A stretch of DNA of 64,000 bases from the NCBI GenBank assembly GCA_963169875.1, contig CAUJEL010000152.1:1-64000 (forward strand). The letters are read 5' to 3'. Positions 1 through 64,000 of the stretch are shown one piece after another. The translations under genes were made by a program, and so were the position numbers. Under the pieces are notes generated by a model that searched no databases, was not told the DNA's origin, and saw only the letters and a list, made by a program, of their open reading frames with translations. This DNA comes from Candidatus Zhuqueibacterota bacterium. GTDB taxonomy: Bacteria; Zhuqueibacterota; Zhuqueibacteria; Residuimicrobiales; Residuimicrobiaceae. Positions within the stretch are counted from its first letter, which is position 1. Every line of letters starts with the position of its first letter.

Positions 1-1761
1 CCCAAACAGTTGGCGGATACGACGCCTTTTGCAGACGTGCAGCGCCAGATCATCGATGCGCTGTTGCTGCGCGAATGGATCGATCTGGCCCATGCGCGCG
101 CCGACTATGATAAGATGGATGAGGTCATCGCCTTTCTCGTCGGGGCGTGCGACAATGTCACCCTCGCCAATCTGGACGAACTCATCAACATGACCGGGAC
201 CGCTGCGGCCGGCGACCTGCTCGACAGCCTCAAAGTCGTGGCTTTTCAGGACACCCTGGCGCAGCGTCCGTTCGCCAGCCAGCGCATCAATTCGCAGCTG
301 CTGTGGTCGCATCCCCTTAACCCCGACAGCGCCGTGGCCGCTTCCTCGTTTCTTCTGCTCGGACAGCGCTTCATCGTGGATTCCTATGTCACCGGTCAGG
401 TCGTATTCGACAAGATAGAGTATGAAGGAGTTCGCGTCCCGCGTATGCTCCCCGACCCCCTGGATGTGCTTTTCGCCCTCGGCAACGACGCCGCCGCTCA
501 GCTGCTGCAGTCCGAGCTGGAGCAGTATCATTATGCGCCCAACCTCGCCGCGGTGCGCTATCTCGTCGACGGTTATGAGGATGCCTTCTGGAGGGAATCC
601 CTGTTCAATTATTGGCTCCAGGCGATTCGCGGACTGAATCCACCGGAAGACCGCAGCGGTCTGCCGTTCACCCTGCAGACGGCCGCCTGGTGGCAGCGGA
701 CCATGAATACGCAACTGGGTTCCTGGACCGAGCTGCGCCACGACAATCTGCTCTACGCCAAACAGTCTTATTCCTCCATGATTGTCTGCTCCTATCCCTA
801 TGCCTATCTGGAACCGGCGCCCGAGTGCTATGCGGCCTTGAGCGCCATGGCCACATGCGCCTATCAGAAATTCAGCGAATGGAATCTGGATTCCCGCACA
901 CTGCAATTCTACCATAGCGCGGCCGGGGTATACGACAATCTGGCGCAGATCGCCACCAGGATCCGTGAGAACAATACGGTCACAGAGGCGGACGCCCGGT
1001 ATTTGCGCGGCGCCCTCATCTCAGCCGGCATGTGCGATCCACGCGGATACGACGGCTGGTATCCTTCCCTTTACCTGACTACGTTTGATGGCGATATGGG
1101 GCTGGCGGATAACCTGTGGAAAAAAGATTTTCTGGTGGCGGATGTGCATACTGCGCCGACGGACGAGTTCGGCAATCTGGTTGGATGGGTACAGCATGCG
1201 GGCACCGGCCCCATCAACCTCGGCGTGATCGTGCTGCCGGTTGATGGCCAGAACGTCGCCTTTGCGGGGCCGATGTACAGCTATTATGAATATCTCAGCA
1301 CGGGATTCGAACGCTTGACGGATGAGGAATGGGCTGACCTGTACCAGTTTCCGCCATCAGTCCGGCCTGAATGGACCCGCAACTATTTGGCAGATATCCG
1401 GGGATATGCACAGGCCGGCGGACCAAGTCTGATGACAGGCATGAGGGCAGGGCGAGCAGATGTAAAACCGCCGGAAACCCCCTTGCTGGTGGCAAGCCAT
1501 CCCAACCCCTTCAACAGCAGCACCCTGATCCGGTTTGTGCTGGCGTCGGACGCGAAAGAGGCAATAACCGAACTGGTCATCTATGACAGCGCCGGCCGGG
1601 AAGTGGCTGCGCTTTACCGGGGGACACTGGCACAAGGAAATTATTTACTGCGTTGGGAGGGTACGGATAACGAGGGAAAGTGTCTCCCCAGTGGCGTCTA
1701 TTTCTGTCAACTCAGGCACGGAAACCAGGTGGCAAAGGGAAAGATGAGTCTCATCCGCTGA
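1..1761 (+). CDS. DUF3160-type secreted protein with C-terminal sorting domain (5' partial)
   Basis: The frame is open to the left window edge, so the TTG at 10 is only the first start-like codon and the true N-terminus is outside. The C-terminal half has the hallmarks of the DUF3160 family: the stretch VADVHTAPT, the VPVDGQ-like LPVDGQ, SYYEY and a final RLTDEEW segment followed by RPEW. After a linker, the last ~85 residues form a FlgD-like sorting domain starting at SHPNPFNSSTLIRF and ending in GVYFCQL...KMSLIR. That domain is typical of proteins exported by type IX-like secretion in FCB bacteria. The biochemical function of DUF3160 is unknown. The product is inferred to be secreted or surface-attached. 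Family confidence is good; role unknown. Confidence 0.8.
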   Translation, partial: PKQLADTTPFADVQRQIIDALLLREWIDLAHARADYDKMDEVIAFLVGACDNVTLANLDELINMTGTAAAGDLLDSLKVVAFQDTLAQRPFASQRINSQLLWSHPLNPDSAVAASSFLLLGQRFIVDSYVTGQVVFDKIEYEGVRVPRMLPDPLDVLFALGNDAAAQLLQSELEQYHYAPNLAAVRYLVDGYEDAFWRESLFNYWLQAIRGLNPPEDRSGLPFTLQTAAWWQRTMNTQLGSWTELRHDNLLYAKQSYSSMIVCSYPYAYLEPAPECYAALSAMATCAYQKFSEWNLDSRTLQFYHSAAGVYDNLAQIATRIRENNTVTEADARYLRGALISAGMCDPRGYDGWYPSLYLTTFDGDMGLADNLWKKDFLVADVHTAPTDEFGNLVGWVQHAGTGPINLGVIVLPVDGQNVAFAGPMYSYYEYLSTGFERLTDEEWADLYQFPPSVRPEWTRNYLADIRGYAQAGGPSLMTGMRAGRADVKPPETPLLVASHPNPFNSSTLIRFVLASDAKEAITELVIYDSAGREVAALYRGTLAQGNYLLRWEGTDNEGKCLPSGVYFCQLRHGNQVAKGKMSLIR

Positions 1762-1798
1762 GCGCATCCTCATGCTTGTTATCAGTGGCAGCTCATCA

Positions 1799-2347
1799 TT
1801 ATATTGCTTCGCTGGTTGTCTCACGCATTGCAGATGATTCCGCAGCGGTGTTTTTTTCATTTGCACCCCCCAGCCATCCAGCCGCATGCAGCAGACACCA
1901 CAAAATGGGAATGGCACCGAGTAAAAGCACGAGCCATAAGCCGGAGAGGGATTTGCGCCTGTATGATTTAGTAACCACAGCGGCTACGGGGGGTGGGATA
2001 TGCTTTTGTGGCTCCGGCGTGCTCTTTTCTTTGATCCAAGATGGTTTGAGATGAGCATTGCGGCGATTCACCAGTTCGCGCAGCGATTTTTCCGGCGTAA
2101 ATTGCACATTATAGTGCGCCGGGATGACCAGGGCTTCTCCGGTGCGCGGATTTCTGCCAATGCGTTCCTCCACCCTCTTTGAGCGAAACAAGCCCAGCCC
2201 GCGCACCCGCACTTCGCCATCCCGCTCGAGTCCGGCGACGATGACATCGATCAACTCGCTCAGAAATTGGCGGCTGAAGGTCTTGCTCCAGGCTGTTGCA
2301 ACGGTCAGGGCATTCACCACTTCCATGGCGGTCATATTGTCTTGCAT
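1799..2347 (-). CDS. HU/IHF-family DNA-binding protein with C-terminal membrane anchor
   Basis: The first ~85 residues read as an HU/IHF fold: helical N-terminus, GLGLFRSKRVEERIGRNPRTG beta-arm region, then PAHYNVQFTPEKSLRELVN. A Pro/Lys-rich linker follows, then one strongly hydrophobic segment (LSGLWLVLLLGAIPILWCLL) and a short polar tail, so the protein appears membrane-tethered. HU proteins are normally ~90 aa soluble nucleoid proteins; this one is ~182 aa. The ATG at 2347 is preferred over the track start at 2362 because AGGAGG lies just before it and the upper start would place that site inside the gene. It follows the frameshifted HU-like gene by one base, so the two were probably co-transcribed. 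Its role in membrane-proximal DNA binding is inference. Confidence 0.8.
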   Translation of the reverse strand: MQDNMTAMEVVNALTVATAWSKTFSRQFLSELIDVIVAGLERDGEVRVRGLGLFRSKRVEERIGRNPRTGEALVIPAHYNVQFTPEKSLRELVNRRNAHLKPSWIKEKSTPEPQKHIPPPVAAVVTKSYRRKSLSGLWLVLLLGAIPILWCLLHAAGWLGGANEKNTAAESSAMRETTSEAI

Positions 2348-2348
2348 G

Positions 2349-2628
2349 CTACCTCCTGCCATTGAGGGTTTCGCGCAGCTGTTTGCCCGGCCGGAAAGTC
2401 AAACGCATTTTCGGCGGTAACAGCAGGTAACGTTTTTGCGGGGGATGAAAAGCACGGCGTTTTACATTCCCTTACACGCCAGGGGCCGAATCGGGTGAGG
2501 GTGAATCCGCGGCCTTTATCAAAACCCCGGCGCAAAATGAGCATCGCTTCGCGCCATCCCTTTTGCAACTCGGCCTGCGGTCTGTCCAACCGCGCAGCCA
2601 ATTCAACCAAAACCTCTCTACTATTCAC
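2349..2628 (-). pseudogene. HU/IHF-like gene with a one-base frameshift
   Basis: The track ORF (98 aa, to 2332) begins like an HU protein (MNSREVLVELAARLDRP, then TRFGPWRVREC) and then turns into nonsense. Removing one A from the four-A run (plus-strand TTTT at 2460-2463) restores KRRAFHPPQKRYLLLPPKMR followed by LTFRPGKQLRETLN and a stop at 2349-2351. This is the expected HU C-terminal core, with FRPGKQLRETLN resembling the usual FKPSKKLKE pattern. The restored protein would be ~92 aa. Its stop sits one base before the next HU-like gene, which supports the corrected frame. It is either a true pseudogene, a sequencing or assembly error in a homopolymer, or, less likely, a programmed shift. 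Confidence 0.75.
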
Positions 2629-2889
2629 CAGCAGCCCTCGATTTGCATATGGCCATCACGCTCAGACCGGGGATCCAGTGCCACCTGGTCAAATGACCCG
2701 ATTCCCGTGAAATAACCATATTGTTGCATGGCAATCGGATGCAAACCACTAACGTATTGACTGCCCCAATTTTAATATAATCAGCACGTTTGTCGTGCGC
2801 ATAATAACCATTATGCACCAGGGCGCAAACACCGGCATGTTTAATGCAAATTATGTGCCTTGAATGATAAACCGGGCAGGCGCAGGCGA

Positions 2890-4617
2890 TCAGCTTTGGA
2901 TGGCAGCCTGCGCGCGGAGGACGTCATGGAGGGTGATGATGCCGACGATGCGCCTCGTGTCGCGTGCGAGGACGACAAGAATATTGGCGGGTGAAGCGAT
3001 AAACTGGTTGCCCACTTCGCGTACGGTCTGGTCCGGATAGCAGCAGACCGCCTCCATCATTTCGGGCTCTCTATCCGCTGTGAGCGCCTTCAGGATCTCC
3101 ACACGGCCGACAATCCCTTTGAGTTCGCCGTCAATGACATACGGGAAATAGCCATAACTATAATTGTTCACGACTCTTCTCAGGGATTCCGGAGTCGTAT
3201 CGGTCAGGACAACAGGTTGAGGATTGGCGATCGCCGATACAGGCAGGCTTTGCCAGCTCTGCAGATCCACTGGCGGGCGAATTTTATGAAGCTCGTGGCC
3301 ATCCTGAACCAGGATAGCATCATAAAAATTCAGCGGACCAGAAAAGCGGGCCATTCTCTGACTGATAAGAGCACCGAGCAACAGACCTGGCACGAGCGTA
3401 AATTGATGTGTCATTTCGAAAACAATAAGCGTGCAGGTCAGTGGGGCATGGACAATGGTGCCCAGGCAAGCGCTCATCCCCACAGCGGAAAGAACGATGC
3501 AATCGGATGGTGTCAATGGTATCCACAGACTGAAGAGTCCGGCGACAAAATAACCGCTCATCCCTCCTAAAAAAAGAGAGGGGGCAAATATGCCGCCCAC
3601 TGCGCCAAAACTGTAACTCACAATGGTAGCAATGAGTTTGGCCAGCACCAGTATACCCGCAATACGCCAATCAAAGAGATTGTTGAGCGCACTGGAAAGG
3701 TCCTGGTAACCGAGGCCAAAGACGCCGAGTTTTCCGGTCGCCATAAACGCCATGACGCCGATGCTCCAGGTGAGCAAGCCGCCGCAAAGCGGCATCAGCC
3801 AAACGGGCATGCGCCGCTGATGTATGAAGCGGCCCCGCAGCCGCAGTGTTGTGGTCTTGAACAGATGACCGGCGAAAGAAGCGACCAGCGCGGCAACCGG
3901 AACAATGGCATAATGCAGCCAGCTGACATTTTCAACGGCGGGTAAACTGAATGCGGGCTGACGGCCGAGCGTGCCATAGACTACAAATGCGCCGAGGACT
4001 GCGCCCAGGACCACCCGGCCGAGGAAACGGCTGTTCATATCGCCGGTCACTTCTTCGATGGCAAAAGTGATGGCTGCCAGCGGTGTGTTGAAGGCGGCTG
4101 CCAGGCCCGCAGCGGCGCCGACGATGGCCGCGCCGCGCCGTTCACGCCGCGGCGTGCCCAGGGCGCCGCAGAGGTTGGAGGCGACGCCGGCGCCTATGAA
4201 GATGGAGGGGCCTTCGCGGCCGACACTGTGCCCCCCTCCTATGCTGAGAATCCCGCCCAAAAATTTGATCAACACGCTCCGCAGCGGCATCCAGCCCAAT
4301 TCTTTCCAGAACGCCGACTTGACTTGCGGTACGCCGCTGCCGGCCGCTTCAGAGGCAAATAATTTCAGCAGCAATCCGACCAGAAGCGACGAAATGACCA
4401 TCATTAGTAAACTGTAAATAATAAATTTGGACCTGGAAAGTGTCGCAAAAAAGAGATAGCTTCTGGAGAACAGCAGATGGGTGAAAAACATGAACGCCAC
4501 TGCGGATAGACCCGCAGCAAGGCTGACCAATACGGTTTGCACGCTAAGGCGCACATTCTCCGGCAGTCGCTGCAGCCGTGGTATGAGAGAGGAAATCAGA
4601 TTAAATTTGTTGGTCAA
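2890..4617 (-). CDS. ClC-family chloride channel/antiporter with CBS domains
   Basis: Voltage-gated-ClC fold membrane protein that moves chloride, possibly in exchange for protons. The three anion-filter signatures are present: GSGVP (residues ~93-97), GREGP (~133-137, with the external gating Glu at 135) and GGIFAPSLFLGG (~345). AFNTPLAAITFAIEE carries Glu 188/189 at the position of the internal proton glutamate of E. coli ClC, which favours an exchanger over a pure channel. About ten hydrophobic segments precede a cytosolic tail from ~residue 450 with two CBS-like halves (QPVVLTDTTPESLRRV and the closing IVGIITLHDVLRA). Such tails sense adenine nucleotides in other ClCs. It stands alone in its operon context. 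Confidence 0.93.
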   Translation of the reverse strand: MTNKFNLISSLIPRLQRLPENVRLSVQTVLVSLAAGLSAVAFMFFTHLLFSRSYLFFATLSRSKFIIYSLLMMVISSLLVGLLLKLFASEAAGSGVPQVKSAFWKELGWMPLRSVLIKFLGGILSIGGGHSVGREGPSIFIGAGVASNLCGALGTPRRERRGAAIVGAAAGLAAAFNTPLAAITFAIEEVTGDMNSRFLGRVVLGAVLGAFVVYGTLGRQPAFSLPAVENVSWLHYAIVPVAALVASFAGHLFKTTTLRLRGRFIHQRRMPVWLMPLCGGLLTWSIGVMAFMATGKLGVFGLGYQDLSSALNNLFDWRIAGILVLAKLIATIVSYSFGAVGGIFAPSLFLGGMSGYFVAGLFSLWIPLTPSDCIVLSAVGMSACLGTIVHAPLTCTLIVFEMTHQFTLVPGLLLGALISQRMARFSGPLNFYDAILVQDGHELHKIRPPVDLQSWQSLPVSAIANPQPVVLTDTTPESLRRVVNNYSYGYFPYVIDGELKGIVGRVEILKALTADREPEMMEAVCCYPDQTVREVGNQFIASPANILVVLARDTRRIVGIITLHDVLRAQAAIQS

Positions 4618-5004
4618 TGCAAAATACCATATATAGTTAGCGCAGTGGCCCCTGCCAGGCTGTCATATATCGCCGTTGTGCGAGTCCGCAACGGGAAGAT
4701 GGTACGAACAGCGTCCGCGCAGCGTACTATTTTAATCACTGCCTGATAAGGCCTATAACTTTCAACTGCGCGCAATACATTTTATGTGCAAATGCCGCAT
4801 AAACTCCAGGGGTACACAACACACAACCCCGGGAATTCATCCATGATTTTTTACAAAAGCGACACACCCGTTTTTTTCGCACAAATACGGCAAGATCCGG
4901 TGACTAAATTTTTTAACACAGTCGCTGCCACGTACGGCAGTGAATAGAAAAATCACTTCCTTTGACTTTGTTCCTGCCGTGTCTTTTTCACCCGATTGGA
5001 TTGC
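4618..5004. other. Intergenic stretch without a recognised gene
   Basis: About 390 bases between the ClC start (minus) and the end of the molybdenum enzyme (minus). It is relatively AT-rich and has several T-runs (for example near 4840 and 4870). No open frame here looks coding. It presumably holds the ClC promoter and the 3' end of the upstream transcript. No convincing hairpin-plus-T-run terminator or RNA gene was found. Confidence 0.5.
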
Positions 5005-7137
5005 TCAGCTCCAACGGAGATCATTTTCAGAAACCGGCAATCTGCGCACGCGGACGCCGCACGCCGCAAAGATGGCATTGCACAGCGCCGGCGCAACCGG
5101 CGGCACGCCCGGCTCACCGACGCCGCCCGGCGGCAGATTGTTTTCGGCGATATAAACCTCGATGCGCGCCGGTATCTCATGGATGCGCAGAGGCTCGTAG
5201 GTATCAAAATTCTGCTGCACGACGCCGCCGTTTTGGACCGTGATCGCTTCGCGCATGGCAACGGAGAGGCTAAAGATCACCCCGCCCTCCATCTGCTGAC
5301 GGATGCCCTCCGGATGCACCGCCTGGCCGCAATCAATGGCGCAGAGGAAGCGATCCAGTGTCAGCCGGCCATCACGCGTCACCGTCACCTCGGCCACGTG
5401 CGCGGCATAGCTGCCAAAACAGGCGTGGCAGGCGATGCCGCGTCCCTTGCCCCTGGGCAGCTTTTCGCTCCAGCCCGCTTTCTCCGCCGCCAACTGCAGC
5501 ACACCGCGCAGGCGGTGGTCGGGCGGCAGCAGTGACAGCCGGAATGCCAGAGGATCCTGTCCGGCCGCGTGCGCCAGTTCATCCAGGAACGATTCGTTGA
5601 CAAAGGCATTGGCGGAATTGTACACCGAACGCAGCCAGGTGATGGGGAGCGCGGTATTGGCCATGACATAATCGACGAGCAGATTGCTGATCCGGTATGG
5701 CAGCTGGGCGGCGCCATCCACCAGATCGGGATTGCCGCGCGGCGGCTGCTGCGGATATAGTTGCCCGGAAATGGACGGCGCAGCGATACGGTGCTTCCAA
5801 ACCACGGGCTGATTTTGTGCGTCCACAGCGCCCTCGAGCACGTGAAAACTTCCGGGGCGGAAGTAGCCGTGCTGCAGATCGTCTTCACGGGTCCACACGA
5901 CCTTGACCGGCGCCTGCAACAGTTTGGAAAGCTCGACCGCCTCCTCGGCGTAATCCGCCATCAAGCGACGGCCAAATCCGCCGCCCATCAAGGTTGTGTT
6001 TACAAAAACCTGTTCCATGGCCACGCCTGTGAGCTCGGAAGCCATGCTCTGCACCGACTGCGGATTCTGCGTCGGCGCCCAGATCTCGACGCGATCGCTG
6101 CGAACATCGGCCACGCAGTTCATCGGCTCCATGGGTGAGTGCGAAATGAAAGGCACTTCGTATTGGGCTTCGATGCGTTTGACAGCGGTTTGCAGGGCGG
6201 CCGCCACATCGCCCTCGCTGCGCGCTGACTTGCCCGGCTCTTTACTTTTTTCGATAAAATATTGCCGGATAGCCGCGCTGTCGAGTTTCGCATTTTCCCC
6301 CTCATCCCATTCAACCACCAGTTTTTCGCGGCCTTGCAAAGCGGCCCAGGTGCTGTCTGCCACCACGGCGAGACCGTGAGAGACTTCTATCACCTGTTTG
6401 ACCCCTTGGATTGCTCCGGCCGCCTGATCGTCCCAGCGTTTGACTTTACCGCCCAGGACCGGCGGCCGCGCGATCACAGCAATAGCCAGTCCCGGCAGCA
6501 TGAAATCAAATCCGAACACAGCCTTGCCGGTCAATTTTTCCGGCGTATCCAGCCGCATTTTCTGTTTGCCGACAATTTTATAGTCTTTGGGATCCTTGAG
6601 TTTGACCTCTGCGGGCACAGGCAGATTTGCCGCTGTGGCCGCCAGTTCTCCATAGCCCAGCTTGCGGCCGCTTGGGACATGGATGACCATGCCGTTCTCG
6701 GCTTTGCAGCCGGCACGATCGACGGCCCAGATTTGCGCCGCCGCGGAGATGAGCATCTCGCGCGCCGCTGCCCCTGCTTTGCACAGCGGTTCCCAGCCGC
6801 GGCGAACGGTGGTGCTGCCGCCGGTGGACATGCTGCCATATTTGCTCGGATGAGCCACCGCCGGCATGATGCGGATTTTCTCCCAATCCGCTTCCAACTG
6901 TTCGGCCACCATCATCGGCACGGTAGTGCGGGCACCCTGCCCCATCTCGGAGCGCGCCACCCAGAGGGTCACGGTGCCGTCGCTATCAATGGAGAGGAAT
7001 TCGTTGGGTTTGAAGACCTGGCTGCCATCCTGAGCCAGCGCCGGAGCAAGGCGGAAAACCCCCAGGGTCAGGCCCGCGCTCCCCGCGCCCAATACCTGCA
7101 GGAATTCACGGCGATTGATGCGTAAGCGGTCGCTCAT
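5005..7137 (-). CDS. Molybdopterin-binding large subunit, isoquinoline 1-oxidoreductase-type
   Basis: Large molybdenum-cofactor subunit (~710 aa) of the xanthine oxidase/aldehyde oxidase family, subgroup resembling isoquinoline 1-oxidoreductase beta. It would hydroxylate an aromatic N-heterocycle or aldehyde. The N-terminus [19 protein letters not shown] is a twin-arginine export signal, so the enzyme acts in the periplasm. Family stretches include [46 protein letters not shown] and the closing [18 protein letters not shown], which contains the conserved catalytic-Glu motif GEPGVPP. The ATG at 7137 overlaps the small-subunit stop (ATGA) and has GGAGG upstream; the longer track start is inside the small-subunit gene. 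No FAD subunit or XdhC-type chaperone gene is nearby, and electrons probably go to a cytochrome or quinone. The substrate is unknown. Confidence 0.92.
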
Positions 7138-7604
7138 TGGCCGCCTCCTTTCAGTTGGGCCGCGCGATGGATTGCCTTGCGGATGCGCGGATAGGTGCCG
7201 CAACGGCACAAGACGCCGGACATGGCTTCGTCGATCTCTGCATCAGTAGGATTTGCCTTTTGCTTGAGCAGTGCGATGGCGGAGAGAATTTGCCCCGGCT
7301 GACAATAGCCGCACTGGGAGACCTCCTCTTCGAGCCATGCCTTGACCACCGGATGATCCTTTTCCTCCGCAATGCCTTCGATGGTGATGATGGATTTGCC
7401 GGCGGCGTCCGCCACCGCGAGGGAGCAGGAACGCACCGCTTCACCGTCCATGAGGACGGTGCAGGATCCGCACAGACCCTGGCCGCAGCCGTATTTGGTG
7501 CCGGTCAGGCCGAGGGTTTCCCGCAAAACCCACAGCAGCGGGGTGTCCGCGGCGACATCGACGACATGATCTTTGCGGTTTACATTCAAGGTATACTGGG
7601 GCAT
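7134..7604 (-). CDS. [2Fe-2S] small subunit of molybdenum hydroxylase
   Basis: A 156-aa iron-sulfur electron-transfer subunit that partners the following molybdenum subunit. The N-terminal plant-ferredoxin-like domain has Cys40, Cys45, Cys48 and Cys60 ([11 protein letters not shown]). The C-terminal four-helix domain has the second cluster ligands Cys98, Cys101, Cys133 and Cys135 (QCGYCQPGQ and LCRCGTY). All eight ligands are present. There is no signal peptide, as expected if it is exported as a complex with its Tat-bearing partner. It is the first gene of the pair and shares a 4-base ATGA overlap with the second, so translation is coupled. Length is typical for IorA/CoxS-type subunits. Confidence 0.95.
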
Positions 7605-7805
7605 AGGCAGTCCTTTATATGAAAGCGTTCATCAAAAGTCCACAAGAGTATAGCAGATTTTTCCATACAAATCAAGAAAAACAGACAGGAAATCGAAAAA
7701 AGTATCTATCCTGCTGCGGTGAATAATACAGTAATTTTCAAGGCAGCCGAGAATTATTGATGCCGCGAACGTTTCGGGCCAGCAGAATATCATCCGCTTT
7801 CTCGC

Positions 7806-7836
7806 CAGCGCTGCGAACCGTCTATTCGCAGCGCTG
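7806..7836. repeat. Perfect 12-bp inverted repeat (hairpin)
   Basis: CAGCGCTGCGAA (7806-7817) pairs perfectly with TTCGCAGCGCTG (7825-7836) around a 7-base loop. No T-run follows on either strand, so it is not a classic terminator. It lies in the 575-base gap between the molybdenum hydroxylase genes and the caspase-like gene, and its right arm is the start of the repeat copy listed next. Confidence 0.7.
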
Positions 7837-7890
7837 AGCAGTAGCTCCGGAGGGGGCGTGTTTGCTCGCGTGCCTGGTTCAGCCTGAGCG
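7827..7890 (+). repeat. About 64-bp dispersed repeat, copy A (inverted relative to copy B)
   Basis: Beginning CGCAGCGCTGAGCAGTAGC and ending TGCCTGGTTCAGCCTGAG, this stretch matches the reverse complement of 10506-10569 with only a small indel and a few substitutions. The two copies face each other around the caspase-like and NTF2-like lipoprotein genes. Just right of it, GCCTGAGC (7881-7888) and GCTCAGGC form a further small hairpin. TTCAGCCCTCGC at 7928 recurs at 10336 and 39368. The rest of the 7605-8167 gap shows no gene. Confidence 0.75.
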
Positions 7891-8167
7891 AAGCCGAAGC
7901 TCAGGCACTCGATGCTCAGCGCCGCGATTCAGCCCTCGCTGCGCTCGAGCGTGCGCGCGCTCCAGCCCGCAGCTGATCCGCCGGTCTGTTGATGCACCTC
8001 ACACAATCCCTTAAAAACCAGTTGTTATCGAGGTTTGTCCTTGCTTTTGACCACCTGGTTCGTTATTATCCCTTGAGGGGACTAACCGTCCAATACACCA
8101 GAACTCTCCATCTGTTCCAGCGCAAAACTCCCAGGCACAAATCCATATCTTTTGTTGGTTTCTAACC

Positions 8168-8173
8168 AGGAGG
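8168..8173 (+). promoter_or_regulatory. Strong ribosome binding site
   Basis: AGGAGG six bases before the ATG at 8180 fixes the start of the caspase-like lipoprotein gene. Confidence 0.8.
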
Positions 8174-8179
8174 TTCAGC

Positions 8180-9439
8180 ATGTTCACGAAACAAGCACTC
8201 GTCTGGTCTGGCATCCTGTTGATGCTGCTTTTGTTGTCCTGCAACAAGGAGGACTCCACCAAGCCCGTCAACCTCGACATGCAGGAAGCGATCAACAAAC
8301 TCACCAAGGAGATTTTGCCGGAGCAGGTATCCAAAAATGCCAACTATTTCTGTCTGCGCATGGATTCTGTGATCCAAAAGGGCGTCGTCATCGAGGAAGC
8401 AATTCCGAAGCAGGATCTGCGCAAAGGAGACGACGAAAGCGCCGTCGCCATCGTGCTGGATGAAGATTCGTATCTCTTTTATCTGGATCTCGAACCGGGC
8501 GCCATGTTCGCCCATGATCTCAAGTACATCATCGTCGGCCAAAGCGGCAAGTCGAAAGTAGTCGCCGCCCAGTGGTGGCCGCTGGTGAACGGCGCCATCG
8601 TGCCAGAATTCCAGAAACAGGTGCCGGAGCCCAGGCATGTCGTCGCAGGCACCGCGGTTTTCGCAAAGCCCATCGGCAAACGCTACCTGTACCGCTTTCC
8701 CGGACAACTTGTTATCAGAAATAACGAAGGGTTCATCGTCGTCGAAGGCTTGATGCCGGAAGAAAATCTTTATGACTGCGTGGTCGATACCTATCTGAAT
8801 TTACTGACTCTCTTTTTAGAGTACAAGAACAACTGTACCGGCGATGTAGAGGTGGAAGGACTGATGGAAAGTCAGGCGGACAATGTGCTCACGGAAATAG
8901 ATAACCAGGTCGCGGCGGGTAGAAATCCAATCACCATCCTGATAACCGCCCACGGCAACTCCAATTATGTGCGCCTCGGCGGCGTCGCCATGTACGCAAG
9001 CCAGTTCCAGGCCAAGATGGCCGCCTATCCCAGCACGCGTTTCAATTTCATCCTCTGCTCCTGCCACAGCGGCAGTTTCATGGACGAGATCACCACACTG
9101 GCCAATGTCTACACCGCCCATACCGCATCGCAGGCGGACGAGAGCGCCTGGCCGGATTGGGACACAGCCTGTGGCCTCAACGACCACAACCCGAGCGACA
9201 CCGGCGCCGAGTGGATGAGTTCGCTGTGCGAAGCGGCCAGCGCCATCGCGGGTGATGCCACTCACTGGGCATCCATTAAAACCATGGCGGCCACCTCCAA
9301 GGTGCCTGTGGCATCGATGTGGATGTACCACGCCTGCCTCGGCGGCATTGGCTTGACTTCTTCGATGGGCCTGAGCCAGGATCTTGATCTGGCCCATCGC
9401 TGCAATTCGGAGAATCCGATGAGTTTCAAGAACTGGTGA
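8180..9439 (+). CDS. Caspase-like (clan CD) lipoprotein
   Basis: 419 aa. The N-terminus is a lipoprotein signal with lipobox LLSC (Cys21), so the mature protein is probably attached to the outer or inner membrane facing the periplasm or surface. The C-terminal half has a caspase-type catalytic dyad. ITILITAHGNS supplies His258 at the end of a hydrophobic strand, and FNFILCSCHSGSF supplies Cys295 in the clan CD pattern CxCHSG (usual caspase form DACHSG). The spacing of ~37 residues fits a compact p20-like core. The N-terminal ~230 residues match nothing I recognise. It could be a self-processing protease or a pseudo-enzyme that only keeps the fold. It stands alone in front of an NTF2-like lipoprotein and inside inverted repeats. 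Fold call moderately sure, substrate unknown. Confidence 0.72.
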   Translation: MFTKQALVWSGILLMLLLLSCNKEDSTKPVNLDMQEAINKLTKEILPEQVSKNANYFCLRMDSVIQKGVVIEEAIPKQDLRKGDDESAVAIVLDEDSYLFYLDLEPGAMFAHDLKYIIVGQSGKSKVVAAQWWPLVNGAIVPEFQKQVPEPRHVVAGTAVFAKPIGKRYLYRFPGQLVIRNNEGFIVVEGLMPEENLYDCVVDTYLNLLTLFLEYKNNCTGDVEVEGLMESQADNVLTEIDNQVAAGRNPITILITAHGNSNYVRLGGVAMYASQFQAKMAAYPSTRFNFILCSCHSGSFMDEITTLANVYTAHTASQADESAWPDWDTACGLNDHNPSDTGAEWMSSLCEAASAIAGDATHWASIKTMAATSKVPVASMWMYHACLGGIGLTSSMGLSQDLDLAHRCNSENPMSFKNW

Positions 9440-9617
9440 GTGCTGCTCCCGACTCGCATTGTTAGACGGGTAACAAATCCTTCCAGCAGCCCGTATATGA
9501 ATATGAAATGGATGCCTGCGCCAGGGATGGAAGATCTTCCCGGATGAACGAAGGATGTTACTTCCAGACCTGCGAGGCAGGACTGCGAGTCAATCCAAAA
9601 AGAAACAGGGAAACAGC

Positions 9618-10112
9618 ATGATGAGAAAAATTATCCTCCTGGCAGGCATACTCCTGGCAAGCATAATGGTGATCATTTCCTGCAAAAATGTGGCGGATCC
9701 CACACACCGGCAAACCGACTTGCAATTGGTCGAAAAGGCCATTCATAACAGCATCGGCTGGGCCAAGAACAAGGACATACAATTACTCTACAGCGTCATT
9801 GCCAATGACAGCAATTTCTGTGAAGTCCAGCCAGGCAAGCGGGTGGTCAAGGGGTTTGATAATTTTAAAAAGGGCGAAAAATTCTGGATGGATCCCCGTT
9901 TCAAGGCAGTCCGCTATGAGATCAGCGATTTGATGATTAATCTCTCCAAAAGCGGCGATGTCGCCTGGTATTGCTGCAAGCTGGATGACATCAACGAGTG
10001 GGAAGGCCAGCCCACCAATTGGGAGAACACGCGCTGGACCGGCGTGCTGGAGAAGCGCAGTGGCAAGTGGGTGATTGTGCAGATGCATTTTTCGTTTGCC
10101 AGTGAGGAATAA
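9618..10112 (+). CDS. NTF2/SnoaL-like domain lipoprotein
   Basis: 164 aa from the ATG at 9618, chosen over the track start at 9555 because the signal peptide MMRKIILLAGILLASIMVIISC starts there. The lipobox is IISC (Cys22). The mature part reads as an NTF2-like (SnoaL/DUF4440) domain: an initial helix (LQLVEKAIHNSIGWAKNKD), a helix-turn with GFDNFKKGEKFW, then beta strands DVAWYCCKLDD and RWTGVLEKRSGKWVIVQMHFS. Members bind small ligands or act as adaptors, and no catalytic site can be assigned. It is ~180 bases downstream of the caspase-like gene on the same strand and may be its partner (inference). Confidence 0.75.
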   Translation: MMRKIILLAGILLASIMVIISCKNVADPTHRQTDLQLVEKAIHNSIGWAKNKDIQLLYSVIANDSNFCEVQPGKRVVKGFDNFKKGEKFWMDPRFKAVRYEISDLMINLSKSGDVAWYCCKLDDINEWEGQPTNWENTRWTGVLEKRSGKWVIVQMHFSFASEE

Positions 10113-10505
10113 AGAGCTAATATTACGGGTTGGCAAAACCTCAGGTCGACGAGTCTCATCGACTTGCAGTGGTACGGCTGGCCGCATCTAAAGGTGTCAT
10201 CCATACCTGATACATGATATCCTCATTTGTATATTCATTGCATTTACAGACTAATTCAAAAATGCCGCTATTTTCAAGCGCCAGGTCAGTTTTTTGTCTA
10301 TATTTCAGAAAATTCGGAAGATGTATAATCATTTGTTCAGCCCTCGCGTTGAGCTTGTGTGAATACGCCAGAATATTTCCTGGCGCCGTGTTTCATGCAA
10401 CGACAGGGGTTCTCATGTTATTGTTTATATGGATGCAAAATACCGGTGTTGCCTCAAAAACCGCGGCAATATCCGGAAAAAATCTGTTTTCACACAGTCT
10501 CTCCA

Positions 10506-10569
10506 CTCAGGCTGAACCAGGCACTCGAGCAGATACGCCCCCTTGCGGGGGCTACTGCTCAGCGCTGCG
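10506..10569 (-). repeat. About 64-bp dispersed repeat, copy B
   Basis: Reverse-complement counterpart of copy A at 7827-7890. CTCAGGCTGAACCAGGCA at 10506-10523 is an exact 18-base inverse match, and CTGCTCAGCGCTGCG at 10555-10569 matches the other end. Inside, GCCCCC-TTGC-GGGGGC forms a small GC hairpin absent from copy A. The surrounding 10113-10597 gap has no credible gene; the track ORF at 10214 is not coding-like. Confidence 0.75.
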
Positions 10570-10597
10570 ATTGGTACTGCCAGGAGATGGGAGGAAT

Positions 10598-10882
10598 CTA
10601 TATCAGGAGTTTTTTTGAATGATGAACAGCGAGTATAGCGATCGTATCCATATCAACATCTATTTTATGGACTATTCTATATTGTCCTTTGATTATTTCA
10701 CGAATACTCTCATCTGAAAATTCGGGGACAATTCTGCCCAAATGGGGATAATCACTCAACTTTTGAACTGATTTTTTTAATTCACTGGTCCAATCAAGCG
10801 CGGCTTTCGGTTTGTCCTTTGAAATATATTTAATTGTATCGATCAAATCCCTTTGAGCACCTTTTGAAAAAACAATCTTCAT
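10598..10882 (-). CDS. RelE/ParE-family toxin
   Basis: 94 aa from ATG 10882 (MKIVFSKGAQRDLIDTIKYI). This start is preferred over the track TTG start because GAGGA lies six bases upstream, just after the antitoxin stop. The sequence follows the RelE/ParE plan: a helical hairpin with DWTSELKKSVQKLSDYPHLGR, then strands REIIKGQYRIVHKIDVD and TIAILAVHHSKKLL. Such toxins either cleave ribosome-bound mRNA (RelE) or poison gyrase (ParE). The VPEF/YRIVHKID pattern is closer to ParE-like members, but the target cannot be decided from sequence. It is co-transcribed with and downstream of the antitoxin, as is usual for Phd/YefM modules. The DNA is visibly AT-richer than the flanks, suggesting transfer. 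Confidence 0.88.
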   Translation of the reverse strand: MKIVFSKGAQRDLIDTIKYISKDKPKAALDWTSELKKSVQKLSDYPHLGRIVPEFSDESIREIIKGQYRIVHKIDVDMDTIAILAVHHSKKLLI

Positions 10883-10893
10883 ATGTTCCTCGC

Positions 10894-11169
10894 TCAACTT
10901 AACATTTGATCGATCTCTTTAAATACAGAATCAACCGGGACAGTGCGTCCTTCCCGGTAATCTTCAAGACCAAGCGTGATTTTTTTCATAAATTCTATTT
11001 GATCCTGCATCTCTTGGTATTTTTCTGCGTCCATAATCACAGCAGCACTCTTGCCATGTTGAGTTAAAATGATGGGCTTTTTATGAACACTGATTTCTTC
11101 AAGGTACTTTTTAATATTATTGCGAAAATCAGTCACTGAAGTAATGTTTCGGATGTCAATGTTGTACAT
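10894..11169 (-). CDS. Phd/YefM-family antitoxin
   Basis: 91 aa. The N-terminal Phd/YefM DNA-binding domain is recognised by SVTDFRNNIKKYLEEI, then KPIILTQHGKSAAVIMDAEKYQEM. The C-terminal tail (YREGRTVPVDSVFKEIDQML) is the extended part that neutralises the toxin. It has GGGAGG before its ATG. Family knowledge: the antitoxin, with the toxin as co-repressor, represses its own promoter, which would lie in the AT-rich 11170-11280 region. The antitoxin-first order and close spacing to the toxin mark a complete, probably active type II module. Confidence 0.9.
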   Translation of the reverse strand: MYNIDIRNITSVTDFRNNIKKYLEEISVHKKPIILTQHGKSAAVIMDAEKYQEMQDQIEFMKKITLGLEDYREGRTVPVDSVFKEIDQMLS

Positions 11170-11445
11170 AAAACCTCCCTTATTTAGATATTTTAATGTA
11201 CGTTATTATGTCGTTTATAGCAATATGTTTTTTCAATTTTAATGCCTCAGAGCGGGTTTCGTACCAATCCACGGCCGCACTGGATGCAGGGCTCTTATTT
11301 ACTATTAAAGTCTGTACTGAAAAGCTTAAAATTTAACCATAAAACTAAACCGGACGTTGCCCTGCATCGATGGGCCGTCTCGTTAGCTCTTGTATATCCA
11401 TAAGAGAGTGTTACGTTGTTTAAACCTACGAAAAAAGGAGAAAAA

Positions 11446-12081
11446 ATGAGAAAGATAGCATATCTTTATGTGTTTGATACGATGGCAGATTGGGAACCAG
11501 GTTATGTTATAGCAGAACTTCATTCAGGACGGTATTTTAAGGATAAAACGTTGAAATATGACGTGAAGACAGTTAGTTTAACACAGGAGCCGATTACGAC
11601 AATGGGAGGCATGACAATACTCCCAAATTTGACTATTCACCAATTGACGACTCATGAGGCTGGTGTATTGATCTTACCTGGGGGCGATACCTGGTTAGAA
11701 CCTCTCCATGATCCTGTTTTTAACTGCGTCAGCGAGTTTTTACAGGCGCACATTCCTGTTGCAGCGGTTTGTGGGGCAACGTTCGGTTTAGCAGCACATG
11801 GGTTTCTAAACAATCGTCAACACACCAGTAACGATCGTGACTATCTCAAAGCGATCTGTCCAACTTATGAAGGAGAGTCGTTCTATCTCCACGAACCGGC
11901 TGTCATTGACGGGGATCTGATTACGGCATCAGGGGTTGCGCCGCTTGATTTTACCTGTACGATCTTGGACAAGCTTGAGGTCTTCCTCCCAGCGACCCTT
12001 GAGGCATGGTATAAATTATACCAGACGCACGAAGCCAGGTATTTTTTTGCTCTGATGGCATCTTTACCACAGGTCTCATAA
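11446..12081 (+). CDS. DJ-1/PfpI family protein
   Basis: 211 aa from ATG 11446, with AAAGGAG seven bases upstream; the track TTG at 11416 lacks such a site. It has a class I glutamine-amidotransferase-like flavodoxin fold. A conserved acidic residue sits near the N-terminus (DWEPG, Glu17), the strand-turn VLILPGGDTW follows, and the nucleophile elbow AAVCGATFGLA carries Cys109. Relatives include bacterial YdeA/YoaZ-like proteins of uncertain function; some DJ-1 members are glyoxalases, chaperones or proteases. The gene is AT-rich compared with the contig and sits between a toxin-antitoxin module and a decayed dehydrogenase, which suggests horizontal acquisition. Fold confident, activity unknown. 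Confidence 0.88.
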   Translation: MRKIAYLYVFDTMADWEPGYVIAELHSGRYFKDKTLKYDVKTVSLTQEPITTMGGMTILPNLTIHQLTTHEAGVLILPGGDTWLEPLHDPVFNCVSEFLQAHIPVAAVCGATFGLAAHGFLNNRQHTSNDRDYLKAICPTYEGESFYLHEPAVIDGDLITASGVAPLDFTCTILDKLEVFLPATLEAWYKLYQTHEARYFFALMASLPQVS

Positions 12082-12250
12082 GAGAAACGGTGATGCGGTG
12101 CCTCAGTTACGATACACACTGCTGGAGACATCGCACATAAGATTCTTCAACATACATGCTCAATCTTTTGAGAAAAGATTATTAGCGAGTATGGGAAGGC
12201 TCAACAGATATAGAACAAGAGAATAGTCGAGCTAACACTGAGCATCAAGC

Positions 12251-12487
12251 GCGTTGGCCTTGAAATCTCACGGTGTGCATATCACAAATGTGCGGTTTGG
12301 GTTCGTCGATGCAAAAATGGCAAAAGGTGATGTGAAGCCGTTTATGATGAGTGTCCAGAAGGCAGTCGACCATTTGGAGAACTGCATCAGAAAGAAGCCG
12401 GTCTGTTACACCGCACCCAAAATTTTGATACCGCTCATCAAGTTTCGTAAGCTGATAATGGCCGCACGCTGCACCGGCCTGCGCTGA
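12251..12487 (+). pseudogene. C-terminal remnant of a short-chain dehydrogenase/reductase
   Basis: The frame from 12251 reads ALALKSHGVHITNVRFGFV then DAKMAKGDVKPFMMSVQKAV and ends at a TGA at 12485-12487. This is the C-terminal third of a classical SDR oxidoreductase, covering the segment after the catalytic Tyr-x-x-x-Lys and the closing helix PKILIPLIKFRK. The Rossmann nucleotide-binding half and the catalytic Ser-Tyr-Lys are absent; the upstream 170 bases have no matching frame. The sequence is well preserved, so truncation seems recent. The track ORF start (TTG 12254) is not a real start. Confidence 0.78.
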
Positions 12488-12523
12488 TCCTCTCCTTTCT
12501 GCAGAGCGCGCCTCCCTGCCAAC

Positions 12524-14335
12524 TCATTTTACCAGCACCAGTTTGATGCATTGCTGCAACGTCCCGGCGCGCATTTGGCAGATGTAAAGTCCGGCGGCCA
12601 CCGGAACGCCGTTATCATCGCGCCCGTTCCAGGAGATGCGATATACCCCGGCTGGCTGCTGCCCGTCGACGAGGCTTCGCACCCGCCGGCCAGTTCTGTC
12701 GTAAACGGCCAGCCAGACTTCGCCGGCGCGCGCCAGCTCATATTTCAGCGTGGTGACAGGATTGAAGGGATTGGGATAATTTTGGCTCAGATGATAATAA
12801 CGGGGCAAATCACCCGTGCTTGCGCCTGGTTTGATTCCAGTACCCATGGGTATGGAGAATGCCGACGTATTGCTCATGTAATCGGCGGTTGTCGCGGTGA
12901 TCTGCGGCAAGGCTGGAGGCACCGTCAGGTCTAGGGCAAAATGGCCGGATACATCGGCGAGTGCCATGTCAAGGTATACTTTTCCCTGTCCGTTTTCATC
13001 GGCAAAAAGTTCCACCAGTTGCCCCGGAACGGTCGTGCCCGATATTTGTGTCGCGGAGACTTGTGTCAAAACAGGCGGGGCGAGTTCCGCATTGCCGCCG
13101 CGGTAGTTTTTGATGCCGTCGGTGACATTGGCGAAGATGCTGTTGCCGGTGATGGTATTGCCGATGGTGCTGGTCAGACTGCCGCCGCCATCCACCAATA
13201 TACCGTATCTGCTGTTGAAAGCAATGACATTCTCCGGCCCGATGACGTTGTTGCACGGCCCGCTAAACAGGGCCACGCCGAATTGGGTGTTAGGGATGGC
13301 TGCTGTAGCCGTGATATCGGTGCCGACGCGGTTGTGGCGAATGAGGTTAAAGTTGGTGCCGGCATCCTTCAAGTGGATGCCGATATTGCTGTTGCCGGAA
13401 ACCAGATTTTCTTCAATGAGATTATACTTGCTGCCAGCTTCGATCATGATGCCGCCATCGCCATTGCCGAGGGCTGCATCACCGTCCCGATTGGTGCCAA
13501 TTTTATTTCCGCGAATGTTGTTGCTCGATGTCGAATCGCCGGAGATGAGAATACCGCTGAACAGGTTTCCGGAAATCAGGTTGCCCTCGATGAAATTGCT
13601 TTTGGCGTTGGCATGGATCGAGACGCCGTGGGACGTATTGGGGAGGGCGGCGCTGCCGTCGGCATTGGTGCCGATGCGGTTGTTAAAGACCGTGATGCAC
13701 GCGGTCGCGCTGCCGCTGATGCGGATGCCGCTGCTGCCGTTTCCGGAGATGAGATTATCGTGAACCGTCCCGTTTTGCGCGCCGTGAATAAAGAGCACGC
13801 CGTCGATGCCGTTGGGCCTGGCGGCCGTTCCACTCGCATTGGTGCCGATATGGCAATCGGAAATGGTGACATCGGATTGGGTAACCCAGATGCCGTAACC
13901 GCAGCTGTGGACAATGAGTCCGCGCAGCACCACACCTTGCTGCAAATAAATGCCGGTGCAGCCCGAAACTCCCAGAAGCGTGCCGTCCATTTCAATGCCC
14001 GGCCGCACGCCGCCGCCTTCACGCGCCACGCGGCCGTCGATGATCTTGCCCGCCGGCACGTGATACGGCGAGGCCGCTTTGATGACCCAGACGCGATTGA
14101 CCGGATCGTAACCGGGATCAGCCGTGGGAATATCGAAGAGGATGGTCGTGGCCGGGTCGCACAAACCGGCGCGGAGCGACCCGGGACCTTCATCATTGGT
14201 ATTGGTGACCGTGCAGGAGTCCTGTGTATGGAACGCATGTCCCCTGTCGGCGCCATACATGGGCCACACAGTCTGCGCCGGAAGCGTGCAACACAGCAAC
14301 AAAATCATTCCTGCGATAATCATGACGGTTCTCAT
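12524..14335 (-). CDS. Secreted right-handed beta-helix protein with T9SS-type sorting domain
   Basis: 603 aa, with a signal peptide (MIIAGMILLLCCTLPAQT) and AGGAGG before the ATG. The segment CTVTNTNDEGPGSLRAGLCD matches the CSLR-type start of bacterial parallel beta-helix proteins. From ~residue 130 to 400 there are repeated rungs such as NLISGNGSSGIRISG, NRIGTNADGSAALPN and NLVSGNSNIGIHLKD. These are NosD/pectate-lyase-like repeats of ~24 residues that stack into a solenoid. The last ~90 residues (YHLSQNYPNPFNPVTTLKYE to IKLVLVK) are the FlgD-like C-terminal sorting domain. It is likely a surface or extracellular carbohydrate-binding or adhesion protein. No catalytic residues are assignable. 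Confidence 0.9.
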   Translation of the reverse strand: MRTVMIIAGMILLLCCTLPAQTVWPMYGADRGHAFHTQDSCTVTNTNDEGPGSLRAGLCDPATTILFDIPTADPGYDPVNRVWVIKAASPYHVPAGKIIDGRVAREGGGVRPGIEMDGTLLGVSGCTGIYLQQGVVLRGLIVHSCGYGIWVTQSDVTISDCHIGTNASGTAARPNGIDGVLFIHGAQNGTVHDNLISGNGSSGIRISGSATACITVFNNRIGTNADGSAALPNTSHGVSIHANAKSNFIEGNLISGNLFSGILISGDSTSSNNIRGNKIGTNRDGDAALGNGDGGIMIEAGSKYNLIEENLVSGNSNIGIHLKDAGTNFNLIRHNRVGTDITATAAIPNTQFGVALFSGPCNNVIGPENVIAFNSRYGILVDGGGSLTSTIGNTITGNSIFANVTDGIKNYRGGNAELAPPVLTQVSATQISGTTVPGQLVELFADENGQGKVYLDMALADVSGHFALDLTVPPALPQITATTADYMSNTSAFSIPMGTGIKPGASTGDLPRYYHLSQNYPNPFNPVTTLKYELARAGEVWLAVYDRTGRRVRSLVDGQQPAGVYRISWNGRDDNGVPVAAGLYICQMRAGTLQQCIKLVLVK

Positions 14336-14836
14336 GTCGGCCTCCTGTCTGCTTTCACAACAATTCCCGGCGCCATTATTGACGCCCGAAATGAGTCAGT
14401 TCCAGTCATCAGCTGTTACCGGGGAATGCGGGAGCCACCGTCCAATATCCGCTAAAAATTATTGAGAATCAGTTAATGAGGTCCTGGTGCACTGAAACCA
14501 TAGTGACGGCAAGTCGGGACACACCTTGTTGTCATCATAAAAAAGCAACATGGCAAACGGTCACTGTACATCCGGGAGGAAGTGGTGGCGACACAGAGGG
14601 GATGGCATGCAGGTGTGATATTTCAGGCGACGCCTTTCCTTGCATGTGAGCAGCTGCGAGGCTGTCACAGCCGCAGGGTTTTTGGGGAAAATGGGAGGCG
14701 GCAAAAAGGTTGACTGTAGTTACCCTGTTTGTAATATAACCATCGCGATGAAGCAAGGCAAGTACTTTTATCAATTGGCACACGGTCTCCCGGTGATTTC
14801 GGTCTATCTCTTTGGCCAAAAATGACGAATTATTCG
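14336..14836. other. Intergenic stretch without a recognised gene
   Basis: About 500 bases between two divergently transcribed secreted-protein genes. The small frames in the track (14535-14819 minus, 14640-14825 plus) have no family resemblance, no ribosome site and no coding-like composition. I compared the G-rich segment near 14570-14700 with a c-di-GMP-I riboswitch and it does not fit. A promoter-like pair follows at 14837. Confidence 0.5.
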
Positions 14837-14865
14837 TTGGATATTTATAATTTTCTTCTTATACT
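14837..14865 (+). promoter_or_regulatory. Candidate sigma-70-like promoter
   Basis: TTGGAT (14837-14842) and TATACT (14860-14865) are separated by exactly 17 bases in an AT-rich stretch, ~60 bases before the ATG at 14925. The fit to the general housekeeping consensus is good, though FCB organisms may use a different -35/-10 set. Confidence 0.5.
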
Positions 14866-14924
14866 AGTTTATCATTGGAATTGACCGTCCAATCAAAACA
14901 TAAATTACCTCAGCGGGGCCCCTC

Positions 14925-16313
14925 ATGAACCGATTCTTGCAGCTCCTGATCGCGTGTTCCTTCCCGTTCCTTTTTGCCGCTTTGCTTTTTTCCTTTTTTC
15001 AGCCCCATCCCCAAGAAGCCCAGGCGTTCAATAATAATAACGGCCGTAATATGCCCTTCTGCGATACGACGTGTACGCCTTCCTGGGATCCGCCTGGCGT
15101 ATGGTATGAATGGAGTGGGCGCAAATGGTTCGTACCTGACGGTGGCGGCAAACTGAACAGAACTTTTTATCTCAAAAGACAAAGACAGCAACAACTGGAA
15201 AATGGCTATCGTTCGACTTTGTCCCGCCTGAGCCAGGAATTCAGCCGCTCTCAATCCGTCAAGAACGCACAGCGAACTTTGGCTACAGAAATTACCTATC
15301 AGGATATGCTCAAGGCCCATGCGTACAATTCGGATTATATTGAAGGTTATGCGGTTCTGGAAAATATTCAGATGGATATGGGAACCTTTGACCCCTATTT
15401 CACCGCACCGCAGCATTGGACCATACCGGCAAATATAAAATTCGCTACCATCACGCGGAAAATACTCGATCCCGAAACCACGCCTTATAGCCAATTGGCG
15501 CCTGAAGCCACCCATTGCTTATATATAAAAACCCCGAATTCGGGGATCGATATTTACAGCTATTTCCTGCTGGACGAGGACGGCCTCTGGTCTTTGGGAG
15601 AGGAGATCGATGGCCGCGTCTATGCAGGAGGAGAACTGCGTACAATCGATTATTCCGAGTATGAAGAGGAAGAAATCATGCCCCTCCCTCTGGATGTCAA
15701 CACGGTATATTATTCCGGTTATGGGGAGGATACCACCTGGACTGCCATTGGAGACACAACCTGGTATGATGATACCTGCTATGGCGTGGATATTTGGTAT
15801 TACATGTCCGAGGCTTACGGTACATTGGAAACGCCGGATGACGGACCCGTCGAGGTCATCAAAATCGCTTATCAATGGATATGGTCGGAGTGGGAAGTGG
15901 ATGAGGAGTCCGAAGATGGCACCGATATTCTGTTGGATTATGAAAACGGCACGGAGATCTATTTCTACAGCAAGGACGGACATCAACTCATGCTCTCTCT
16001 GGATTCCCTGGGCATTGAAACCACAGGCATCGTGAAACCCGATATGGTCTATTATCAGAAAGTGCAAGTGCCGGAAACTTCCGTGACCACCCATCAATGG
16101 TCGAGTCCGGTCGCATTCAGCCTGTACCCCAATCCATGCCGTGGCATGCTCAATTTCAGCGCACCCTCCGATGTCGAGGTTGTTGATATTTTGGGGCGCC
16201 GGGTTTTTTCGCAGCAGAATGCACGGCAAGCCAACTTATCCCATCTGCCGCGTGGCACCTATTTCCTGCGGCCGCAAAACGGCAAACCACAAAAATTTAC
16301 CATCCAAAAATAG
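14925..16313 (+). CDS. Secreted protein of unknown function with C-terminal type A sorting domain
   Basis: 462 aa. The N-terminal signal peptide (LLIACSFPFLFAALLFSFF) is followed by a body I do not recognise. It is rich in Asp/Glu, Tyr and Trp, with repeated short motifs such as YGEDTTWTAIGDTTWYDDT and KIAYQWIWSEWEVDEES. That composition suits a secreted, possibly calcium-binding or adhesive protein. The last ~75 residues (FSLYPNPCRGMLNFSAPSDV through DILGRRVFSQQ and LPRGTYFLR) are a compact T9SS type A sorting domain. It sits downstream of the promoter-like pair at 14837 and is followed by a GC hairpin. Function unknown; export signal confident. Confidence 0.82.
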   Translation: MNRFLQLLIACSFPFLFAALLFSFFQPHPQEAQAFNNNNGRNMPFCDTTCTPSWDPPGVWYEWSGRKWFVPDGGGKLNRTFYLKRQRQQQLENGYRSTLSRLSQEFSRSQSVKNAQRTLATEITYQDMLKAHAYNSDYIEGYAVLENIQMDMGTFDPYFTAPQHWTIPANIKFATITRKILDPETTPYSQLAPEATHCLYIKTPNSGIDIYSYFLLDEDGLWSLGEEIDGRVYAGGELRTIDYSEYEEEEIMPLPLDVNTVYYSGYGEDTTWTAIGDTTWYDDTCYGVDIWYYMSEAYGTLETPDDGPVEVIKIAYQWIWSEWEVDEESEDGTDILLDYENGTEIYFYSKDGHQLMLSLDSLGIETTGIVKPDMVYYQKVQVPETSVTTHQWSSPVAFSLYPNPCRGMLNFSAPSDVEVVDILGRRVFSQQNARQANLSHLPRGTYFLRPQNGKPQKFTIQK

Positions 16314-16347
16314 CCACAGATGAAAACCTATTGGGCACTCTTTTTTA

Positions 16348-16371
16348 CAGCCCCGTTCACGGACGGGGCTG
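16348..16371 (+). terminator. Probable transcription terminator hairpin
   Basis: CAGCCCCGT (16348-16356) pairs perfectly with ACGGGGCTG (16363-16371) around a six-base loop, 35 bases after the stop of the preceding secreted-protein gene. The trailing sequence TTGTGTTG is only weakly T-rich, so termination may be partial. Confidence 0.55.
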
Positions 16372-16458
16372 TTGTGTTGCACCCTTGCATAATTTTTCTC
16401 CCTTGCATGATCTTGTTCCAAAGGTGCACGCATTGAGAGATCAGGTACATTTAACAAT

Positions 16459-18033
16459 ATGAAAATAAATACAGTTACAAAATTTCCGCTCTGGCTGGTT
16501 GGCGCCCTTCTCTATGGCATTTCCTGGCCCATGCCCTGGAATATCAATCTCTCTTTCCTCGCCTGGTTCGCGTTGGTGTTTCTCTTCATCTCGCTGAAAA
16601 ACAAAGAGTCCTTCGGCCGTTTCTTCGCTACCGTCTGGATTTTCTCCTTCATCACCCATACCATCTGTTCCGGCTGGTTTCTCGACATCCCGACCAATAA
16701 ATTTCTCATTATCGCTGGCGCCATCAATGAGTCCCTGGCTTTCCCACTCCCATTCATTCCATTTTATTTTATCCAAAAACGGGCGGGCTTCAATCGATCC
16801 ATCTGGGTTCTACCCTTCCTTTTTGTCCTCGGCGAGTGGATTTACAGCACCCTGCCTCATAATTTGGGATTTTTAATGGCGGTTCACTCTCAGACGGCCA
16901 ATACCTGGTTGATCCAATTCATCGATCTTTTTGGTTCTCTTTCGGTCTCTTTTTGGGTATTTTCCTTTAATGTGTTCATCTTTTCAGCGCTGGAAAAATA
17001 TCAATACCGGTTCAATTCACCCCGTTTCCAGTTGCGATTAGTCATCATCGTTTTTGTGATGATTGGCCTGCCTTTGATCTATGCTCAATTTCGAAATCAT
17101 CAACTCGCTCTGGAGAAATCGGATTCCATCACTATCACGATGGTCCATACTCTTTTCCCTCCCAATCAAAAGACAGACCAGCAAATTTTAAATAATTTGG
17201 ATCGGATTGTAGAAATTACAGACTCGACCAGCTACTACCACCATAAAACAGGTGTACACACCGATCTATATGTCTGGCATGAAGGCGCCATCCCATCCGG
17301 CAATACCAACGCTATCCGTCGATTCGTTCAGAGTGCCGTGAATGACTGGCACGCCCCGCTTCTCGCCGGCATGCAATATTATGAACCAGTCCCCGGCAGC
17401 GAACTCTGGAAACCGCTGAATCGGGTGATCCTATTTTCTCCTGATCCGGATACAACGCAGCCGATGCCATTTTACGACAAGATCAACCTGGCGCCGGGGT
17501 GGGAAAGCATACCCTATCTTTCATTTTTTCATAAATCAGGAATCCGGTTTCCCCATGAAAACAAGTTTCACAGGGCTGGGGAGAGCATGCGTCTTTTTAC
17601 AGTGTCTGCTGGGGATCGCCTGGTGAACATCGGCACGCCGATCTGTTTTGAGCAGAATGTGCCATCGATCTGGAACCGCATGGTTCTCATGGGCGCAGAT
17701 TGTTTTGTAGAAGTATCTTATGAAAGTTGGTTTGGCCAAACCTATTTCCAGAAGCAAGTCGCCTATATCACCCGCTTGCGGGCAATCGAAACCCGGCACA
17801 GCGTCGCGCGATGCTCCAATGGCGGTTTGACGTTTTTTGTTGATGCCTTCGGGAGGATTTATTCTCCTGCACCAGCTTGTGAATCCGTGACTACGGATTC
17901 GCTGACGCTTTCCAATAAGATCACATTTTATACACGGCATCAAAACTTCTTTCCCCTGCTTTGTCTGATTGTTTCCGCCGGTTATGCTGTCTTGGTGCTT
18001 TTATCGAAAAGTCGTAACTGCAAGCGCACCTAA
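16459..18033 (+). CDS. lnt: Apolipoprotein N-acyltransferase
   Basis: 524 aa inner-membrane enzyme that transfers the third acyl chain to the N-terminal Cys of lipoproteins. About six hydrophobic segments in the first 210 residues are followed by a periplasmic nitrilase-fold domain and a final membrane segment (LLCLIVSAGYAVLVLL). The catalytic triad can be placed: Glu275 in WHEGAIP, Lys341 in YDKINLAPGWE and Cys396 in PICFEQNVP. ADCFVEVSYESWFG and RLRAIETRHSVARCSNGG match the family's post-nucleophile region. The presence of lnt fits the many lipoproteins in this window. Its stop overlaps the end of the convergent gene by four bases. Confidence 0.92.
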   Translation: MKINTVTKFPLWLVGALLYGISWPMPWNINLSFLAWFALVFLFISLKNKESFGRFFATVWIFSFITHTICSGWFLDIPTNKFLIIAGAINESLAFPLPFIPFYFIQKRAGFNRSIWVLPFLFVLGEWIYSTLPHNLGFLMAVHSQTANTWLIQFIDLFGSLSVSFWVFSFNVFIFSALEKYQYRFNSPRFQLRLVIIVFVMIGLPLIYAQFRNHQLALEKSDSITITMVHTLFPPNQKTDQQILNNLDRIVEITDSTSYYHHKTGVHTDLYVWHEGAIPSGNTNAIRRFVQSAVNDWHAPLLAGMQYYEPVPGSELWKPLNRVILFSPDPDTTQPMPFYDKINLAPGWESIPYLSFFHKSGIRFPHENKFHRAGESMRLFTVSAGDRLVNIGTPICFEQNVPSIWNRMVLMGADCFVEVSYESWFGQTYFQKQVAYITRLRAIETRHSVARCSNGGLTFFVDAFGRIYSPAPACESVTTDSLTLSNKITFYTRHQNFFPLLCLIVSAGYAVLVLLSKSRNCKRT

Positions 18034-18572
18034 AAATTCGGGTCCAGTGGGAGCTGATCAAAAGGAACCGGCTCCTGGATTTTCATCGCTTCCATAATTT
18101 TCAGGGTTTGCTCATACGGATTAAACAGTTGGGCGATTGGCAGCGTGAGATCAATGGTCTCGACAATAGCAGCCTGGTATGGCATTTCCCATTTGGAGAC
18201 GATGATGATGACGCCCGTATCTTGCGCTAATTGCTTCCATGGCTCCTGAATTTGTGCGGTAATATGTGAAATTCCAGCCGTGGAAAAGACCTGCTGATGC
18301 ATGCGCACCCGGATCCAGGGCCCCTCTTTCTCGAGTTCTTTTATCTTATCCTGATTATTTTCACTCTTGGCTTTCATGTGTTCAGTCCGGATGGCCTGCA
18401 ATCTTTCCATCTGTTGCTCTGATCGATAATAAGCCAGGGCTATCACGCGTGAATCGTAAATGCCAATCTTGCAGACAGACGCGACGTGATTCATGTCAGT
18501 TGAATGGGCGACATGAGTCAGTACCGCCAACATTAGCAAGCTGGCGCACAAGTTCAGCGTGCGATTTATCAT
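18030..18572 (-). CDS. Exported protein of unknown function
   Basis: 180 aa with a cleavable signal peptide (LNLCASLLMLAVLTHVAHS) and AAGGAG six bases before ATG 18572. The sequence KIGIYDSRVIALAYYRSEQQ followed by a charged helix (RLQAIRTEHMKAKSENNQDK) is reminiscent of the OmpH/Skp layout, with a short strand then a long helix. The C-terminal half (GVIIIVSKWEMPYQAA, then TIDLTLPIAQLF) could supply the small beta core. Resemblance to OmpH is only by eye. It is convergent with lnt, overlapping by 4 bases. Periplasmic location is likely; function unknown. Confidence 0.65.
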   Translation of the reverse strand: MINRTLNLCASLLMLAVLTHVAHSTDMNHVASVCKIGIYDSRVIALAYYRSEQQMERLQAIRTEHMKAKSENNQDKIKELEKEGPWIRVRMHQQVFSTAGISHITAQIQEPWKQLAQDTGVIIIVSKWEMPYQAAIVETIDLTLPIAQLFNPYEQTLKIMEAMKIQEPVPFDQLPLDPNF

Positions 18573-18703
18573 GTTAGACTCCTTTTCCTGTGCTTCTTAG
18601 ACGAAGACTTTTTTAATAGCTGTTTATTATTTATTTAGAATTAATCCGAAATTGGGCTTCTCCTCATGCCTCATTTTCCCGGCCGGACTCTGGCCGCAGG
18701 GTC

Positions 18704-18997
18704 TCATGACACATCGGCTGGTTTTAAATCGCTATTGTCCGGCACATACAGACACACCCCTGCAGTGAGCAACGGGATAGCTATGATAACAGCTGTTCCA
18801 ATTTGTCCCCAAGTGAATCCTTTGCTAAAAATGCCGAAAAGGAGTGCGATGGTTGCTATAAAGACCAGAATTGCCACTGCGCGTGGGTAGAATTTTGAAA
18901 TCCATCCACTCGCCACAATAGCCAAACCTGGCAGAAAATGCATGAGCATCCCCGGATTGAATCCTTCACTCGCGGTTTCCATCGCGACACCAACCAC
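18704..18997 (-). CDS. Small membrane protein, start uncertain
   Basis: Three hydrophobic segments are visible: MLMHFLPGLAIVASGWI, AVAILVFIATIALLFGIF and IGTAVIIAIPLLTAGVCLYV. The frame continues upstream of the track GTG start without a stop for at least 20 codons (reading ..DPIVQEGQLVVGVAMETASEG), and no ribosome site marks a start. The N-terminus is therefore unresolved and the gene could be a 5'-truncated remnant. It resembles small uncharacterised 3-4 TM proteins. Function unknown. Confidence 0.5.
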   Translation of the reverse strand: MVGVAMETASEGFNPGMLMHFLPGLAIVASGWISKFYPRAVAILVFIATIALLFGIFSKGFTWGQIGTAVIIAIPLLTAGVCLYVPDNSDLKPADVS

Positions 18998-19242
18998 AAG
19001 CTGACCTTCTTGAACGATTGGATCATATTGTGTAATTTTGCTTGATTTTCTGCCCTGTGGTAGATACTTTACCTGTGGTTTAGAGAAAGAATGTAATATA
19101 GCAGCCTCAGGGGCAAGACCCGGATATCACTGATTCTGCGAAGGATGAATTGCAAACCCATGAATGATCTAATAGTCTCATCTTTTAGAAAAAATGTACT
19201 GAATGAGAATAAAATCACAACTTGAAAAGCAGGATTATTGTC

Positions 19243-20910
19243 ATGGCAAATAAAACAACACGCCGCAGTTTTATCAAGACCACGGCTGCATTATCAGCAG
19301 GCTTGCTGACGGGTTGCAGATTCTCAAACAGATTTGACATCATCATAAAAAGTGGTTGGGTATACGATGGCACGGGTGCACCTCCTGTGCTAAAAGATCT
19401 GGGGATAAAAGGTGACCGAATTGCCGCCATCGCTGATTTGGAAAATTCTTCCGCCGATCTAATCATCGATGCGCACAATCTCGCCGTGGCTCCGGGTTTT
19501 ATTGATATACACGCCCATACAGATAGTCGATTATTGGTCTGTCCTGAGGGCGACAGCAAGATATATCAGGGCGTCACCACGGAGATAGGCGGCAATTGCG
19601 GTTCTTCTCCCTTTCCTCTGAATGATGAAGATTTTCATGAAATGCATACTTCCAGTGTCGAGAAATATGGTATTGAGTTTAACTGGCGTAAACTGGACGG
19701 ATTTTTCCAAGCCCTGGAAGAGAGAAAAATGGGGATTAATTATGCAACATTTACAGGGCATGGAGATTTACGCGCCTTCGTCGTGGGGAAAAATGATGTT
19801 CCCGCGACCCCTGAACAATTAAACCGGATGCAGGCTATCCTTGCCGAATCCATGGAACACGGCAGCTTGGGCCTATCGACCGGGCTGGAATATGCGCCGG
19901 GCAGTTATGCATCAGCAGAAGAATTGATCGAGCTGTGTAAAATAGTATCAAAGAGGAATGGCGTATACGCCACCCACATGCGCAATGAAGATGACCGGGT
20001 GCTCGAAGCCATCACGGAAGCATTACGGATTTGCACAGAAGCAGGAGTATCCACCGAATTGTCCCATTTCAAAGCGTGCAATAAATCGAATTGGCCCAAA
20101 AAGGAAAAAATGCTCGAGATGCTCCACAATGCCCACGACGCCGGATTGCCGGTACACGCGGACAGATATCCCTACATTGCCTATTCGACCGGCCTGGCGC
20201 AATTCCTGCCGCTATCCGTTCGACAGGGTAGCGATGAAGAGGTACTGGCGAGATTGAAGGATGCGGCTTTTCATAAGGTGATAAAGGAGTATGCGCAAAG
20301 CAGAAGCACCAAGATTGGCGGATGGGACCGCGTGGTCATTGCTTCGTGTAAAAATCCAGAGGATGTAGTTTTCGAGGGCAAGTCCCTGCTGCAATGTGCA
20401 GAAGAAAAAAAAGGGGATCCGCTGGATGTTGTCATCGAACTGCTGATCAGGAATGATAAAAATGTGGACATAGTCGGATTTGCCATGGATGAAGATAATT
20501 TACGAAAAACGCTGCAATCAAATTTGATGATGATTGGTTCCGATGGGAGTGTGGCCTCTGTGCACGGGAAATTATCGGCGGGAAAACCCCATCCCAGATT
20601 TTATGGCACCTTTCCGCGGGTGCTGGGACGCTATTGCCGCGAGGGAAAATGGTTCGATTTGCAAACGGCGTTGAAAAAAATGACCAGCATGCCGGCAGAA
20701 AAACTGGGATTGAAAGGGAGAGGGAAAATCCAAAAAAATTATTTTGCCGATATCACCATCTTTGATCCGCAAACCATTATTGATAAAGCCACCTTCAGCG
20801 AACCCCATCAATATCCTGCGGGAATTGAATATGTCCTTGTCAGTGGCCAGCTGACCATTGACAAGGGAAAACACCTGGGAAAATATGCGGGTCATGTTTT
20901 AAAAATTTAA
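19243..20910 (+). CDS. N-acyl-D-amino-acid deacylase (D-aminoacylase) family amidohydrolase
   Basis: 555 aa from ATG 19243 (MANKTTRRSFIKTTAALSAG), chosen over 19222 because the Tat motif TRRSF then sits near the N-terminus. LLTGC suggests a lipoprotein signal combined with Tat export. The family core is complete: DIIIKSGWVYDGTG, APGFIDIHAHTDSRL with the metal-binding HxH, GVTTEIGGNCG carrying the Cys ligand, STGLEYAPG, TELSHFKA and the late GSDGSV. Members remove the acyl group from N-acyl-D-amino acids, or process D-glutamate or dihydropyrimidine-like substrates, with zinc. An envelope-located enzyme could salvage cell-wall-derived D-amino acids (inference). A decayed gene and a nitrilase family gene follow on the same strand. 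Confidence 0.9.
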   Translation: MANKTTRRSFIKTTAALSAGLLTGCRFSNRFDIIIKSGWVYDGTGAPPVLKDLGIKGDRIAAIADLENSSADLIIDAHNLAVAPGFIDIHAHTDSRLLVCPEGDSKIYQGVTTEIGGNCGSSPFPLNDEDFHEMHTSSVEKYGIEFNWRKLDGFFQALEERKMGINYATFTGHGDLRAFVVGKNDVPATPEQLNRMQAILAESMEHGSLGLSTGLEYAPGSYASAEELIELCKIVSKRNGVYATHMRNEDDRVLEAITEALRICTEAGVSTELSHFKACNKSNWPKKEKMLEMLHNAHDAGLPVHADRYPYIAYSTGLAQFLPLSVRQGSDEEVLARLKDAAFHKVIKEYAQSRSTKIGGWDRVVIASCKNPEDVVFEGKSLLQCAEEKKGDPLDVVIELLIRNDKNVDIVGFAMDEDNLRKTLQSNLMMIGSDGSVASVHGKLSAGKPHPRFYGTFPRVLGRYCREGKWFDLQTALKKMTSMPAEKLGLKGRGKIQKNYFADITIFDPQTIIDKATFSEPHQYPAGIEYVLVSGQLTIDKGKHLGKYAGHVLKI

Positions 20911-20943
20911 ATGACATTCTGCATTGGAAACACGGGAGTAATC

Positions 20944-21204
20944 ATGCATACCTTCATCCTCATGACCTTGGCTTTGATGATTACCACTTCGCATCCGGTT
21001 ACTGCCCAATCGTAGTTTGAACTCAAACCTGTGACGCCCAACGTTTTTCTCGCAGCCGCAGCGGAGCAGATGTTTGTCAACTGCAACTCTGCAGTTATTG
21101 TCCTCGAGGATGGAGTGCTCGTCGTGGACTCACAGGCAACGCCTGCCGCAGCCCGGGCGCTGATTGAGGAGATCGGGAAGGTGACCTCCAAGCCGATACG
21201 CTGA
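20944..21204 (+). pseudogene. N-terminal remnant of a metallo-beta-lactamase-fold hydrolase
   Basis: From ATG 20944 one reading frame gives a signal peptide (MHTFILMTLALMITTSHPVTAQ), a TAG at 21013, then FELKPVTPNVFLAAAAEQMF followed by VNCNSAVIVLEDGVLVVDSQ and AAARALIEEIGKVTSKPIR, ending at TGA 21204. This is the first ~85 residues of an MBL-fold hydrolase (opening strand pair and helix). The HxHxDH metal motif that should follow shortly is missing. An internal stop plus loss of the C-terminal two-thirds marks a pseudogene. The track shows only an antisense shadow here. Confidence 0.8.
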
Positions 21205-21236
21205 ACCCTACTTAATGACAAAGATGAGGTGTAGAG

Positions 21237-22190
21237 ATGGATAATCTTCGCGTTGCAACAGCACAATTCGAAAACAGAAGTGGAGATAAAGCATATAATC
21301 TTAATAGCATCGAAAGGTTGACCCAGAAAGCAGCTGCAGAGGGGGCCGATGTTATTGCATTTCATGAATGTTCCATAACAGGTTATACCTTTGCTCGGAA
21401 TCTATCATATAGTCAACTGATTGATATTGCAGAAAATATACCTGACGGCAAAAGTACTGAAAAATTAGTGGAAATGGCTGCGCTCAATAATATTACTATT
21501 CTAGCAGGCTTATTTGAAAAGGACGTCAGCAACGATTTATATAAAGCCTATATTTGTGTGGATAAAAATGGCCTTAAAGCAAAATACCGCAAGATACATC
21601 CATTCATCAACCCGTATTTAAAACCAGGGCATGAGTATGTTGTATTCGACATTAAAGGATGGAAATGTGGCATTTTGATATGTTATGATAACAATATCAT
21701 TGAAAATGTTCGAGCCACGGCACTCCTTGGTGCTGAAATCATATTCATGCCACATGTGACGATGTGTACCCCTTCAACAAGACCAGGTGCAGGATTTGTC
21801 GATCCGAAATTATGGGAAAACAGGATCAATGATCCAACATCTTTACGAATAGAATTTGATGGATTGAAAGGACGCGCCTGGCTGATGAAATGGCTTCCGG
21901 CACGAGCCTATGACAATGGAATTTATGTAATATTTTCAAACCCGATAGGAATGGATCATGATCAACTCAAGAATGGATGTTCAATGATTATCGATCCATT
22001 TGGAGATATCATAGCCGAATGTCGAAGCTTTGATGATGAGTACGCAATTGGCAATTTATCATATGGCAAAATATCCGATTCCGGAGGATATAGATACAGA
22101 ATGGCCAGAAAGCCTGAATTATTCAGAAAAATAATTGGCCAGGAACACATGTCAGTCCAAAATGTCGTATGGATGAAAAAAGAGTCGTAG
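21237..22190 (+). CDS. Carbon-nitrogen hydrolase (nitrilase superfamily amidase)
   Basis: 317 aa, cytoplasmic (no signal). The Glu-Lys-Cys triad is visible: Glu44 in FHECSITGY, Lys119 in AKYRKIHPF and Cys149 in GILICYDNN. Other core stretches are LRVATAQFENRSGD at the start, GAEIIFMPH after the nucleophile and CSMIIDPFGDIIAE near the end. Enzymes of this family hydrolyse amides, nitriles or carbamoyl groups. The overall layout resembles carbamoyl-hydrolase and omega-amidase branches, but the substrate cannot be set from sequence. Base composition is AT-richer than the contig average, and it lies between two gene remnants, so it may be recently acquired. Confidence 0.9.
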   Translation: MDNLRVATAQFENRSGDKAYNLNSIERLTQKAAAEGADVIAFHECSITGYTFARNLSYSQLIDIAENIPDGKSTEKLVEMAALNNITILAGLFEKDVSNDLYKAYICVDKNGLKAKYRKIHPFINPYLKPGHEYVVFDIKGWKCGILICYDNNIIENVRATALLGAEIIFMPHVTMCTPSTRPGAGFVDPKLWENRINDPTSLRIEFDGLKGRAWLMKWLPARAYDNGIYVIFSNPIGMDHDQLKNGCSMIIDPFGDIIAECRSFDDEYAIGNLSYGKISDSGGYRYRMARKPELFRKIIGQEHMSVQNVVWMKKES

Positions 22191-22277
22191 GGTGGGATTA
22201 AGCCTACCCCATTTTCAAAGAAGCAAGTCCTCTCTCCTCCTGGAAACTGACGAAAAGGGAGCGAATTTTTAACTTTT

Positions 22278-22493
22278 GTGTTTCCAAGCTCCAGCCCGGG
22301 AATAATAAACATCAGGCAGGCCGCAGGAGCGGCCGGATGGCTCCTGTCAAGAATCACTAATGAATGTCCAGCCTGGTCACCCGATGGGAACCGGCTTGCA
22401 TTTGCGAGTGGTCGAACAGGAAGAGGGGACATTTTCATCATGGAGATTGACAAAGAGAGAGTCAAGGCGGACTTGAAGTCACTCAATCAATGA
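22278..22493 (+). pseudogene. Remnant of a PD40/TolB-like beta-propeller gene
   Basis: Within this frame, SRITNECPAWSPDGNRLAFA then SGRTGRGDIFIMEIDKE is a textbook PD40 (WD40-like) propeller blade as found in TolB-like proteins, followed by a stop. The first ~25 residues are not family-like, and there is no ribosome site or signal peptide. Only one blade of a multi-blade protein is left. Confidence 0.65.
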
Positions 22494-22963
22494 GCCGCAT
22501 GATTGTCGTCAACAGGACCATGAGGGAGACGGTCAAATTTCATGCGCACCACACCCTCCGAAACACGGACGACTGAATGGAACTGGTAGTACCCGCATCG
22601 AAAAGCCAGGGGCCGCCGCAACGCCGGACTGACCCATTGAGAAGAGGCTGGAGGCGCGCAGCAAGGCTTCCATGCCAGAATGGGAAAGGAGTGACTCATG
22701 TCTGGCTACTATAAATGACTTGATCTCGGATGCGTTATCAGTAACTACTGAATACCAGGCTTGGTCACTCACAGCAGACCAAGGCGCAGGTATTCAATGG
22801 AGTATCATATATCTGTTTCAGCCGCAGCTCTGGCTGCAAAAGGTCGCAGACGGCCGGAGTATCCTCCCACGCCTCGCATATTAGTGTGCTATTTTTATGT
22901 TTCGTGATTCACAAAACTGTGACCCGGGTCCTAAAAAACTCCTGCGGTGCATTTTGTCTGCGC
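22494..22963. other. Intergenic stretch, possibly decayed DNA
   Basis: About 470 bases between the PD40 remnant and the P-type ATPase end. Short frames on both strands (for example 22487-22699 minus and 22672-22884 plus) have no recognisable motifs or ribosome sites. No clean hairpin terminator was seen for the ATPase transcript entering from the right. Confidence 0.45.
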
Positions 22964-25672
22964 TCACTTTTTTCTTCTCCGGGCCCATTTTTCCACCTCG
23001 ACAACGATGTAGCCGAGGAATCCCACGCCAACCGCCAGGCCCCAGTCGCGCAGCGATATGGGCGCGCTGGCCAGCGTGCTGTTCATGAACGGCACATAGG
23101 TGAACAGCAGCTGCAGCAGGATCATCACGGCGATGCCAATCACGATCCAGCGATTGCTGAACACCCCCAGATGCAGGAATGATTTCGTCAGGGAGCGGCA
23201 ATTCAACAGATAAAACACTTCGATCATCACCACGGTGTTTACAGCGATGGTGCGCGCCTGGGCGATGCCGGCACCGAGGTGTAACGACAATTTATACAAC
23301 GCAAAGGCGCCGGTGGTGATGATGCCGCCGACAAGGAGCAAGCGCACGATTAACTCATTGGTGAGGATGGGCGCATTGGGGGCCCGCGGCTGACGCCGCA
23401 TGATATCGGGTTCCTTGAGCTCCATGGCCAACGTCAGACCCAGGACGCTGGCGGTGACGGTGTTGATCCAGAGAATATGTACGGGCAATATCGGCAGTGC
23501 GACGCCGGCCAGGATGGCCAGCATGATGATCAGCCCCTCGCCGATATTGGTGGGTATCGTCCAAACGATGATTTTTGTCAGGTTGTCGAAAACGCCGCGG
23601 CCTTCTTCAACAGCCGCCTCGATGGTGGCAAAGTTATCATCGGTCAGGACCATGTCCGCGGCTTCCTTGGCGACATCGGTGCCGGTGATACCCATGGCGA
23701 TGCCGATATCCGCCTGTTTCAACGCCGGACCGTCGTTGACGCCATCGCCGGTCATGGCGACGACGTTGCCGCGCGACTGCAAGGCTTCGACAAGCCGCAG
23801 TTTTTGTTCCGGCGTCACCCGCGCGAACACTGCCACATCTCCCGCTGCTTCAATCAGCTGCTCGTCGGTATAGTCTGCCATTTCCCCACCACTCAGCACA
23901 CAATCCTGCGCCGGCGTGCCGTCCGCACAGGGTTGGGCGATGCCGATTTGCGCGCCTATGGCCGCGGCGGTCAGTGCGTGATCGCCGGTGATCATTTTGA
24001 CGTGGATGCCGGCAGCCTGACAAGCGCGCACCGCGCTGATGGCCTCCTGCCGTGGCGGATCGATCATCCCCTGGAGCCCGAAAAAGGTCAGACCGCCCTG
24101 GATCGATTCATGAGCCACTGTCATGGTGTCCGGCGGCACCACCAGGCCCGCAAAAGCCAACACGCGCAGGCCGCGTTTGGCCATATCGGCTACGGCAGCT
24201 TCAACCGTCCTGGCATCGAGCGCTACGGGTTCACCCGCCTCATCCAGCGCCGCGGTACATTTGTTCAATATGGCTTCAACCGCACCTTTGATGAATAGTA
24301 TCTTGCCGCCATCCGGCGCGGTATGCAGGGTTGCCATGTACTGATAGCTGGAGTCAAAGGGGATGGCATCCAGGCGCGGATAGCGGGCGGCGGCGTCTTC
24401 TGTCGCCAGGCCGGCCTTGTTCGCCGCCACGATCAACGCCACCTCCGTCGGATCTCCCTGCGCCTGCCATTGCCCGTCGCTCTGCACCAGAACGCTGTCG
24501 TTACACAGTAATCCCGCCTGCAGGCACTTCTCCACACCGCGAGACAAGGATATCGTTTGCCCCTGTCTCTGCAACTCACCCCTGGGCTCGTAACCGCTAC
24601 CGGTAATGTGGTACATCTCTGTACCAACGAAAATATTCTGCACCATCATCTGGTTCTGGGTCAAGGTGCCGGTCTTGTCGGAACAGACCACCGTCACGCT
24701 GCCCAGCGTTTCCACGGCCGGCAGCTTGCGGATGATGGCGCGACGCCGCGCCATGCGCGCGACGCCGATCGCCAGAGTCACCGTCAGCGCCGCAGGCAAG
24801 CCTTCGGGTATCATGGCGACCGCCAGTGCCACCACAGCTGAAAAGGTCTCCGCAGCCGATTGTCCGCGCAGCAAGCCGATGACAAAGGTCAGAACGCTTA
24901 AAGAGAGGATGGCGTACAGCACTATATGGCTGAAATGGGCGATTTTTCGCGTCAGAGGCGTTTGCAATTCCCGCGCTGCGGAGATCAGTGCGGATATGCG
25001 GCCGATCTCGGTGCTGTCTCCGACGGCTGTGACGATGCCTGTACCCTGTCCGAACGTGACCAGTGTCGACGCATAGGCCATGTTGCGCCGCTCCGCAAGG
25101 ACCGTATCGGAGGCCAGAGTGGTCTCCAGTGATTTTTGCACCGGCATGGATTCGCCCGTCAGGGACGCCTCGGCGATCTGGAGATCGCGCGCCCGCAACA
25201 GCCTCAGGTCGGCGGGCACTTTGCTGCCAGCCTGCAATTGCACAATATCTCCGGGCGTCAATTCGGAGGCCGGTATCCTCTGCACACGGCCGGCGCGGAC
25301 AACGGTCGCCTCGGTGGTCATCACCTGCGCCAGGGCCTCGATGGCCTTTTCTGCTTTGGATTCCTGCAGGTAGCCGATGACGGCATTGATGAGCACAACG
25401 GCAAAAATGATGGCGGCATCCAGCGGATCCTTGATCAAAAGGGTGATGATACTGGATGCAATTAAAATGAGAATGAGCGGATTGTTGAATTGCAGCAGAA
25501 ATCGCAGCAACGGAGATTTGCCTTTTTTCGGCGTCAACACATTGTCGCCAAAATGCTCGCGGCGATGCTTGATCTCAAAAATATCCAGGCCATCCTGAAG
25601 ATTGCTGCCTAATAGCTCGAGTACTTCCTCCTCCGGCAAATGGTGCCAGTGTTTGCCGATGATGGTCTGCAT
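22964..25672 (-). CDS. P-type cation-transporting ATPase (P2 type)
   Basis: 902 aa ion pump. The order of elements is complete: N-terminal cation-ATPase domain (HWHHLPEEEVLELLGSN), actuator motif LTGES, M4 PEGLPAALT, phosphorylation site CSDKTGTLT with Asp332, nucleotide domain, hinge GDGVNDGPALKQADIGIAMG, and C-terminal membrane helices. It resembles PacL/Ca2+-ATPases. However, the M6 segment reads WINTVTAS, where SERCA-type pumps have NxxTD, so the second Ca-coordinating Asp is missing and the transported ion is uncertain (Ca2+, Na+ or other). ATP-driven export from the cytoplasm is the family role. It is followed by a PsiE-like gene upstream on the same strand. Confidence 0.92.
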   Translation of the reverse strand: MQTIIGKHWHHLPEEEVLELLGSNLQDGLDIFEIKHRREHFGDNVLTPKKGKSPLLRFLLQFNNPLILILIASSIITLLIKDPLDAAIIFAVVLINAVIGYLQESKAEKAIEALAQVMTTEATVVRAGRVQRIPASELTPGDIVQLQAGSKVPADLRLLRARDLQIAEASLTGESMPVQKSLETTLASDTVLAERRNMAYASTLVTFGQGTGIVTAVGDSTEIGRISALISAARELQTPLTRKIAHFSHIVLYAILSLSVLTFVIGLLRGQSAAETFSAVVALAVAMIPEGLPAALTVTLAIGVARMARRRAIIRKLPAVETLGSVTVVCSDKTGTLTQNQMMVQNIFVGTEMYHITGSGYEPRGELQRQGQTISLSRGVEKCLQAGLLCNDSVLVQSDGQWQAQGDPTEVALIVAANKAGLATEDAAARYPRLDAIPFDSSYQYMATLHTAPDGGKILFIKGAVEAILNKCTAALDEAGEPVALDARTVEAAVADMAKRGLRVLAFAGLVVPPDTMTVAHESIQGGLTFFGLQGMIDPPRQEAISAVRACQAAGIHVKMITGDHALTAAAIGAQIGIAQPCADGTPAQDCVLSGGEMADYTDEQLIEAAGDVAVFARVTPEQKLRLVEALQSRGNVVAMTGDGVNDGPALKQADIGIAMGITGTDVAKEAADMVLTDDNFATIEAAVEEGRGVFDNLTKIIVWTIPTNIGEGLIIMLAILAGVALPILPVHILWINTVTASVLGLTLAMELKEPDIMRRQPRAPNAPILTNELIVRLLLVGGIITTGAFALYKLSLHLGAGIAQARTIAVNTVVMIEVFYLLNCRSLTKSFLHLGVFSNRWIVIGIAVMILLQLLFTYVPFMNSTLASAPISLRDWGLAVGVGFLGYIVVEVEKWARRRKK

Positions 25673-25857
25673 GATACCTCCGGGTATGATGTTAGTGAGA
25701 AAGATCCGGATTCTGCCGGAGAACCCATCTCATCCCATCGCCCCTGTTGGCAGAGGCGTCGATGGTAGAACAATTGTCATAGCAGGATCCGGCATCCTCT
25801 GATACGCACATGACGCTGGCTGGATCTTGGCGATCATTCTTTGCTAAACCTGTGCGC

Positions 25858-26280
25858 TCAGCCATCACTCAACGACTTGTTGCGATGCATTACCTTGATC
25901 ATATAATGAGCGCCCGATAAAGCGGCGATGATCGCGGCAATACCCAACAGTTGCAGAGGATGATATTCCTTGACGTCGAGAATGATGACCTTGCGCGCAA
26001 TGGCGATGATGGCCACTTCCACCACGACCTCGACATGGACGACATGCTCGATTACATACGCCTTGATGGTCTCCAGCAGTTCCACCCCGATCAAGACCAG
26101 CAGAAAGAAACCGAATATGTCCAGCAATTCATTGATGTCGAGCAACGCGATGGGCGGCGTGATGATATCCTTGACGATGATATAGCCCAGTTCAAGCGTA
26201 GCCAGGAGGACGATGAGCACCATCAACATCACCAGGGTGATAATGATGGTTTTTTCGAAATATTTGAGCGAGATATTCAT
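25858..26280 (-). CDS. PsiE-like (phosphate-starvation-inducible) membrane protein
   Basis: 140 aa with four hydrophobic segments (IIITLVMLMVLIVLLATLEL; LLDIFGFFLLVLIGVELLET; VEVAIIAIARKVIIL; LLGIAAIIAALSGAHYMI). The order and the motif FFLLVLIGVELLETIKAYV followed by HVEVVVEVAIIAIARKVI match the PsiE family. PsiE is induced by phosphate limitation in E. coli, but its molecular function is unknown. It is the gene before the P-type ATPase on the same strand, with a ~185-base gap, and co-expression is uncertain. Confidence 0.85.
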   Translation of the reverse strand: MNISLKYFEKTIIITLVMLMVLIVLLATLELGYIIVKDIITPPIALLDINELLDIFGFFLLVLIGVELLETIKAYVIEHVVHVEVVVEVAIIAIARKVIILDVKEYHPLQLLGIAAIIAALSGAHYMIKVMHRNKSLSDG

Positions 26281-26502
26281 TTTGGCTGTTTTCCCGTTAT
26301 GCGCAAAACAAAGACTGATTCGATATCTTCAGGATAGTTCGGCAGCCTGGAGACGCCACAACACCCTTCAAATTTTCCAGCTAACGCCGAACTTGCCTAA
26401 TAAATGAATTTACAAGATTAACTTTTAAATTCAAGGTTTATTTCACCGATGAGCAAAGAGGGGGTGGCAAGAAATGGGGAAGACTAAATTAATAGCCTGA
26501 AG

Positions 26503-26540
26503 TATTCACCGCTGAGAAAGCAGAGACGGGCAAAGAAAAG
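26503..26540 (+). repeat. Interspersed repeat TATTCACCGC...GCAGAGACG, copy 1
   Basis: TATTCACCGC followed seven bases later by GCAGAGACG and then GCAAA. The reverse complement of 60703-60737 has the same order with about six differences over 35 bases. Both copies are intergenic. Confidence 0.6.
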
Positions 26541-26863
26541 AAAAACAAATAACAGCAATGATAGCAACTGTTTTGATTGAGATTATATTCATATCATGAG
26601 CATTCTATAATCCCAACGTAAACAGCCCGGCCACTCCGGCGCACCCGGTGGTTTATGAACAGAGCAAGGTTAGACAGTTATTTATGTAATATGTGTTTTT
26701 TCATAAAAAATGCCGTTGCAATCCACCCAGCCCCTTTTTTTATCCGAAGCAACCTCATGTATCCGATTTGGGATCACTTGGAAAAGGGCTATCTCCGCGG
26801 ACCACTGACGGCCTTTTCGGGTACAGGGGGGGGCGGCTGCGGTTCTCGCGGAAGTGACTGTCA

Positions 26864-26972
26864 CCTGGCCGCATTCAGTTCCAACTACCAGCGATTGCTG
26901 ATCCGCACCTGGCGCACCTGCCAGCTCTCTTTAGCAGCCGCCTGGCCGCATTCAGTTCCAACCACCGGCGAT
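26864..26972 (+). repeat. 32-bp direct repeat pair
   Basis: CCTGGCCGCATTCAGTTCCA plus the next twelve bases at 26864-26895 recurs at 26941-26972 with two substitutions, giving a period of 77 bases. It lies ~240-345 bases before the sensor kinase start. A local duplication or a pair of regulator-binding sites are both possible. Confidence 0.75.
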
Positions 26973-27209
26973 GGCGACGGAAACGGTGTCATGTGGGTGG
27001 CCCTTCTTCAGGCATCGCCCTTTCAGGAATTCTGCTTGTTTTTCTTTGTGCTATTGTTTATTTTCATTCTTTAAGCACCAATCAAACTGCAACATCACAA
27101 CCTGCGTTGTTTTGCCATCCAGCAAAAGCTGCGCCGGTTGATCAAAACCATTCATTGAGAAGTACCGGTTCGGCAAAAACAGATTATTTAAACAAGGGAT
27201 GACATCATC

Positions 27210-29837
27210 ATGCTCAGGCCCACAAAGCGATATCTTCGAAATCTGGGATTGTCCTACAAGCTGATTCTTTATTTGTTTCCGAGTATCGGCATCATTTATC
27301 TGGTCGCGTTTGTATACACCTACCATAATTCCCGAATCATTGTTGAAAAAAACCTTAAAGTGAACGCTGAATCTGTGACAATGGCCAAGGCGATCGAGAT
27401 CGATAACGCATTGACCGCCATACGCAGAATCCCGGACAATTTCGCGAAAATCATCGAATCCTACGATTATTCCAAAGAAGAGTTGATCAAACTTTTACGC
27501 CAGATCGTGGAGAACAATCCGGAAATCTACGGCACGGCGTTAGCATTGCAGCCGTCGGGATCTCAGGACATGGCAGAACATTTTGCCTGCTATCTCTATC
27601 GCAAAGAGGCTGAAATCAAACTGAAAACGATTGAAAACGACCATTTGGGCGATTTCGGCAGTGATTGGTATCGCGCGGCCAAGGAAGCCAATGGCCCCAT
27701 CTGGAGCGAACCTTTTCAGGAAAAAAACAGCGAGATGATGATAACCTACGCGCTGCCGCTCTATCGCTATGTCGCGGGCGAAAAAAGTTTTATCGGCGTA
27801 TTAATGGTCGACATCCTGTTGAACTGGCTGCAGCCGTACTTTGACGCCATCAGACTTTACGAGACCGGGTATGGTTTCCTCATCTCGTCCCAAGGGACTC
27901 TGGTCGCGCATCCGGACTCGGCGCGTATTCTCAAGCAAACCATTTTCAGCATCGCCAAAGCACAGAGATCTGAACAATTGCGCATCATCGGCGAAAATAT
28001 GGTACGCGGCAACAAGAGTTTCGCGGAAATTGAATACCATAACCTGATGACCGGTAAATCAAGCTGGATCGCCTATGCACCGGTGCCGGTTACCGGCTGG
28101 TCCATTGGTATGGTCTTTCCGGTCGATGAATTCATGTCCGACGTCAATAAATTGAACATCAACTTGATTTATCTTGGATTCGGCGGGCTGATCATCGTTT
28201 TAGCGGTGGTTGCCATGATTTCGCGATCCATCATCAGACCGCTGCGGCAGTTGACGCGCGCCGCCTCTCAACTGGCTGCCGGCAACTTTGATATGCAGCT
28301 GCCGTCCCGGCGGGGCATGGATGAAATAGGCCGCTTGAAAGAGGCATTCATCACCATGCAACAGGCGCTGGCCTCGACGATTCGCGATCTCAGGGAAGCG
28401 TCCGCCAAACTGGAAGAGTACAGCCACACGCTGGAGCAGAGGGTTCAAGAGCGGACCGAAGAGCTCAGGATTAAAAACGATGAACTGGACATTGCCTTTA
28501 ATAATGTGAGCACCCTGAATGAAATCGGCAAGAAAATTACCTCCACTTTAAACATCGACGAGTTCCATGAACTGGTCTATCAACAGGTGAACTCGCTCAT
28601 GGATGCTGCCAGCCTGCTGATTATGGTGTATAATGAAACAGAGCAAAAACTCGAGTGCAAACTATCCATAGAAAAAGGGGTGCGCCTGGAAAATTTTTCC
28701 ATTTCCATGGAGGAAAAAGACCGTTTTGCGGTTTGGTGCGTCGAACATGCGCAGCCCATTTTTATGAATGATGTTGCAAACGAATGGCACAACTATGTCA
28801 GCCATCGCGCCAAGCCCAAAGTCGGTGAGGCCGTTGCCTCGCTCATCTATATTCCCTTGATGATGGAAAACCGGGTGTTGGGCGTTCTTTCCGCGCAGAG
28901 TTTTAAGAAAAACGCCTATAAGGAATATCAATTCAACATGCTGAGCAGTCTGGCCAATTTTGTCGCCATCGCGCTGGAAAACGCGCTGGCCTATGCCAGG
29001 ATTAATCGGGCGAACGCGGACTTGAAGGCGGCGCAGGCGCAGCTGGTGGTGTCGGAAAAAATGGCATCGCTGGGACAATTGACCGCCGGCATAGCGCATG
29101 AAATCAAAAATCCACTGAACTTTGTCAACAATTTTGCCGAATTGACGGTGGGACTCTCCGACGAACTGAACGCAGAAGCGGCCAAGTGGTCCGCTCGCCT
29201 ATCGGAAGAGGAACGGCAATATCTGGACGAGATCATAAGCGACATCCGTTCCAATGCACAACGCATCAACGACCACGGCAAACGCGCCGACAGCATTGTC
29301 AAAGGCATGTTGCTGCATTCGCGCGGCAAATCCGGCGACCGCCAGCTGACGGACATCAATGCACTACTGGCCGAATATATTAACCTCGGCTATCACGGCA
29401 TGCGCGCGGTTGACAGCGGATTCAATATTGAAATCGATGCCGAGTACGATACGTCCATCGGCGAAATCATGATGGTTCCTCAGGATATCGGCCGGGTTTT
29501 TCTCAATATCATCAACAACGGCTGCCAATCGACCACGCTGAAAAAACATCAGCAGCAACAGGCTTATGCTCCCAAACTGATCGTCCGAACCAGACTGATC
29601 GGCGACCAGGTCGAAATACGCATACACGATAACGGCCTTGGTATCCCGCAGGAGATTCTCGACAAGGTTTTTGAGCCGTTCTTTACCACCAAGCCGCCGG
29701 GACAGGGAACCGGGCTGGGGCTTTCGATCAGTTACGAAATCATCGTACAGCAACACGGCGGCAAATTAATGATTGAATCCAAGGCCGGAGAATATGCCGA
29801 ATTCATCATCCAGCTGCCTCACGCGGCGGGAGCCTAA
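27210..29837 (+). CDS. Sensor histidine kinase (dCache-HAMP-GAF-HisKA-HATPase)
   Basis: 875 aa. One TM helix near residues 15-35 ([20 protein letters not shown]) is followed by a ~270-residue periplasmic double-Cache sensor ([56 protein letters not shown]). Then come a second TM ([20 protein letters not shown]), a HAMP domain ([20 protein letters not shown]), a coiled coil and a GAF domain (~430-590). The HisKA box is [20 protein letters not shown] with His630, and the HATPase_c domain has DNGLGIP and [11 protein letters not shown]. The N-box reads [11 protein letters not shown]. All catalytic motifs are intact. No response regulator gene is adjacent, so it is an orphan kinase. The ligand is probably a small molecule bound by the Cache domain (inference). 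Confidence 0.93.
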
Positions 29838-29927
29838 ACCATCGTTTTCGCCATGTCTCCTCACGCAGCGCCGCATCAACCTTGATAACATGAATGTCTC
29901 TGTTTCAGAAATACAGAGACCGCATAA

Positions 29928-31004
29928 TTATTTCTTCCGCAGCCGGCGAATTTCCAAAAGCGCGACCACAATGAGCGTGACCGCAGTCAGCGGCACGACA
30001 AAGTAGAGCATCACCGCGCTATAGTGCGGCAGCGCATCGTGACTCGAAGCAGCGAGCACAAGATAGAGCGTATAGGCGGCGTAGTAGAGCAGCAAAAAGA
30101 CGCCCTCGACGCGGCTGATGACGCCGCCGGTGAAAAAGATGGGCAGGCAGGCGAACGAAACGATGATCATGACGGGCAGATCAAAACGGACGACCGCCGC
30201 CGATACCAGCAGTCCTTCCGGCGCCACCACAGCGCCACAGCCGAGCACAGCCATGATGTTGAATAGATTGCTGCCGACGATGTTGCCGACGGCGATATCG
30301 CGTTCACCTCGGATGGCGGCGATGGTTGAAGTGACCACCTCCGGCAAAGAGGTGCCGGCGGCGACGATGGTCAGCCCGATCACCAGTTCGCTGACGCCCA
30401 GATACTGTGCAAAAGCCACCGCGCTGTTGACCAGCCAGCGGGACCCCAGAACCAGCAGCCCCAGGCCGAGTACGATCAGCACCACCTGGATCACCCAATT
30501 TGTTTTGCGCGTCGGCGGCAGGCCAAACTCGTTTTCGTATTCTTTTATGATTTCTGCTTTTTCACGGCGGCTCTGGATGATCAGGAACAAAATGTACCCG
30601 GCCAAGGCGATGAGAAGAAAAATTCCCTCCTGACGGCTGATGAAGCTGTCGAACGAAAAAAGATGGACCACCAGCGTCAAAACGATCATCAATGGCACAT
30701 CGATCCGCACCAGCTGTTGCGCCACCACCAGCGGCACAATCACTGCGGAGAGGCCGAGGATGAAGAGGACATTAAAGATGTTGCTGCCGACAACATTGCC
30801 GACGGCGATGTTGGCCTGGCCGGCGAGCGCGGACTTGATGCTGACTGCCAGCTCCGGTGAACTGGTGCCCAAAGCCACCACCGTCAATCCGATCACCAGC
30901 GGCGACAGGCCCAGGAGTGCTGCCAGCCGCGAGGCACCCCGAACCAGGGCCTCTGCGCCGACAATCAATGAGATGAGGCCAAGAATGAACAGGAATATCG
31001 TCAT
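29928..31004 (-). CDS. Calcium/sodium antiporter (CaCA family, YrbG-like)
   Basis: 358 aa membrane protein with ten hydrophobic segments arranged as two inverted halves. The two alpha-repeats that form the ion path are clear: GLTVVALGTSSPELAVSIKS with GNVVGSNIFN in the first half, and GLTIVAAGTSLPEVVTSTIA with GNIVGSNLFN in the second. The key acidic residues sit in SPEL and LPEV. Family role: sodium- or proton-coupled calcium exchange across the inner membrane. It is transcribed alone. A large palindromic element sits in its upstream gap. Confidence 0.94.
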   Translation of the reverse strand: MTIFLFILGLISLIVGAEALVRGASRLAALLGLSPLVIGLTVVALGTSSPELAVSIKSALAGQANIAVGNVVGSNIFNVLFILGLSAVIVPLVVAQQLVRIDVPLMIVLTLVVHLFSFDSFISRQEGIFLLIALAGYILFLIIQSRREKAEIIKEYENEFGLPPTRKTNWVIQVVLIVLGLGLLVLGSRWLVNSAVAFAQYLGVSELVIGLTIVAAGTSLPEVVTSTIAAIRGERDIAVGNIVGSNLFNIMAVLGCGAVVAPEGLLVSAAVVRFDLPVMIIVSFACLPIFFTGGVISRVEGVFLLLYYAAYTLYLVLAASSHDALPHYSAVMLYFVVPLTAVTLIVVALLEIRRLRKK

Positions 31005-31079
31005 ATTGTTCCGCGTTAGTTTTGTTCAGTGTTTAATGTTTCCATCGCATAATTCGATTTGGTACATGAAATAGATTCA

Positions 31080-31195
31080 CGCGGATCTGCTGCGGAGCTG
31101 TGACGAGGGCTTGTCCCTCGTCACAGAATCACCTGCAGCACTCGCTTGTTCTCGAACGCTTGCGCGAGCGAACGAGTGCTGCCAGCAGATCCGCG
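31080..31195. repeat. Large composite palindrome with two internal hairpins
   Basis: Outer arms CGCGGATCTGCTG (31080-31092) and CAGCAGATCCGCG (31183-31195) are a perfect 13-bp inverted repeat. Between them lie a perfect 12-bp hairpin, CTGTGACGAGGG (31098-31109) with CCCTCGTCACAG (31115-31126) and a 5-base loop, and a second hairpin with arms AGCACTCG (31137-31144) and CGAGTGCT (31173-31180). It sits between two minus-strand genes. It has no T-run typical of a terminator. A REP/BIME-like or MITE-like element, or a structured RNA, are options. Confidence 0.8.
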
Positions 31196-31362
31196 CAATT
31201 CCCATGACGCGCAAGCGTCTCGGGAACAGTCAGATTATTACCCCGCTATCATGCATGCGGGGCACCTGCGTTTGCGAACCATTCAAACGGTTCGTCTTCC
31301 TCCCCCCTCCATCATCCCGGAAAAAATGCGGGGGCGGTGATCCTGCTTTGGATGCAAAACTT

Positions 31363-32802
31363 CTATAGACTCCAGTTCCCCTCATAAGCCCGTTTGATCT
31401 GGCTGTTGGCTTCCTCCAGATTGGTGACCTTCATTTGCACACTGTCGTATTCCAGCCGTTGATTGGGATATCGGATCGCCACATTGCCCAGCAGGACAAT
31501 TTCCGTCAATGGACCGGAGACGTCAAAATTGGAACTGGCCGGGCCTTTGCCGAGGATGGCGTCGACCCATTCGCGATAGATACCCTGTGTGCGCGGCAAC
31601 GTCCTGGGCGGTTGTTTGAACTTGTGCATGGCGGTTTCAGGGATCAGCCGCGGATTGCCGCCGTAGCAGCCGCACATGAGTGTCGCTTTGCTGCCAATGA
31701 GCAGCACGCCGCCGTCCTTGTCGCCCATACGCCGTCCCGCTTCCAGCGCCTTGGGCCGGAAGGGGGTCAAACCGCCGTCATACCAGGTCATGGTCACTGC
31801 CGGCTGATCCCCCTGTTTTTCAAATTCATAGCGTACGATGCTGGCCACCGGAAAAGTGGCCTCGGTGCGCGGCGTATTACAGACGGCTTCGATGGCGCTG
31901 GGATGCCTCAGGGAAAGCGCCGTGACCGGCGTATCCATGATGTGGCACCCCATATCCCCCAGAGATCCGGTGCCGAAATCGCGGAAACCGCGCCAGCGGA
32001 AAGGCATATATATCGGATGATAGGGACGGTCCCTGGCGGGACCGAGCCACAAATTCCAGTTGAGCACCCGCGGCAGCGAAGGGGTCTCTTCGGGTACCTC
32101 AACGCCCTGAGGCCACAAGCCCGCAGGCCGGTCGGTCCAGCAAATGACCTCACGGATATCGCCGATGGCACCGGCTGCAATCCACTCCTGGACCAGCTTG
32201 TTGCCCTCCATGGCATGCCCCTGGTTGCCCATCTGAGTTGCCACTTTATAATGCTGCGCCGCTTCGGTGAGCGCCCGGGCTTCGAAAATATCATGGGTCA
32301 ATGGCTTCTGGCAATAGACATGCTTGCCCTTCTTGATGGCGGCCATCGCCGCCAGCGCATGCAGGCTGTCGGTGGTCTCGATTGTGACGGCATCCATATC
32401 TTCGCGGTCCAGCATCTCGCGAAAATCTTCATAGACCGCACAGCCATTGTAGGTCTCCTGGCCGCGTTCCTGGGCATAATATTCTTCAACCCGGCGCTTG
32501 ACCGCGACGCGGCCGGCGTCACCGCCAAAGTAGAACTCACGATAGTCCCAGATTTCCACCGGATCAGCGGCGGCCACATACTGGATTTCCGGAAAGGGGA
32601 TAAGGTTCTTCAGGTCAACCAGACTCTGACCGCCGGCGCCGATGATCCCCACGGTGATTTTGTCGCTGGGCGCCACATGCCCCGGCCCGCCAAGGACCCG
32701 GCGCGGCACAATGGTGAATCCGGCGGTCACGGCCGTCGCTGTTTTCAGAAATTCCCGGCGTGTGCTTCCCGCGGCTCCGGCATCCGCTGTATCCTGTTTC
32801 AT
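31363..32802 (-). CDS. Tat-exported Gfo/Idh/MocA family oxidoreductase
   Basis: 479 aa. The N-terminus has a twin-arginine signal (STRREFLKTATAVTAGFTIV) and AGGAGG before ATG 32802. The Rossmann domain starts at KITVGIIGAGGQSLVDLK. The conserved Lys-containing motif appears as GKHVYCQKPLTHD (usually EKP), and TQMGNQGHAMEG follows. The C-terminal half is the alpha/beta substrate domain (GDMGCHIMDTPVTALSL). Such enzymes use tightly bound NAD(P) to oxidise, epimerise or hydrolyse sugars; exported members are common in saccharide-degrading FCB bacteria. It is downstream of a GH2 glycosidase and a second Gfo/Idh gene on the same strand, suggesting a shared glycoside pathway. Confidence 0.9.
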   Translation of the reverse strand: MKQDTADAGAAGSTRREFLKTATAVTAGFTIVPRRVLGGPGHVAPSDKITVGIIGAGGQSLVDLKNLIPFPEIQYVAAADPVEIWDYREFYFGGDAGRVAVKRRVEEYYAQERGQETYNGCAVYEDFREMLDREDMDAVTIETTDSLHALAAMAAIKKGKHVYCQKPLTHDIFEARALTEAAQHYKVATQMGNQGHAMEGNKLVQEWIAAGAIGDIREVICWTDRPAGLWPQGVEVPEETPSLPRVLNWNLWLGPARDRPYHPIYMPFRWRGFRDFGTGSLGDMGCHIMDTPVTALSLRHPSAIEAVCNTPRTEATFPVASIVRYEFEKQGDQPAVTMTWYDGGLTPFRPKALEAGRRMGDKDGGVLLIGSKATLMCGCYGGNPRLIPETAMHKFKQPPRTLPRTQGIYREWVDAILGKGPASSNFDVSGPLTEIVLLGNVAIRYPNQRLEYDSVQMKVTNLEEANSQIKRAYEGNWSL

Positions 32803-32924
32803 GATAACCTCCTGGGATTTGAACAGACCAATCTATACACTACGAACAGACTTTCTTTCTTACGCCATGCGGACGGATTGTCCGTCACGCCCGCTGCTGA
32901 CCCGCGTAACGCTCGATGGAGTAT

Positions 32925-35774
32925 TTATTGAACCACCCATTGCGTTTTCACCAGATTGTATCCTTCTGCCGACAGGGCGATCGGGGACTGCATCGCCTGC
33001 ACCCATTCCACCATCAATTGCTTTCGTTCACCGGGCAGCAGATTGAAATAACCATCAGAAAAATAGGCCGGCAGAATCGGACCGCCGTCCGCCGGGTGGA
33101 CCAGATTCAATTTCAGCGCAACCGCCACCGCTGCCCCGCGATTGCTCACTTCAAAATGCAGCCGGGTCTTTTCCTTCGCCACCCATTTAACCCGGACGTC
33201 CGCCTGCGGCAATCCATTAAAGGCCTCAAAGTCGCTGTGGTCGGCGCTCTGCCAGTAATCGTTGCATGAGAGCAGGCGTTTTTTGTCCCGAAGCGTCAAC
33301 CGGATCAGGTAAACATCTGGCAGGGAGGCCGGGAGTTGGGCGGTAAAGCATGCGCTCAGCGCATTGGCCGCCGCATCCACCGTTCCCTGTTGACTGTGCA
33401 AGAGCACGCCGCTGAGATCGTAAACCTGCAGGACCGCCATCAGGCGGGCGTATCTTTTCAGCGTCGTGTTCAAGACGATGATCTGGCAGTCATGTAAATT
33501 CATCTGGATATGCACCGGTTCACAGGCTTTTTTCGCTCCGAAGAACGAACCGAAGGCCTCATAGTCCCAGGAATAAGTTTGCCACACCGTGCTCGGCCAG
33601 GCCGGATGGGTCATCCACAGCAGAATGCCGCTGGCATGGTTCCACATCCTGCTGTTCCAGCTCTCGAACATGGCCCGATGACTGTCATAATTCACCAACT
33701 GCGCCTTGCGGCAAAAGGCATCGAGGTCCGCGCTGGTCCCGTAGCGCGTCGCGATGGCGTTGCAATACTCTTTTTGTCCATCATGGAAATCATGATAATG
33801 CCAGGTATCGCTAATGGGCCACTGATCCTCCAGCGGCATGAATGAGCGGATGGTGGCGGCCGTCGGCAGCGAAGGCGTGCCCAATTCCGTGTTAAATCCT
33901 TCGGCAATGGCGCGGTAGTAATCGGCCGGATCTTTCAGGTAATGCCAGGGCCCGCTGGGGCGCAGATTGAGATTTCGCGAGTTAGGAGAATAGAACCGGG
34001 TGCCGTCCACTTCGGCGATAAGTTTTTGCAGCCGCGGCTCCATCGCAGCAGGCGCGTATCCTTCATTGCGCGGGCACCAGACGGCAATGGAGGGGTGGTT
34101 GCGAAAGCGCCTCACCACCTCGGCCGCATTGGCCATGAAGAGGTCATTATCGTTCACATCGAGGTTATAGCCCTCGGTCGACAGCCAGAAATCGTTCCAA
34201 ACCAGCATGCCGTATTCGTCGCAGAGGGTGTAGAACACCTCCTCCGTGCTCTCCCCGGTCCAGTTGCGCACCATATTGAAATGGGCATCGCGATGGAGAC
34301 GGAAATAGGGCTCCAGCCGTTCCCGCGAGACCCGTTTCATGCCATCGTCCATGCCCCAATTGCCGCCTTTGCAGAATACGGGCACGCCGTTGACGCGGAT
34401 GGTCAGAAACGGATTGCCGGAGGCGCGGTCGATGGATGTGAGGCAAACGGAATCGCCCGCCGCGGCCAGTCCGGGCAGAAATGTGCCCTGGCCCGCATCC
34501 ACCCTGGTCAATGTATTGAACAGGATCCTGGCGCCGGCCTGCAGCGGGTCGAACAGGACCCGCCACATGCTGCTGTCCGGTTGGGCCACGGCCAGTTCAT
34601 AGGAAAATTCACGGACGCCAAACCGCGTAGCGATCCGGTCGGAAACCAGGGAACCCAGTCTGGCTTCCAGCTCCAGGTCATACAACTCCGGCCGGCCATA
34701 TCCGTTCGGCCACCACAGACGCGGCCGCGACAGGTTGAGCGCCGGGAAGGCCTCTGGGGTTAAAGTCAGCAGACGCGACTCACCAGGGCCCAGATCGACG
34801 GATTGGGAGAAGACCAGGGTGCCGATCCGGCCGGTCACCATTGTCTGCTGCCGGGTCATTGCATGATTTTTCACCGTGGTTTTGACGGTGATGGCCGCGC
34901 GCAATGTATCCGGCAAGGGCAGGTCGGTGATCACCTGCGGATCTGCCAGGGTCACCGCGCCGGTCAGACGCAGACGCACATCCTGCCACAGGCCGATGTT
35001 GCGGTCCCGGATACCCGGCACCCAGTCCCATCCTTCCGAAGAGATGAATGTGGGGCCATCCAGACAGAGCTGGCCGCCGTTCGGACCGGCGGGTGTTCTT
35101 GATGATTCCTCGTGCGGAATGCCAGGATTAGGCGGTGGATGAATCTGCACCGCCAGCACGTTTCCACCGCGTAGATCAAGGTAAGGGTTGATATGGTACA
35201 GACCGCGCACGAATGCGCCATCCATGCGGCCGAGCAGATGCCCGTTCAGCCAGATATCGGCGCGGTAATTGATGCCATTGAAGAGCAGCCAGACCTCTTT
35301 GCCCGCGATGCCTTGCGGCAGTGGCAGTTCCAGGCGGTACCACCACGCCGTGCGGCATAACGAATCGGGGATTAAAAGATTGTTCAATCCATAATAGGGA
35401 TCCGGATAAACTCCCTGCTCGACCAGGGTCGTGAGCACGGTGCCGGGGACAGTCGCCGGATACCAGCCAAAGGTGTTGTTCCCGGCCGCGAACAGCGACG
35501 ACCGGGACGCTGTGACGGTGTGGGCATCGGCCAGTTGCCACCCGGTGGTGAGCAGATATTCATTTTCGGTCAGTTTTTGCAGCGCGGGCTTGACCGCGAT
35601 CCCGGCCTTTCGCATCGTCTCTGGCGGCGCAGCCCCGGAAAGCGGCAGCGTGGCCGGATCCTGAGGCTCACGCAATCCGAAATTCAATCGGTAACCTTGC
35701 GCATAAGCGGCGTGACCGGCACAGAGCGCGGCCACCAGGACGATGATAAAAGTGTATCGTCTGTTACTACTCAT
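32925..35774 (-). CDS. Glycoside hydrolase family 2 (beta-mannosidase / exo-glucosaminidase-like)
   Basis: 949 aa from ATG 35774, where the signal peptide MSSNRRYTFIIVLVAALCAG begins; the longer track start lacks export features. The GH2 architecture is visible: an N-terminal jelly-roll sugar-binding domain (VWLLFNGINYRADIWLNGHL, QIHPPPNPGIP), an immunoglobulin-like domain (RLWWPNGYGRPELYDLELE), and a TIM barrel with GGNWGMDDGMKRVSRERLEP, the acid/base Glu in VWCPRNEGYAP, and a candidate nucleophile Glu in FNTELGTPSLPT. Further beta-sandwich domains follow. Layout is closest to mannosidase and exo-beta-glucosaminidase subfamilies. The product would release terminal sugars in the periplasm or outside. 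It is flanked by Gfo/Idh genes. Confidence 0.9.
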   Translation of the reverse strand: MSSNRRYTFIIVLVAALCAGHAAYAQGYRLNFGLREPQDPATLPLSGAAPPETMRKAGIAVKPALQKLTENEYLLTTGWQLADAHTVTASRSSLFAAGNNTFGWYPATVPGTVLTTLVEQGVYPDPYYGLNNLLIPDSLCRTAWWYRLELPLPQGIAGKEVWLLFNGINYRADIWLNGHLLGRMDGAFVRGLYHINPYLDLRGGNVLAVQIHPPPNPGIPHEESSRTPAGPNGGQLCLDGPTFISSEGWDWVPGIRDRNIGLWQDVRLRLTGAVTLADPQVITDLPLPDTLRAAITVKTTVKNHAMTRQQTMVTGRIGTLVFSQSVDLGPGESRLLTLTPEAFPALNLSRPRLWWPNGYGRPELYDLELEARLGSLVSDRIATRFGVREFSYELAVAQPDSSMWRVLFDPLQAGARILFNTLTRVDAGQGTFLPGLAAAGDSVCLTSIDRASGNPFLTIRVNGVPVFCKGGNWGMDDGMKRVSRERLEPYFRLHRDAHFNMVRNWTGESTEEVFYTLCDEYGMLVWNDFWLSTEGYNLDVNDNDLFMANAAEVVRRFRNHPSIAVWCPRNEGYAPAAMEPRLQKLIAEVDGTRFYSPNSRNLNLRPSGPWHYLKDPADYYRAIAEGFNTELGTPSLPTAATIRSFMPLEDQWPISDTWHYHDFHDGQKEYCNAIATRYGTSADLDAFCRKAQLVNYDSHRAMFESWNSRMWNHASGILLWMTHPAWPSTVWQTYSWDYEAFGSFFGAKKACEPVHIQMNLHDCQIIVLNTTLKRYARLMAVLQVYDLSGVLLHSQQGTVDAAANALSACFTAQLPASLPDVYLIRLTLRDKKRLLSCNDYWQSADHSDFEAFNGLPQADVRVKWVAKEKTRLHFEVSNRGAAVAVALKLNLVHPADGGPILPAYFSDGYFNLLPGERKQLMVEWVQAMQSPIALSAEGYNLVKTQWVVQ

Positions 35775-36000
35775 GAAATTTCCGTTGATTCTTAACAACG
35801 CGCGCGTGCTTGCTTTTCGCGATGGATTCGCTGTCGCCTGGCAACTGGATCTGGTCATAGCACTCCCGCCGGCTTGCTGGACACACCCGACCATAGCAAA
35901 TCAGGGTTCATCACTTCAGATAGTTTCGCGAATGTGCGATCCGGGACAGCCCAGTCTCACAGTATTGTTTGCGATAAAGCCGGATCCACCCGGGCCGTCC

Positions 36001-37320
36001 TCACACTTTCAGTTCCCATCCTTTCTCATAGCGGCGCTGGCGCATCGCCCGCGCTTTTTTGTCGCCGATGATATCGCCGTTGTCCGGATTGATCGACAGC
36101 GACCGCTTCAGTTTCCAGGCAATATTGGCAGTCTGCAGCATGGCCACGCCGATGTTGCCGTTGCTGATGGGCGCATGCAGTGGCGCGCCGCTACGGATAC
36201 CGGTTACCAGGTTGGCGAAATGGTCGTTGGTCATGGCATCCCGGCTTTGCAGATCCTGGGTGGTGGAGACGCGCTGAACCACGAACTCGTCGATTTTTTT
36301 ATCCTTGAGATCATACAGTTCCCAGCCATCGCGGTCCAGCAGCACTGTGCCCCCGGTACCGTGAATGGTGACACCGCGGCCACGGCCGAAATGCTGCTTG
36401 CCCTGACAGCTCAGGCACTCCCAGGTGATCATTTTATCGCCGTAATCGAAATTGGCCACCAGGGTATCGTAAAACTCCCAGTCGTCCTGATAATGATAGC
36501 GGCCGCCGTCCGCGCTTATGCGCTGCGGATACCCGGCCTGCAGCGCCCAGCGGCTCAAGTCGATTTCATGGGTGCCGTTGTTGAGGGTCTCGCCGGTGCC
36601 CCAGTTCCAGAACCAGTGCCAATTGTAGGGATGAATATTGTCCTTGTAGGGCCGCCGCGGCGCCGGTCCCTGCCACAGCTCCCAGTCCAGATAGTCGGGC
36701 ACCGGCACCTCGACGCCGGCGCCAATCGACGTGCGGGTATTGATGTACCATGCCTTGGCGAAGTAGGGCCGGCCGATGAGTCCGGCGTGAATCTTCGCAA
36801 TGATCTCCTGCGAATGCTGTGAGGAGCGCTGCTGGGTGCCGAGCTGCACCAGTTTGCCGTATTTTTTTTGCGCTTGTACCAGGAGTTCGCCTTCGTGCGG
36901 ATTGTGGCTGCTCGGTTTTTCCACATAGACGTGCTTGCCCGCCTGCAATCCCATCACTGCGGCATGGGCCTGCCAGTGCTCGGGCGTGGCGATGGTGATG
37001 GCATCCACCTCCTTTGATTCCAGCGCCTTGCGGAAATCGCCCATTTTTACCGGGGTGTAACCGCACAGTTTCTCAACCTCAGCGGAAAACTTGTCGAGTT
37101 CGCGACGGTCGACGTCGCAGACGTGGGTGATGGCGCAATTTTCGGCAAATCGGACGCCGTCGAGATGGGCGTAGCCCCTCCCATGCAGGCCGATGATGGC
37201 AAAATTGAGCCGGTCGTTGGCACCGGGGATGCGGCTGTAGCTTTTGGCGGTCGATCCCAGGGTCAGCGCAGCGGCGCCGAGGCCGGCCAGTTTGATAAAA
37301 TCTCTTCGCGTTTGTTCCAT
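36001..37320 (-). CDS. Tat-exported Gfo/Idh/MocA family oxidoreductase
   Basis: 439 aa from ATG 37320 (MEQTRRDFIKLAGLGAAALT), with AAGGA upstream; the track starts one TTG codon earlier. The twin-arginine signal TRRDF is followed by the Rossmann start LNFAIIGLHGRGYAHLDG. Catalytic-region motifs are TPEHWQAHAAVMGLQAGKHV, then YVEKPSSHNPHE (canonical EKP) and VQLGTQQRSSQHSQEII. The C-terminal domain includes WFWNWGTGETLNNGTHEIDL, a typical stretch in exported family members. It is first in a three-gene minus-strand set with the GH2 enzyme and a second Gfo/Idh. The pair may act before or after glycoside cleavage, for example by oxidising a sugar (inference). Confidence 0.92.
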   Translation of the reverse strand: MEQTRRDFIKLAGLGAAALTLGSTAKSYSRIPGANDRLNFAIIGLHGRGYAHLDGVRFAENCAITHVCDVDRRELDKFSAEVEKLCGYTPVKMGDFRKALESKEVDAITIATPEHWQAHAAVMGLQAGKHVYVEKPSSHNPHEGELLVQAQKKYGKLVQLGTQQRSSQHSQEIIAKIHAGLIGRPYFAKAWYINTRTSIGAGVEVPVPDYLDWELWQGPAPRRPYKDNIHPYNWHWFWNWGTGETLNNGTHEIDLSRWALQAGYPQRISADGGRYHYQDDWEFYDTLVANFDYGDKMITWECLSCQGKQHFGRGRGVTIHGTGGTVLLDRDGWELYDLKDKKIDEFVVQRVSTTQDLQSRDAMTNDHFANLVTGIRSGAPLHAPISNGNIGVAMLQTANIAWKLKRSLSINPDNGDIIGDKKARAMRQRRYEKGWELKV

Positions 37321-37385
37321 CAAGTCGTCCTTTCAATAATAAAAGGGTTGCTTCGAGAAATCGTACGGTTTCATTTTTTATCTTA

Positions 37386-37469
37386 CCTAAATTGAGCGAT
37401 TGGTGCACAAAAGGCAACCTTGCGAAGGGTGGGAACCTTCGCAAGGTTAAGGCAATCGCTCAGTTCAGG
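37386..37469. repeat. Nested palindrome in a divergent intergenic region
   Basis: Outer arms CCTAAATTGAGCGATTG (37386-37402) and CAATCGCTCAGTTCAGG (37453-37469) pair over 17 positions, counting two G-T-type differences. Inside is a perfect 13-bp hairpin, AACCTTGCGAAGG (37416-37428) with CCTTCGCAAGGTT (37436-37448). It lies between the Gfo/Idh gene (minus, from 37320) and the glycosyltransferase (plus, from 37880). The rest of this 559-base gap is AT-rich without a gene. Confidence 0.8.
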
Positions 37470-37879
37470 TCTTATTATAAAAGAACCATACTGAGGCACA
37501 TTATATATACTCCCGGCCGACGTTGTGCACCGGGTTGGAGAGCGTCCGGATAAGCCGTTGGCACTTGCTGTTTGCAAAAGTATTGTACGCGTTATTCAGC
37601 AGTGAAGTCAATGCACTCTGTTACAAATACGAAAATTCTCTAATTAACACAAGTAATTTTTTTCGCTCGATTTTGTACCGCAAAAATTATCCCTTGTGAG
37701 AACTTGAACGCCGCCAGCCTTCTCAACGATATATCAAATTATTACCTTGCTTTCTGCATCCCAAACCGCTATTTTTCAATACATGAAGGATGAAGCCATC
37801 CCTCTATAACTTGTGAATAATGAATTCGCCCCGGTAAATCTAAAACTCTGGAAAACAAGTAAAACGGAGATCAGATTAT

Positions 37880-39031
37880 ATGCAGGATCTTGAACTCTCC
37901 ATCGTCATGCCCTGCCTTGATGAAGCCGAAACAGTGGCCGTTTGCATCCGCAAAGCCAGACAGTTTCTCACGATGGCGAACGTGCGGGGCGAAATCATCC
38001 TCGCGGACAATGGCAGCGGGGATGGTTCCCCTGAGATCGCTGCAGCGGAAGGCGCCCGGATTGTTGCTGTAGAAGCAAAGGGGTATGGAGCCGCTTTGCT
38101 GGGTGGCATCCAGGCGGCTAAAGGCACTTATGTGATCATGGGAGATGCGGACGACAGTTACGATTTTTTCGATTTAAGCGCTTTTCTGGACAAACTGCGT
38201 CAGGGCTACGACCTTGTGGTTGGCAATCGCTTCAAGGGCGGGATTCGCCGGGGCGCGATGCCTTTCTTGCACAGATATTTGGGCAATCCAATTTTGAGTG
38301 CTTTGGGGAAATTGTTCTACCGGGTATCGATCCAGGATTTCCACTGCGGGCTGCGCGGCTTCAAACGCCAGGCTATTCTCGATTTGAATTTGCGCATGAC
38401 GGGCATGGAGTTCGCCAGCGAGATGATCGCCAAAGCGGCCATGCATGGTCTCAAGATCACTGAAGTCCCCACCACATTATATCCTGACGGCAGAAGCAGG
38501 CCTCCGCATCTGCGGACGTGGCATGACGGCTGGCGCCATCTGCAATTTTTGTTGCTGTTCAGTCCGCGCTGGCTGTTCTTCTATCCCGGGGTATTTCTGG
38601 CGCTGGCCGGCCTGTCTGCCAGTCTATGGCTCCTGCCCGGGCCAAGAATGGCTGGGGCGGTTGAACTGGATGTGCATACGCTCTTCTATGCGGCGCTCGC
38701 CATCATCCTCGGGACGCAATCCATCAGTCTGGCGGTATTCACCAAAGTATTTGGCAGCACAGTGGGATTGATGCCGCCGAATCAATGGACCAATTGGATA
38801 CTACGGCACCATACTCTGGAAAAAGGATTGATGATCGGAGCGGTAATGATTCTCTGCGGTCTGGGCGCTTCCCTGTGGGCCTTTGGATTCTGGGAGCGCC
38901 AGGCTTTCGGCCACCTGGCTGTCTCCCAAACGCTGCGCTGGGTCATCCCGGGTGGCATGCTGCTGGTACTGGGATTTCAGGTGATCATTTCGAGCTTTTT
39001 CCTGAGCATATTGCAATTGAAACGGCGATAA
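37880..39031 (+). CDS. Family 2 glycosyltransferase with membrane domain
   Basis: 383 aa. The N-terminal GT-A domain has the opening strand LELSIVMPCLDEAETV, nucleotide-binding ILADNGSGDGS, the metal-binding MGDADDSYDF (DxD-like) and the acceptor-region LVVGNRFKGGIRRGAMP. The C-terminal third holds about four membrane helices (WLFFYPGVFLALAGLSASLW, HTLFYAALAIILGTQSISLA and two more). The layout matches polyprenyl-phosphate glycosyltransferases of the DPM1/GtrB type, which load a sugar onto a lipid carrier at the inner membrane. GGAG lies ~12 bases before the ATG. No glycan operon surrounds it, so the acceptor pathway is unknown. Confidence 0.9.
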   Translation: MQDLELSIVMPCLDEAETVAVCIRKARQFLTMANVRGEIILADNGSGDGSPEIAAAEGARIVAVEAKGYGAALLGGIQAAKGTYVIMGDADDSYDFFDLSAFLDKLRQGYDLVVGNRFKGGIRRGAMPFLHRYLGNPILSALGKLFYRVSIQDFHCGLRGFKRQAILDLNLRMTGMEFASEMIAKAAMHGLKITEVPTTLYPDGRSRPPHLRTWHDGWRHLQFLLLFSPRWLFFYPGVFLALAGLSASLWLLPGPRMAGAVELDVHTLFYAALAIILGTQSISLAVFTKVFGSTVGLMPPNQWTNWILRHHTLEKGLMIGAVMILCGLGASLWAFGFWERQAFGHLAVSQTLRWVIPGGMLLVLGFQVIISSFFLSILQLKRR

Positions 39032-39465
39032 TATCAAGCGGGACGGATGATTTCCATCGGCGGGCAAACGCCTTCCCCGGGCGAAAGCAATACTGCCGCG
39101 CCTCTGCCGGCAAGTCAGTCAAGCAAGTGATTGCCCCCTTAAGAGCGAGGGGGATTGGCGCATCTCGGCAGCCTGATAACACGCCGCATACCGGCTGGTT
39201 CGCGCTCTGGCAAACGTTCCGTTAAATGCATTTTCCAAAAAAGCGCGCGCAACAACAACCCGCCTCTGCGGCTCCGAGCCTTCGTGGTCATCAGGATTGA
39301 CACCAGGGTGACAGCGGTAAAATACGTTCGTGCGCCAGATGCAGCCCGGGACTGCCAGCCGGCATTGTTCAGCCCTCGCAGCGCTCGAAACAGAGTCCTT
39401 TCGTCCACGGGAATGTGTCCCGGAACATGACTGCAAATACCCCATAGACACAATCCCATCCGTAA
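39032..39465. other. Intergenic region between convergent genes
   Basis: About 430 bases with no credible gene. It contains a CCCCCT/AGGGGG hairpin (39134-39153) that may help end the glycosyltransferase transcript, though no T-run follows. TTCAGCCCTCGC at 39368-39379 also occurs at 7928 and 10336. Track ORFs on both strands here are not family-like. Confidence 0.5.
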
Positions 39466-39864
39466 TCAAGTCATTCTTTCCCTGAACAACAACGGCACGG
39501 GGATGATGCGCTCCTGATCATTCACCCAGGCAAATTTCACATTGGCCAGGGCTGATAACTTTCCTGTGGTGCGATTGTGCACTTCATAACTGAGGACAAA
39601 GCTGCTGCGTCCCCATTCACTCACCCAGCCGATCAATTCCAGCTCATCTCCTGTGCGCGAGGAAGCCTTGTAATCGATGTCCACATGCACCACATAGGGA
39701 AAAGCGCCCCATGCGTGAAAATCGTTAAACGTGAGTCCCTGCTGCGCCATGAATTCGCAGCGCGCATATTCCAGGTACTGCAAATAGACTGCATTGTTGA
39801 CGTGACCGAAAGAATCCAGTTCATAACTGCGCACCGACAGCGTCGCGCTGAATTTTGTCGCCAT
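39466..39864 (-). CDS. Acyl-CoA thioesterase, hot-dog fold (4HBT/YbgC-like)
   Basis: 132 aa from ATG 39864 (MATKFSATLSVRSYELDSFG), with TGAGG upstream; the track start four codons earlier is less likely. The motif YELDSFGHVNNAVYLQYLEY is the signature of 4-hydroxybenzoyl-CoA/YbgC-type thioesterases, with the catalytic Asp in place. WGAFPYVVHVDIDYKASSRT and ELIGWVSEWGRSSFVLSYEV complete the central sheet. It hydrolyses the thioester bond of an acyl-CoA or acyl-ACP in the cytoplasm; chain preference cannot be read. Monocistronic. Confidence 0.92.
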   Translation of the reverse strand: MATKFSATLSVRSYELDSFGHVNNAVYLQYLEYARCEFMAQQGLTFNDFHAWGAFPYVVHVDIDYKASSRTGDELELIGWVSEWGRSSFVLSYEVHNRTTGKLSALANVKFAWVNDQERIIPVPLLFRERMT

Positions 39865-40070
39865 GATATGCCTCATCTAAAATTAGCGTGCAAGAGCCTC
39901 TCCTGAGGCCGATTCCTGCGAGGGTGGGCTCCGCCTGCTTTTGGTGGGGCACACCTTAATATCGTTCCAAGTTGGGCCCCACCTGCAAGATGGAGCCCAA
40001 CAGGATCGTGCTCGGAAGAGCGCTCCTGCAAATGCACCTCCCGAAAAATTCAGGCTGCAGAAAAGGTCCC

Positions 40071-40129
40071 TCTGTGTCTCCGTGCCCCGGTGGTTTAAAG
40101 AACTAACCACCGGGACACCGAAACACAGA
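40071..40129. repeat. Palindromic repeat around CCCGGTGGTT
   Basis: TCTGTGTCTCCGTGCCCCGG (from 40071) and the matching arm ending AAACACAGA (40129) form a 25-bp imperfect inverted repeat. The perfect 10-bp core is CCCGGTGGTT (40086-40095) / AACCACCGGG (40105-40114) with a 9-base loop. The unit resembles the intergenic CTCTGTGTCTCCGTG-type repeats I recall from many environmental genomes. It lies in the 377-base gap between the thioesterase and the end of the TonB receptor gene. Confidence 0.7.
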
Positions 40130-40241
40130 AAAAAGCAGACGGACCATCTGCAAGGGTTGCGATCTGTTGATGGAACAGGTCCCCCCCAAAAAAAGGCTGT
40201 CGGCATCACTTCAGGCCGCAACCACGCTCCCCCAAAAGCAC

Positions 40242-42539
40242 TTAAAACGTCACCGTCACCCCGAACGAAGGCAAAAAGGGCAGCATGTAGACAACACTGC
40301 GGCGGGCATAGCCGCCATTGCCGTTGCTGCTCTCAAAACGCCAGTCGTACATGTAGATATTTTTGCGGTTGAGAATATTGATCAAATCCACATAGGCTGA
40401 AAACGTCCGCCGCGGCGATTCGTACAGATAGCTGATGCGCACGTCCAGTCTCATATAGGGGTCATATCGGGCCGAATTCTTGGCCCCCTTTACCACTCTC
40501 CATCCCTCGAGGCTGCCGCTGTCCGCGCTGAGGTCGCGCTGTAATGCGAGCACGGGCGTATAGGGAAAACCGCTGCCGTATTGACACAAACCGCTGACCT
40601 GCCAGCGCCGGCTCAGACGCCATTCGCCGCCGCTGCTGGCCTGAAAGGGCTGATCATAATCAAAATAACGCCAGGCGTCACTTGCAAATCGTTTGTATTG
40701 CGCTTCAGCGAGGGCGAAATTGATCCAATAGCCAAAACGGTCCCTGGACTGCCGCAGCCGCTGAAAGGAGAGCTCGACGCCTTGTGCCCGTCCGGTGCCG
40801 CTGTTCTCCGGCACGAACAGCTCATCATTGGGATTGACCAACAGATGATCCAGTTCTTTGCGGTAGAGCTCCAGCTTGAAGTGGTGGTTTGAATCCGTCG
40901 CCCATAACAGTCCGGCGATATAGTGCCGGGCGCGTTCAGCGCCAATGGCATCGGCATTGGCACTGATATCCAGGGGCTCGCCGCGGCCGATCACCGTGAG
41001 AAAATCCGGATATTGGGAATAGGTGCCGTAACTCACCCAGGCGCTCACCGGGCCCTGCGGATTGTACAACAGTCGTGTGCGCGGATGCCAGTGACTCTCA
41101 CCGTATAATCTGGAATGGTCATAGCGCACGCCCGCGGTCCATTCCCACCATGGCATGGAACGCAGGCGCATCTGCACGTAGGCGCTGTTATCCGTGGAAG
41201 AGGAAGTGAAACGGATCGAATCCGGCAGATCCAGGGCATTGCGCCACTGCAGATCCCAGAGCAGATCCGTCTGATGCTGCAGCGATTGGCCGCCGAATTT
41301 AAAAGCCAGCCAGCTTTTCGGCGTATACATCATATCCACTTTAGCGGTGGAGCGGCGAATGGTATAATTGAGCTGCGCATGATAGCGGTAGTTGTAGGTA
41401 TCATAGACCTGGACATCATTGTCATCATGGTAATAGCCGAGCAGCGCGATCAACGAAAACCGCGGCGTGAGCAGACTGGCCAGGCGCAAACCGCCGATAT
41501 GCCCTTTGCCGGCGTTGAGAAGATCCAGCTGTTCCTGCTCCACATCCATCATTTTGGCGCCTTCGCCCAAATGGGTATAAAAAGCAGTGAGGCGCGTGGT
41601 GCGTTTGAGATCGTAAGCGACCTTGGCATGAAAATCATAATAGAAGGGAAAGATATAATCCTGCTTGTAGAATTGATTCGCCACGATGTCATAGAAACTG
41701 CGGCGTCCGGCGATGATCCAGCTGCCGCGGTTGCGGCCGATGACGCCTTCAGCCACCGCCCGCGTGGTGAGCATGGCGATACTGAGCCCGATGGCAGGAC
41801 GCTCTCTCTTTCCCTCACGATTGGCGATCTGCAGCAAAGCGGATACCTTGCCCCCCTGGCTCACATCAAATCCCGCAGGTTCCAGATCGATGCCCTGGAT
41901 GATATCGGGATTGACCAGACTGATGCCGCCGCCCATCATGATGAAGAGCCGCGAAGGGGTGGTTATTTCCAATCCATCATAGAGGATCAGGTTTTGATCA
42001 GGGCTGCCGCCGCGTATGTAAAGCTGCGTATTGAGATCGCTGCGCGTGACCACGCCGGGAAGGATTGCAATAGCCCGGTACGCATCCTCGAGCGCGCCGG
42101 CTCGGCGGGCAACAAATTTGGGCGTGATGATCTCGTGTCCGGCGATGGCTTTCTCATAGTCAAAAGATTGCGTCTCCCGCTTGGCGCGCACCTGCACATT
42201 TCCCATGTTGATGGTCTGGCGATTGAGACGAATCCGCACGACCTGTGGCTGGCCGGTGCTGACGGTCACGCCATTGATCACCATTTTGCGATAGCCCAGC
42301 AGGGTGGCAATGATACGATAGGTCCCCGGCGGCACGCGATCGATATTGAACACACCGTTTGTCCGCGTCACCGCGCCCAGGGTGGTTCCCTCCAGGAGCA
42401 CATTGGCGCCCGGCAATGGCGCGTTATTGACGGCATCCATGACCATGCCGGTCACCCGCCCGGTTGGCTTTTGTTCCGCCCCCGCAACAAAGGCGAGCGC
42501 CAAAAGGACGAGCCAACTTGTACACACCCGCCTACTCAT
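40242..42539 (-). CDS. TonB-dependent outer-membrane receptor
   Basis: 765 aa. The signal peptide ends near AGAEQ. Residues ~28-115 are a carboxypeptidase-regulatory-like (CNA-B-type) domain (TGRVTGMVMDAVNNAPLPGA, GTYRIIATLLGYRK). A plug domain follows (ALEDAYRAIAILPGVV, TQLYIRGGSPDQNLILYDGL), and then a long 22-strand barrel rich in alternating aromatic residues, ending SFGVTVTF with the C-terminal Phe used for barrel assembly. It imports a substrate across the outer membrane using TonB energy. Its ATG overlaps the stop of the upstream PD40 lipoprotein gene by eight bases, so the two are translationally coupled and may form a receptor-lipoprotein pair. Confidence 0.92.
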   Translation of the reverse strand: MSRRVCTSWLVLLALAFVAGAEQKPTGRVTGMVMDAVNNAPLPGANVLLEGTTLGAVTRTNGVFNIDRVPPGTYRIIATLLGYRKMVINGVTVSTGQPQVVRIRLNRQTINMGNVQVRAKRETQSFDYEKAIAGHEIITPKFVARRAGALEDAYRAIAILPGVVTRSDLNTQLYIRGGSPDQNLILYDGLEITTPSRLFIMMGGGISLVNPDIIQGIDLEPAGFDVSQGGKVSALLQIANREGKRERPAIGLSIAMLTTRAVAEGVIGRNRGSWIIAGRRSFYDIVANQFYKQDYIFPFYYDFHAKVAYDLKRTTRLTAFYTHLGEGAKMMDVEQEQLDLLNAGKGHIGGLRLASLLTPRFSLIALLGYYHDDNDVQVYDTYNYRYHAQLNYTIRRSTAKVDMMYTPKSWLAFKFGGQSLQHQTDLLWDLQWRNALDLPDSIRFTSSSTDNSAYVQMRLRSMPWWEWTAGVRYDHSRLYGESHWHPRTRLLYNPQGPVSAWVSYGTYSQYPDFLTVIGRGEPLDISANADAIGAERARHYIAGLLWATDSNHHFKLELYRKELDHLLVNPNDELFVPENSGTGRAQGVELSFQRLRQSRDRFGYWINFALAEAQYKRFASDAWRYFDYDQPFQASSGGEWRLSRRWQVSGLCQYGSGFPYTPVLALQRDLSADSGSLEGWRVVKGAKNSARYDPYMRLDVRISYLYESPRRTFSAYVDLINILNRKNIYMYDWRFESSNGNGGYARRSVVYMLPFLPSFGVTVTF

Positions 42540-43419
42540 CGATCACCACCCAGATCTTGTCCAGCATCAGATTATTGCCGTTGATATATGCCAGGCTCGT
42601 CCCGTCCGGCGACCAGGCGGGCATTTTTCCGCTGGAAACGATGGTCGTCTGGCGCTCGTCTCGTGGTGCATAAAGCGCCAGACCGCCACCTTCCTCAAAG
42701 ACGAAATAGGGACCGGGGGATTCTCCCTTGTTCCAATCTGCGGCAACCGGCCAGGCGCCCATCAGCCCTGATGAAACAATGGGCTTCACGCGGCTGCTGT
42801 CCAGGACAAAGCGATAGAGCATTTCGTCGAAAGCTTCCATGCCGGAAAAAAGCAGCGATTTGCCGTCCACATCCCAGCTCAGCGAAAAAACGAGCTGGTC
42901 CGCGATGGGGAGGTAGGCAACACGGTTGGCGGCCAAGTCCAGAAGCGCAATGCGATATGCGGTTATATAGGCGATTGTGTGGCCATCCGGAGACGGCCGC
43001 ACGAACGTCTCATCCCCCGATTCCGAACTCAACCGCGACCAGGTAGAAATAGAGGGTTTATATTTCCAGACATCGTGGTCGCCCAGGCGATTGGTGATGC
43101 AATAGAATTCAGTGGAATCAGCGCTATAGGTGGGAAAGGTGAGCACCCCCTTGACGCCGAAAAGCGTGCGCATCCGTTTTGTAGCCACATCCACTTCCCT
43201 GACCAGGGTGCTGTCCTTGGCGCTGGACCAGGCCGCATAGAGGATACGCGCACCGTCCGCGCGCCATACAGGATGGCGGTTTTGCCAGCCATCTTTGACC
43301 AGTATTTGCTGTCGGGGAATGGTGGTCTCAAAATCGACGCTGCTCTGCTCCGTGCACGCCGAGCATAGCAGCAGAAGGAGTAAAACCCCACATCGAATAT
43401 GTGATAAATGCCTGACCAA
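42532..43419 (-). CDS. PD40/TolB-like beta-propeller lipoprotein
   Basis: 295 aa. It starts at TTG 43419, because no ATG precedes the signal peptide HIRCGVLLLLLLCSAC; the lipobox is CSAC. The mature part has several PD40 blades: NRHPVWRADGARILYAAWSS, FPTYSADSTEFYCITNRLGD, FVRPSPDGHTIAYITA and PAWSPDGTSLAYINGN. Propellers of this kind bind proteins or glycans at the envelope. The gene overlaps the TonB receptor start (ATGAGTAG), so it probably works with that receptor, for example by binding cargo. Weak ribosome site. Confidence 0.85.
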   Translation of the reverse strand: MVRHLSHIRCGVLLLLLLCSACTEQSSVDFETTIPRQQILVKDGWQNRHPVWRADGARILYAAWSSAKDSTLVREVDVATKRMRTLFGVKGVLTFPTYSADSTEFYCITNRLGDHDVWKYKPSISTWSRLSSESGDETFVRPSPDGHTIAYITAYRIALLDLAANRVAYLPIADQLVFSLSWDVDGKSLLFSGMEAFDEMLYRFVLDSSRVKPIVSSGLMGAWPVAADWNKGESPGPYFVFEEGGGLALYAPRDERQTTIVSSGKMPAWSPDGTSLAYINGNNLMLDKIWVVIDE

Positions 43420-43624
43420 AATTTATCCGTCACACGATGTTCATTGCAAAAGGTGCATAACTGTATCGGACAATATATGCAATTGGTATGCCAAGGCCTC
43501 GAATATTTGAACGTCTTAATTGTTTGTTTTTACGTATACATTTCCGGTGCGAACGGCTGCCGCCGGTCAGAGTGTAGGAAAATGAGTCACTTTGTCTCAC
43601 CCTGTGCGCACCTGAACCGGCTGC

Positions 43625-46030
43625 TCATTTGCCGGCCGGGTGAATGGTTTGCCATTGCCAGCCGCGGTTGCGGGATTCAAGACTGTTCAGGTTCAAGGTG
43701 ATGAGTGCACCCTGCCGCCACAACGGCGTCATATCTTTATAATGTGGACTGAACGGGTGGCTGCTCTGTCCCGCCGGGATGATGACATGGTACTCCGGCG
43801 TTGACATATCCGCAATCTGCCGCACGCACGGGCCGATGAATGCGGCGTAGGGTTTGGATAGCAAATAGGTGCTGTTATTAATCGTAAAATTGCCTCCGGC
43901 CGTCGGGTAGGGCCCAATGTTGAAGTAGCGCCGGAATGGTGCATGTGTGCCAAAAGGGTGAGGCTGCGTGAGGGTGTGTACATCTCCCCATGTCCATAAC
44001 CCTGGATTATTTCCATATTGGATGGTCAGTTCCTCGATGGCGGTGTAAAAACTGGCCTGCATCTGAGTTTGCAGCGTCTCCACCTGCCTGGTGCGCTCAT
44101 CATCGAACCAGGCGGAATCGTTTGCGGCGATCAGGCGGTCGAGCGTGCTGATGTTGAAATGGGGCATTTCCAGAAATCGTCCATAAAGTTCATCGCCCAT
44201 TTCATCAGAAAACGTCCGGCGCATCAGCTCCAGGCAGGTGGCTTCATACACGGTTGCGGCCACGCTGCTGCTGCTCTGATGAAAATCCCAGACGGATAAC
44301 AATTCGCGGCCAAAATCAGCGGGGGAGTTCTGCGGCAACGAAAGTGGCGCGAGCACTTTTAGCAGTTGGGGCACAAACCGCGCCGCATGCTCAGAATAGA
44401 CATCATTTTGCAGCGCCCGAAAACTGGCGACATCGGCAACGCGAAGGGTATCCAACAAGTGATGAATGCGCCGGTAGCGGTAATCCGGTTCCCAATAAGC
44501 GGAGAGATAAAAAGCATAACTGGAATCGACCAGGCATTGATTGGCATTGACAATACGATCGTTGAGCGGCTGATAAATTTTCGGCAGCAATTCATACGGC
44601 ACAGCGCCCAGCCAATCGGCCCGGTACAGGGTATCCGAAACAGGATGCCAGGCGTTTTGAAAATTCCGCAGGGGGATTTCCGCGGCCAGCTGCATGCCGA
44701 TATTTCCCCTGGCGTCGGCATAGATAAAATTTTCACCCGGATTTTTGCAGTTCTCCAGGGCGCGCCGGAAATCGCTCCAATCACGGCTTTGCAGCAGTTT
44801 TTGCCAGGAAGTGAGCGGATCGTCCGGGTTGAATCCGGTCCAGCGCAAAACTAAAGGCTCGCTATCGCGAATGCCGAGTATGGGTGTTTGTGAATTCACG
44901 ACCGGCCCGGCGAGTGTGCGGGTGACGCGGAATTTATGCGGCGCCTTGTCTTTGATCTGGATGGTTACATCTTGACGGGTTAAGGCAAATCGCTGACCGT
45001 TATAGAGGTAATGATCCGTATCGATGCTGTCCGGCTGCAGAGCCATGAAATCGACGTCATCGATCATGCCATGCGTCACGCCCCAGGCGATGGATTCATT
45101 GCGTCCCACCACCAGACCGGGGAGGCCGGGAATGCTGGCGCCCACCGCGTTGATTTTGGGAGAGCGCAGGTGACAGAGATAATAGATCGATGGGGCTGTG
45201 AAAGGCAAGTGGGTGTCGTTGGCGAGAATGGCTTGTCCGCGCTGTGTGTGACGTCCGCTGACCGCCCAGGCATTGCTGCCCAATCCGGTCACCGGACTGT
45301 TGAGCAACGCGCGCAGATCGGATTCGCCGCGCAGCAATCCCCGGCTGGCGTTTGAAACGGGCGCAGGCGGAGCAGGTGCCATGCGTTGGCCAGGATAAGC
45401 TTGCGGCATTATTTGCGCAAACTTGGCCGAGTCGACCTTGCTCAAGAGGTCGCCGTACACCAGATCAACATGCCATCCCATGCTGAGGAGCCAACCGATG
45501 AGGCGCTGACTGGCCAGACAATCATCCGGTTTCCAGGGATCAGGCTGGTAGCGTAAAACCGTGAATTCAATGGGCAGCTGCCGGGCGGAACGGATATAGG
45601 CATTGATGCCGGCGCAATAGGACTGCAGTTGGGTGAAATTCTCCGGAGGCAGAATGGCGAGGAGATTGCCGGCCAGGTTTTCAAAGCCGATGGTGCGGGC
45701 GAAGACGTCGGCATCGAGAAAGCGCTCGCCGAAGACCTCGCAGAGCCGTCCCTGGGCAGCCCGCCGCATCAAGTCCATTTGCCAAAGCCGGTCCTGGGCT
45801 GCGACATAGCCCTGCATAAAGTAGAGATCCGCTTCCGAGCGCGCGCTGATATGGGGGATGCCCCATTCATCCCATCCGATCTCCACCGGTTGCTGCAGTC
45901 CGGCTGCATAAAAATGGCCGGTGGTGGAAGGCACGGAGCGGCGTAGGGAAAAATGGCCCAGCGTCAAGAATGCGGATGCAAAAAAAATGACCAAAAAAAG
46001 GATAAAATAAAGTCGCCGTTTGAGAGACAT
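43625..46030 (-). CDS. Penicillin acylase family Ntn-hydrolase
   Basis: 801 aa from ATG 46030 (MSLKRRLYFILFLVIFFASA, a signal or anchor). It has the penicillin amidase plan: an alpha-subunit region with EIGWDEWGIPHISARSEADL, a spacer, then the autocleavage site GSNAWAVSG with Ser252 as the new N-terminal nucleophile of the beta subunit. The stretches ILANDTHLPFTAPSIYYLCH and GLVVGRNESIAWGVTHGMID, with a late SLSLPQ-like block, support the family. Family members cleave amide bonds of penicillins, N-acyl homoserine lactones or cyclic lipopeptides. The true substrate is unknown; quorum quenching or cell-wall and antibiotic amide cleavage are options. Located in the periplasm. A terminator precedes it. 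Confidence 0.93.
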   Translation of the reverse strand: MSLKRRLYFILFLVIFFASAFLTLGHFSLRRSVPSTTGHFYAAGLQQPVEIGWDEWGIPHISARSEADLYFMQGYVAAQDRLWQMDLMRRAAQGRLCEVFGERFLDADVFARTIGFENLAGNLLAILPPENFTQLQSYCAGINAYIRSARQLPIEFTVLRYQPDPWKPDDCLASQRLIGWLLSMGWHVDLVYGDLLSKVDSAKFAQIMPQAYPGQRMAPAPPAPVSNASRGLLRGESDLRALLNSPVTGLGSNAWAVSGRHTQRGQAILANDTHLPFTAPSIYYLCHLRSPKINAVGASIPGLPGLVVGRNESIAWGVTHGMIDDVDFMALQPDSIDTDHYLYNGQRFALTRQDVTIQIKDKAPHKFRVTRTLAGPVVNSQTPILGIRDSEPLVLRWTGFNPDDPLTSWQKLLQSRDWSDFRRALENCKNPGENFIYADARGNIGMQLAAEIPLRNFQNAWHPVSDTLYRADWLGAVPYELLPKIYQPLNDRIVNANQCLVDSSYAFYLSAYWEPDYRYRRIHHLLDTLRVADVASFRALQNDVYSEHAARFVPQLLKVLAPLSLPQNSPADFGRELLSVWDFHQSSSSVAATVYEATCLELMRRTFSDEMGDELYGRFLEMPHFNISTLDRLIAANDSAWFDDERTRQVETLQTQMQASFYTAIEELTIQYGNNPGLWTWGDVHTLTQPHPFGTHAPFRRYFNIGPYPTAGGNFTINNSTYLLSKPYAAFIGPCVRQIADMSTPEYHVIIPAGQSSHPFSPHYKDMTPLWRQGALITLNLNSLESRNRGWQWQTIHPAGK

Positions 46031-46046
46031 GATCGTTTCCGTGAAT

Positions 46047-46075
46047 GAAAAAGGCAAGAACAGAATGTCTTGCCT
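46047..46075 (-). terminator. Rho-independent terminator
   Basis: On the minus strand, AGGCAAGA and TCTTGCCT (plus coordinates 46052-46059 and 46068-46075) form an 8-bp stem followed by TTTTTC. It lies ~45 bases after the stop of the lipoprotein gene at 46119, so it closes the envelope gene group and separates it from the penicillin acylase gene. Confidence 0.75.
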
Positions 46076-46118
46076 GATAAACAGTTATTGGGTCAAATAA
46101 ACATCCGCACTTGAATTA

Positions 46119-46679
46119 TTACTTCCTCTTGACCTGCTCTCTGCCGCCGGGTTTTGCTGCGGGTGCGGTAGTTGTGGTGGAGGATCTCGGTGTTGTGTCC
46201 TGCTGCGGTGGCGGGGTGCTGTTCACGCCCGCTTGCGTGCTGGTGGTATTTCCGGTGGAAAACGTCCGGCGATCGCCGGACGATTGGGATGCGGATGAGT
46301 CCGGATTATCGGCTGATCCCTTACCCAAAGCCGGGGCGACAACCGTCCCGCCGCCATAGCCGCCCGAAACGCTTGGATCGTAGGACGGATCATTTGGAAA
46401 TCGTTGCCGGTATCCTTCCGGCGCATAGCCTCTGCCTGTATTTTCATAATTCTCGTACTCGTCCATCCACCAGGCGGAATCATAATAGTAGAGCCAGCCA
46501 TAATTTCCGGCCAGCGTCTGCGGAATGGTCGGATTCAATGGCGCGGAGATGGCCTGGACCGGTTCATCATACGCCTCGTCCGCTCCATCCGCGGTGTGAG
46601 GAGCACGAAAAGTCGTATAGCAGGAGACCATGATCAGTGACATCAAGACAGCCAGTGCGAGAAGCAAAAAGCGATTCAT
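46119..46679 (-). CDS. Lipoprotein with low-complexity C-terminus
   Basis: 186 aa with a lipoprotein signal (LLLALAVLMSLIMVSC) and AAGAGG upstream. The mature N-terminal part has aromatic pairs (NYGWLYYYDSAWWMDEYENY). The C-terminal ~80 residues are Gly/Ser/Thr/Pro-rich and presumably disordered (TSTQAGVNSTPPPQQDTTPR). The same plan, a lipobox followed by a YEDE-type acidic/aromatic start and a Ser/Thr tail, is seen in the larger lipoprotein at 50677-51933. They may be diverged relatives. It lies 15 bases downstream of a barrel gene, in the same operon. Function unknown. Confidence 0.75.
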   Translation of the reverse strand: MNRFLLLALAVLMSLIMVSCYTTFRAPHTADGADEAYDEPVQAISAPLNPTIPQTLAGNYGWLYYYDSAWWMDEYENYENTGRGYAPEGYRQRFPNDPSYDPSVSGGYGGGTVVAPALGKGSADNPDSSASQSSGDRRTFSTGNTTSTQAGVNSTPPPQQDTTPRSSTTTTAPAAKPGGREQVKRK

Positions 46680-46694
46680 GAAAAACCTCTTGAA

Positions 46695-47561
46695 TTAGCG
46701 CTCCAGAATGCGCGCATAATAAACAATGCGCAAAATGCGCATGAAATCACGATTGCCGTAATTATCCGCGAGAATATTTTTAACACTGAATTCAATGAAC
46801 ATATTCGGCTGAAAAGCCCAGCGCATGGCCGCATTGAGATAGCCTTTGGCGCTGTTGGCTGTTTTTAAGCGATCATCGTTCAGGGCGAAGTCGTACTCCC
46901 AGACCGTCGAGAGATCCCGGGTCAGCTGCACATCGATGCCGAGAAATATATTGGGGTCCGCGTCTTTATCGGAACGTTCAAGACTGTAATTGGCGCCAAT
47001 ATGCAGACCGGCTTTCCACAGTGATTCGTACCCTTTGGAGGCGACAATATAGAGACCGCGAGATTTTATCGAGTAACGGTCCAGCATATAACGCGCCGGA
47101 TCCAGATCGGACTGCAAGCTGTCCGCATAATCGGAACGCCGCCAGTATTTCCCGTACCCCTGGGTTTCGATCCCGATGACGATTGCCGGCATGACCAGGT
47201 TTTCTTCAATGGCGCGGTATGCAAAATGGACGCCCGGCGTCTCGTTCCAGCGCACATCTTTGCCGCCGATGATATAATCGCCTCCATAGGAGACCCCGAA
47301 CATCATTTTGTGGGAAATGCCCACCGACAACCGCGCCAGCAGGCCGCCTTCTTCATACATGCGAATGCTGGCATTGAGATCCCCGGGCCAGAGCATGCTG
47401 GCAGTCGGGACATCGATCAGTTGAACCGGTTTGGAAAAATAGGATTGCGGCTCCTCATCGGCCGGCTGCGGACCTTTTGAAAAAGAACGTCGATTGATCT
47501 GGCTCCACAACGGTGTCGCCAAAAAGGCTAACCCTGCCAACAGGATAATAGTTTTTCGCAT
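46695..47561 (-). CDS. Outer-membrane beta-barrel protein of unknown function
   Basis: 288 aa from ATG 47561, where the signal peptide MRKTIILLAGLAFLATPLWSQ starts; the 31 residues before it in the track are not signal-like. It contains YFSKPVQLIDVPTASMLWPG, then alternating barrel strands (LLARLSVGISHKMMFGVSYG, GLHIGANYSL, STVWEYDFALND, GYLNAAMRWAFQPNMFIEFS). Such short barrels with PTA near the N-terminus resemble YjbH/porin-like families. It is within a set of three envelope genes on the minus strand. Function unknown. Confidence 0.8.
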   Translation of the reverse strand: MRKTIILLAGLAFLATPLWSQINRRSFSKGPQPADEEPQSYFSKPVQLIDVPTASMLWPGDLNASIRMYEEGGLLARLSVGISHKMMFGVSYGGDYIIGGKDVRWNETPGVHFAYRAIEENLVMPAIVIGIETQGYGKYWRRSDYADSLQSDLDPARYMLDRYSIKSRGLYIVASKGYESLWKAGLHIGANYSLERSDKDADPNIFLGIDVQLTRDLSTVWEYDFALNDDRLKTANSAKGYLNAAMRWAFQPNMFIEFSVKNILADNYGNRDFMRILRIVYYARILER

Positions 47562-47650
47562 GCCTGTTTCCCTTTTCCCATTCACAAGTTTATTAAATAT
47601 AATGAAAAGGGCTTTCAATGTCAACATCAAATACCGCAAGCGCATATTGA

Positions 47651-48241
47651 TCAAGAGCGAATAAAAATTCCAAAACCTACGCCGATTTGCACCATGCTGC
47701 GCTGCTTGGTGTATACGGGGCCAGCCGGAAGCATCTGCACATACTGCAACTTGATGCGCAGGGTAGAAAAACGCCCGAAACAGGACTGGGTGCCAATGCC
47801 CGCCATGACGGCAAGCCCTGAATAATTTTCAGCGGGCTGATTGGTCACCGTAACACCTTCTGACCACACACCCACGCCCAAATTGGCAAAGACCGATGAG
47901 CTGATGCCCATATCCATCCGTCTGACATCGGACTTTCGGAATTGAGAGGGTGACATATCCAGCAGCCGGACGCGCAGACTGCCCATGAACAACATGGAGA
48001 CGGACACGGAATCCGGGTAAAATCCGAAGCGAATGCCTGGCTCCAGATCGACGCCCACCGTGCGGCTGAAATAGTAACTGACGAGTGGTTCTACCCCCAG
48101 TTGTCCGATTGATCTCTGGGCCGCATCGGTATAAGAATGAAAATTGAATCCCCCGCCGATTTCAGTGGAACCCCGCCGCTGGGCAGTCGCAGCGGTCGCC
48201 AGCAACACAACCAGCATCACCGTAACAGATAACCGGCGCAT
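47651..48241 (-). CDS. Small outer-membrane beta-barrel protein
   Basis: 196 aa from ATG 48241, with GGGAGG upstream; the first four codons in the track are dropped. The signal peptide is MRRLSVTVMLVVLLATAATA. The body has the eight-strand OmpA/OmpX-like pattern: STEIGGGFNFHSY, VEPLVSYYFSRTVGVDLEPG, MGSLRVRLLDMS, VFANLGVGVWSE, LRIKLQYVQMLP and the closing VQIGVGFGIFIRS. It is downstream of a TonB-domain gene by 18 bases and upstream of another barrel gene. Function unknown, probably structural. Confidence 0.8.
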   Translation of the reverse strand: MRRLSVTVMLVVLLATAATAQRRGSTEIGGGFNFHSYTDAAQRSIGQLGVEPLVSYYFSRTVGVDLEPGIRFGFYPDSVSVSMLFMGSLRVRLLDMSPSQFRKSDVRRMDMGISSSVFANLGVGVWSEGVTVTNQPAENYSGLAVMAGIGTQSCFGRFSTLRIKLQYVQMLPAGPVYTKQRSMVQIGVGFGIFIRS

Positions 48242-48259
48242 CACACCTCCCATAATAAA

Positions 48260-49066
48260 TCATTCTCCGATCGGCAGCATGCCTTGCTGCAGGGCAGCCA
48301 ATCTTTTTTCAATCAGTTCGATATAGGAATTGGCCATTCGCGATATGCGCCGCGAACGCAAAGCATCCATGCGAATCTTCGTTTCCATGTCCATGAGCAT
48401 GCGAATGAGATCCTGGCGCGCCTGAAAAGTGATGGCGGATTCAGGATAGCGGTTGAGAAAATCATCGAACAGAACAAATGGCGCAGCATAATTTGACCAG
48501 AACAACGACCACTGCTTCTCGCTTTCCTTGTCGATGACATTGCGGATGAGTGAATTGATGACCGTATCGTCATTATGCTCCACATAGTTGACACAGCCCA
48601 TATAAGTCGTATAAAGACGTTTCAGGACGGTTTCGCGCGCCAGACTGTCCGATGCCTGGGCGATTTCCTTCTGCAAATTATGGACATCGGCCAGCCAGCG
48701 ATTCTGTTCGAACGCCTGCTCGGTCAGCCGGTAACGCAGCACCAGCCTGGTCCAGGCGCTGACCGGTTTGTCATCCAGGGTGCCGGGGTTGAAATCGAGT
48801 TTTTTGACAAAACTCATCGCGGCTTCATCGAGCACGTCATAACCGGAAGAATTGCTCAAATTGACCTGTTCCGCTTTGCCCTGCGGATTGACAAAAACGG
48901 TCAGAACGACCTCACCCTCGATCCGCTTCAGCTGTGCCGAAAGCGGATAGTCCAGAGGGAGATCTGAAGCGACCCGCGGCGGTTTGAGCCGCGCCTGCGA
49001 AGCGCAGTCGAGCGACATCAAGGCAGCCAGTAACAAGACGCCCAGAAAACCACGATATCTTTTCAT
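48260..49066 (-). CDS. TonB C-terminal domain protein
   Basis: 268 aa. The signal-like N-terminus FLGVLLLAALMSLDCAS may be a lipobox (LDCA; Cys at ~21). Residues ~35-110 are an energy-transducer TonB C-terminal domain: DYPLSAQLKRIEGEVVLTVF, NPQGKAEQVNLSNSSGYDVL, then DEAAMSFVKKLDFNPG. The remaining ~150 residues are helical with charged repeats. Unlike a true TonB there is no N-terminal TM-plus-Pro-rich linker, so it may be a stand-alone TonB-like protein that contacts receptors or peptidoglycan. It is first gene after the terminator at 49086 and heads the envelope operon. Confidence 0.82.
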   Translation of the reverse strand: MKRYRGFLGVLLLAALMSLDCASQARLKPPRVASDLPLDYPLSAQLKRIEGEVVLTVFVNPQGKAEQVNLSNSSGYDVLDEAAMSFVKKLDFNPGTLDDKPVSAWTRLVLRYRLTEQAFEQNRWLADVHNLQKEIAQASDSLARETVLKRLYTTYMGCVNYVEHNDDTVINSLIRNVIDKESEKQWSLFWSNYAAPFVLFDDFLNRYPESAITFQARQDLIRMLMDMETKIRMDALRSRRISRMANSYIELIEKRLAALQQGMLPIGE

Positions 49067-49085
49067 AAGGACCTCTCGCCCTAAT

Positions 49086-49116
49086 AAAAAGTGGGAGCGA
49101 TTGACGCACTCCCACT
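49086..49116 (-). terminator. Rho-independent terminator
   Basis: On the minus strand AGTGGGAG and CTCCCACT (plus 49090-49097 and 49109-49116) form an 8-bp stem followed by TTTTTATTA. It lies ~90 bases after the FadL-type gene stop (49208) and just before the TonB-domain gene. Confidence 0.75.
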
Positions 49117-49207
49117 AAAAGCGATGTGAATTCACATAACTGATCCGCTCATCGGAGCCAGACTCCATAATCAGAACAGTAAAAAAAGCGTTGCGGTCAT
49201 TTCAGCA

Positions 49208-50629
49208 CTAGAAACGCAAAGAAACCGTGCCGATTATTTTGTTCAAGCTGCGATCAACCAGACTCGATTCCGCGCTGAGATTATCCGTGACCTTGTCCTC
49301 CCAGCTGCCATGCACATAGGTCAGATCCAGCATCACCTGTTTATCCAGCATCATACTGGCGCCCGCGGAAATCCAGGTTCGATCCGGGCGGATGGCTGTA
49401 TCCACATACGGAGAGGGATCGTAGAAATAGCCGCCGCGCAATCGCATGCCGATGGGAGTGACATAGATTTCCGCGCCCGCACGCAACTTGGTGGTGCTCT
49501 GCATCTCCTTCTTGATGGCGCGGTTCAGCACCGATTCATACATGCCCTCGATGGGACCGTCCGATTTGAATTTGGCCTGGGTCCAGTCCTTGAAATCCAA
49601 ATCACCGGTGACCAGCACATTCAGCAACCGCACAGAGCCGCCGACGTTGAACGAATAGGGTTCCTGGTACTTGTATTCCTGTTTTCCGGCGTCCTCGAGA
49701 ATGGCGGCATCTGTAGCCCCGTCATAGTATTCGGTCTGTTTCCAGCTCCACGACTCGTTGATTTTATAGGTGGTCGGTGTGGTCATGGACGCGCCAAAGC
49801 GCCAGTTCTTCTCGGAACGGTAAAATAGTCCCAATTTGAAATTCGTGGCATCGATATTGGATTCGACATCCTGGGTGTATATCCAGTTTTTCAAATCCGA
49901 CATATTCAGAGCGGCTTCATCAAAATAGCTGTACAAATTATAGATATCTTCTTCTGCGAATTCGAAGGAACGGTTGATCTTGCCGCTGATGAAATTCATG
50001 GTGGCGCCGAGAAAAAAGTTCTCCTGCACTTCCATGGCGCCCGAGAGCGAAAACATATTGGCGCTGCCATCATCGAGCACGGATTTGGATTGGAATAAGG
50101 AATCGCTTACATCCGTGGTCCAAATCTCCGGCGGATTGACCGTATAGTTATCATAGGTTGGCACCACGTACCAGGGGAACGCCGTGCCATTGGGATCGAG
50201 CACCAGACCGCCCATGTCGAGCGACTGATTATAGTCGCGGACTTTTTGGTAGCCCACGCCAAACACGAGGCTGCCTTGATAGGTCGGAATGGGAAAGACA
50301 AAGCCCAGCGAATTCAACCGGGTGAAAGTATCCTTGGATGAATTAATGCCGCCGAGGAAATCCGCATCCGCATTGAAGCTGTTGTGGGAAAAGCCGATAT
50401 TCATTTCCATGCGGCGCATCTGTGCGAGGCCCGCCGGATTCCAGTAGATGGCGGAATAGTCATCGGCTATGCCGGTGAACGCACCTCCCAGACCGATGGC
50501 GCGGGCGCCGACGCCCAATTCGGTGCCCATATTAAACAGATCTTCACTGATCACCTTGTCCTGTGCCGGGGCGGTCATGAATAACCCTGACAACAAGAGC
50601 AGGGCGATACTTCTTTTCATCATCCACAT
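49208..50629 (-). CDS. OmpP1/FadL-type outer-membrane transporter
   Basis: 473 aa with a signal peptide (KRSIALLLLSGLFMTAPAQ) and AAGGAG eight bases before ATG 50629. The N-terminal hatch has the FadL/TodX signature: LGVGARAIGLGGAFTGIADD followed by YSAIYWNPAGLAQM. The barrel follows with alternating strands and ends SLNKIIGTVSLRF with a terminal Phe. Such proteins let long-chain fatty acids, hydrocarbons or aromatic compounds cross the outer membrane by lateral diffusion. The substrate is not assignable. A terminator lies downstream; the aromatic-rich lipoprotein gene is upstream. Confidence 0.92.
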   Translation of the reverse strand: MWMMKRSIALLLLSGLFMTAPAQDKVISEDLFNMGTELGVGARAIGLGGAFTGIADDYSAIYWNPAGLAQMRRMEMNIGFSHNSFNADADFLGGINSSKDTFTRLNSLGFVFPIPTYQGSLVFGVGYQKVRDYNQSLDMGGLVLDPNGTAFPWYVVPTYDNYTVNPPEIWTTDVSDSLFQSKSVLDDGSANMFSLSGAMEVQENFFLGATMNFISGKINRSFEFAEEDIYNLYSYFDEAALNMSDLKNWIYTQDVESNIDATNFKLGLFYRSEKNWRFGASMTTPTTYKINESWSWKQTEYYDGATDAAILEDAGKQEYKYQEPYSFNVGGSVRLLNVLVTGDLDFKDWTQAKFKSDGPIEGMYESVLNRAIKKEMQSTTKLRAGAEIYVTPIGMRLRGGYFYDPSPYVDTAIRPDRTWISAGASMMLDKQVMLDLTYVHGSWEDKVTDNLSAESSLVDRSLNKIIGTVSLRF

Positions 50630-50676
50630 ATCATATTCTCCTTAAGAAATCCGGAATCATTTTTTTCAACCGCGGC

Positions 50677-51933
50677 TTATCGCCTGCGAGAACCGCTGGA
50701 CGATGAGCTGCCGGATGATGAACTGCTCCGGCCACTGCTCGAACTGCCCGAGCTGCCACTCGAACTGGAAGAATGTCCACTGCTGCTGCGGCTGCCGGAA
50801 TAGCTGGAACCACTGCGCGAAGAACTGCTGCTTCCGGAGGAAGAACCGGACTGCGATCCCGAGTTTTTCGCGCTGCTCGAAGATTTTCTGGAGCCGCTGG
50901 AATTGCTGCTGCGACTGCGCGTTGGGGTTTCTCGCGGCGCGGACTCTTTCTTTCTTTCCACCTGAGGTGCGGGTTTACTACCCGAATCAGCTGGCGGCGT
51001 CACTTCGGGCGCCTGCTGTGGCCGCACCGGTGTGGATCGGGTGTCCGGCCGGGTTGTTGCAGAAGTGCCCGACCGCCGTGTGGTGTTGCTGCGACGCGTT
51101 GTTGACTGGCGCTGCGCATCACTGCTGCCGGCATTCTCGCTGCTGCCGCTGCGACTGCGGTTCGTCGGACGCACAACGGTATTGTCAGTGGCCGTCCGGT
51201 CGACTTGTCCGCGTCTGGTGTCCTGATCATACCAATTATCCACCGGATTGTCGCGCCGGGAGACTCCTCGCTGGCCTGAGCCCGTTGAGGTACGTGGAAC
51301 GACTTCACGGCCGCCCGAAGTACGGGTGATGGCGGGTTGCCCGCCCTGACCGCCACGCTGGTCTGTGTCGATGGCGCGCACGCCGGGCGCCTTGCCAAAG
51401 GCGAAGGGCCGCTGGCGCGGTTGCAAGGCCGGGCCGTCATCGTAGTAGTGATGGTTGTGATGGCCGCCCCCATACCATGAATCATAGTAGCCATGTCCCC
51501 ATCCCCAACCGGAGTAGAACGGATCATAAAAAGCCCAGCCGCCATAATAGCTCATGGGGCGCCAATACCATGGATCACCCCAGTAGGAACTATAACCCCA
51601 CCAGGGATCCCAGCGGTGATGATGCCGCCACCAGTAAGATGAACTGTAATACCAATAGGGCTGATACCACCAGGCATCGATATACACGTCAGGATACCAA
51701 TCATTCACATACACATCGTATCGATCCGATTTGTGTATCACAATCGTATCCGCATCCGTGTACTCTTCCTGTTCAATGTATGGCTGTTCCTCTTCGTTGA
51801 CGGGCTCCTGCTCATCTTCGTAATAGGCATAGTGCCCGCCCTTGCTGAGTTGGGTGTAACACCCCGATAACCCGGCAGAGAGTGCCGTGACAAGTCCGAG
51901 GATCATTGCGAATTTTAACCATTTGTGTGCCAT
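50677..51933 (-). CDS. Lipoprotein with aromatic-rich middle and serine-rich tail
   Basis: 418 aa from ATG 51933, with AGGAGG upstream; the track start 21 codons earlier is rejected. Lipobox LSGC. The mature part begins with an acidic stretch (YYEDEQEPVNEEEQPYIEQE). Then come ~100 residues extremely rich in Tyr/Trp/His (YPDVYIDAWWYQPYWYYSSS, RHHHRWDPWWGYSSYWGDPW), a basic Arg/Thr/Pro region and a ~80-residue Ser-rich tail ending in SGSRRR. No family is recognised. The composition suggests a surface protein with a disordered, possibly adhesive or carbohydrate-contacting, segment. The CTGCTG-like codon runs on the plus strand reflect the Ser repeats. Confidence 0.72.
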   Translation of the reverse strand: MAHKWLKFAMILGLVTALSAGLSGCYTQLSKGGHYAYYEDEQEPVNEEEQPYIEQEEYTDADTIVIHKSDRYDVYVNDWYPDVYIDAWWYQPYWYYSSSYWWRHHHRWDPWWGYSSYWGDPWYWRPMSYYGGWAFYDPFYSGWGWGHGYYDSWYGGGHHNHHYYDDGPALQPRQRPFAFGKAPGVRAIDTDQRGGQGGQPAITRTSGGREVVPRTSTGSGQRGVSRRDNPVDNWYDQDTRRGQVDRTATDNTVVRPTNRSRSGSSENAGSSDAQRQSTTRRSNTTRRSGTSATTRPDTRSTPVRPQQAPEVTPPADSGSKPAPQVERKKESAPRETPTRSRSSNSSGSRKSSSSAKNSGSQSGSSSGSSSSSRSGSSYSGSRSSSGHSSSSSGSSGSSSSGRSSSSSGSSSSSGSRRR

Positions 51934-52171
51934 AAAGGCCTCCTGCGTTACCATCTCGCAGTTAAGTGTAACTTGCATCTTTATCCAATTTAGCAACCGG
52001 CGAACCTAAATGCAATCAAAATCGCCGTGATCTTGTTGTTTCCAAGCCTGTCTATCCATTTTATCTAACGATGGACAGAACCATTTGTTCCGGACATGCT
52101 TGGCAATTTTTCTCTTCATCTGTAAAACACCGGAATCAGCATGAACTTGCGGCCCTTTTCAGGGACAAAAC

Positions 52172-52202
52172 AAAAAGCAGAGGAGCCGATCCTCTGCTTT
52201 TT
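52172..52202. terminator. Strong bidirectional terminator
   Basis: AAAAAGCAGAGGA (52172-52184) pairs with TCCTCTGCTTTTT (52190-52202) around five bases, giving a T-run on each strand. On the minus strand it lies ~40 bases after batE and ends the long bat cluster. No plus-strand gene needs it here. Confidence 0.85.
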
Positions 52203-52243
52203 TACCGCTTCCGTCCCTTGTAAAAGGATGATTTCCGCGACTG

Positions 52244-52993
52244 CTATATTTTTTCGATTTGGCGCACGTTCATCCATCCCACTTTACCATCCGGCAGGGA
52301 GATCTTTTGAAAGCCGCCCGATTGTTCCTCCATACGCACTTTGGTTCCTTCATGCAAAGAAAACACTTCGGTGCCATCGCCGGACGGCGCGCTCAAAACA
52401 CCCGCTTTCTGTGCCATGATGATGCCGTAGCGTAAATGGACCGCTTCCTGACGATTGGCCCAAAACAGCAACGTGCTGAGCAAAGTGATGATCAACAGCG
52501 GCAGGAAAAGATACCCCGCCAGCGAACGCAAACGTCCGCCTGAAATCAATAACCGCACCATCAACAGGATCACCACAAGATTAAAGCCCGCCACACTGAG
52601 AAGAGCCCATTGATTGACGCTCAAAACATGTTTGACGCCGTTCCATACTTTGTCCAGGAAAAAAGGCGGCGGGATGATCAGCTTGTCAACGACCTGCAGT
52701 TGTGCCAGTTCCAGATTGAAGGTGACATCTGCATCATGCGGCAAAAGTCGATGGGCGCGTTCATAATTGACAATGCTTTTGCCCAGCTGATCGGATTTAA
52801 AATAGGCGTTGCCGAGGTTGAAATAGAGTTCGGCGCTTTCATATCCCGTTGCCAGGGCGTTTTCATAGGCGGCGATGGCTTCGGCATAGGCAGCTTTCTG
52901 AAAATGATCATTGCCCTGCTGAAAATAGGTCTGGGCCGGTTGACCATTGACTGCAAAAGCCGCCAGTGTAAGTATAAACGCGAGTCTCCGCAT
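52244..52993 (-). CDS. batE: BatE-like TPR/SH3 membrane protein
   Basis: 249 aa. A signal peptide (MRRLAFILTLAAFAVNGQPA) is followed by two to three tetratricopeptide repeats (YFQQGNDHFQKAAYAEAIAA, ESAELYFNLGNAYFKSDQLG). Two membrane segments come next (WALLSVAGFNLVVILLMVRL; YLFLPLLIITLLSTLLFWAN), then a C-terminal bacterial SH3-like domain (AGVLSAPSGDGTEVFSLHEG). This is the BatE arrangement. Known context: Bat proteins support oxygen or stress tolerance in Bacteroidetes and Leptospira by an unclear mechanism. It is the last gene of the cluster, two bases after batD, and is followed by the strong terminator at 52172. Confidence 0.88.
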   Translation of the reverse strand: MRRLAFILTLAAFAVNGQPAQTYFQQGNDHFQKAAYAEAIAAYENALATGYESAELYFNLGNAYFKSDQLGKSIVNYERAHRLLPHDADVTFNLELAQLQVVDKLIIPPPFFLDKVWNGVKHVLSVNQWALLSVAGFNLVVILLMVRLLISGGRLRSLAGYLFLPLLIITLLSTLLFWANRQEAVHLRYGIIMAQKAGVLSAPSGDGTEVFSLHEGTKVRMEEQSGGFQKISLPDGKVGWMNVRQIEKI

Positions 52994-52995
52994 AG

Positions 52996-54807
52996 TTATA
53001 TCGCTTTTTCCAGGTTAATGATGGCCTCTTTGGCGTTTTTGTACATTTCTTCCATTTGCGTCGCCGTGCCATCGGCGGGCGCAAAACGCTGAAAATCGCA
53101 TTGTTGCAGCAGCCGCATATAGGGCTGAATGATGGCATCCTCAACACCCCTGTTGCGCAGTTTTGCCTCCATTTCATCGGAAACGATGCCGGCTTCAGAG
53201 ATATTCAATTTGTCCGCTGCAAACCCCAGCAAGGCGCGCGATACCTCGGCATAATATTCTTTCTGAGATGCGGGTTTGAGCAGATCCGCAGCGCGCGCCA
53301 GGCGCTTCATGGCCATGCGGTTGGCACGGCGGCTGCGCGCATACGCCACATCGCCGCTCAATTTATCGAGATGGCGACGATAGGCAAAGGCACCCGCCAA
53401 CGCCAAAAGCGGCAGTATCCACAACGCCGTCAGCAGGCTGCTGCGATAAAAACCGCCACCCTGTCTGCGCCACTCCGGCGTGTTGAGCTTGATAAAACGA
53501 ATATCCTGGCCTATGAACCGCACCTCTTCCTTGCTCAGCCCGGATGGCACGGTGGAGACATCGCCACTGCCTTTTGTCACGCGGATGGTGAGCTCCGGCG
53601 TACTCTTGGTCTGGAAGCGCCGGTTGCGCAAATCAAAATAGCTGAAGAGAACAGGCCGGATGCGCTGCTCGCCGGGAAAACGCGGCACCAGCAGGTATTC
53701 AAAGGTTTTGCTGCCGCTGATGCGGTCCCCGCTGCGCTGGATATTTTCACTGACTTTGGGTTCATACTGCTCAAAATCCCGCGGCAGCAGCACATTCGGC
53801 CGCGGAATAGTCTTGATATTCCCTTCCCCTGAAATGGTGACTTTAAGCGTGATGGCTTCATTGGTCGTCACCTCATTTTTATCCACGCTGGCCTGAATGG
53901 AAAAATCTCCGGCCAGACCGGAAAATGGCTCGGGTTTTCCCTCCGCCGGGAAGGGCAGCACGTCGATGGCCACGGGTTTGGAAAGCACTGTCTTGCGCAC
54001 GGTGCGGCCGAAGAACGGATCATCGAAAAAATTATCAAAGATATCGTTGCTGCGGCGACGGTTTTGTACGCGGACATCGCAATCCACGCCCAGACTGCCG
54101 ATCTGCATCTTGCCCGGAGAGGCCGGAAATATGGCCATCTTTTTGATATCCGCGACAATATATTTGCGGCCGTTGATAATATCCTCCCGCGTCTGCGGCT
54201 GCCCCTGCAGGGCAAAATCTTCAGTCCAGAATCCGGCCGTTTCCGGCATCTTGCTCAACGCGTAGCCCGACACATTGACGCGCGTGAAAATCCTGAATGT
54301 GACAATCACGGGCTCATTCTGGTAGACCTGGCGTTTGTTGACGATGGCACGAATGAAGAGATCTTCGTCCGAGGCATCTCCGGGCGCCAGATTCGATGAC
54401 TGCGCCGTCGCCGCTGCGGGCGCCGCCCCTTTGCTGATGGCGATGGTGATGGGTTGACTGCTGTAAACCTGTCCCTTGTAATTAACTGAAATGGCCGGAA
54501 TGGTGCAGGTGCCCTCCTGAACCGCTTGATAGAAATAGGTGAAATTTTTCTGCACCGACATCTTGCCATTGACGATCTGAATGTTCTGCGACGAACCACC
54601 GGAACCCAATAAAGCCAAATGACTGCTGATATCGGGCAAATTGATCTGCCCAATGCTGTTGGCGCCCTCACCCGACAGCTCTATGGTCAATGCCAATTGT
54701 TGATTGATGGCCAAAGAGGTACGATCAACCGAAGCCGTCACCTTGAAGGTTTGTGCGGCGCCCAGACTGATCAGCAGTAGGAGTAAAATGGAACAACGTC
54801 GTAACAT
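52996..54807 (-). CDS. batD: BatD-like protein
   Basis: 603 aa. A signal peptide is followed by repeated immunoglobulin-like beta domains. The first is typical: SVDRTSLAINQQLALTIELS, SGGSSQNIQIVNGKMSVQKN and FTYFYQAVQEGTCTIPAISV. FLVPRF-like LVPRFPGEQRIRP is the conserved centre. One membrane helix (LLTALWILPLLALAGAFAY) lies near residue 470, followed by a cytosolic helical tail. Role: a large periplasmic partner of the VWA proteins BatA and BatB, possibly forming a scaffold. It lies between batC and batE, as in Bacteroidetes clusters. Confidence 0.9.
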   Translation of the reverse strand: MLRRCSILLLLLISLGAAQTFKVTASVDRTSLAINQQLALTIELSGEGANSIGQINLPDISSHLALLGSGGSSQNIQIVNGKMSVQKNFTYFYQAVQEGTCTIPAISVNYKGQVYSSQPITIAISKGAAPAAATAQSSNLAPGDASDEDLFIRAIVNKRQVYQNEPVIVTFRIFTRVNVSGYALSKMPETAGFWTEDFALQGQPQTREDIINGRKYIVADIKKMAIFPASPGKMQIGSLGVDCDVRVQNRRRSNDIFDNFFDDPFFGRTVRKTVLSKPVAIDVLPFPAEGKPEPFSGLAGDFSIQASVDKNEVTTNEAITLKVTISGEGNIKTIPRPNVLLPRDFEQYEPKVSENIQRSGDRISGSKTFEYLLVPRFPGEQRIRPVLFSYFDLRNRRFQTKSTPELTIRVTKGSGDVSTVPSGLSKEEVRFIGQDIRFIKLNTPEWRRQGGGFYRSSLLTALWILPLLALAGAFAYRRHLDKLSGDVAYARSRRANRMAMKRLARAADLLKPASQKEYYAEVSRALLGFAADKLNISEAGIVSDEMEAKLRNRGVEDAIIQPYMRLLQQCDFQRFAPADGTATQMEEMYKNAKEAIINLEKAI

Positions 54808-54854
54808 ATGGTATTCTCTTTTTCAGGGTTGCTCATAACTACAGACACTGGTTC

Positions 54855-55619
54855 TCACCAGTCTTTGACCACTGTGATGGATCCGCGCGATTTGATCTTG
54901 CGCTGATCCTTCTGGTTTCTTTCATTTTGTTTGAGAGCTTCCAGAATGCGCGCAGCATCCTCCTTCGACATCTCATCCTTCTGTTCCTGACCTTGCTGCT
55001 GTTGCTGCTGCTGTTCCTGCTGCTCCTGTTGATCCTGGTTCTGATCTTGCTGCTGCTGATCTTGCTGATCTTGCTGATCTTTTTGATCCTGTTGATCCTG
55101 CTGCTGTTGTTGCTGTTGCTGTTGTTGTTGTTGTTGTTGCTGTTGCTGCTGTGGATTCTGCTGTTGTTTCTGCGCTTCGTCCTTCAGCTTCTTGCGCACA
55201 AACTCGAGGTTGTATTTGGCGTCTTCATCATCGGGATTGATTTCCAAAGATTTTTTATACGCCATGATGCTCTCCGGCAGTTTCCCGAGCCGAAAGAGCG
55301 AATTACCCATGTTGTAATACGCCTTGGCCTGGACGTCGGGCTCGTCGCTCTTGAGCGCCGCTTCGGTTTCTTTGAGCGATTCTTCGTATTTGTTCTTTTT
55401 GTATTCGGCCGCGCCGATGTTGAACGGCGCAATGGCCGACTCCGGCGCTTGCACCTGCGCATCGCGGTACTTGGTCAGGGCTTCATCGTATTTTTCCTCC
55501 GTGTACATCTTGTTGCCCTGAATGATTTTCCCGCGTCCGGGCTGAGCCTGAACCCATGAACTGATGCACAGGCAGACCAATAATCCGATCAACCACTTGT
55601 TTGACATGTTCATTCCCAT
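54855..55619 (-). CDS. batC: BatC-like TPR protein with polyglutamine/asparagine-acid tract
   Basis: 254 aa. A signal peptide (KWLIGLLVCLCISSWVQAQ) is followed by about three TPR units (MYTEEKYDEALTKYRDAQVQ, EYKKNKYEESLKETEAALKS, YNMGNSLFRLGKLPESIMAY). The track start at 55619 is kept, but the ATG two codons before SNKW is as likely. The C-terminal ~100 residues are almost all Gln/Asp/Glu (long QQQ runs then DQQDQKDQQDQQ), encoded by repetitive CAG/CAA/GAT codons. The end has a short ordered segment, RKIKSRGSITVVKDW. Family TPRs bind partner proteins. The Gln-rich tract is probably a disordered spacer and may vary in length. Confidence 0.88.
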   Translation of the reverse strand: MGMNMSNKWLIGLLVCLCISSWVQAQPGRGKIIQGNKMYTEEKYDEALTKYRDAQVQAPESAIAPFNIGAAEYKKNKYEESLKETEAALKSDEPDVQAKAYYNMGNSLFRLGKLPESIMAYKKSLEINPDDEDAKYNLEFVRKKLKDEAQKQQQNPQQQQQQQQQQQQQQQQQQDQQDQKDQQDQQDQQQQDQNQDQQEQQEQQQQQQQGQEQKDEMSKEDAARILEALKQNERNQKDQRKIKSRGSITVVKDW

Positions 55620-55621
55620 GA

Positions 55622-56665
55622 CTAAAAAAAACGTCCTGTCCAGAATTTGCGCGTGCGATTTCGCCGCTCGGATACAAAAACTTCAAGGGCCAATAACGCG
55701 ATGGCAAAAATCAACAGATATTGAAAACGGTCTTCGAATTGAGAAAAGCGCATGGACCCCAATTCTTTCTTGTCCATTTTCCCGATTTCGTCATAAATTT
55801 TTCGCAGTTCCTCTTCCCCGCTGGTGGCGCGGAAATATTTACCATTGGTCTGCAAGGCAATTTTTTCCAGGGTCACCTCATCCAGTTTGGTGATCACCAC
55901 CTGGCCTTCGCGGTCTTTTTTAAAGCCGGCATTGATGCCATAGTCGGTGGCCATCGGGATCGGATCGCCCTTGGGAGAGCCGATGCCCACGGTATAGATG
56001 ACCACGCCCTGGCGTTCGGCTTCTTCGGCATACTTCATGACGTCGCCTTCATGATCTTCGCCATCGGTGATGATGACCAGAACTTTGTGCTTGCGCTCCT
56101 TTTGCACAAAAGCTTCCAGCGCCTTGGCAATGGCCTGGCCGATATTGGTTCCCGGGGTGGGAATGAGGCCCGGTTCGAGGATATCGAGAAAGAGTTTGGC
56201 GGCGCCATAATCGAGCGTGAGCGGGCACTGCACAAAAGCGATCCCTGAAAAGGCGATCAGTCCAACGCGGTCGCCCTGCAAACGGTTGATAAAGCTCTCC
56301 ACTTCGTGTTTGGCTTTTTCCAGCCGGCTCGGCGGCATGTCTTCAGCCAGCATGGAGGCGGAGACATCGATGGCCACGATAATATCCACGCCCTCGCGTT
56401 TGACCTCTTCCATCCGCGTGCCGATCTGCGGACGCGCGAGCGCCAGGATGGCAAACAGAATGGCCGTGAGGATCAGGGCCGCCTTGGTCACCTGACGGCC
56501 GCGGCTGGCATTCCGGGACAGTTTTTTCATTAATTCCAGATTCCCGAATCGCTGCAGCGCCTGGGTCTTGGCGCGAAAAACGAAATAATAAAAAAGGATC
56601 AGGACCGGGATCAGCCACAACAGATGTAACAGATAATAATTTGCAAATCGCAGCATAGTAAGCAT
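55622..56665 (-). CDS. batB: BatB-like VWA-domain membrane protein
   Basis: 347 aa. Two N-terminal membrane segments (LLHLLWLIPVLILFYYFVFR; ALILTAILFAILALAR) precede a von Willebrand A domain with an intact metal site (MIDAS): Asp100-x-Ser-x-Ser104 in AIDVSASMLAED, the Thr loop in LIPTPGTNIGQAI and the Asp in VLVIITDGEDHEGD. A final TM is LLIFAIALLALEVFV. BatA and BatB VWA domains are thought to bind substrates or partners delivered by the MoxR ATPase. It ends two bases before batC starts, so they are tightly linked. Confidence 0.94.
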   Translation of the reverse strand: MLTMLRFANYYLLHLLWLIPVLILFYYFVFRAKTQALQRFGNLELMKKLSRNASRGRQVTKAALILTAILFAILALARPQIGTRMEEVKREGVDIIVAIDVSASMLAEDMPPSRLEKAKHEVESFINRLQGDRVGLIAFSGIAFVQCPLTLDYGAAKLFLDILEPGLIPTPGTNIGQAIAKALEAFVQKERKHKVLVIITDGEDHEGDVMKYAEEAERQGVVIYTVGIGSPKGDPIPMATDYGINAGFKKDREGQVVITKLDEVTLEKIALQTNGKYFRATSGEEELRKIYDEIGKMDKKELGSMRFSQFEDRFQYLLIFAIALLALEVFVSERRNRTRKFWTGRFF

Positions 56666-56671
56666 CCAGAC

Positions 56672-57664
56672 TTAAGGAATTTTACGAAACACCGTATTGG
56701 CGAGCACAATCTCCGCCGCCAAAAGAAGGAGCGCCACGACCAGGTAATTCACAAACAATTCACGATAGCGCGTGTATTGTTTGACCTCGATTTTGGTCTG
56801 CTCCATATCGCTGATTTCCTGATAGATCTTTTCCAGACTGGTTTTGTCGGTGGCGCGGAAATACTTGCCGCCGGTGATATTGGCGATGCGCTGCAGCAGA
56901 TCCTCATCGATGTTGACGGGCATGCGCACATAACGCCTTCCAAACAGGGGATCATCCACCGGGTAGAGCGCCTCGCCGCGGCTGCCGGCGCCGATGGTGT
57001 AGACGCGAATCTTGTACGTCTTGGCGATGCGCGCCGCGGTGATGGGATCAAGTTCGCCGCGATTGTTTTGCCCGTCCGTGAGCAAAATGACCACTTTGCT
57101 CTTGGCCTTGCTGTCGCGCAGCCGGTTGACGCAAGTGCCCAGCGCCATGCCGATGGCAGTGCCGTCTTCGATCTGACCGATATGGATCTCCTCGAGAAAG
57201 CGCAGCACGATGCCGTAATCGAGGGTGAGCGGGCACTGTGTGAAACTCTGGCCGGCAAAAACCACCATGCCGATGCGATCGTTGCTGCGGCCCTTGATGA
57301 AATCCGCGGCTACCAGTTTGGCGGCTTCCAGCCGGTTTTTCGGCTGAAAATCTTCGGCCAGCATGGAGCTGGAGATGTCCATGGACAATACGATATCGAT
57401 GCCTTCGGTGATCATCTCCTCTTCGCGGCTGCCCGCCTGCGGACGTGCAAAAGCGATGATCAATAAAGTGATGATGGCAACGCGCAAGATGAACAGGATA
57501 TGACGCAGACGTTTACGCCGTGAGCCGCCCACCTCTTTGATCAGACCAATGTCCGAATAGCGCAGGGTGGACTGGCTCTTGTGATTGCGCTTCAGATACC
57601 AGTAGATCATCAGAGGTATAATCAGAAGGAGGAACAAAAACTCAGGGTTGGCGAATCGAAACAT
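56672..57664 (-). CDS. batA: BatA-like VWA-domain membrane protein
   Basis: 330 aa. The N-terminal segments ANPEFLFLLLIIPLMIYWYL and ILFILRVAIITLLIIAFARP precede a VWA domain with MIDAS Asp96-x-Ser-x-Ser100 (VLSMDISSSMLAED), the Thr site in IEDGTAIGMALG and the Asp in VVILLTDGQNNRGELD. The C-terminal TM is LFVNYLVVALLLLAAEIVL. It is very similar in plan to the following batB, six bases downstream, and the two were probably produced by duplication. It lies one base after the second BatD-like gene. Confidence 0.94.
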   Translation of the reverse strand: MFRFANPEFLFLLLIIPLMIYWYLKRNHKSQSTLRYSDIGLIKEVGGSRRKRLRHILFILRVAIITLLIIAFARPQAGSREEEMITEGIDIVLSMDISSSMLAEDFQPKNRLEAAKLVAADFIKGRSNDRIGMVVFAGQSFTQCPLTLDYGIVLRFLEEIHIGQIEDGTAIGMALGTCVNRLRDSKAKSKVVILLTDGQNNRGELDPITAARIAKTYKIRVYTIGAGSRGEALYPVDDPLFGRRYVRMPVNIDEDLLQRIANITGGKYFRATDKTSLEKIYQEISDMEQTKIEVKQYTRYRELFVNYLVVALLLLAAEIVLANTVFRKIP

Positions 57665-57665
57665 T

Positions 57666-58658
57666 TCAGCGTCCCTCCTCTATGACCGTCACAGATTCCG
57701 CGGTGTCAGCAGGGGCGGGCGCCTCCCATACCAGTTTGGTGCGCTCGACAAATTCAACGGCTGAACGGGAAACGCGTTCTGTCTCCGCGGCTGAGGGCAC
57801 ATATTTTGCAAACTTTGCCATATCGCATAGCAAGAGGATATCCTGCATCTGTTGAACCAGATCATCTTGAATGTCGTGTTTTCTCATGGCTGAGAGCAGC
57901 TCGCGGCTGGTCATTTCCAGAGCATCGATATAATAACGGCCGTTGCAGTAACGGCGCAAAATATCCGCCAATTCGCTGTGGTAGTCCTTGACGCGTCCTG
58001 TCGCCAGCCAATCGCCGGCGAACAGGGCGTTCAATTCCTCCAGCGCGATTTCGTGCGCCGGCCGGGGTGGCTCCTGGCGCACCGGGAGAATGCTTTTCCC
58101 CTGCCGTTTCCGCTGCACATACCACCACGCCGCCAGTGCCGCGGCGATCAAGGCAACGACGCCCAATCCAATGAGCACCAGGGAACGGATATCCCGCGGC
58201 GGCGTCATCGGCGGTTTGATATCGCGGATGTCACCCGCTTCACTGGGATTCAGGCTCTGCACCAGAATCTTGATGGGTTCGCTCTTGAGGAGATGCTGCG
58301 TGGTATCTCCCGGCATGCGGTAGCGCACCGTCAGTGGCGGAATTTCATATTCGCCGGTATCAAAGGTCGAAATGAGATAATCGGTTCCTGTGGTGATCTT
58401 GCCCTTTTCTTTTTTGGGCCCGATCACCTCGTAACTGCGCAGTTCGAACTGTCCGAGATTGGCGCCCTGGGATGGCATCTCGACGGTTATCTTTTCTCCG
58501 TGGGTGACGCGCAGGGTATAGCGCACCACATCGCCGATGAGGATTTTAGCCTTATCCACCTGAGAGACGATTGAAATATCATCCTGCGCCTGAACCGGAC
58601 CGAGCAAAGCGGTCAGGAGTGCGCCGGTCAAAAACAGGGTATGCTTCCGTGATGTCAT
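57666..58658 (-). CDS. BatD/DUF4381-like membrane protein of the bat cluster
   Basis: 330 aa. A signal peptide (LFLTGALLTALLGPVQAQ) is followed by a beta-rich BatD-type domain (SQVDKAKILIGDVVRYTLRV, DTGEYEIPPLTVRYRMPG). A single TM (LVLIGLGVVALIAAALAAWW) follows, then a helical cytosolic tail. The tail has EIALEELNALFAGDWLATGR and YHSELADILRRYCNGRYYID, the kind of segment found in DUF4381 proteins next to MoxR-VWA operons. It ends one base before batA starts. It may connect the cytosolic ATPase to the periplasmic VWA complex (inference). Confidence 0.8.
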   Translation of the reverse strand: MTSRKHTLFLTGALLTALLGPVQAQDDISIVSQVDKAKILIGDVVRYTLRVTHGEKITVEMPSQGANLGQFELRSYEVIGPKKEKGKITTGTDYLISTFDTGEYEIPPLTVRYRMPGDTTQHLLKSEPIKILVQSLNPSEAGDIRDIKPPMTPPRDIRSLVLIGLGVVALIAAALAAWWYVQRKRQGKSILPVRQEPPRPAHEIALEELNALFAGDWLATGRVKDYHSELADILRRYCNGRYYIDALEMTSRELLSAMRKHDIQDDLVQQMQDILLLCDMAKFAKYVPSAAETERVSRSAVEFVERTKLVWEAPAPADTAESVTVIEEGR

Positions 58659-58677
58659 TCAGCTGATATCCAATAAG

Positions 58678-59601
58678 TCATTGCACCTGATCATTTAAAA
58701 ACTGCACATTTTCGCTGAGCATGGTTCTTGAGATCATCTCCTGAAACGCCTGCTGGTATTTTTGCCGGTAGAGATCCTGGGCAACCTGCTGACGCACCTC
58801 ACTGAGCGGCTTTTCCCGTTTCACCTTGCCCTTGTCGTCTTTTTCAGCATAATCGGTTTGATGGGCTTGATAATAGAGATCGATATCCCCGTCATTGATT
58901 TGGATGCGATCGGCGATTTTGTCCTGGAGCAGGCGCCGCACCATTAACATTTTTTTGGCCTGAAAAGCGCCCTCAACCACCTGCTGATCGTTGTCCAGTC
59001 CGGCACGTTTGGCGGTATCGTACAAGAGTTCCGTGGCCACATATTCCTGCAGAAAAGCGACCTTTTTTTCTCGGTCGCGGAACTGATCGCGGACGCTGGG
59101 CGGCAGCTGATCGATCTCGAAGTTGAGATCGCCCAGGGTGATTTCACGGGTGCCGATGCGCGCCACCACCGCGCCCGGCCGTTTTTTGGCGACCTGCGCG
59201 GGGTCCAGCTGCACGGTCTCGTCCAGGGCCTGACGCGCATCCGCGCTGCGGTCGAGGCGTTCCAGACAAGCGATAATTTTCTTGTTGACCTCGGGAATGA
59301 GGGTATTTTCCGGATAAAAATGTTTTATTTTGAGGTAATAGGCCAAGGCTTCCTCATAGTTGCGCAGCCGGTCGAAGTAGAGATTGGCGACCGTGTAATA
59401 GAGATTGGCGGTCTCGCGTTCATCCAGGCGATAATCGCGCAGATAGGTCTCATAGGCCGCCACCGCCTGTTTGTAGAGCGAACGATTGACCAGATCGCCG
59501 GCGTATTCGCGCAGCTTTTCGCCATCAACCGCGGAGGGTTTGTTGCCACCGCAGCCGAGGGCGAGAAGGAGCAAGGGGAAAATCAGGAATTTTTTGTTCA
59601 T
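58678..59601 (-). CDS. Lipoprotein with TPR-like helices and SurA-like N-terminal domain
   Basis: 307 aa from ATG 59601 (MNKKFLIFPLLLLALGCGG, lipobox LGC). Residues ~25-115 form TPR-like helices (AGDLVNRSLYKQAVAAYETY; YEEALAYYLKIKHFYPEN). Then comes a SurA/trigger-factor-like chaperone segment: AVVARIGTREITLGDLNFEI, FLQEYVATELLYDTAKRAGL and a long helix region with YQAHQTDYA. No PPIase (parvulin) domain follows, so it is a holdase-type rather than a prolyl isomerase. It lies inside the bat cluster, 20 bases before the BatD-like gene. A role in guiding periplasmic clients is inferred. Confidence 0.78.
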   Translation of the reverse strand: MNKKFLIFPLLLLALGCGGNKPSAVDGEKLREYAGDLVNRSLYKQAVAAYETYLRDYRLDERETANLYYTVANLYFDRLRNYEEALAYYLKIKHFYPENTLIPEVNKKIIACLERLDRSADARQALDETVQLDPAQVAKKRPGAVVARIGTREITLGDLNFEIDQLPPSVRDQFRDREKKVAFLQEYVATELLYDTAKRAGLDNDQQVVEGAFQAKKMLMVRRLLQDKIADRIQINDGDIDLYYQAHQTDYAEKDDKGKVKREKPLSEVRQQVAQDLYRQKYQQAFQEMISRTMLSENVQFLNDQVQ

Positions 59602-59685
59602 AATGATTTGCATGTTTTGTATTTAGTGGTTTGCGTTTTTTTATTCTTTTGCTTCTCTTGGCGCCTTTGCGCCTTGGCGCGATTA

Positions 59686-60564
59686 CTAGCGAAATCTTTT
59701 CGCGCGCATCCGGAAGAATTTGATCAAAGGCTCGACATAGGAATGGGCCGTGTTGATATCAACGTAATCCACATTCAAGGATCGCAGCAACTTTTCGCGC
59801 GCATCCTTGCCCTGATAGGCTTTTTTGCTGAATGCGCGCCGGATGATCGGGTCGTTGGTATCCACCAGGAACGATTCGTGCGTCTCCGCATCTTCCAGTT
59901 CGATGAATCCGACGCCCGGCAAATCGAACTCGCGCGGATCTGAGAGCGAAATGGCGACAATATCGTGGCGTTTGTTGGCGATCTGCAACGCCTTTTCATA
60001 TCCGGTCGAGAGAAAATCGGAGATCAAAAAGACCACACTGCGCCGCCGCGTCACCTTGCTGAGATACTCCAGGGCCTGACTGATGTTGGTTTTGCGCCCG
60101 CGCGGCTCGTGATAGAGCACCTCGCGCACCACCCGCAACACATGCGACTTGCCTTTTTTGGGGGTGACGAATTTCTCCACATCCTCCGAGAAAATGACCA
60201 GCCCCACTTTGTCATTGTTTTTGATGGCGGAAAAAGCCAGCAGGGCGCAGATTTCTGCGGCGATCTCGCCCTTCATCTGCGCCACAGTGCCAAAGGCGCC
60301 CGAAGAACTCACATCGACCACCAGCATCACGGTCAATTCGCGCTCTTCCTCGAATATCTTGACAAACGGATGCCCCATTCGCGCGGTGACATTCCAGTCA
60401 ATGGTGCGCACATCATCTCCAAGTGTGTACTCACGGACTTCGGAGAACTCCATGCCCCGTCCCTTGAAGACCGAATGGTACTCGCCGGAAAAAACATCAT
60501 TGACCAGGCCGCGCGTCTGAATTTCGATCCGCTTGACCTTTTTTAGTATCTCTTTTGGTATCAT
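59686..60564 (-). CDS. DUF58 domain protein (MoxR-associated VWA-like)
   Basis: 292 aa from ATG 60564 (MIPKEILKKVKRIEIQTRGL); the eleven residues before it in the track are not family-like. DUF58 signature: VNDVFSGEYHSVFKGRGMEF with SEVREYTLGDDVRTIDWNVT, and a VWA-like fold with Asp84-x-Ser-x-Ser88 in MLVVDVSSSGAFG. No membrane segment is present, so it is cytoplasmic. DUF58 genes nearly always sit beside moxR, and the product probably links the AAA+ ring to its clients. It is ~250 bases downstream of moxR, a gap that contains an interspersed repeat, so an internal promoter is possible. Confidence 0.93.
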   Translation of the reverse strand: MIPKEILKKVKRIEIQTRGLVNDVFSGEYHSVFKGRGMEFSEVREYTLGDDVRTIDWNVTARMGHPFVKIFEEERELTVMLVVDVSSSGAFGTVAQMKGEIAAEICALLAFSAIKNNDKVGLVIFSEDVEKFVTPKKGKSHVLRVVREVLYHEPRGRKTNISQALEYLSKVTRRRSVVFLISDFLSTGYEKALQIANKRHDIVAISLSDPREFDLPGVGFIELEDAETHESFLVDTNDPIIRRAFSKKAYQGKDAREKLLRSLNVDYVDINTAHSYVEPLIKFFRMRAKRFR

Positions 60565-60702
60565 GAATAGAATCTGGCTCGCAATTATCACGTTCAATTC
60601 TTAAACCGCCGCACGCGCCGGGCTGTTTTTATTGGAATCAAAAAAATATAATGAGTTGCAATTCATCTGAACCAAAAAATTGCCCTCGATGCCATTCTTA
60701 GG

Positions 60703-60737
60703 TTTTTTGCGCGTCTCTGCGTTTTTGGCGGTGAATA
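60703..60737 (-). repeat. Interspersed repeat TATTCACCGC...GCAGAGACG, copy 2
   Basis: Reverse-complement copy of the unit at 26503-26540, in the moxR-DUF58 gap. A shorter, related GCGCCTTTGCGCC segment lies near 59660-59680. Confidence 0.55.
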
Positions 60738-60816
60738 AGTCAAGTCGACTGACAAAAGTAAGAAACTGAAAAATCAGTTATACTTTTTTTAAGTCAGGGT
60801 AAATATTTTTCTCGCA

Positions 60817-61806
60817 TCAAGGCACTTCGACCTTGTTGATGATTTTGCGCACCACATCTTCCGCGGTGATCTCTTCAGCTTCCGCCTCGTAGGTGATGAT
60901 GACGCGGTGGCGCAGGACGTCCATGGCGATGGAGCGAATGTCCTCGGGCGTCACGTATCCGCGGCGGCGCAAGAAGGCATGCGCTTTTGCCGCCATGCTG
61001 AGGTAGATCGATGCGCGCGGCGAGGCGCCATAAGCAATCAGATCCGCCAGTTCATCGAGTCCGTATTCCCTGGGCTTGCGTGTGGCGAAAACAATATCAA
61101 CAATGTAATTTTCAATCTTGGGATCGATATACACTTCATGAACCGCCTCGCGCGCCTTGATGATATCCTGCGGCGTCACCACCGGTTTGGCAACCGGCAA
61201 GTCCGTGCGCGTCATGCGGCGCATGATCTCCAGTTCCTCCTCGCGATCCGGATACCCGATGGAAAGTTTGAGCATGAAGCGGTCGACCTGCGCTTCCGGC
61301 AGCGGATAGGTCCCTTCCTGTTCGATGGGATTCTGCGTGGCCAGCACCAGAAACGGCGTGGGCAGCACAAACGTCGTATCGCCGATGGTGACCTGCCGTT
61401 CCTGCATGGCTTCAAGGAGCGCGGATTGCACCTTGGCCGGCGAACGGTTGATTTCATCGGCCAGGACAAGATTGGAAAAAATGGGGCCCTTTTTCACGCT
61501 GAAGCCGCCGCTCTTCTGATCGTAAATCATGGTGCCGACGATGTCGGCTGGCAGCAGGTCAGGGGTGAACTGGATGCGTTGGAACTGGGTTTTAATGGCG
61601 GCTGACAAGGTCTTCACGGTCATGGTTTTGGCCAGACCAGGAACACCTTCGAGCAGGATGTGGCCATCGGCCAGCAGCCCGATCAGCAACCGCTCCACCA
61701 TGTATTTTTGTCCGACGATAACGCTGCTGATCTCCGTCGTGATCTTTTCGACAAAAGCGCTTTCGCGTTCGATTTTCGCCTGAATGGCTTGAATATCGAT
61801 ATTCAT
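60817..61806 (-). CDS. moxR: MoxR-family AAA+ ATPase
   Basis: 329 aa cytoplasmic ATPase. Walker A is EGVPGLAKT (residues 53-61). Walker B is LVLADEINR with Asp117-Glu118, continuing into RSPAKVQSALLEAMQERQVT. Sensor 1 is FLVLATQNPIEQEGTYPLPE, followed by the arginine finger and lid (LSIGYPDREEELEIMRRMTR). The C-terminal helices (PRASIYLSMAAKAHAFLRRR) are the sensor 2 region. MoxR proteins act with VWA proteins as chaperones for maturation of other complexes. Here the VWA partners (DUF58, BatA, BatB) are all encoded downstream. Confidence 0.96.
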   Translation of the reverse strand: MNIDIQAIQAKIERESAFVEKITTEISSVIVGQKYMVERLLIGLLADGHILLEGVPGLAKTMTVKTLSAAIKTQFQRIQFTPDLLPADIVGTMIYDQKSGGFSVKKGPIFSNLVLADEINRSPAKVQSALLEAMQERQVTIGDTTFVLPTPFLVLATQNPIEQEGTYPLPEAQVDRFMLKLSIGYPDREEELEIMRRMTRTDLPVAKPVVTPQDIIKAREAVHEVYIDPKIENYIVDIVFATRKPREYGLDELADLIAYGASPRASIYLSMAAKAHAFLRRRGYVTPEDIRSIAMDVLRHRVIITYEAEAEEITAEDVVRKIINKVEVP

Positions 61807-61852
61807 TACTCCTCCACTGAAACGATGTCTGAAATGGGTTTACAGAAAACTC

Positions 61853-62782
61853 TTAAATTTCACGCTCTGTTTTGGGCGCCGTCAACCACGATTCGAATAG
61901 CGTATACATGCGCTCCAGCTTGTCCCGGCTGACCGCGGTACCAGAAAATTTGACCACATCCGCGGTATTGAGGATCTCTTCGGCATCGGCGGCGAGCCGT
62001 TCATCACCGCCGCTGCTCTTCAGTACAGAGATGAGTTCAGACGTGGTCTGACCCAATGGCCCCCCGGTGAACTTTTCCGCCAGGTAGAGCCGCACCAGTC
62101 TGGAGAGCTGTGCAAAGGCCGTCTCGACATCGAGGTCGAGCGAACGCAGATCGATCGCACCCCTGAGTTGGCTGTGAAAACGCTGCTCAACGGTCTGCAC
62201 CGCTGCTTTTTGCGCTTCCGCGGCCAGCTTGGCCGCGCGCTTTTTTTGACGCTGCTGCCAAAAAAGATAAGCACCCCCGGCAACCACCATCGAACCGGCT
62301 GCAAGCCAAAGAATCCAGGCGTACTGACCGGGCTCTGGCAATGGATCAATGGCCTTGGCTTCAAGACGATTGGCAAAAAGCCGGTATTCCTTGCCAGTGG
62401 CTGAGTCGGTGTAACGCGCCACCAGGCCGTCCACATAGGCCATGCCGAGCACTTCCGGCTTTAAAGTAAAATAATATTCCTGAACCGCAACCTGACGTCC
62501 ATTGATCACCTGAACCCGGTTGGCGCTCGACGTGGTGAGGATATTGAAATTCTCCATCAATGGATTATCAAACCGCTGCACTTCATAGCGATCCAGATCC
62601 CCGGTCCATTCCAGCCGCACCGTCAGCGTCGCCGTACGGTTCAAGGGCACCTGGCGCGGTTCGACCTGGGCAGAGATGCGTATGCCTTCCGCATCTCCGG
62701 CAGCGCCAGACACGGGGGTCTGCGGCAAAACAGCACCCGCTAAACACAGGACATAGACAGCCAGTTGCAGGAACTTGGCCAT
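61853..62782 (-). CDS. BatD-like/DUF4381-like membrane protein
   Basis: 309 aa. A signal peptide (LQLAVYVLCLAGAVLPQTP) is followed by one BatD-type beta domain (ISAQVEPRQVPLNRTATLTV, ENFNILTTSSANRVQVINGR, then VAVQEYYFTLKPEVLG). One TM (AWILWLAAGSMVVAGGAYLF) is followed by a basic helix and a cytosolic tail (VETAFAQLSRLVRLYLAEKF, TADVVKFSGTAVSRDKLE). It resembles the gene at 57666-58658 in layout, so the cluster carries two such linker proteins plus full BatD. It lies 46 bases upstream of moxR. Confidence 0.82.
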   Translation of the reverse strand: MAKFLQLAVYVLCLAGAVLPQTPVSGAAGDAEGIRISAQVEPRQVPLNRTATLTVRLEWTGDLDRYEVQRFDNPLMENFNILTTSSANRVQVINGRQVAVQEYYFTLKPEVLGMAYVDGLVARYTDSATGKEYRLFANRLEAKAIDPLPEPGQYAWILWLAAGSMVVAGGAYLFWQQRQKKRAAKLAAEAQKAAVQTVEQRFHSQLRGAIDLRSLDLDVETAFAQLSRLVRLYLAEKFTGGPLGQTTSELISVLKSSGGDERLAADAEEILNTADVVKFSGTAVSRDKLERMYTLFESWLTAPKTEREI

Positions 62783-62896
62783 TGTTACCCTCCATGCATC
62801 AAAAAGCCGATAAAAAGGCTTGGTTGAAAATGGTACGCCCGTCGATCGGCTTTGGATTCCGCAGTTACACGAGAACTCGGGAAGATATGATCACAC

Positions 62897-63406
62897 CTAC
62901 TTTGAGACGGTAGAATCCTGAGGAGTTCCCAAATTTAAATCCAGCTCGCTGATATCTTTGCCGAGGTTGTTCAATTCCCAGGTGACCGAGGGCGCCAATT
63001 CATGGTTCGGCCATTTGGCGAGAAATTCCTCATAATATTTTTTGGCACTTTTCAGGTCCTTGATATCATTGGCATAGCGGTAGCCAATCATAAAGCTGGA
63101 TTGAATGACGAGATTGCTTTTGGGGTATTTTTTGATCAGCCGCTGGTAGGCATCGACCGACTTTGTAAATTCCTTGAGATTGTTGGCGTAGAGCACGCCT
63201 AATCTGTAGAGGGTTTCATCCGCTTTAACGGACTTGGGGTAGGCTTTTACCACTCTTTCATACATATTGGCAGCTTCCTGCCACTGCTCCCGACTCTCGA
63301 AATCCTGGGCATTGGCGCGCAACTGCTCTTCGGTCAGTTTTTCTCCGCAGCCCACGAGAAACGCCACGAGAAGTAAAGATAAAATCCATCCGATCCACTG
63401 CTTCAT
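62897..63406 (-). CDS. TPR lipoprotein (YbgF/BamD-like)
   Basis: 169 aa with signal LSLLLVAFLVGC (lipobox VGC) and three TPR units: DFESREQWQEAANMYERVVK, DETLYRLGVLYANNLKEFTK and GYRYANDIKDLKSAKKYYEE. The spacing and the YPKS motifs repeat the tetratricopeptide pattern of YbgF and BamD. It is too short for BamD, so it is called a generic TPR lipoprotein. It sits between clpB and the bat cluster on the same strand and may be an envelope quality-control partner. Confidence 0.85.
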   Translation of the reverse strand: MKQWIGWILSLLLVAFLVGCGEKLTEEQLRANAQDFESREQWQEAANMYERVVKAYPKSVKADETLYRLGVLYANNLKEFTKSVDAYQRLIKKYPKSNLVIQSSFMIGYRYANDIKDLKSAKKYYEEFLAKWPNHELAPSVTWELNNLGKDISELDLNLGTPQDSTVSK

Positions 63407-63489
63407 AAAACATCCTCCGATTATCTTCCCGATTCCTTAATTGCCTCTTCAACGTATCCGCAAATGAAAAAGTTCCCCAATTTTGTAAC

Positions 63490-64000
63490 TTAGACACTTT
63501 TTTGCTTAAAATCAAGGGATTTGTCCCGCAGCACCACCTCAACGGTCTTTCCTGCCATGAAATCACCCTGCAGCAAACGCACGGCAAGGGCATTGACCAG
63601 TTCTTTCTGAATCAAACGCTTCAACGGCCGGGCGCCGAGAGCGGGATCATAGCCATGTTCAGCCAGATAATCCTCAGCCTCAGGCGTCATTTCCAGCGTG
63701 ATCTCCTGGCGCAGCAGCAAGCGCTGCAGATGACGCATTTGCAGCTTGACAATCTGGCGGATGTCTTCTCGCCGCAGAGCGTGAAAGACGACGATATCAT
63801 CAATACGGTTGAAGAATTCCGGACGCAACTGACTTTTCAGCGCATCGCGAACATGTGCCTTGATCTCTTCATGTATCTTTTCGCGGTTTTTCTCTGTGAT
63901 CTCCTGAGAACGTTCCATGATATAGGGCGCACCCAGATTGGAAGTCATGATGATGATGGTATTCTTGAAATTGACCGTGCGGCCCTGATTGTCAGTGAGC
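63490..64000 (-). CDS. clpB: ClpB chaperone, C-terminal part (gene runs off the window)
   Basis: The reading frame is open to the right edge. The extended sequence reads LTDNQGRTVNFKNTIIIMTS, then NLGAPYIM, the ClpB sensor-type stretch. QLRPEFFNRIDDIVVFHALR and GYDPALGARPLKRLIQKELV are the hallmarks of the second AAA+ module (sensor 1 and sensor 2 with GARPLKR). The ATG at 63948 in the track is internal. ClpB is the disaggregase that works with DnaK. Only ~170 C-terminal residues are in view. The TPR lipoprotein and the bat cluster follow on the same strand, an apparent grouping of protein quality-control genes. Confidence 0.93.
   Translation of the reverse strand, partial: LTDNQGRTVNFKNTIIIMTSNLGAPYIMERSQEITEKNREKIHEEIKAHVRDALKSQLRPEFFNRIDDIVVFHALRREDIRQIVKLQMRHLQRLLLRQEITLEMTPEAEDYLAEHGYDPALGARPLKRLIQKELVNALAVRLLQGDFMAGKTVEVVLRDKSLDFKQKSV

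Follow-up and report, generated by a model that had tools for sequence, protein, structure and literature searches.

A dispersed palindromic repeat of REP/MITE-like kind with enclosed hairpins in a Zhuqueibacterota genome

REPs are hairpins of 20-40 bp tagged by GTAG or CGTC (PMC3733652), and MITEs are elements of 70-300 bp with inverted repeats and usually with target duplications (PMC3733652, PMC2229807). The repeat described here, a unit of about 153 bp from a Candidatus Zhuqueibacterota genome, falls fully within neither definition. It lies in a window of 64,000 nucleotides, the whole stretch of DNA that was analysed (contig CAUJEL010000152.1, positions 1 to 64,000). Compared by description, YPAL/RU-2 of Yersinia appears closest to it in build, being about 150-170 bp long and intergenic, with internal inverted repeats, no A+T-rich composition and no TA ends (PMC2229807). 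However, YPAL makes target duplications of 3-26 bp (PMC2229807), and none was detected for our element. REP/BIME elements and REPINs with their RAYT transposases share the intergenic hairpins, the mosaics and the presumed mobilisation in trans (PMC3733652, PMC3116915), whereas our element has no conserved GTAG/GGAG or CGTC tag, is longer, is low in copy number and has no cognate RAYT that we could find. The ERIC, RUP and Correia/NEMIS MITEs are likewise small, non-coding and dispersed, with inverted repeats (PMC3733652, PMC2229807), but in our element neither a target duplication nor a partner insertion sequence was found, and a third hairpin sits outside the inverted repeats. The Caulobacter CIR repeats also consist of two hairpin arms, joined by a linker (PMC2229807), unlike the hairpins of our element, which are enclosed by an outer stem.

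An earlier note, made from the letters of the window, had described positions 31080-31195 as a 116-base composite palindrome with perfect 13-bp outer arms, a perfect 12-bp hairpin and an 8-bp hairpin. The outer arms are indeed complementary at 13/13 positions and the stem of hairpin 1 at 12/12 (31098-31109 with 31115-31126). Hairpin 2 had been understated, as its arms are 20 nt long (31135-31154 and 31163-31182), 80% complementary and joined by 18 pairs in the fold. The palindrome lies between the genes at 29928-31004(-) and 31363-32802(-), and its folded strand forms a three-way junction. The RNA fold reaches -75.9 kcal/mol compared to -43.4 +/- 3.6 for dinucleotide shuffles (z -9.15), and DNA folding parameters give a z of -9.25. 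Across the whole window we observed three inverted repeats of at least 13 bp within 100 nt, against 0.125 expected from 40 dinucleotide shuffles.

Table 1. Coordinates of the palindromic repeat and of two separate repeat families in the window
Feature	Position	Strand	Basis
Whole mobile unit, about 153 bp, inferred ends ATTCACGC... / ...TCGGGAAC	31075..31227	+	Copy alignment, filled/empty site
Outer arm, left	31080..31092	+	Perfect complement of 31183-31195
Hairpin 1, 12-bp perfect stem, 5-nt loop CTTGT	31098..31126	+	Complementarity and fold
Hairpin 2, long imperfect stem	31135..31182	+	Complementarity, fold, copy alignment
Outer arm, right	31183..31195	+	
Hairpin 3 (TCCCATGACGCGCAAGCGTCTCGGGAAC), beyond the palindrome as first noted	31200..31227	+	In most copies, from alignment
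Target-site duplication TCTTA, left copy, of the 37386-37469 MITE	37381..37385	+	
84-bp MITE, 17-bp terminal inverted repeats CCTAAATTGAGCGATTG/CAATCGCTCAGTTCAGG	37386..37469	+	
Target-site duplication TCTTA, right copy, of the 37386-37469 MITE	37470..37474	+	
Palindromic repeat CTCTGTGTCTCCGTGCC...GGGACACAGAG, separate family	40071..40129	+	

The palindrome is not unique. The genome-wide DNA search proposed in the earlier note returned many partial and near-complete copies in the draft genome that contains the window (G000; 5.0 Mb, 215 contigs, 95.6% complete). We built a covariance model from ten copies, which score well by construction, and run on G000 it yields 11 full-length copies with E<1e-16, among them one outside the training set (L144, C40:115284, E 4.7e-18). 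The other genome of the same genus (G001) holds one copy at 3e-33 plus partial copies, and a genome from another genus of the same family (G004) holds one fragment at E 1.5e-7, also outside the training set. The model gave no match in 16 genomes from other families of the order, and outside the genus the DNA search returned only very short matches; those outside the family, of 21-33 nt, are probably chance and were rejected as wider relatives. A plasmid or phage origin was also rejected, as searches of plasmids and phages were matchless. The window copy is the best preserved with 43/43 pairs, though the reference structure came from this copy itself, and the G001 copy follows with 40/43.

Most copies are intergenic and adjoin different, unrelated genes, whose arrangement may be co-directional, divergent or convergent. 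Some frames in the automatic ORF list overlap copies; the one that enters a partial G001 copy (L134) was judged by eye to be a chance antisense frame and was set aside. At several sites the repeat abuts other palindromic repeats to form mosaics. The window repeats at 7826-7947 and 10268-10572 recur beside copies of the element in both G000 and G001.

When the copies were aligned with their flanks, similarity extended past 31195 into hairpin 3. As most copies carry this third hairpin, the true length of the unit is not 116 bases but about 153 bp. Hairpin 3 travels together with the rest of the unit, both in the alignment and at a filled site in G001 (contig C16); in other copies it reads CCGAGACGCGCAAGCGTCTCGG, and the unit ends in GAA followed by C or T. 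The 13-bp arms are thus internal to a unit whose end is hairpin 3, and the true ends, judged by eye, share only about 6 bp (RTTCGC). A short form in G001 (L138) consists of the outer arms and hairpin 1 without hairpin 2, which is likewise missing from L009 in G000, and we therefore take this hairpin to be a probable nested module. In another copy (L008, G000:C40:138179-138342) hairpin 2 is enlarged and seems to contain an extra nested or duplicated palindrome.

The filled site G001:C16 could be paired with an empty site on contig C21 of G000. The flanks match on both sides, with 69 nt at 90% and 240 aligned nt at 77%, and where G001 has the 157 nt that include the unit, G000 has 9 nt. Although it is the one clean pair, this comparison of the two sequences shows insertion of the whole unit; a near-precise loss in G000 is less likely. 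The junction is uncertain by a few bases. The check for target-site duplications that had been proposed detected none at this pair, and among about 450 combinations of offset and length compared across eight copies none is conspicuous, the highest z being 2.5. At the site orthologous to L144 the G001 intergenic region is too diverged for an empty site to be read. The exchanger gene beside the window copy is 65% identical in G001, but in a translated comparison its G001 neighbours could not be clearly matched to the window, and the window copy itself thus lacks a corresponding empty site.

The earlier note had also suggested that the design recurs in kind at 37386-37469 and 40071-40129. Both are palindromic repeats, but they belong to unrelated sequence families, and their likeness to the element is therefore one of kind, not of descent. 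The 37386-37469 family has about 30 copies in G000, many of them 90-95% identical, and is essentially absent from G001. At 12 loci the copies are exactly 84 bp with 5-bp A+T-rich target duplications, in which 51/60 positions are identical compared to about 26 in shuffled pairs; the count took each copy on both strands (102/120 against 52.8). Among duplication lengths only 5 stands out. A search with the terminal repeats gave no opposed pair at transposon-sized spacing, and no partner transposon was found; in all other respects the family has the strict features of a MITE. It is younger than the main element and, because G001 has hardly any trace of it, it was probably active recently. The 40071-40129 family has roughly ten copies in G000 at 76-83%, and no copy was found in G001.

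The very stable fold and the distance of only about 75 bp to the start of the downstream Na/Ca exchanger gene could point to a structured RNA or a cis-regulatory leader of this gene, the former having been among the suggestions of the earlier note. The copies, however, adjoin unrelated genes in all orientations. In the covariation check across the ten copies, both sides had changed in 7 pairs against 7.7 in shuffles, and 74.9% of cells were paired against 75.4%. We see no hint that selection has maintained a structured RNA, because base pairs are lost without compensating changes. Nor did Rfam give a match at the gathering score; the best weak match, naRNA4, scored 23.3 bits against a cut-off of 59.5 and lies at 31197-31263(-), outside the 116-base palindrome. 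We consider an RNA or leader role very improbable. A terminator was rejected as well: a simple scan of the region was empty, and the copies have no orientation preference.

The alternative suggestions of a REP/BIME-like or MITE-like element were right in kind, given the many intergenic copies and the one empty site, but neither is shown in the strict sense, as no target-site duplication or partner transposon was found, there is no conserved GTAG/GGAG tag, and the one Y1 transposase detected sits among other repeats. It is possible, if on balance unlikely, that the element is a classical MITE derived by deletion from a DDE transposon; its target duplications would then have eroded and the parent would have disappeared. 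The perfect 13-bp arms, a length of about 150 bp without coding capacity and the block presence or absence at one site would all agree with this, and the parent insertion sequence would have ends like ATTCGCGCGGGTCTGC and GTTCGCCGAGACG. Against it, duplications are missing from the eight copies and from the filled/empty pair, whereas a similar test easily detects those of the 37386-37469 family, though that family is younger; the unit also ends beyond the arms, in hairpin 3. We regard mobilisation by a RAYT-type Y1 transposase, as for a REP/BIME element, as rather improbable. Hairpins, intergenic mosaics and the lack of target duplications fit this explanation, as does a GGAG immediately before hairpin 1 in the window copy, but among ten aligned copies the window copy is the only one with GGAG at the foot of the stem, and the length of the unit greatly exceeds the 20-40 bp typical of REPs (PMC3733652). 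The genome does encode a Y1 (IS200-like) transposase of 177 aa (Pfam PF01797; L031 1200-2050 on G000:C146), the only Y1_Tnp found in G000, but the repeat found around its gene is another one, TGTAGGAGGCCTCTCCAGAGGCCGA, so that our element was rejected as the REP of this resident enzyme. The several TGTAGGAGGCCTCTCCAGAGGCCGA-type repeats flanking the gene make a REPtron-like arrangement of their own, and similar units occur near window positions 39890-40030.

The reading that we favour, and consider likely, is that of an old dispersed palindromic repeat of REP/MITE-like kind, non-autonomous and presumably mobilised in trans. Repetition, dispersal, mostly intergenic placement, block presence or absence at one site and uncompensated decay are all observed. 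The element would be a small non-coding repeat, with outer arms enclosing two hairpins and a third hairpin at one end, which was inserted whole between genes in ancestors of the genus. The mover would be a trans-acting enzyme whose gene is now absent from the neighbourhood of the unit, or present there but unrecognised; insertion would leave no detectable target duplication, and the copies would later have decayed through ordinary mutation. We infer a trans-acting transposase, perhaps recognising folded ends on single-stranded DNA, and no host function. No transposase gene bearing the ends of the unit was found in G000, and the whole-genome DNA searches list no end pair at transposon spacing, although short ends could be missed in a draft of this completeness. 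Against this preferred reading stand the lack of any linked enzyme, the lack of a conspicuous duplication in the eight copies and the single clean filled/empty pair. In addition, the copy number is low for a REP, and the palindromy that persists in about 75% of cells, even where copies have diverged, may also be a trace of weak selection. A bolder proposal, which we hold to be doubtful, is a nested-hairpin family that inserts as blocks without target duplication, swaps hairpin modules with other palindromic repeats and owes its movement, on single-stranded DNA, to an enzyme of HUH or other type that reads the folding of the ends and not their sequence.

As a genomic hitch-hiker the element is of an ordinary kind, and it has come to occupy gaps between genes both in this bacterium and in the nearest relative. 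The family appears to be undescribed, judging from the literature on this kind of element and not on the exact sequence. It enlarges the known set of small dispersed palindromic repeats by one that, within our searches, is confined to a single bacterial family, and the filled/empty pair fixes its mobile unit approximately. With a duplication-less repeat beside a MITE that makes duplications, the question of what moves such elements becomes testable within one genome.
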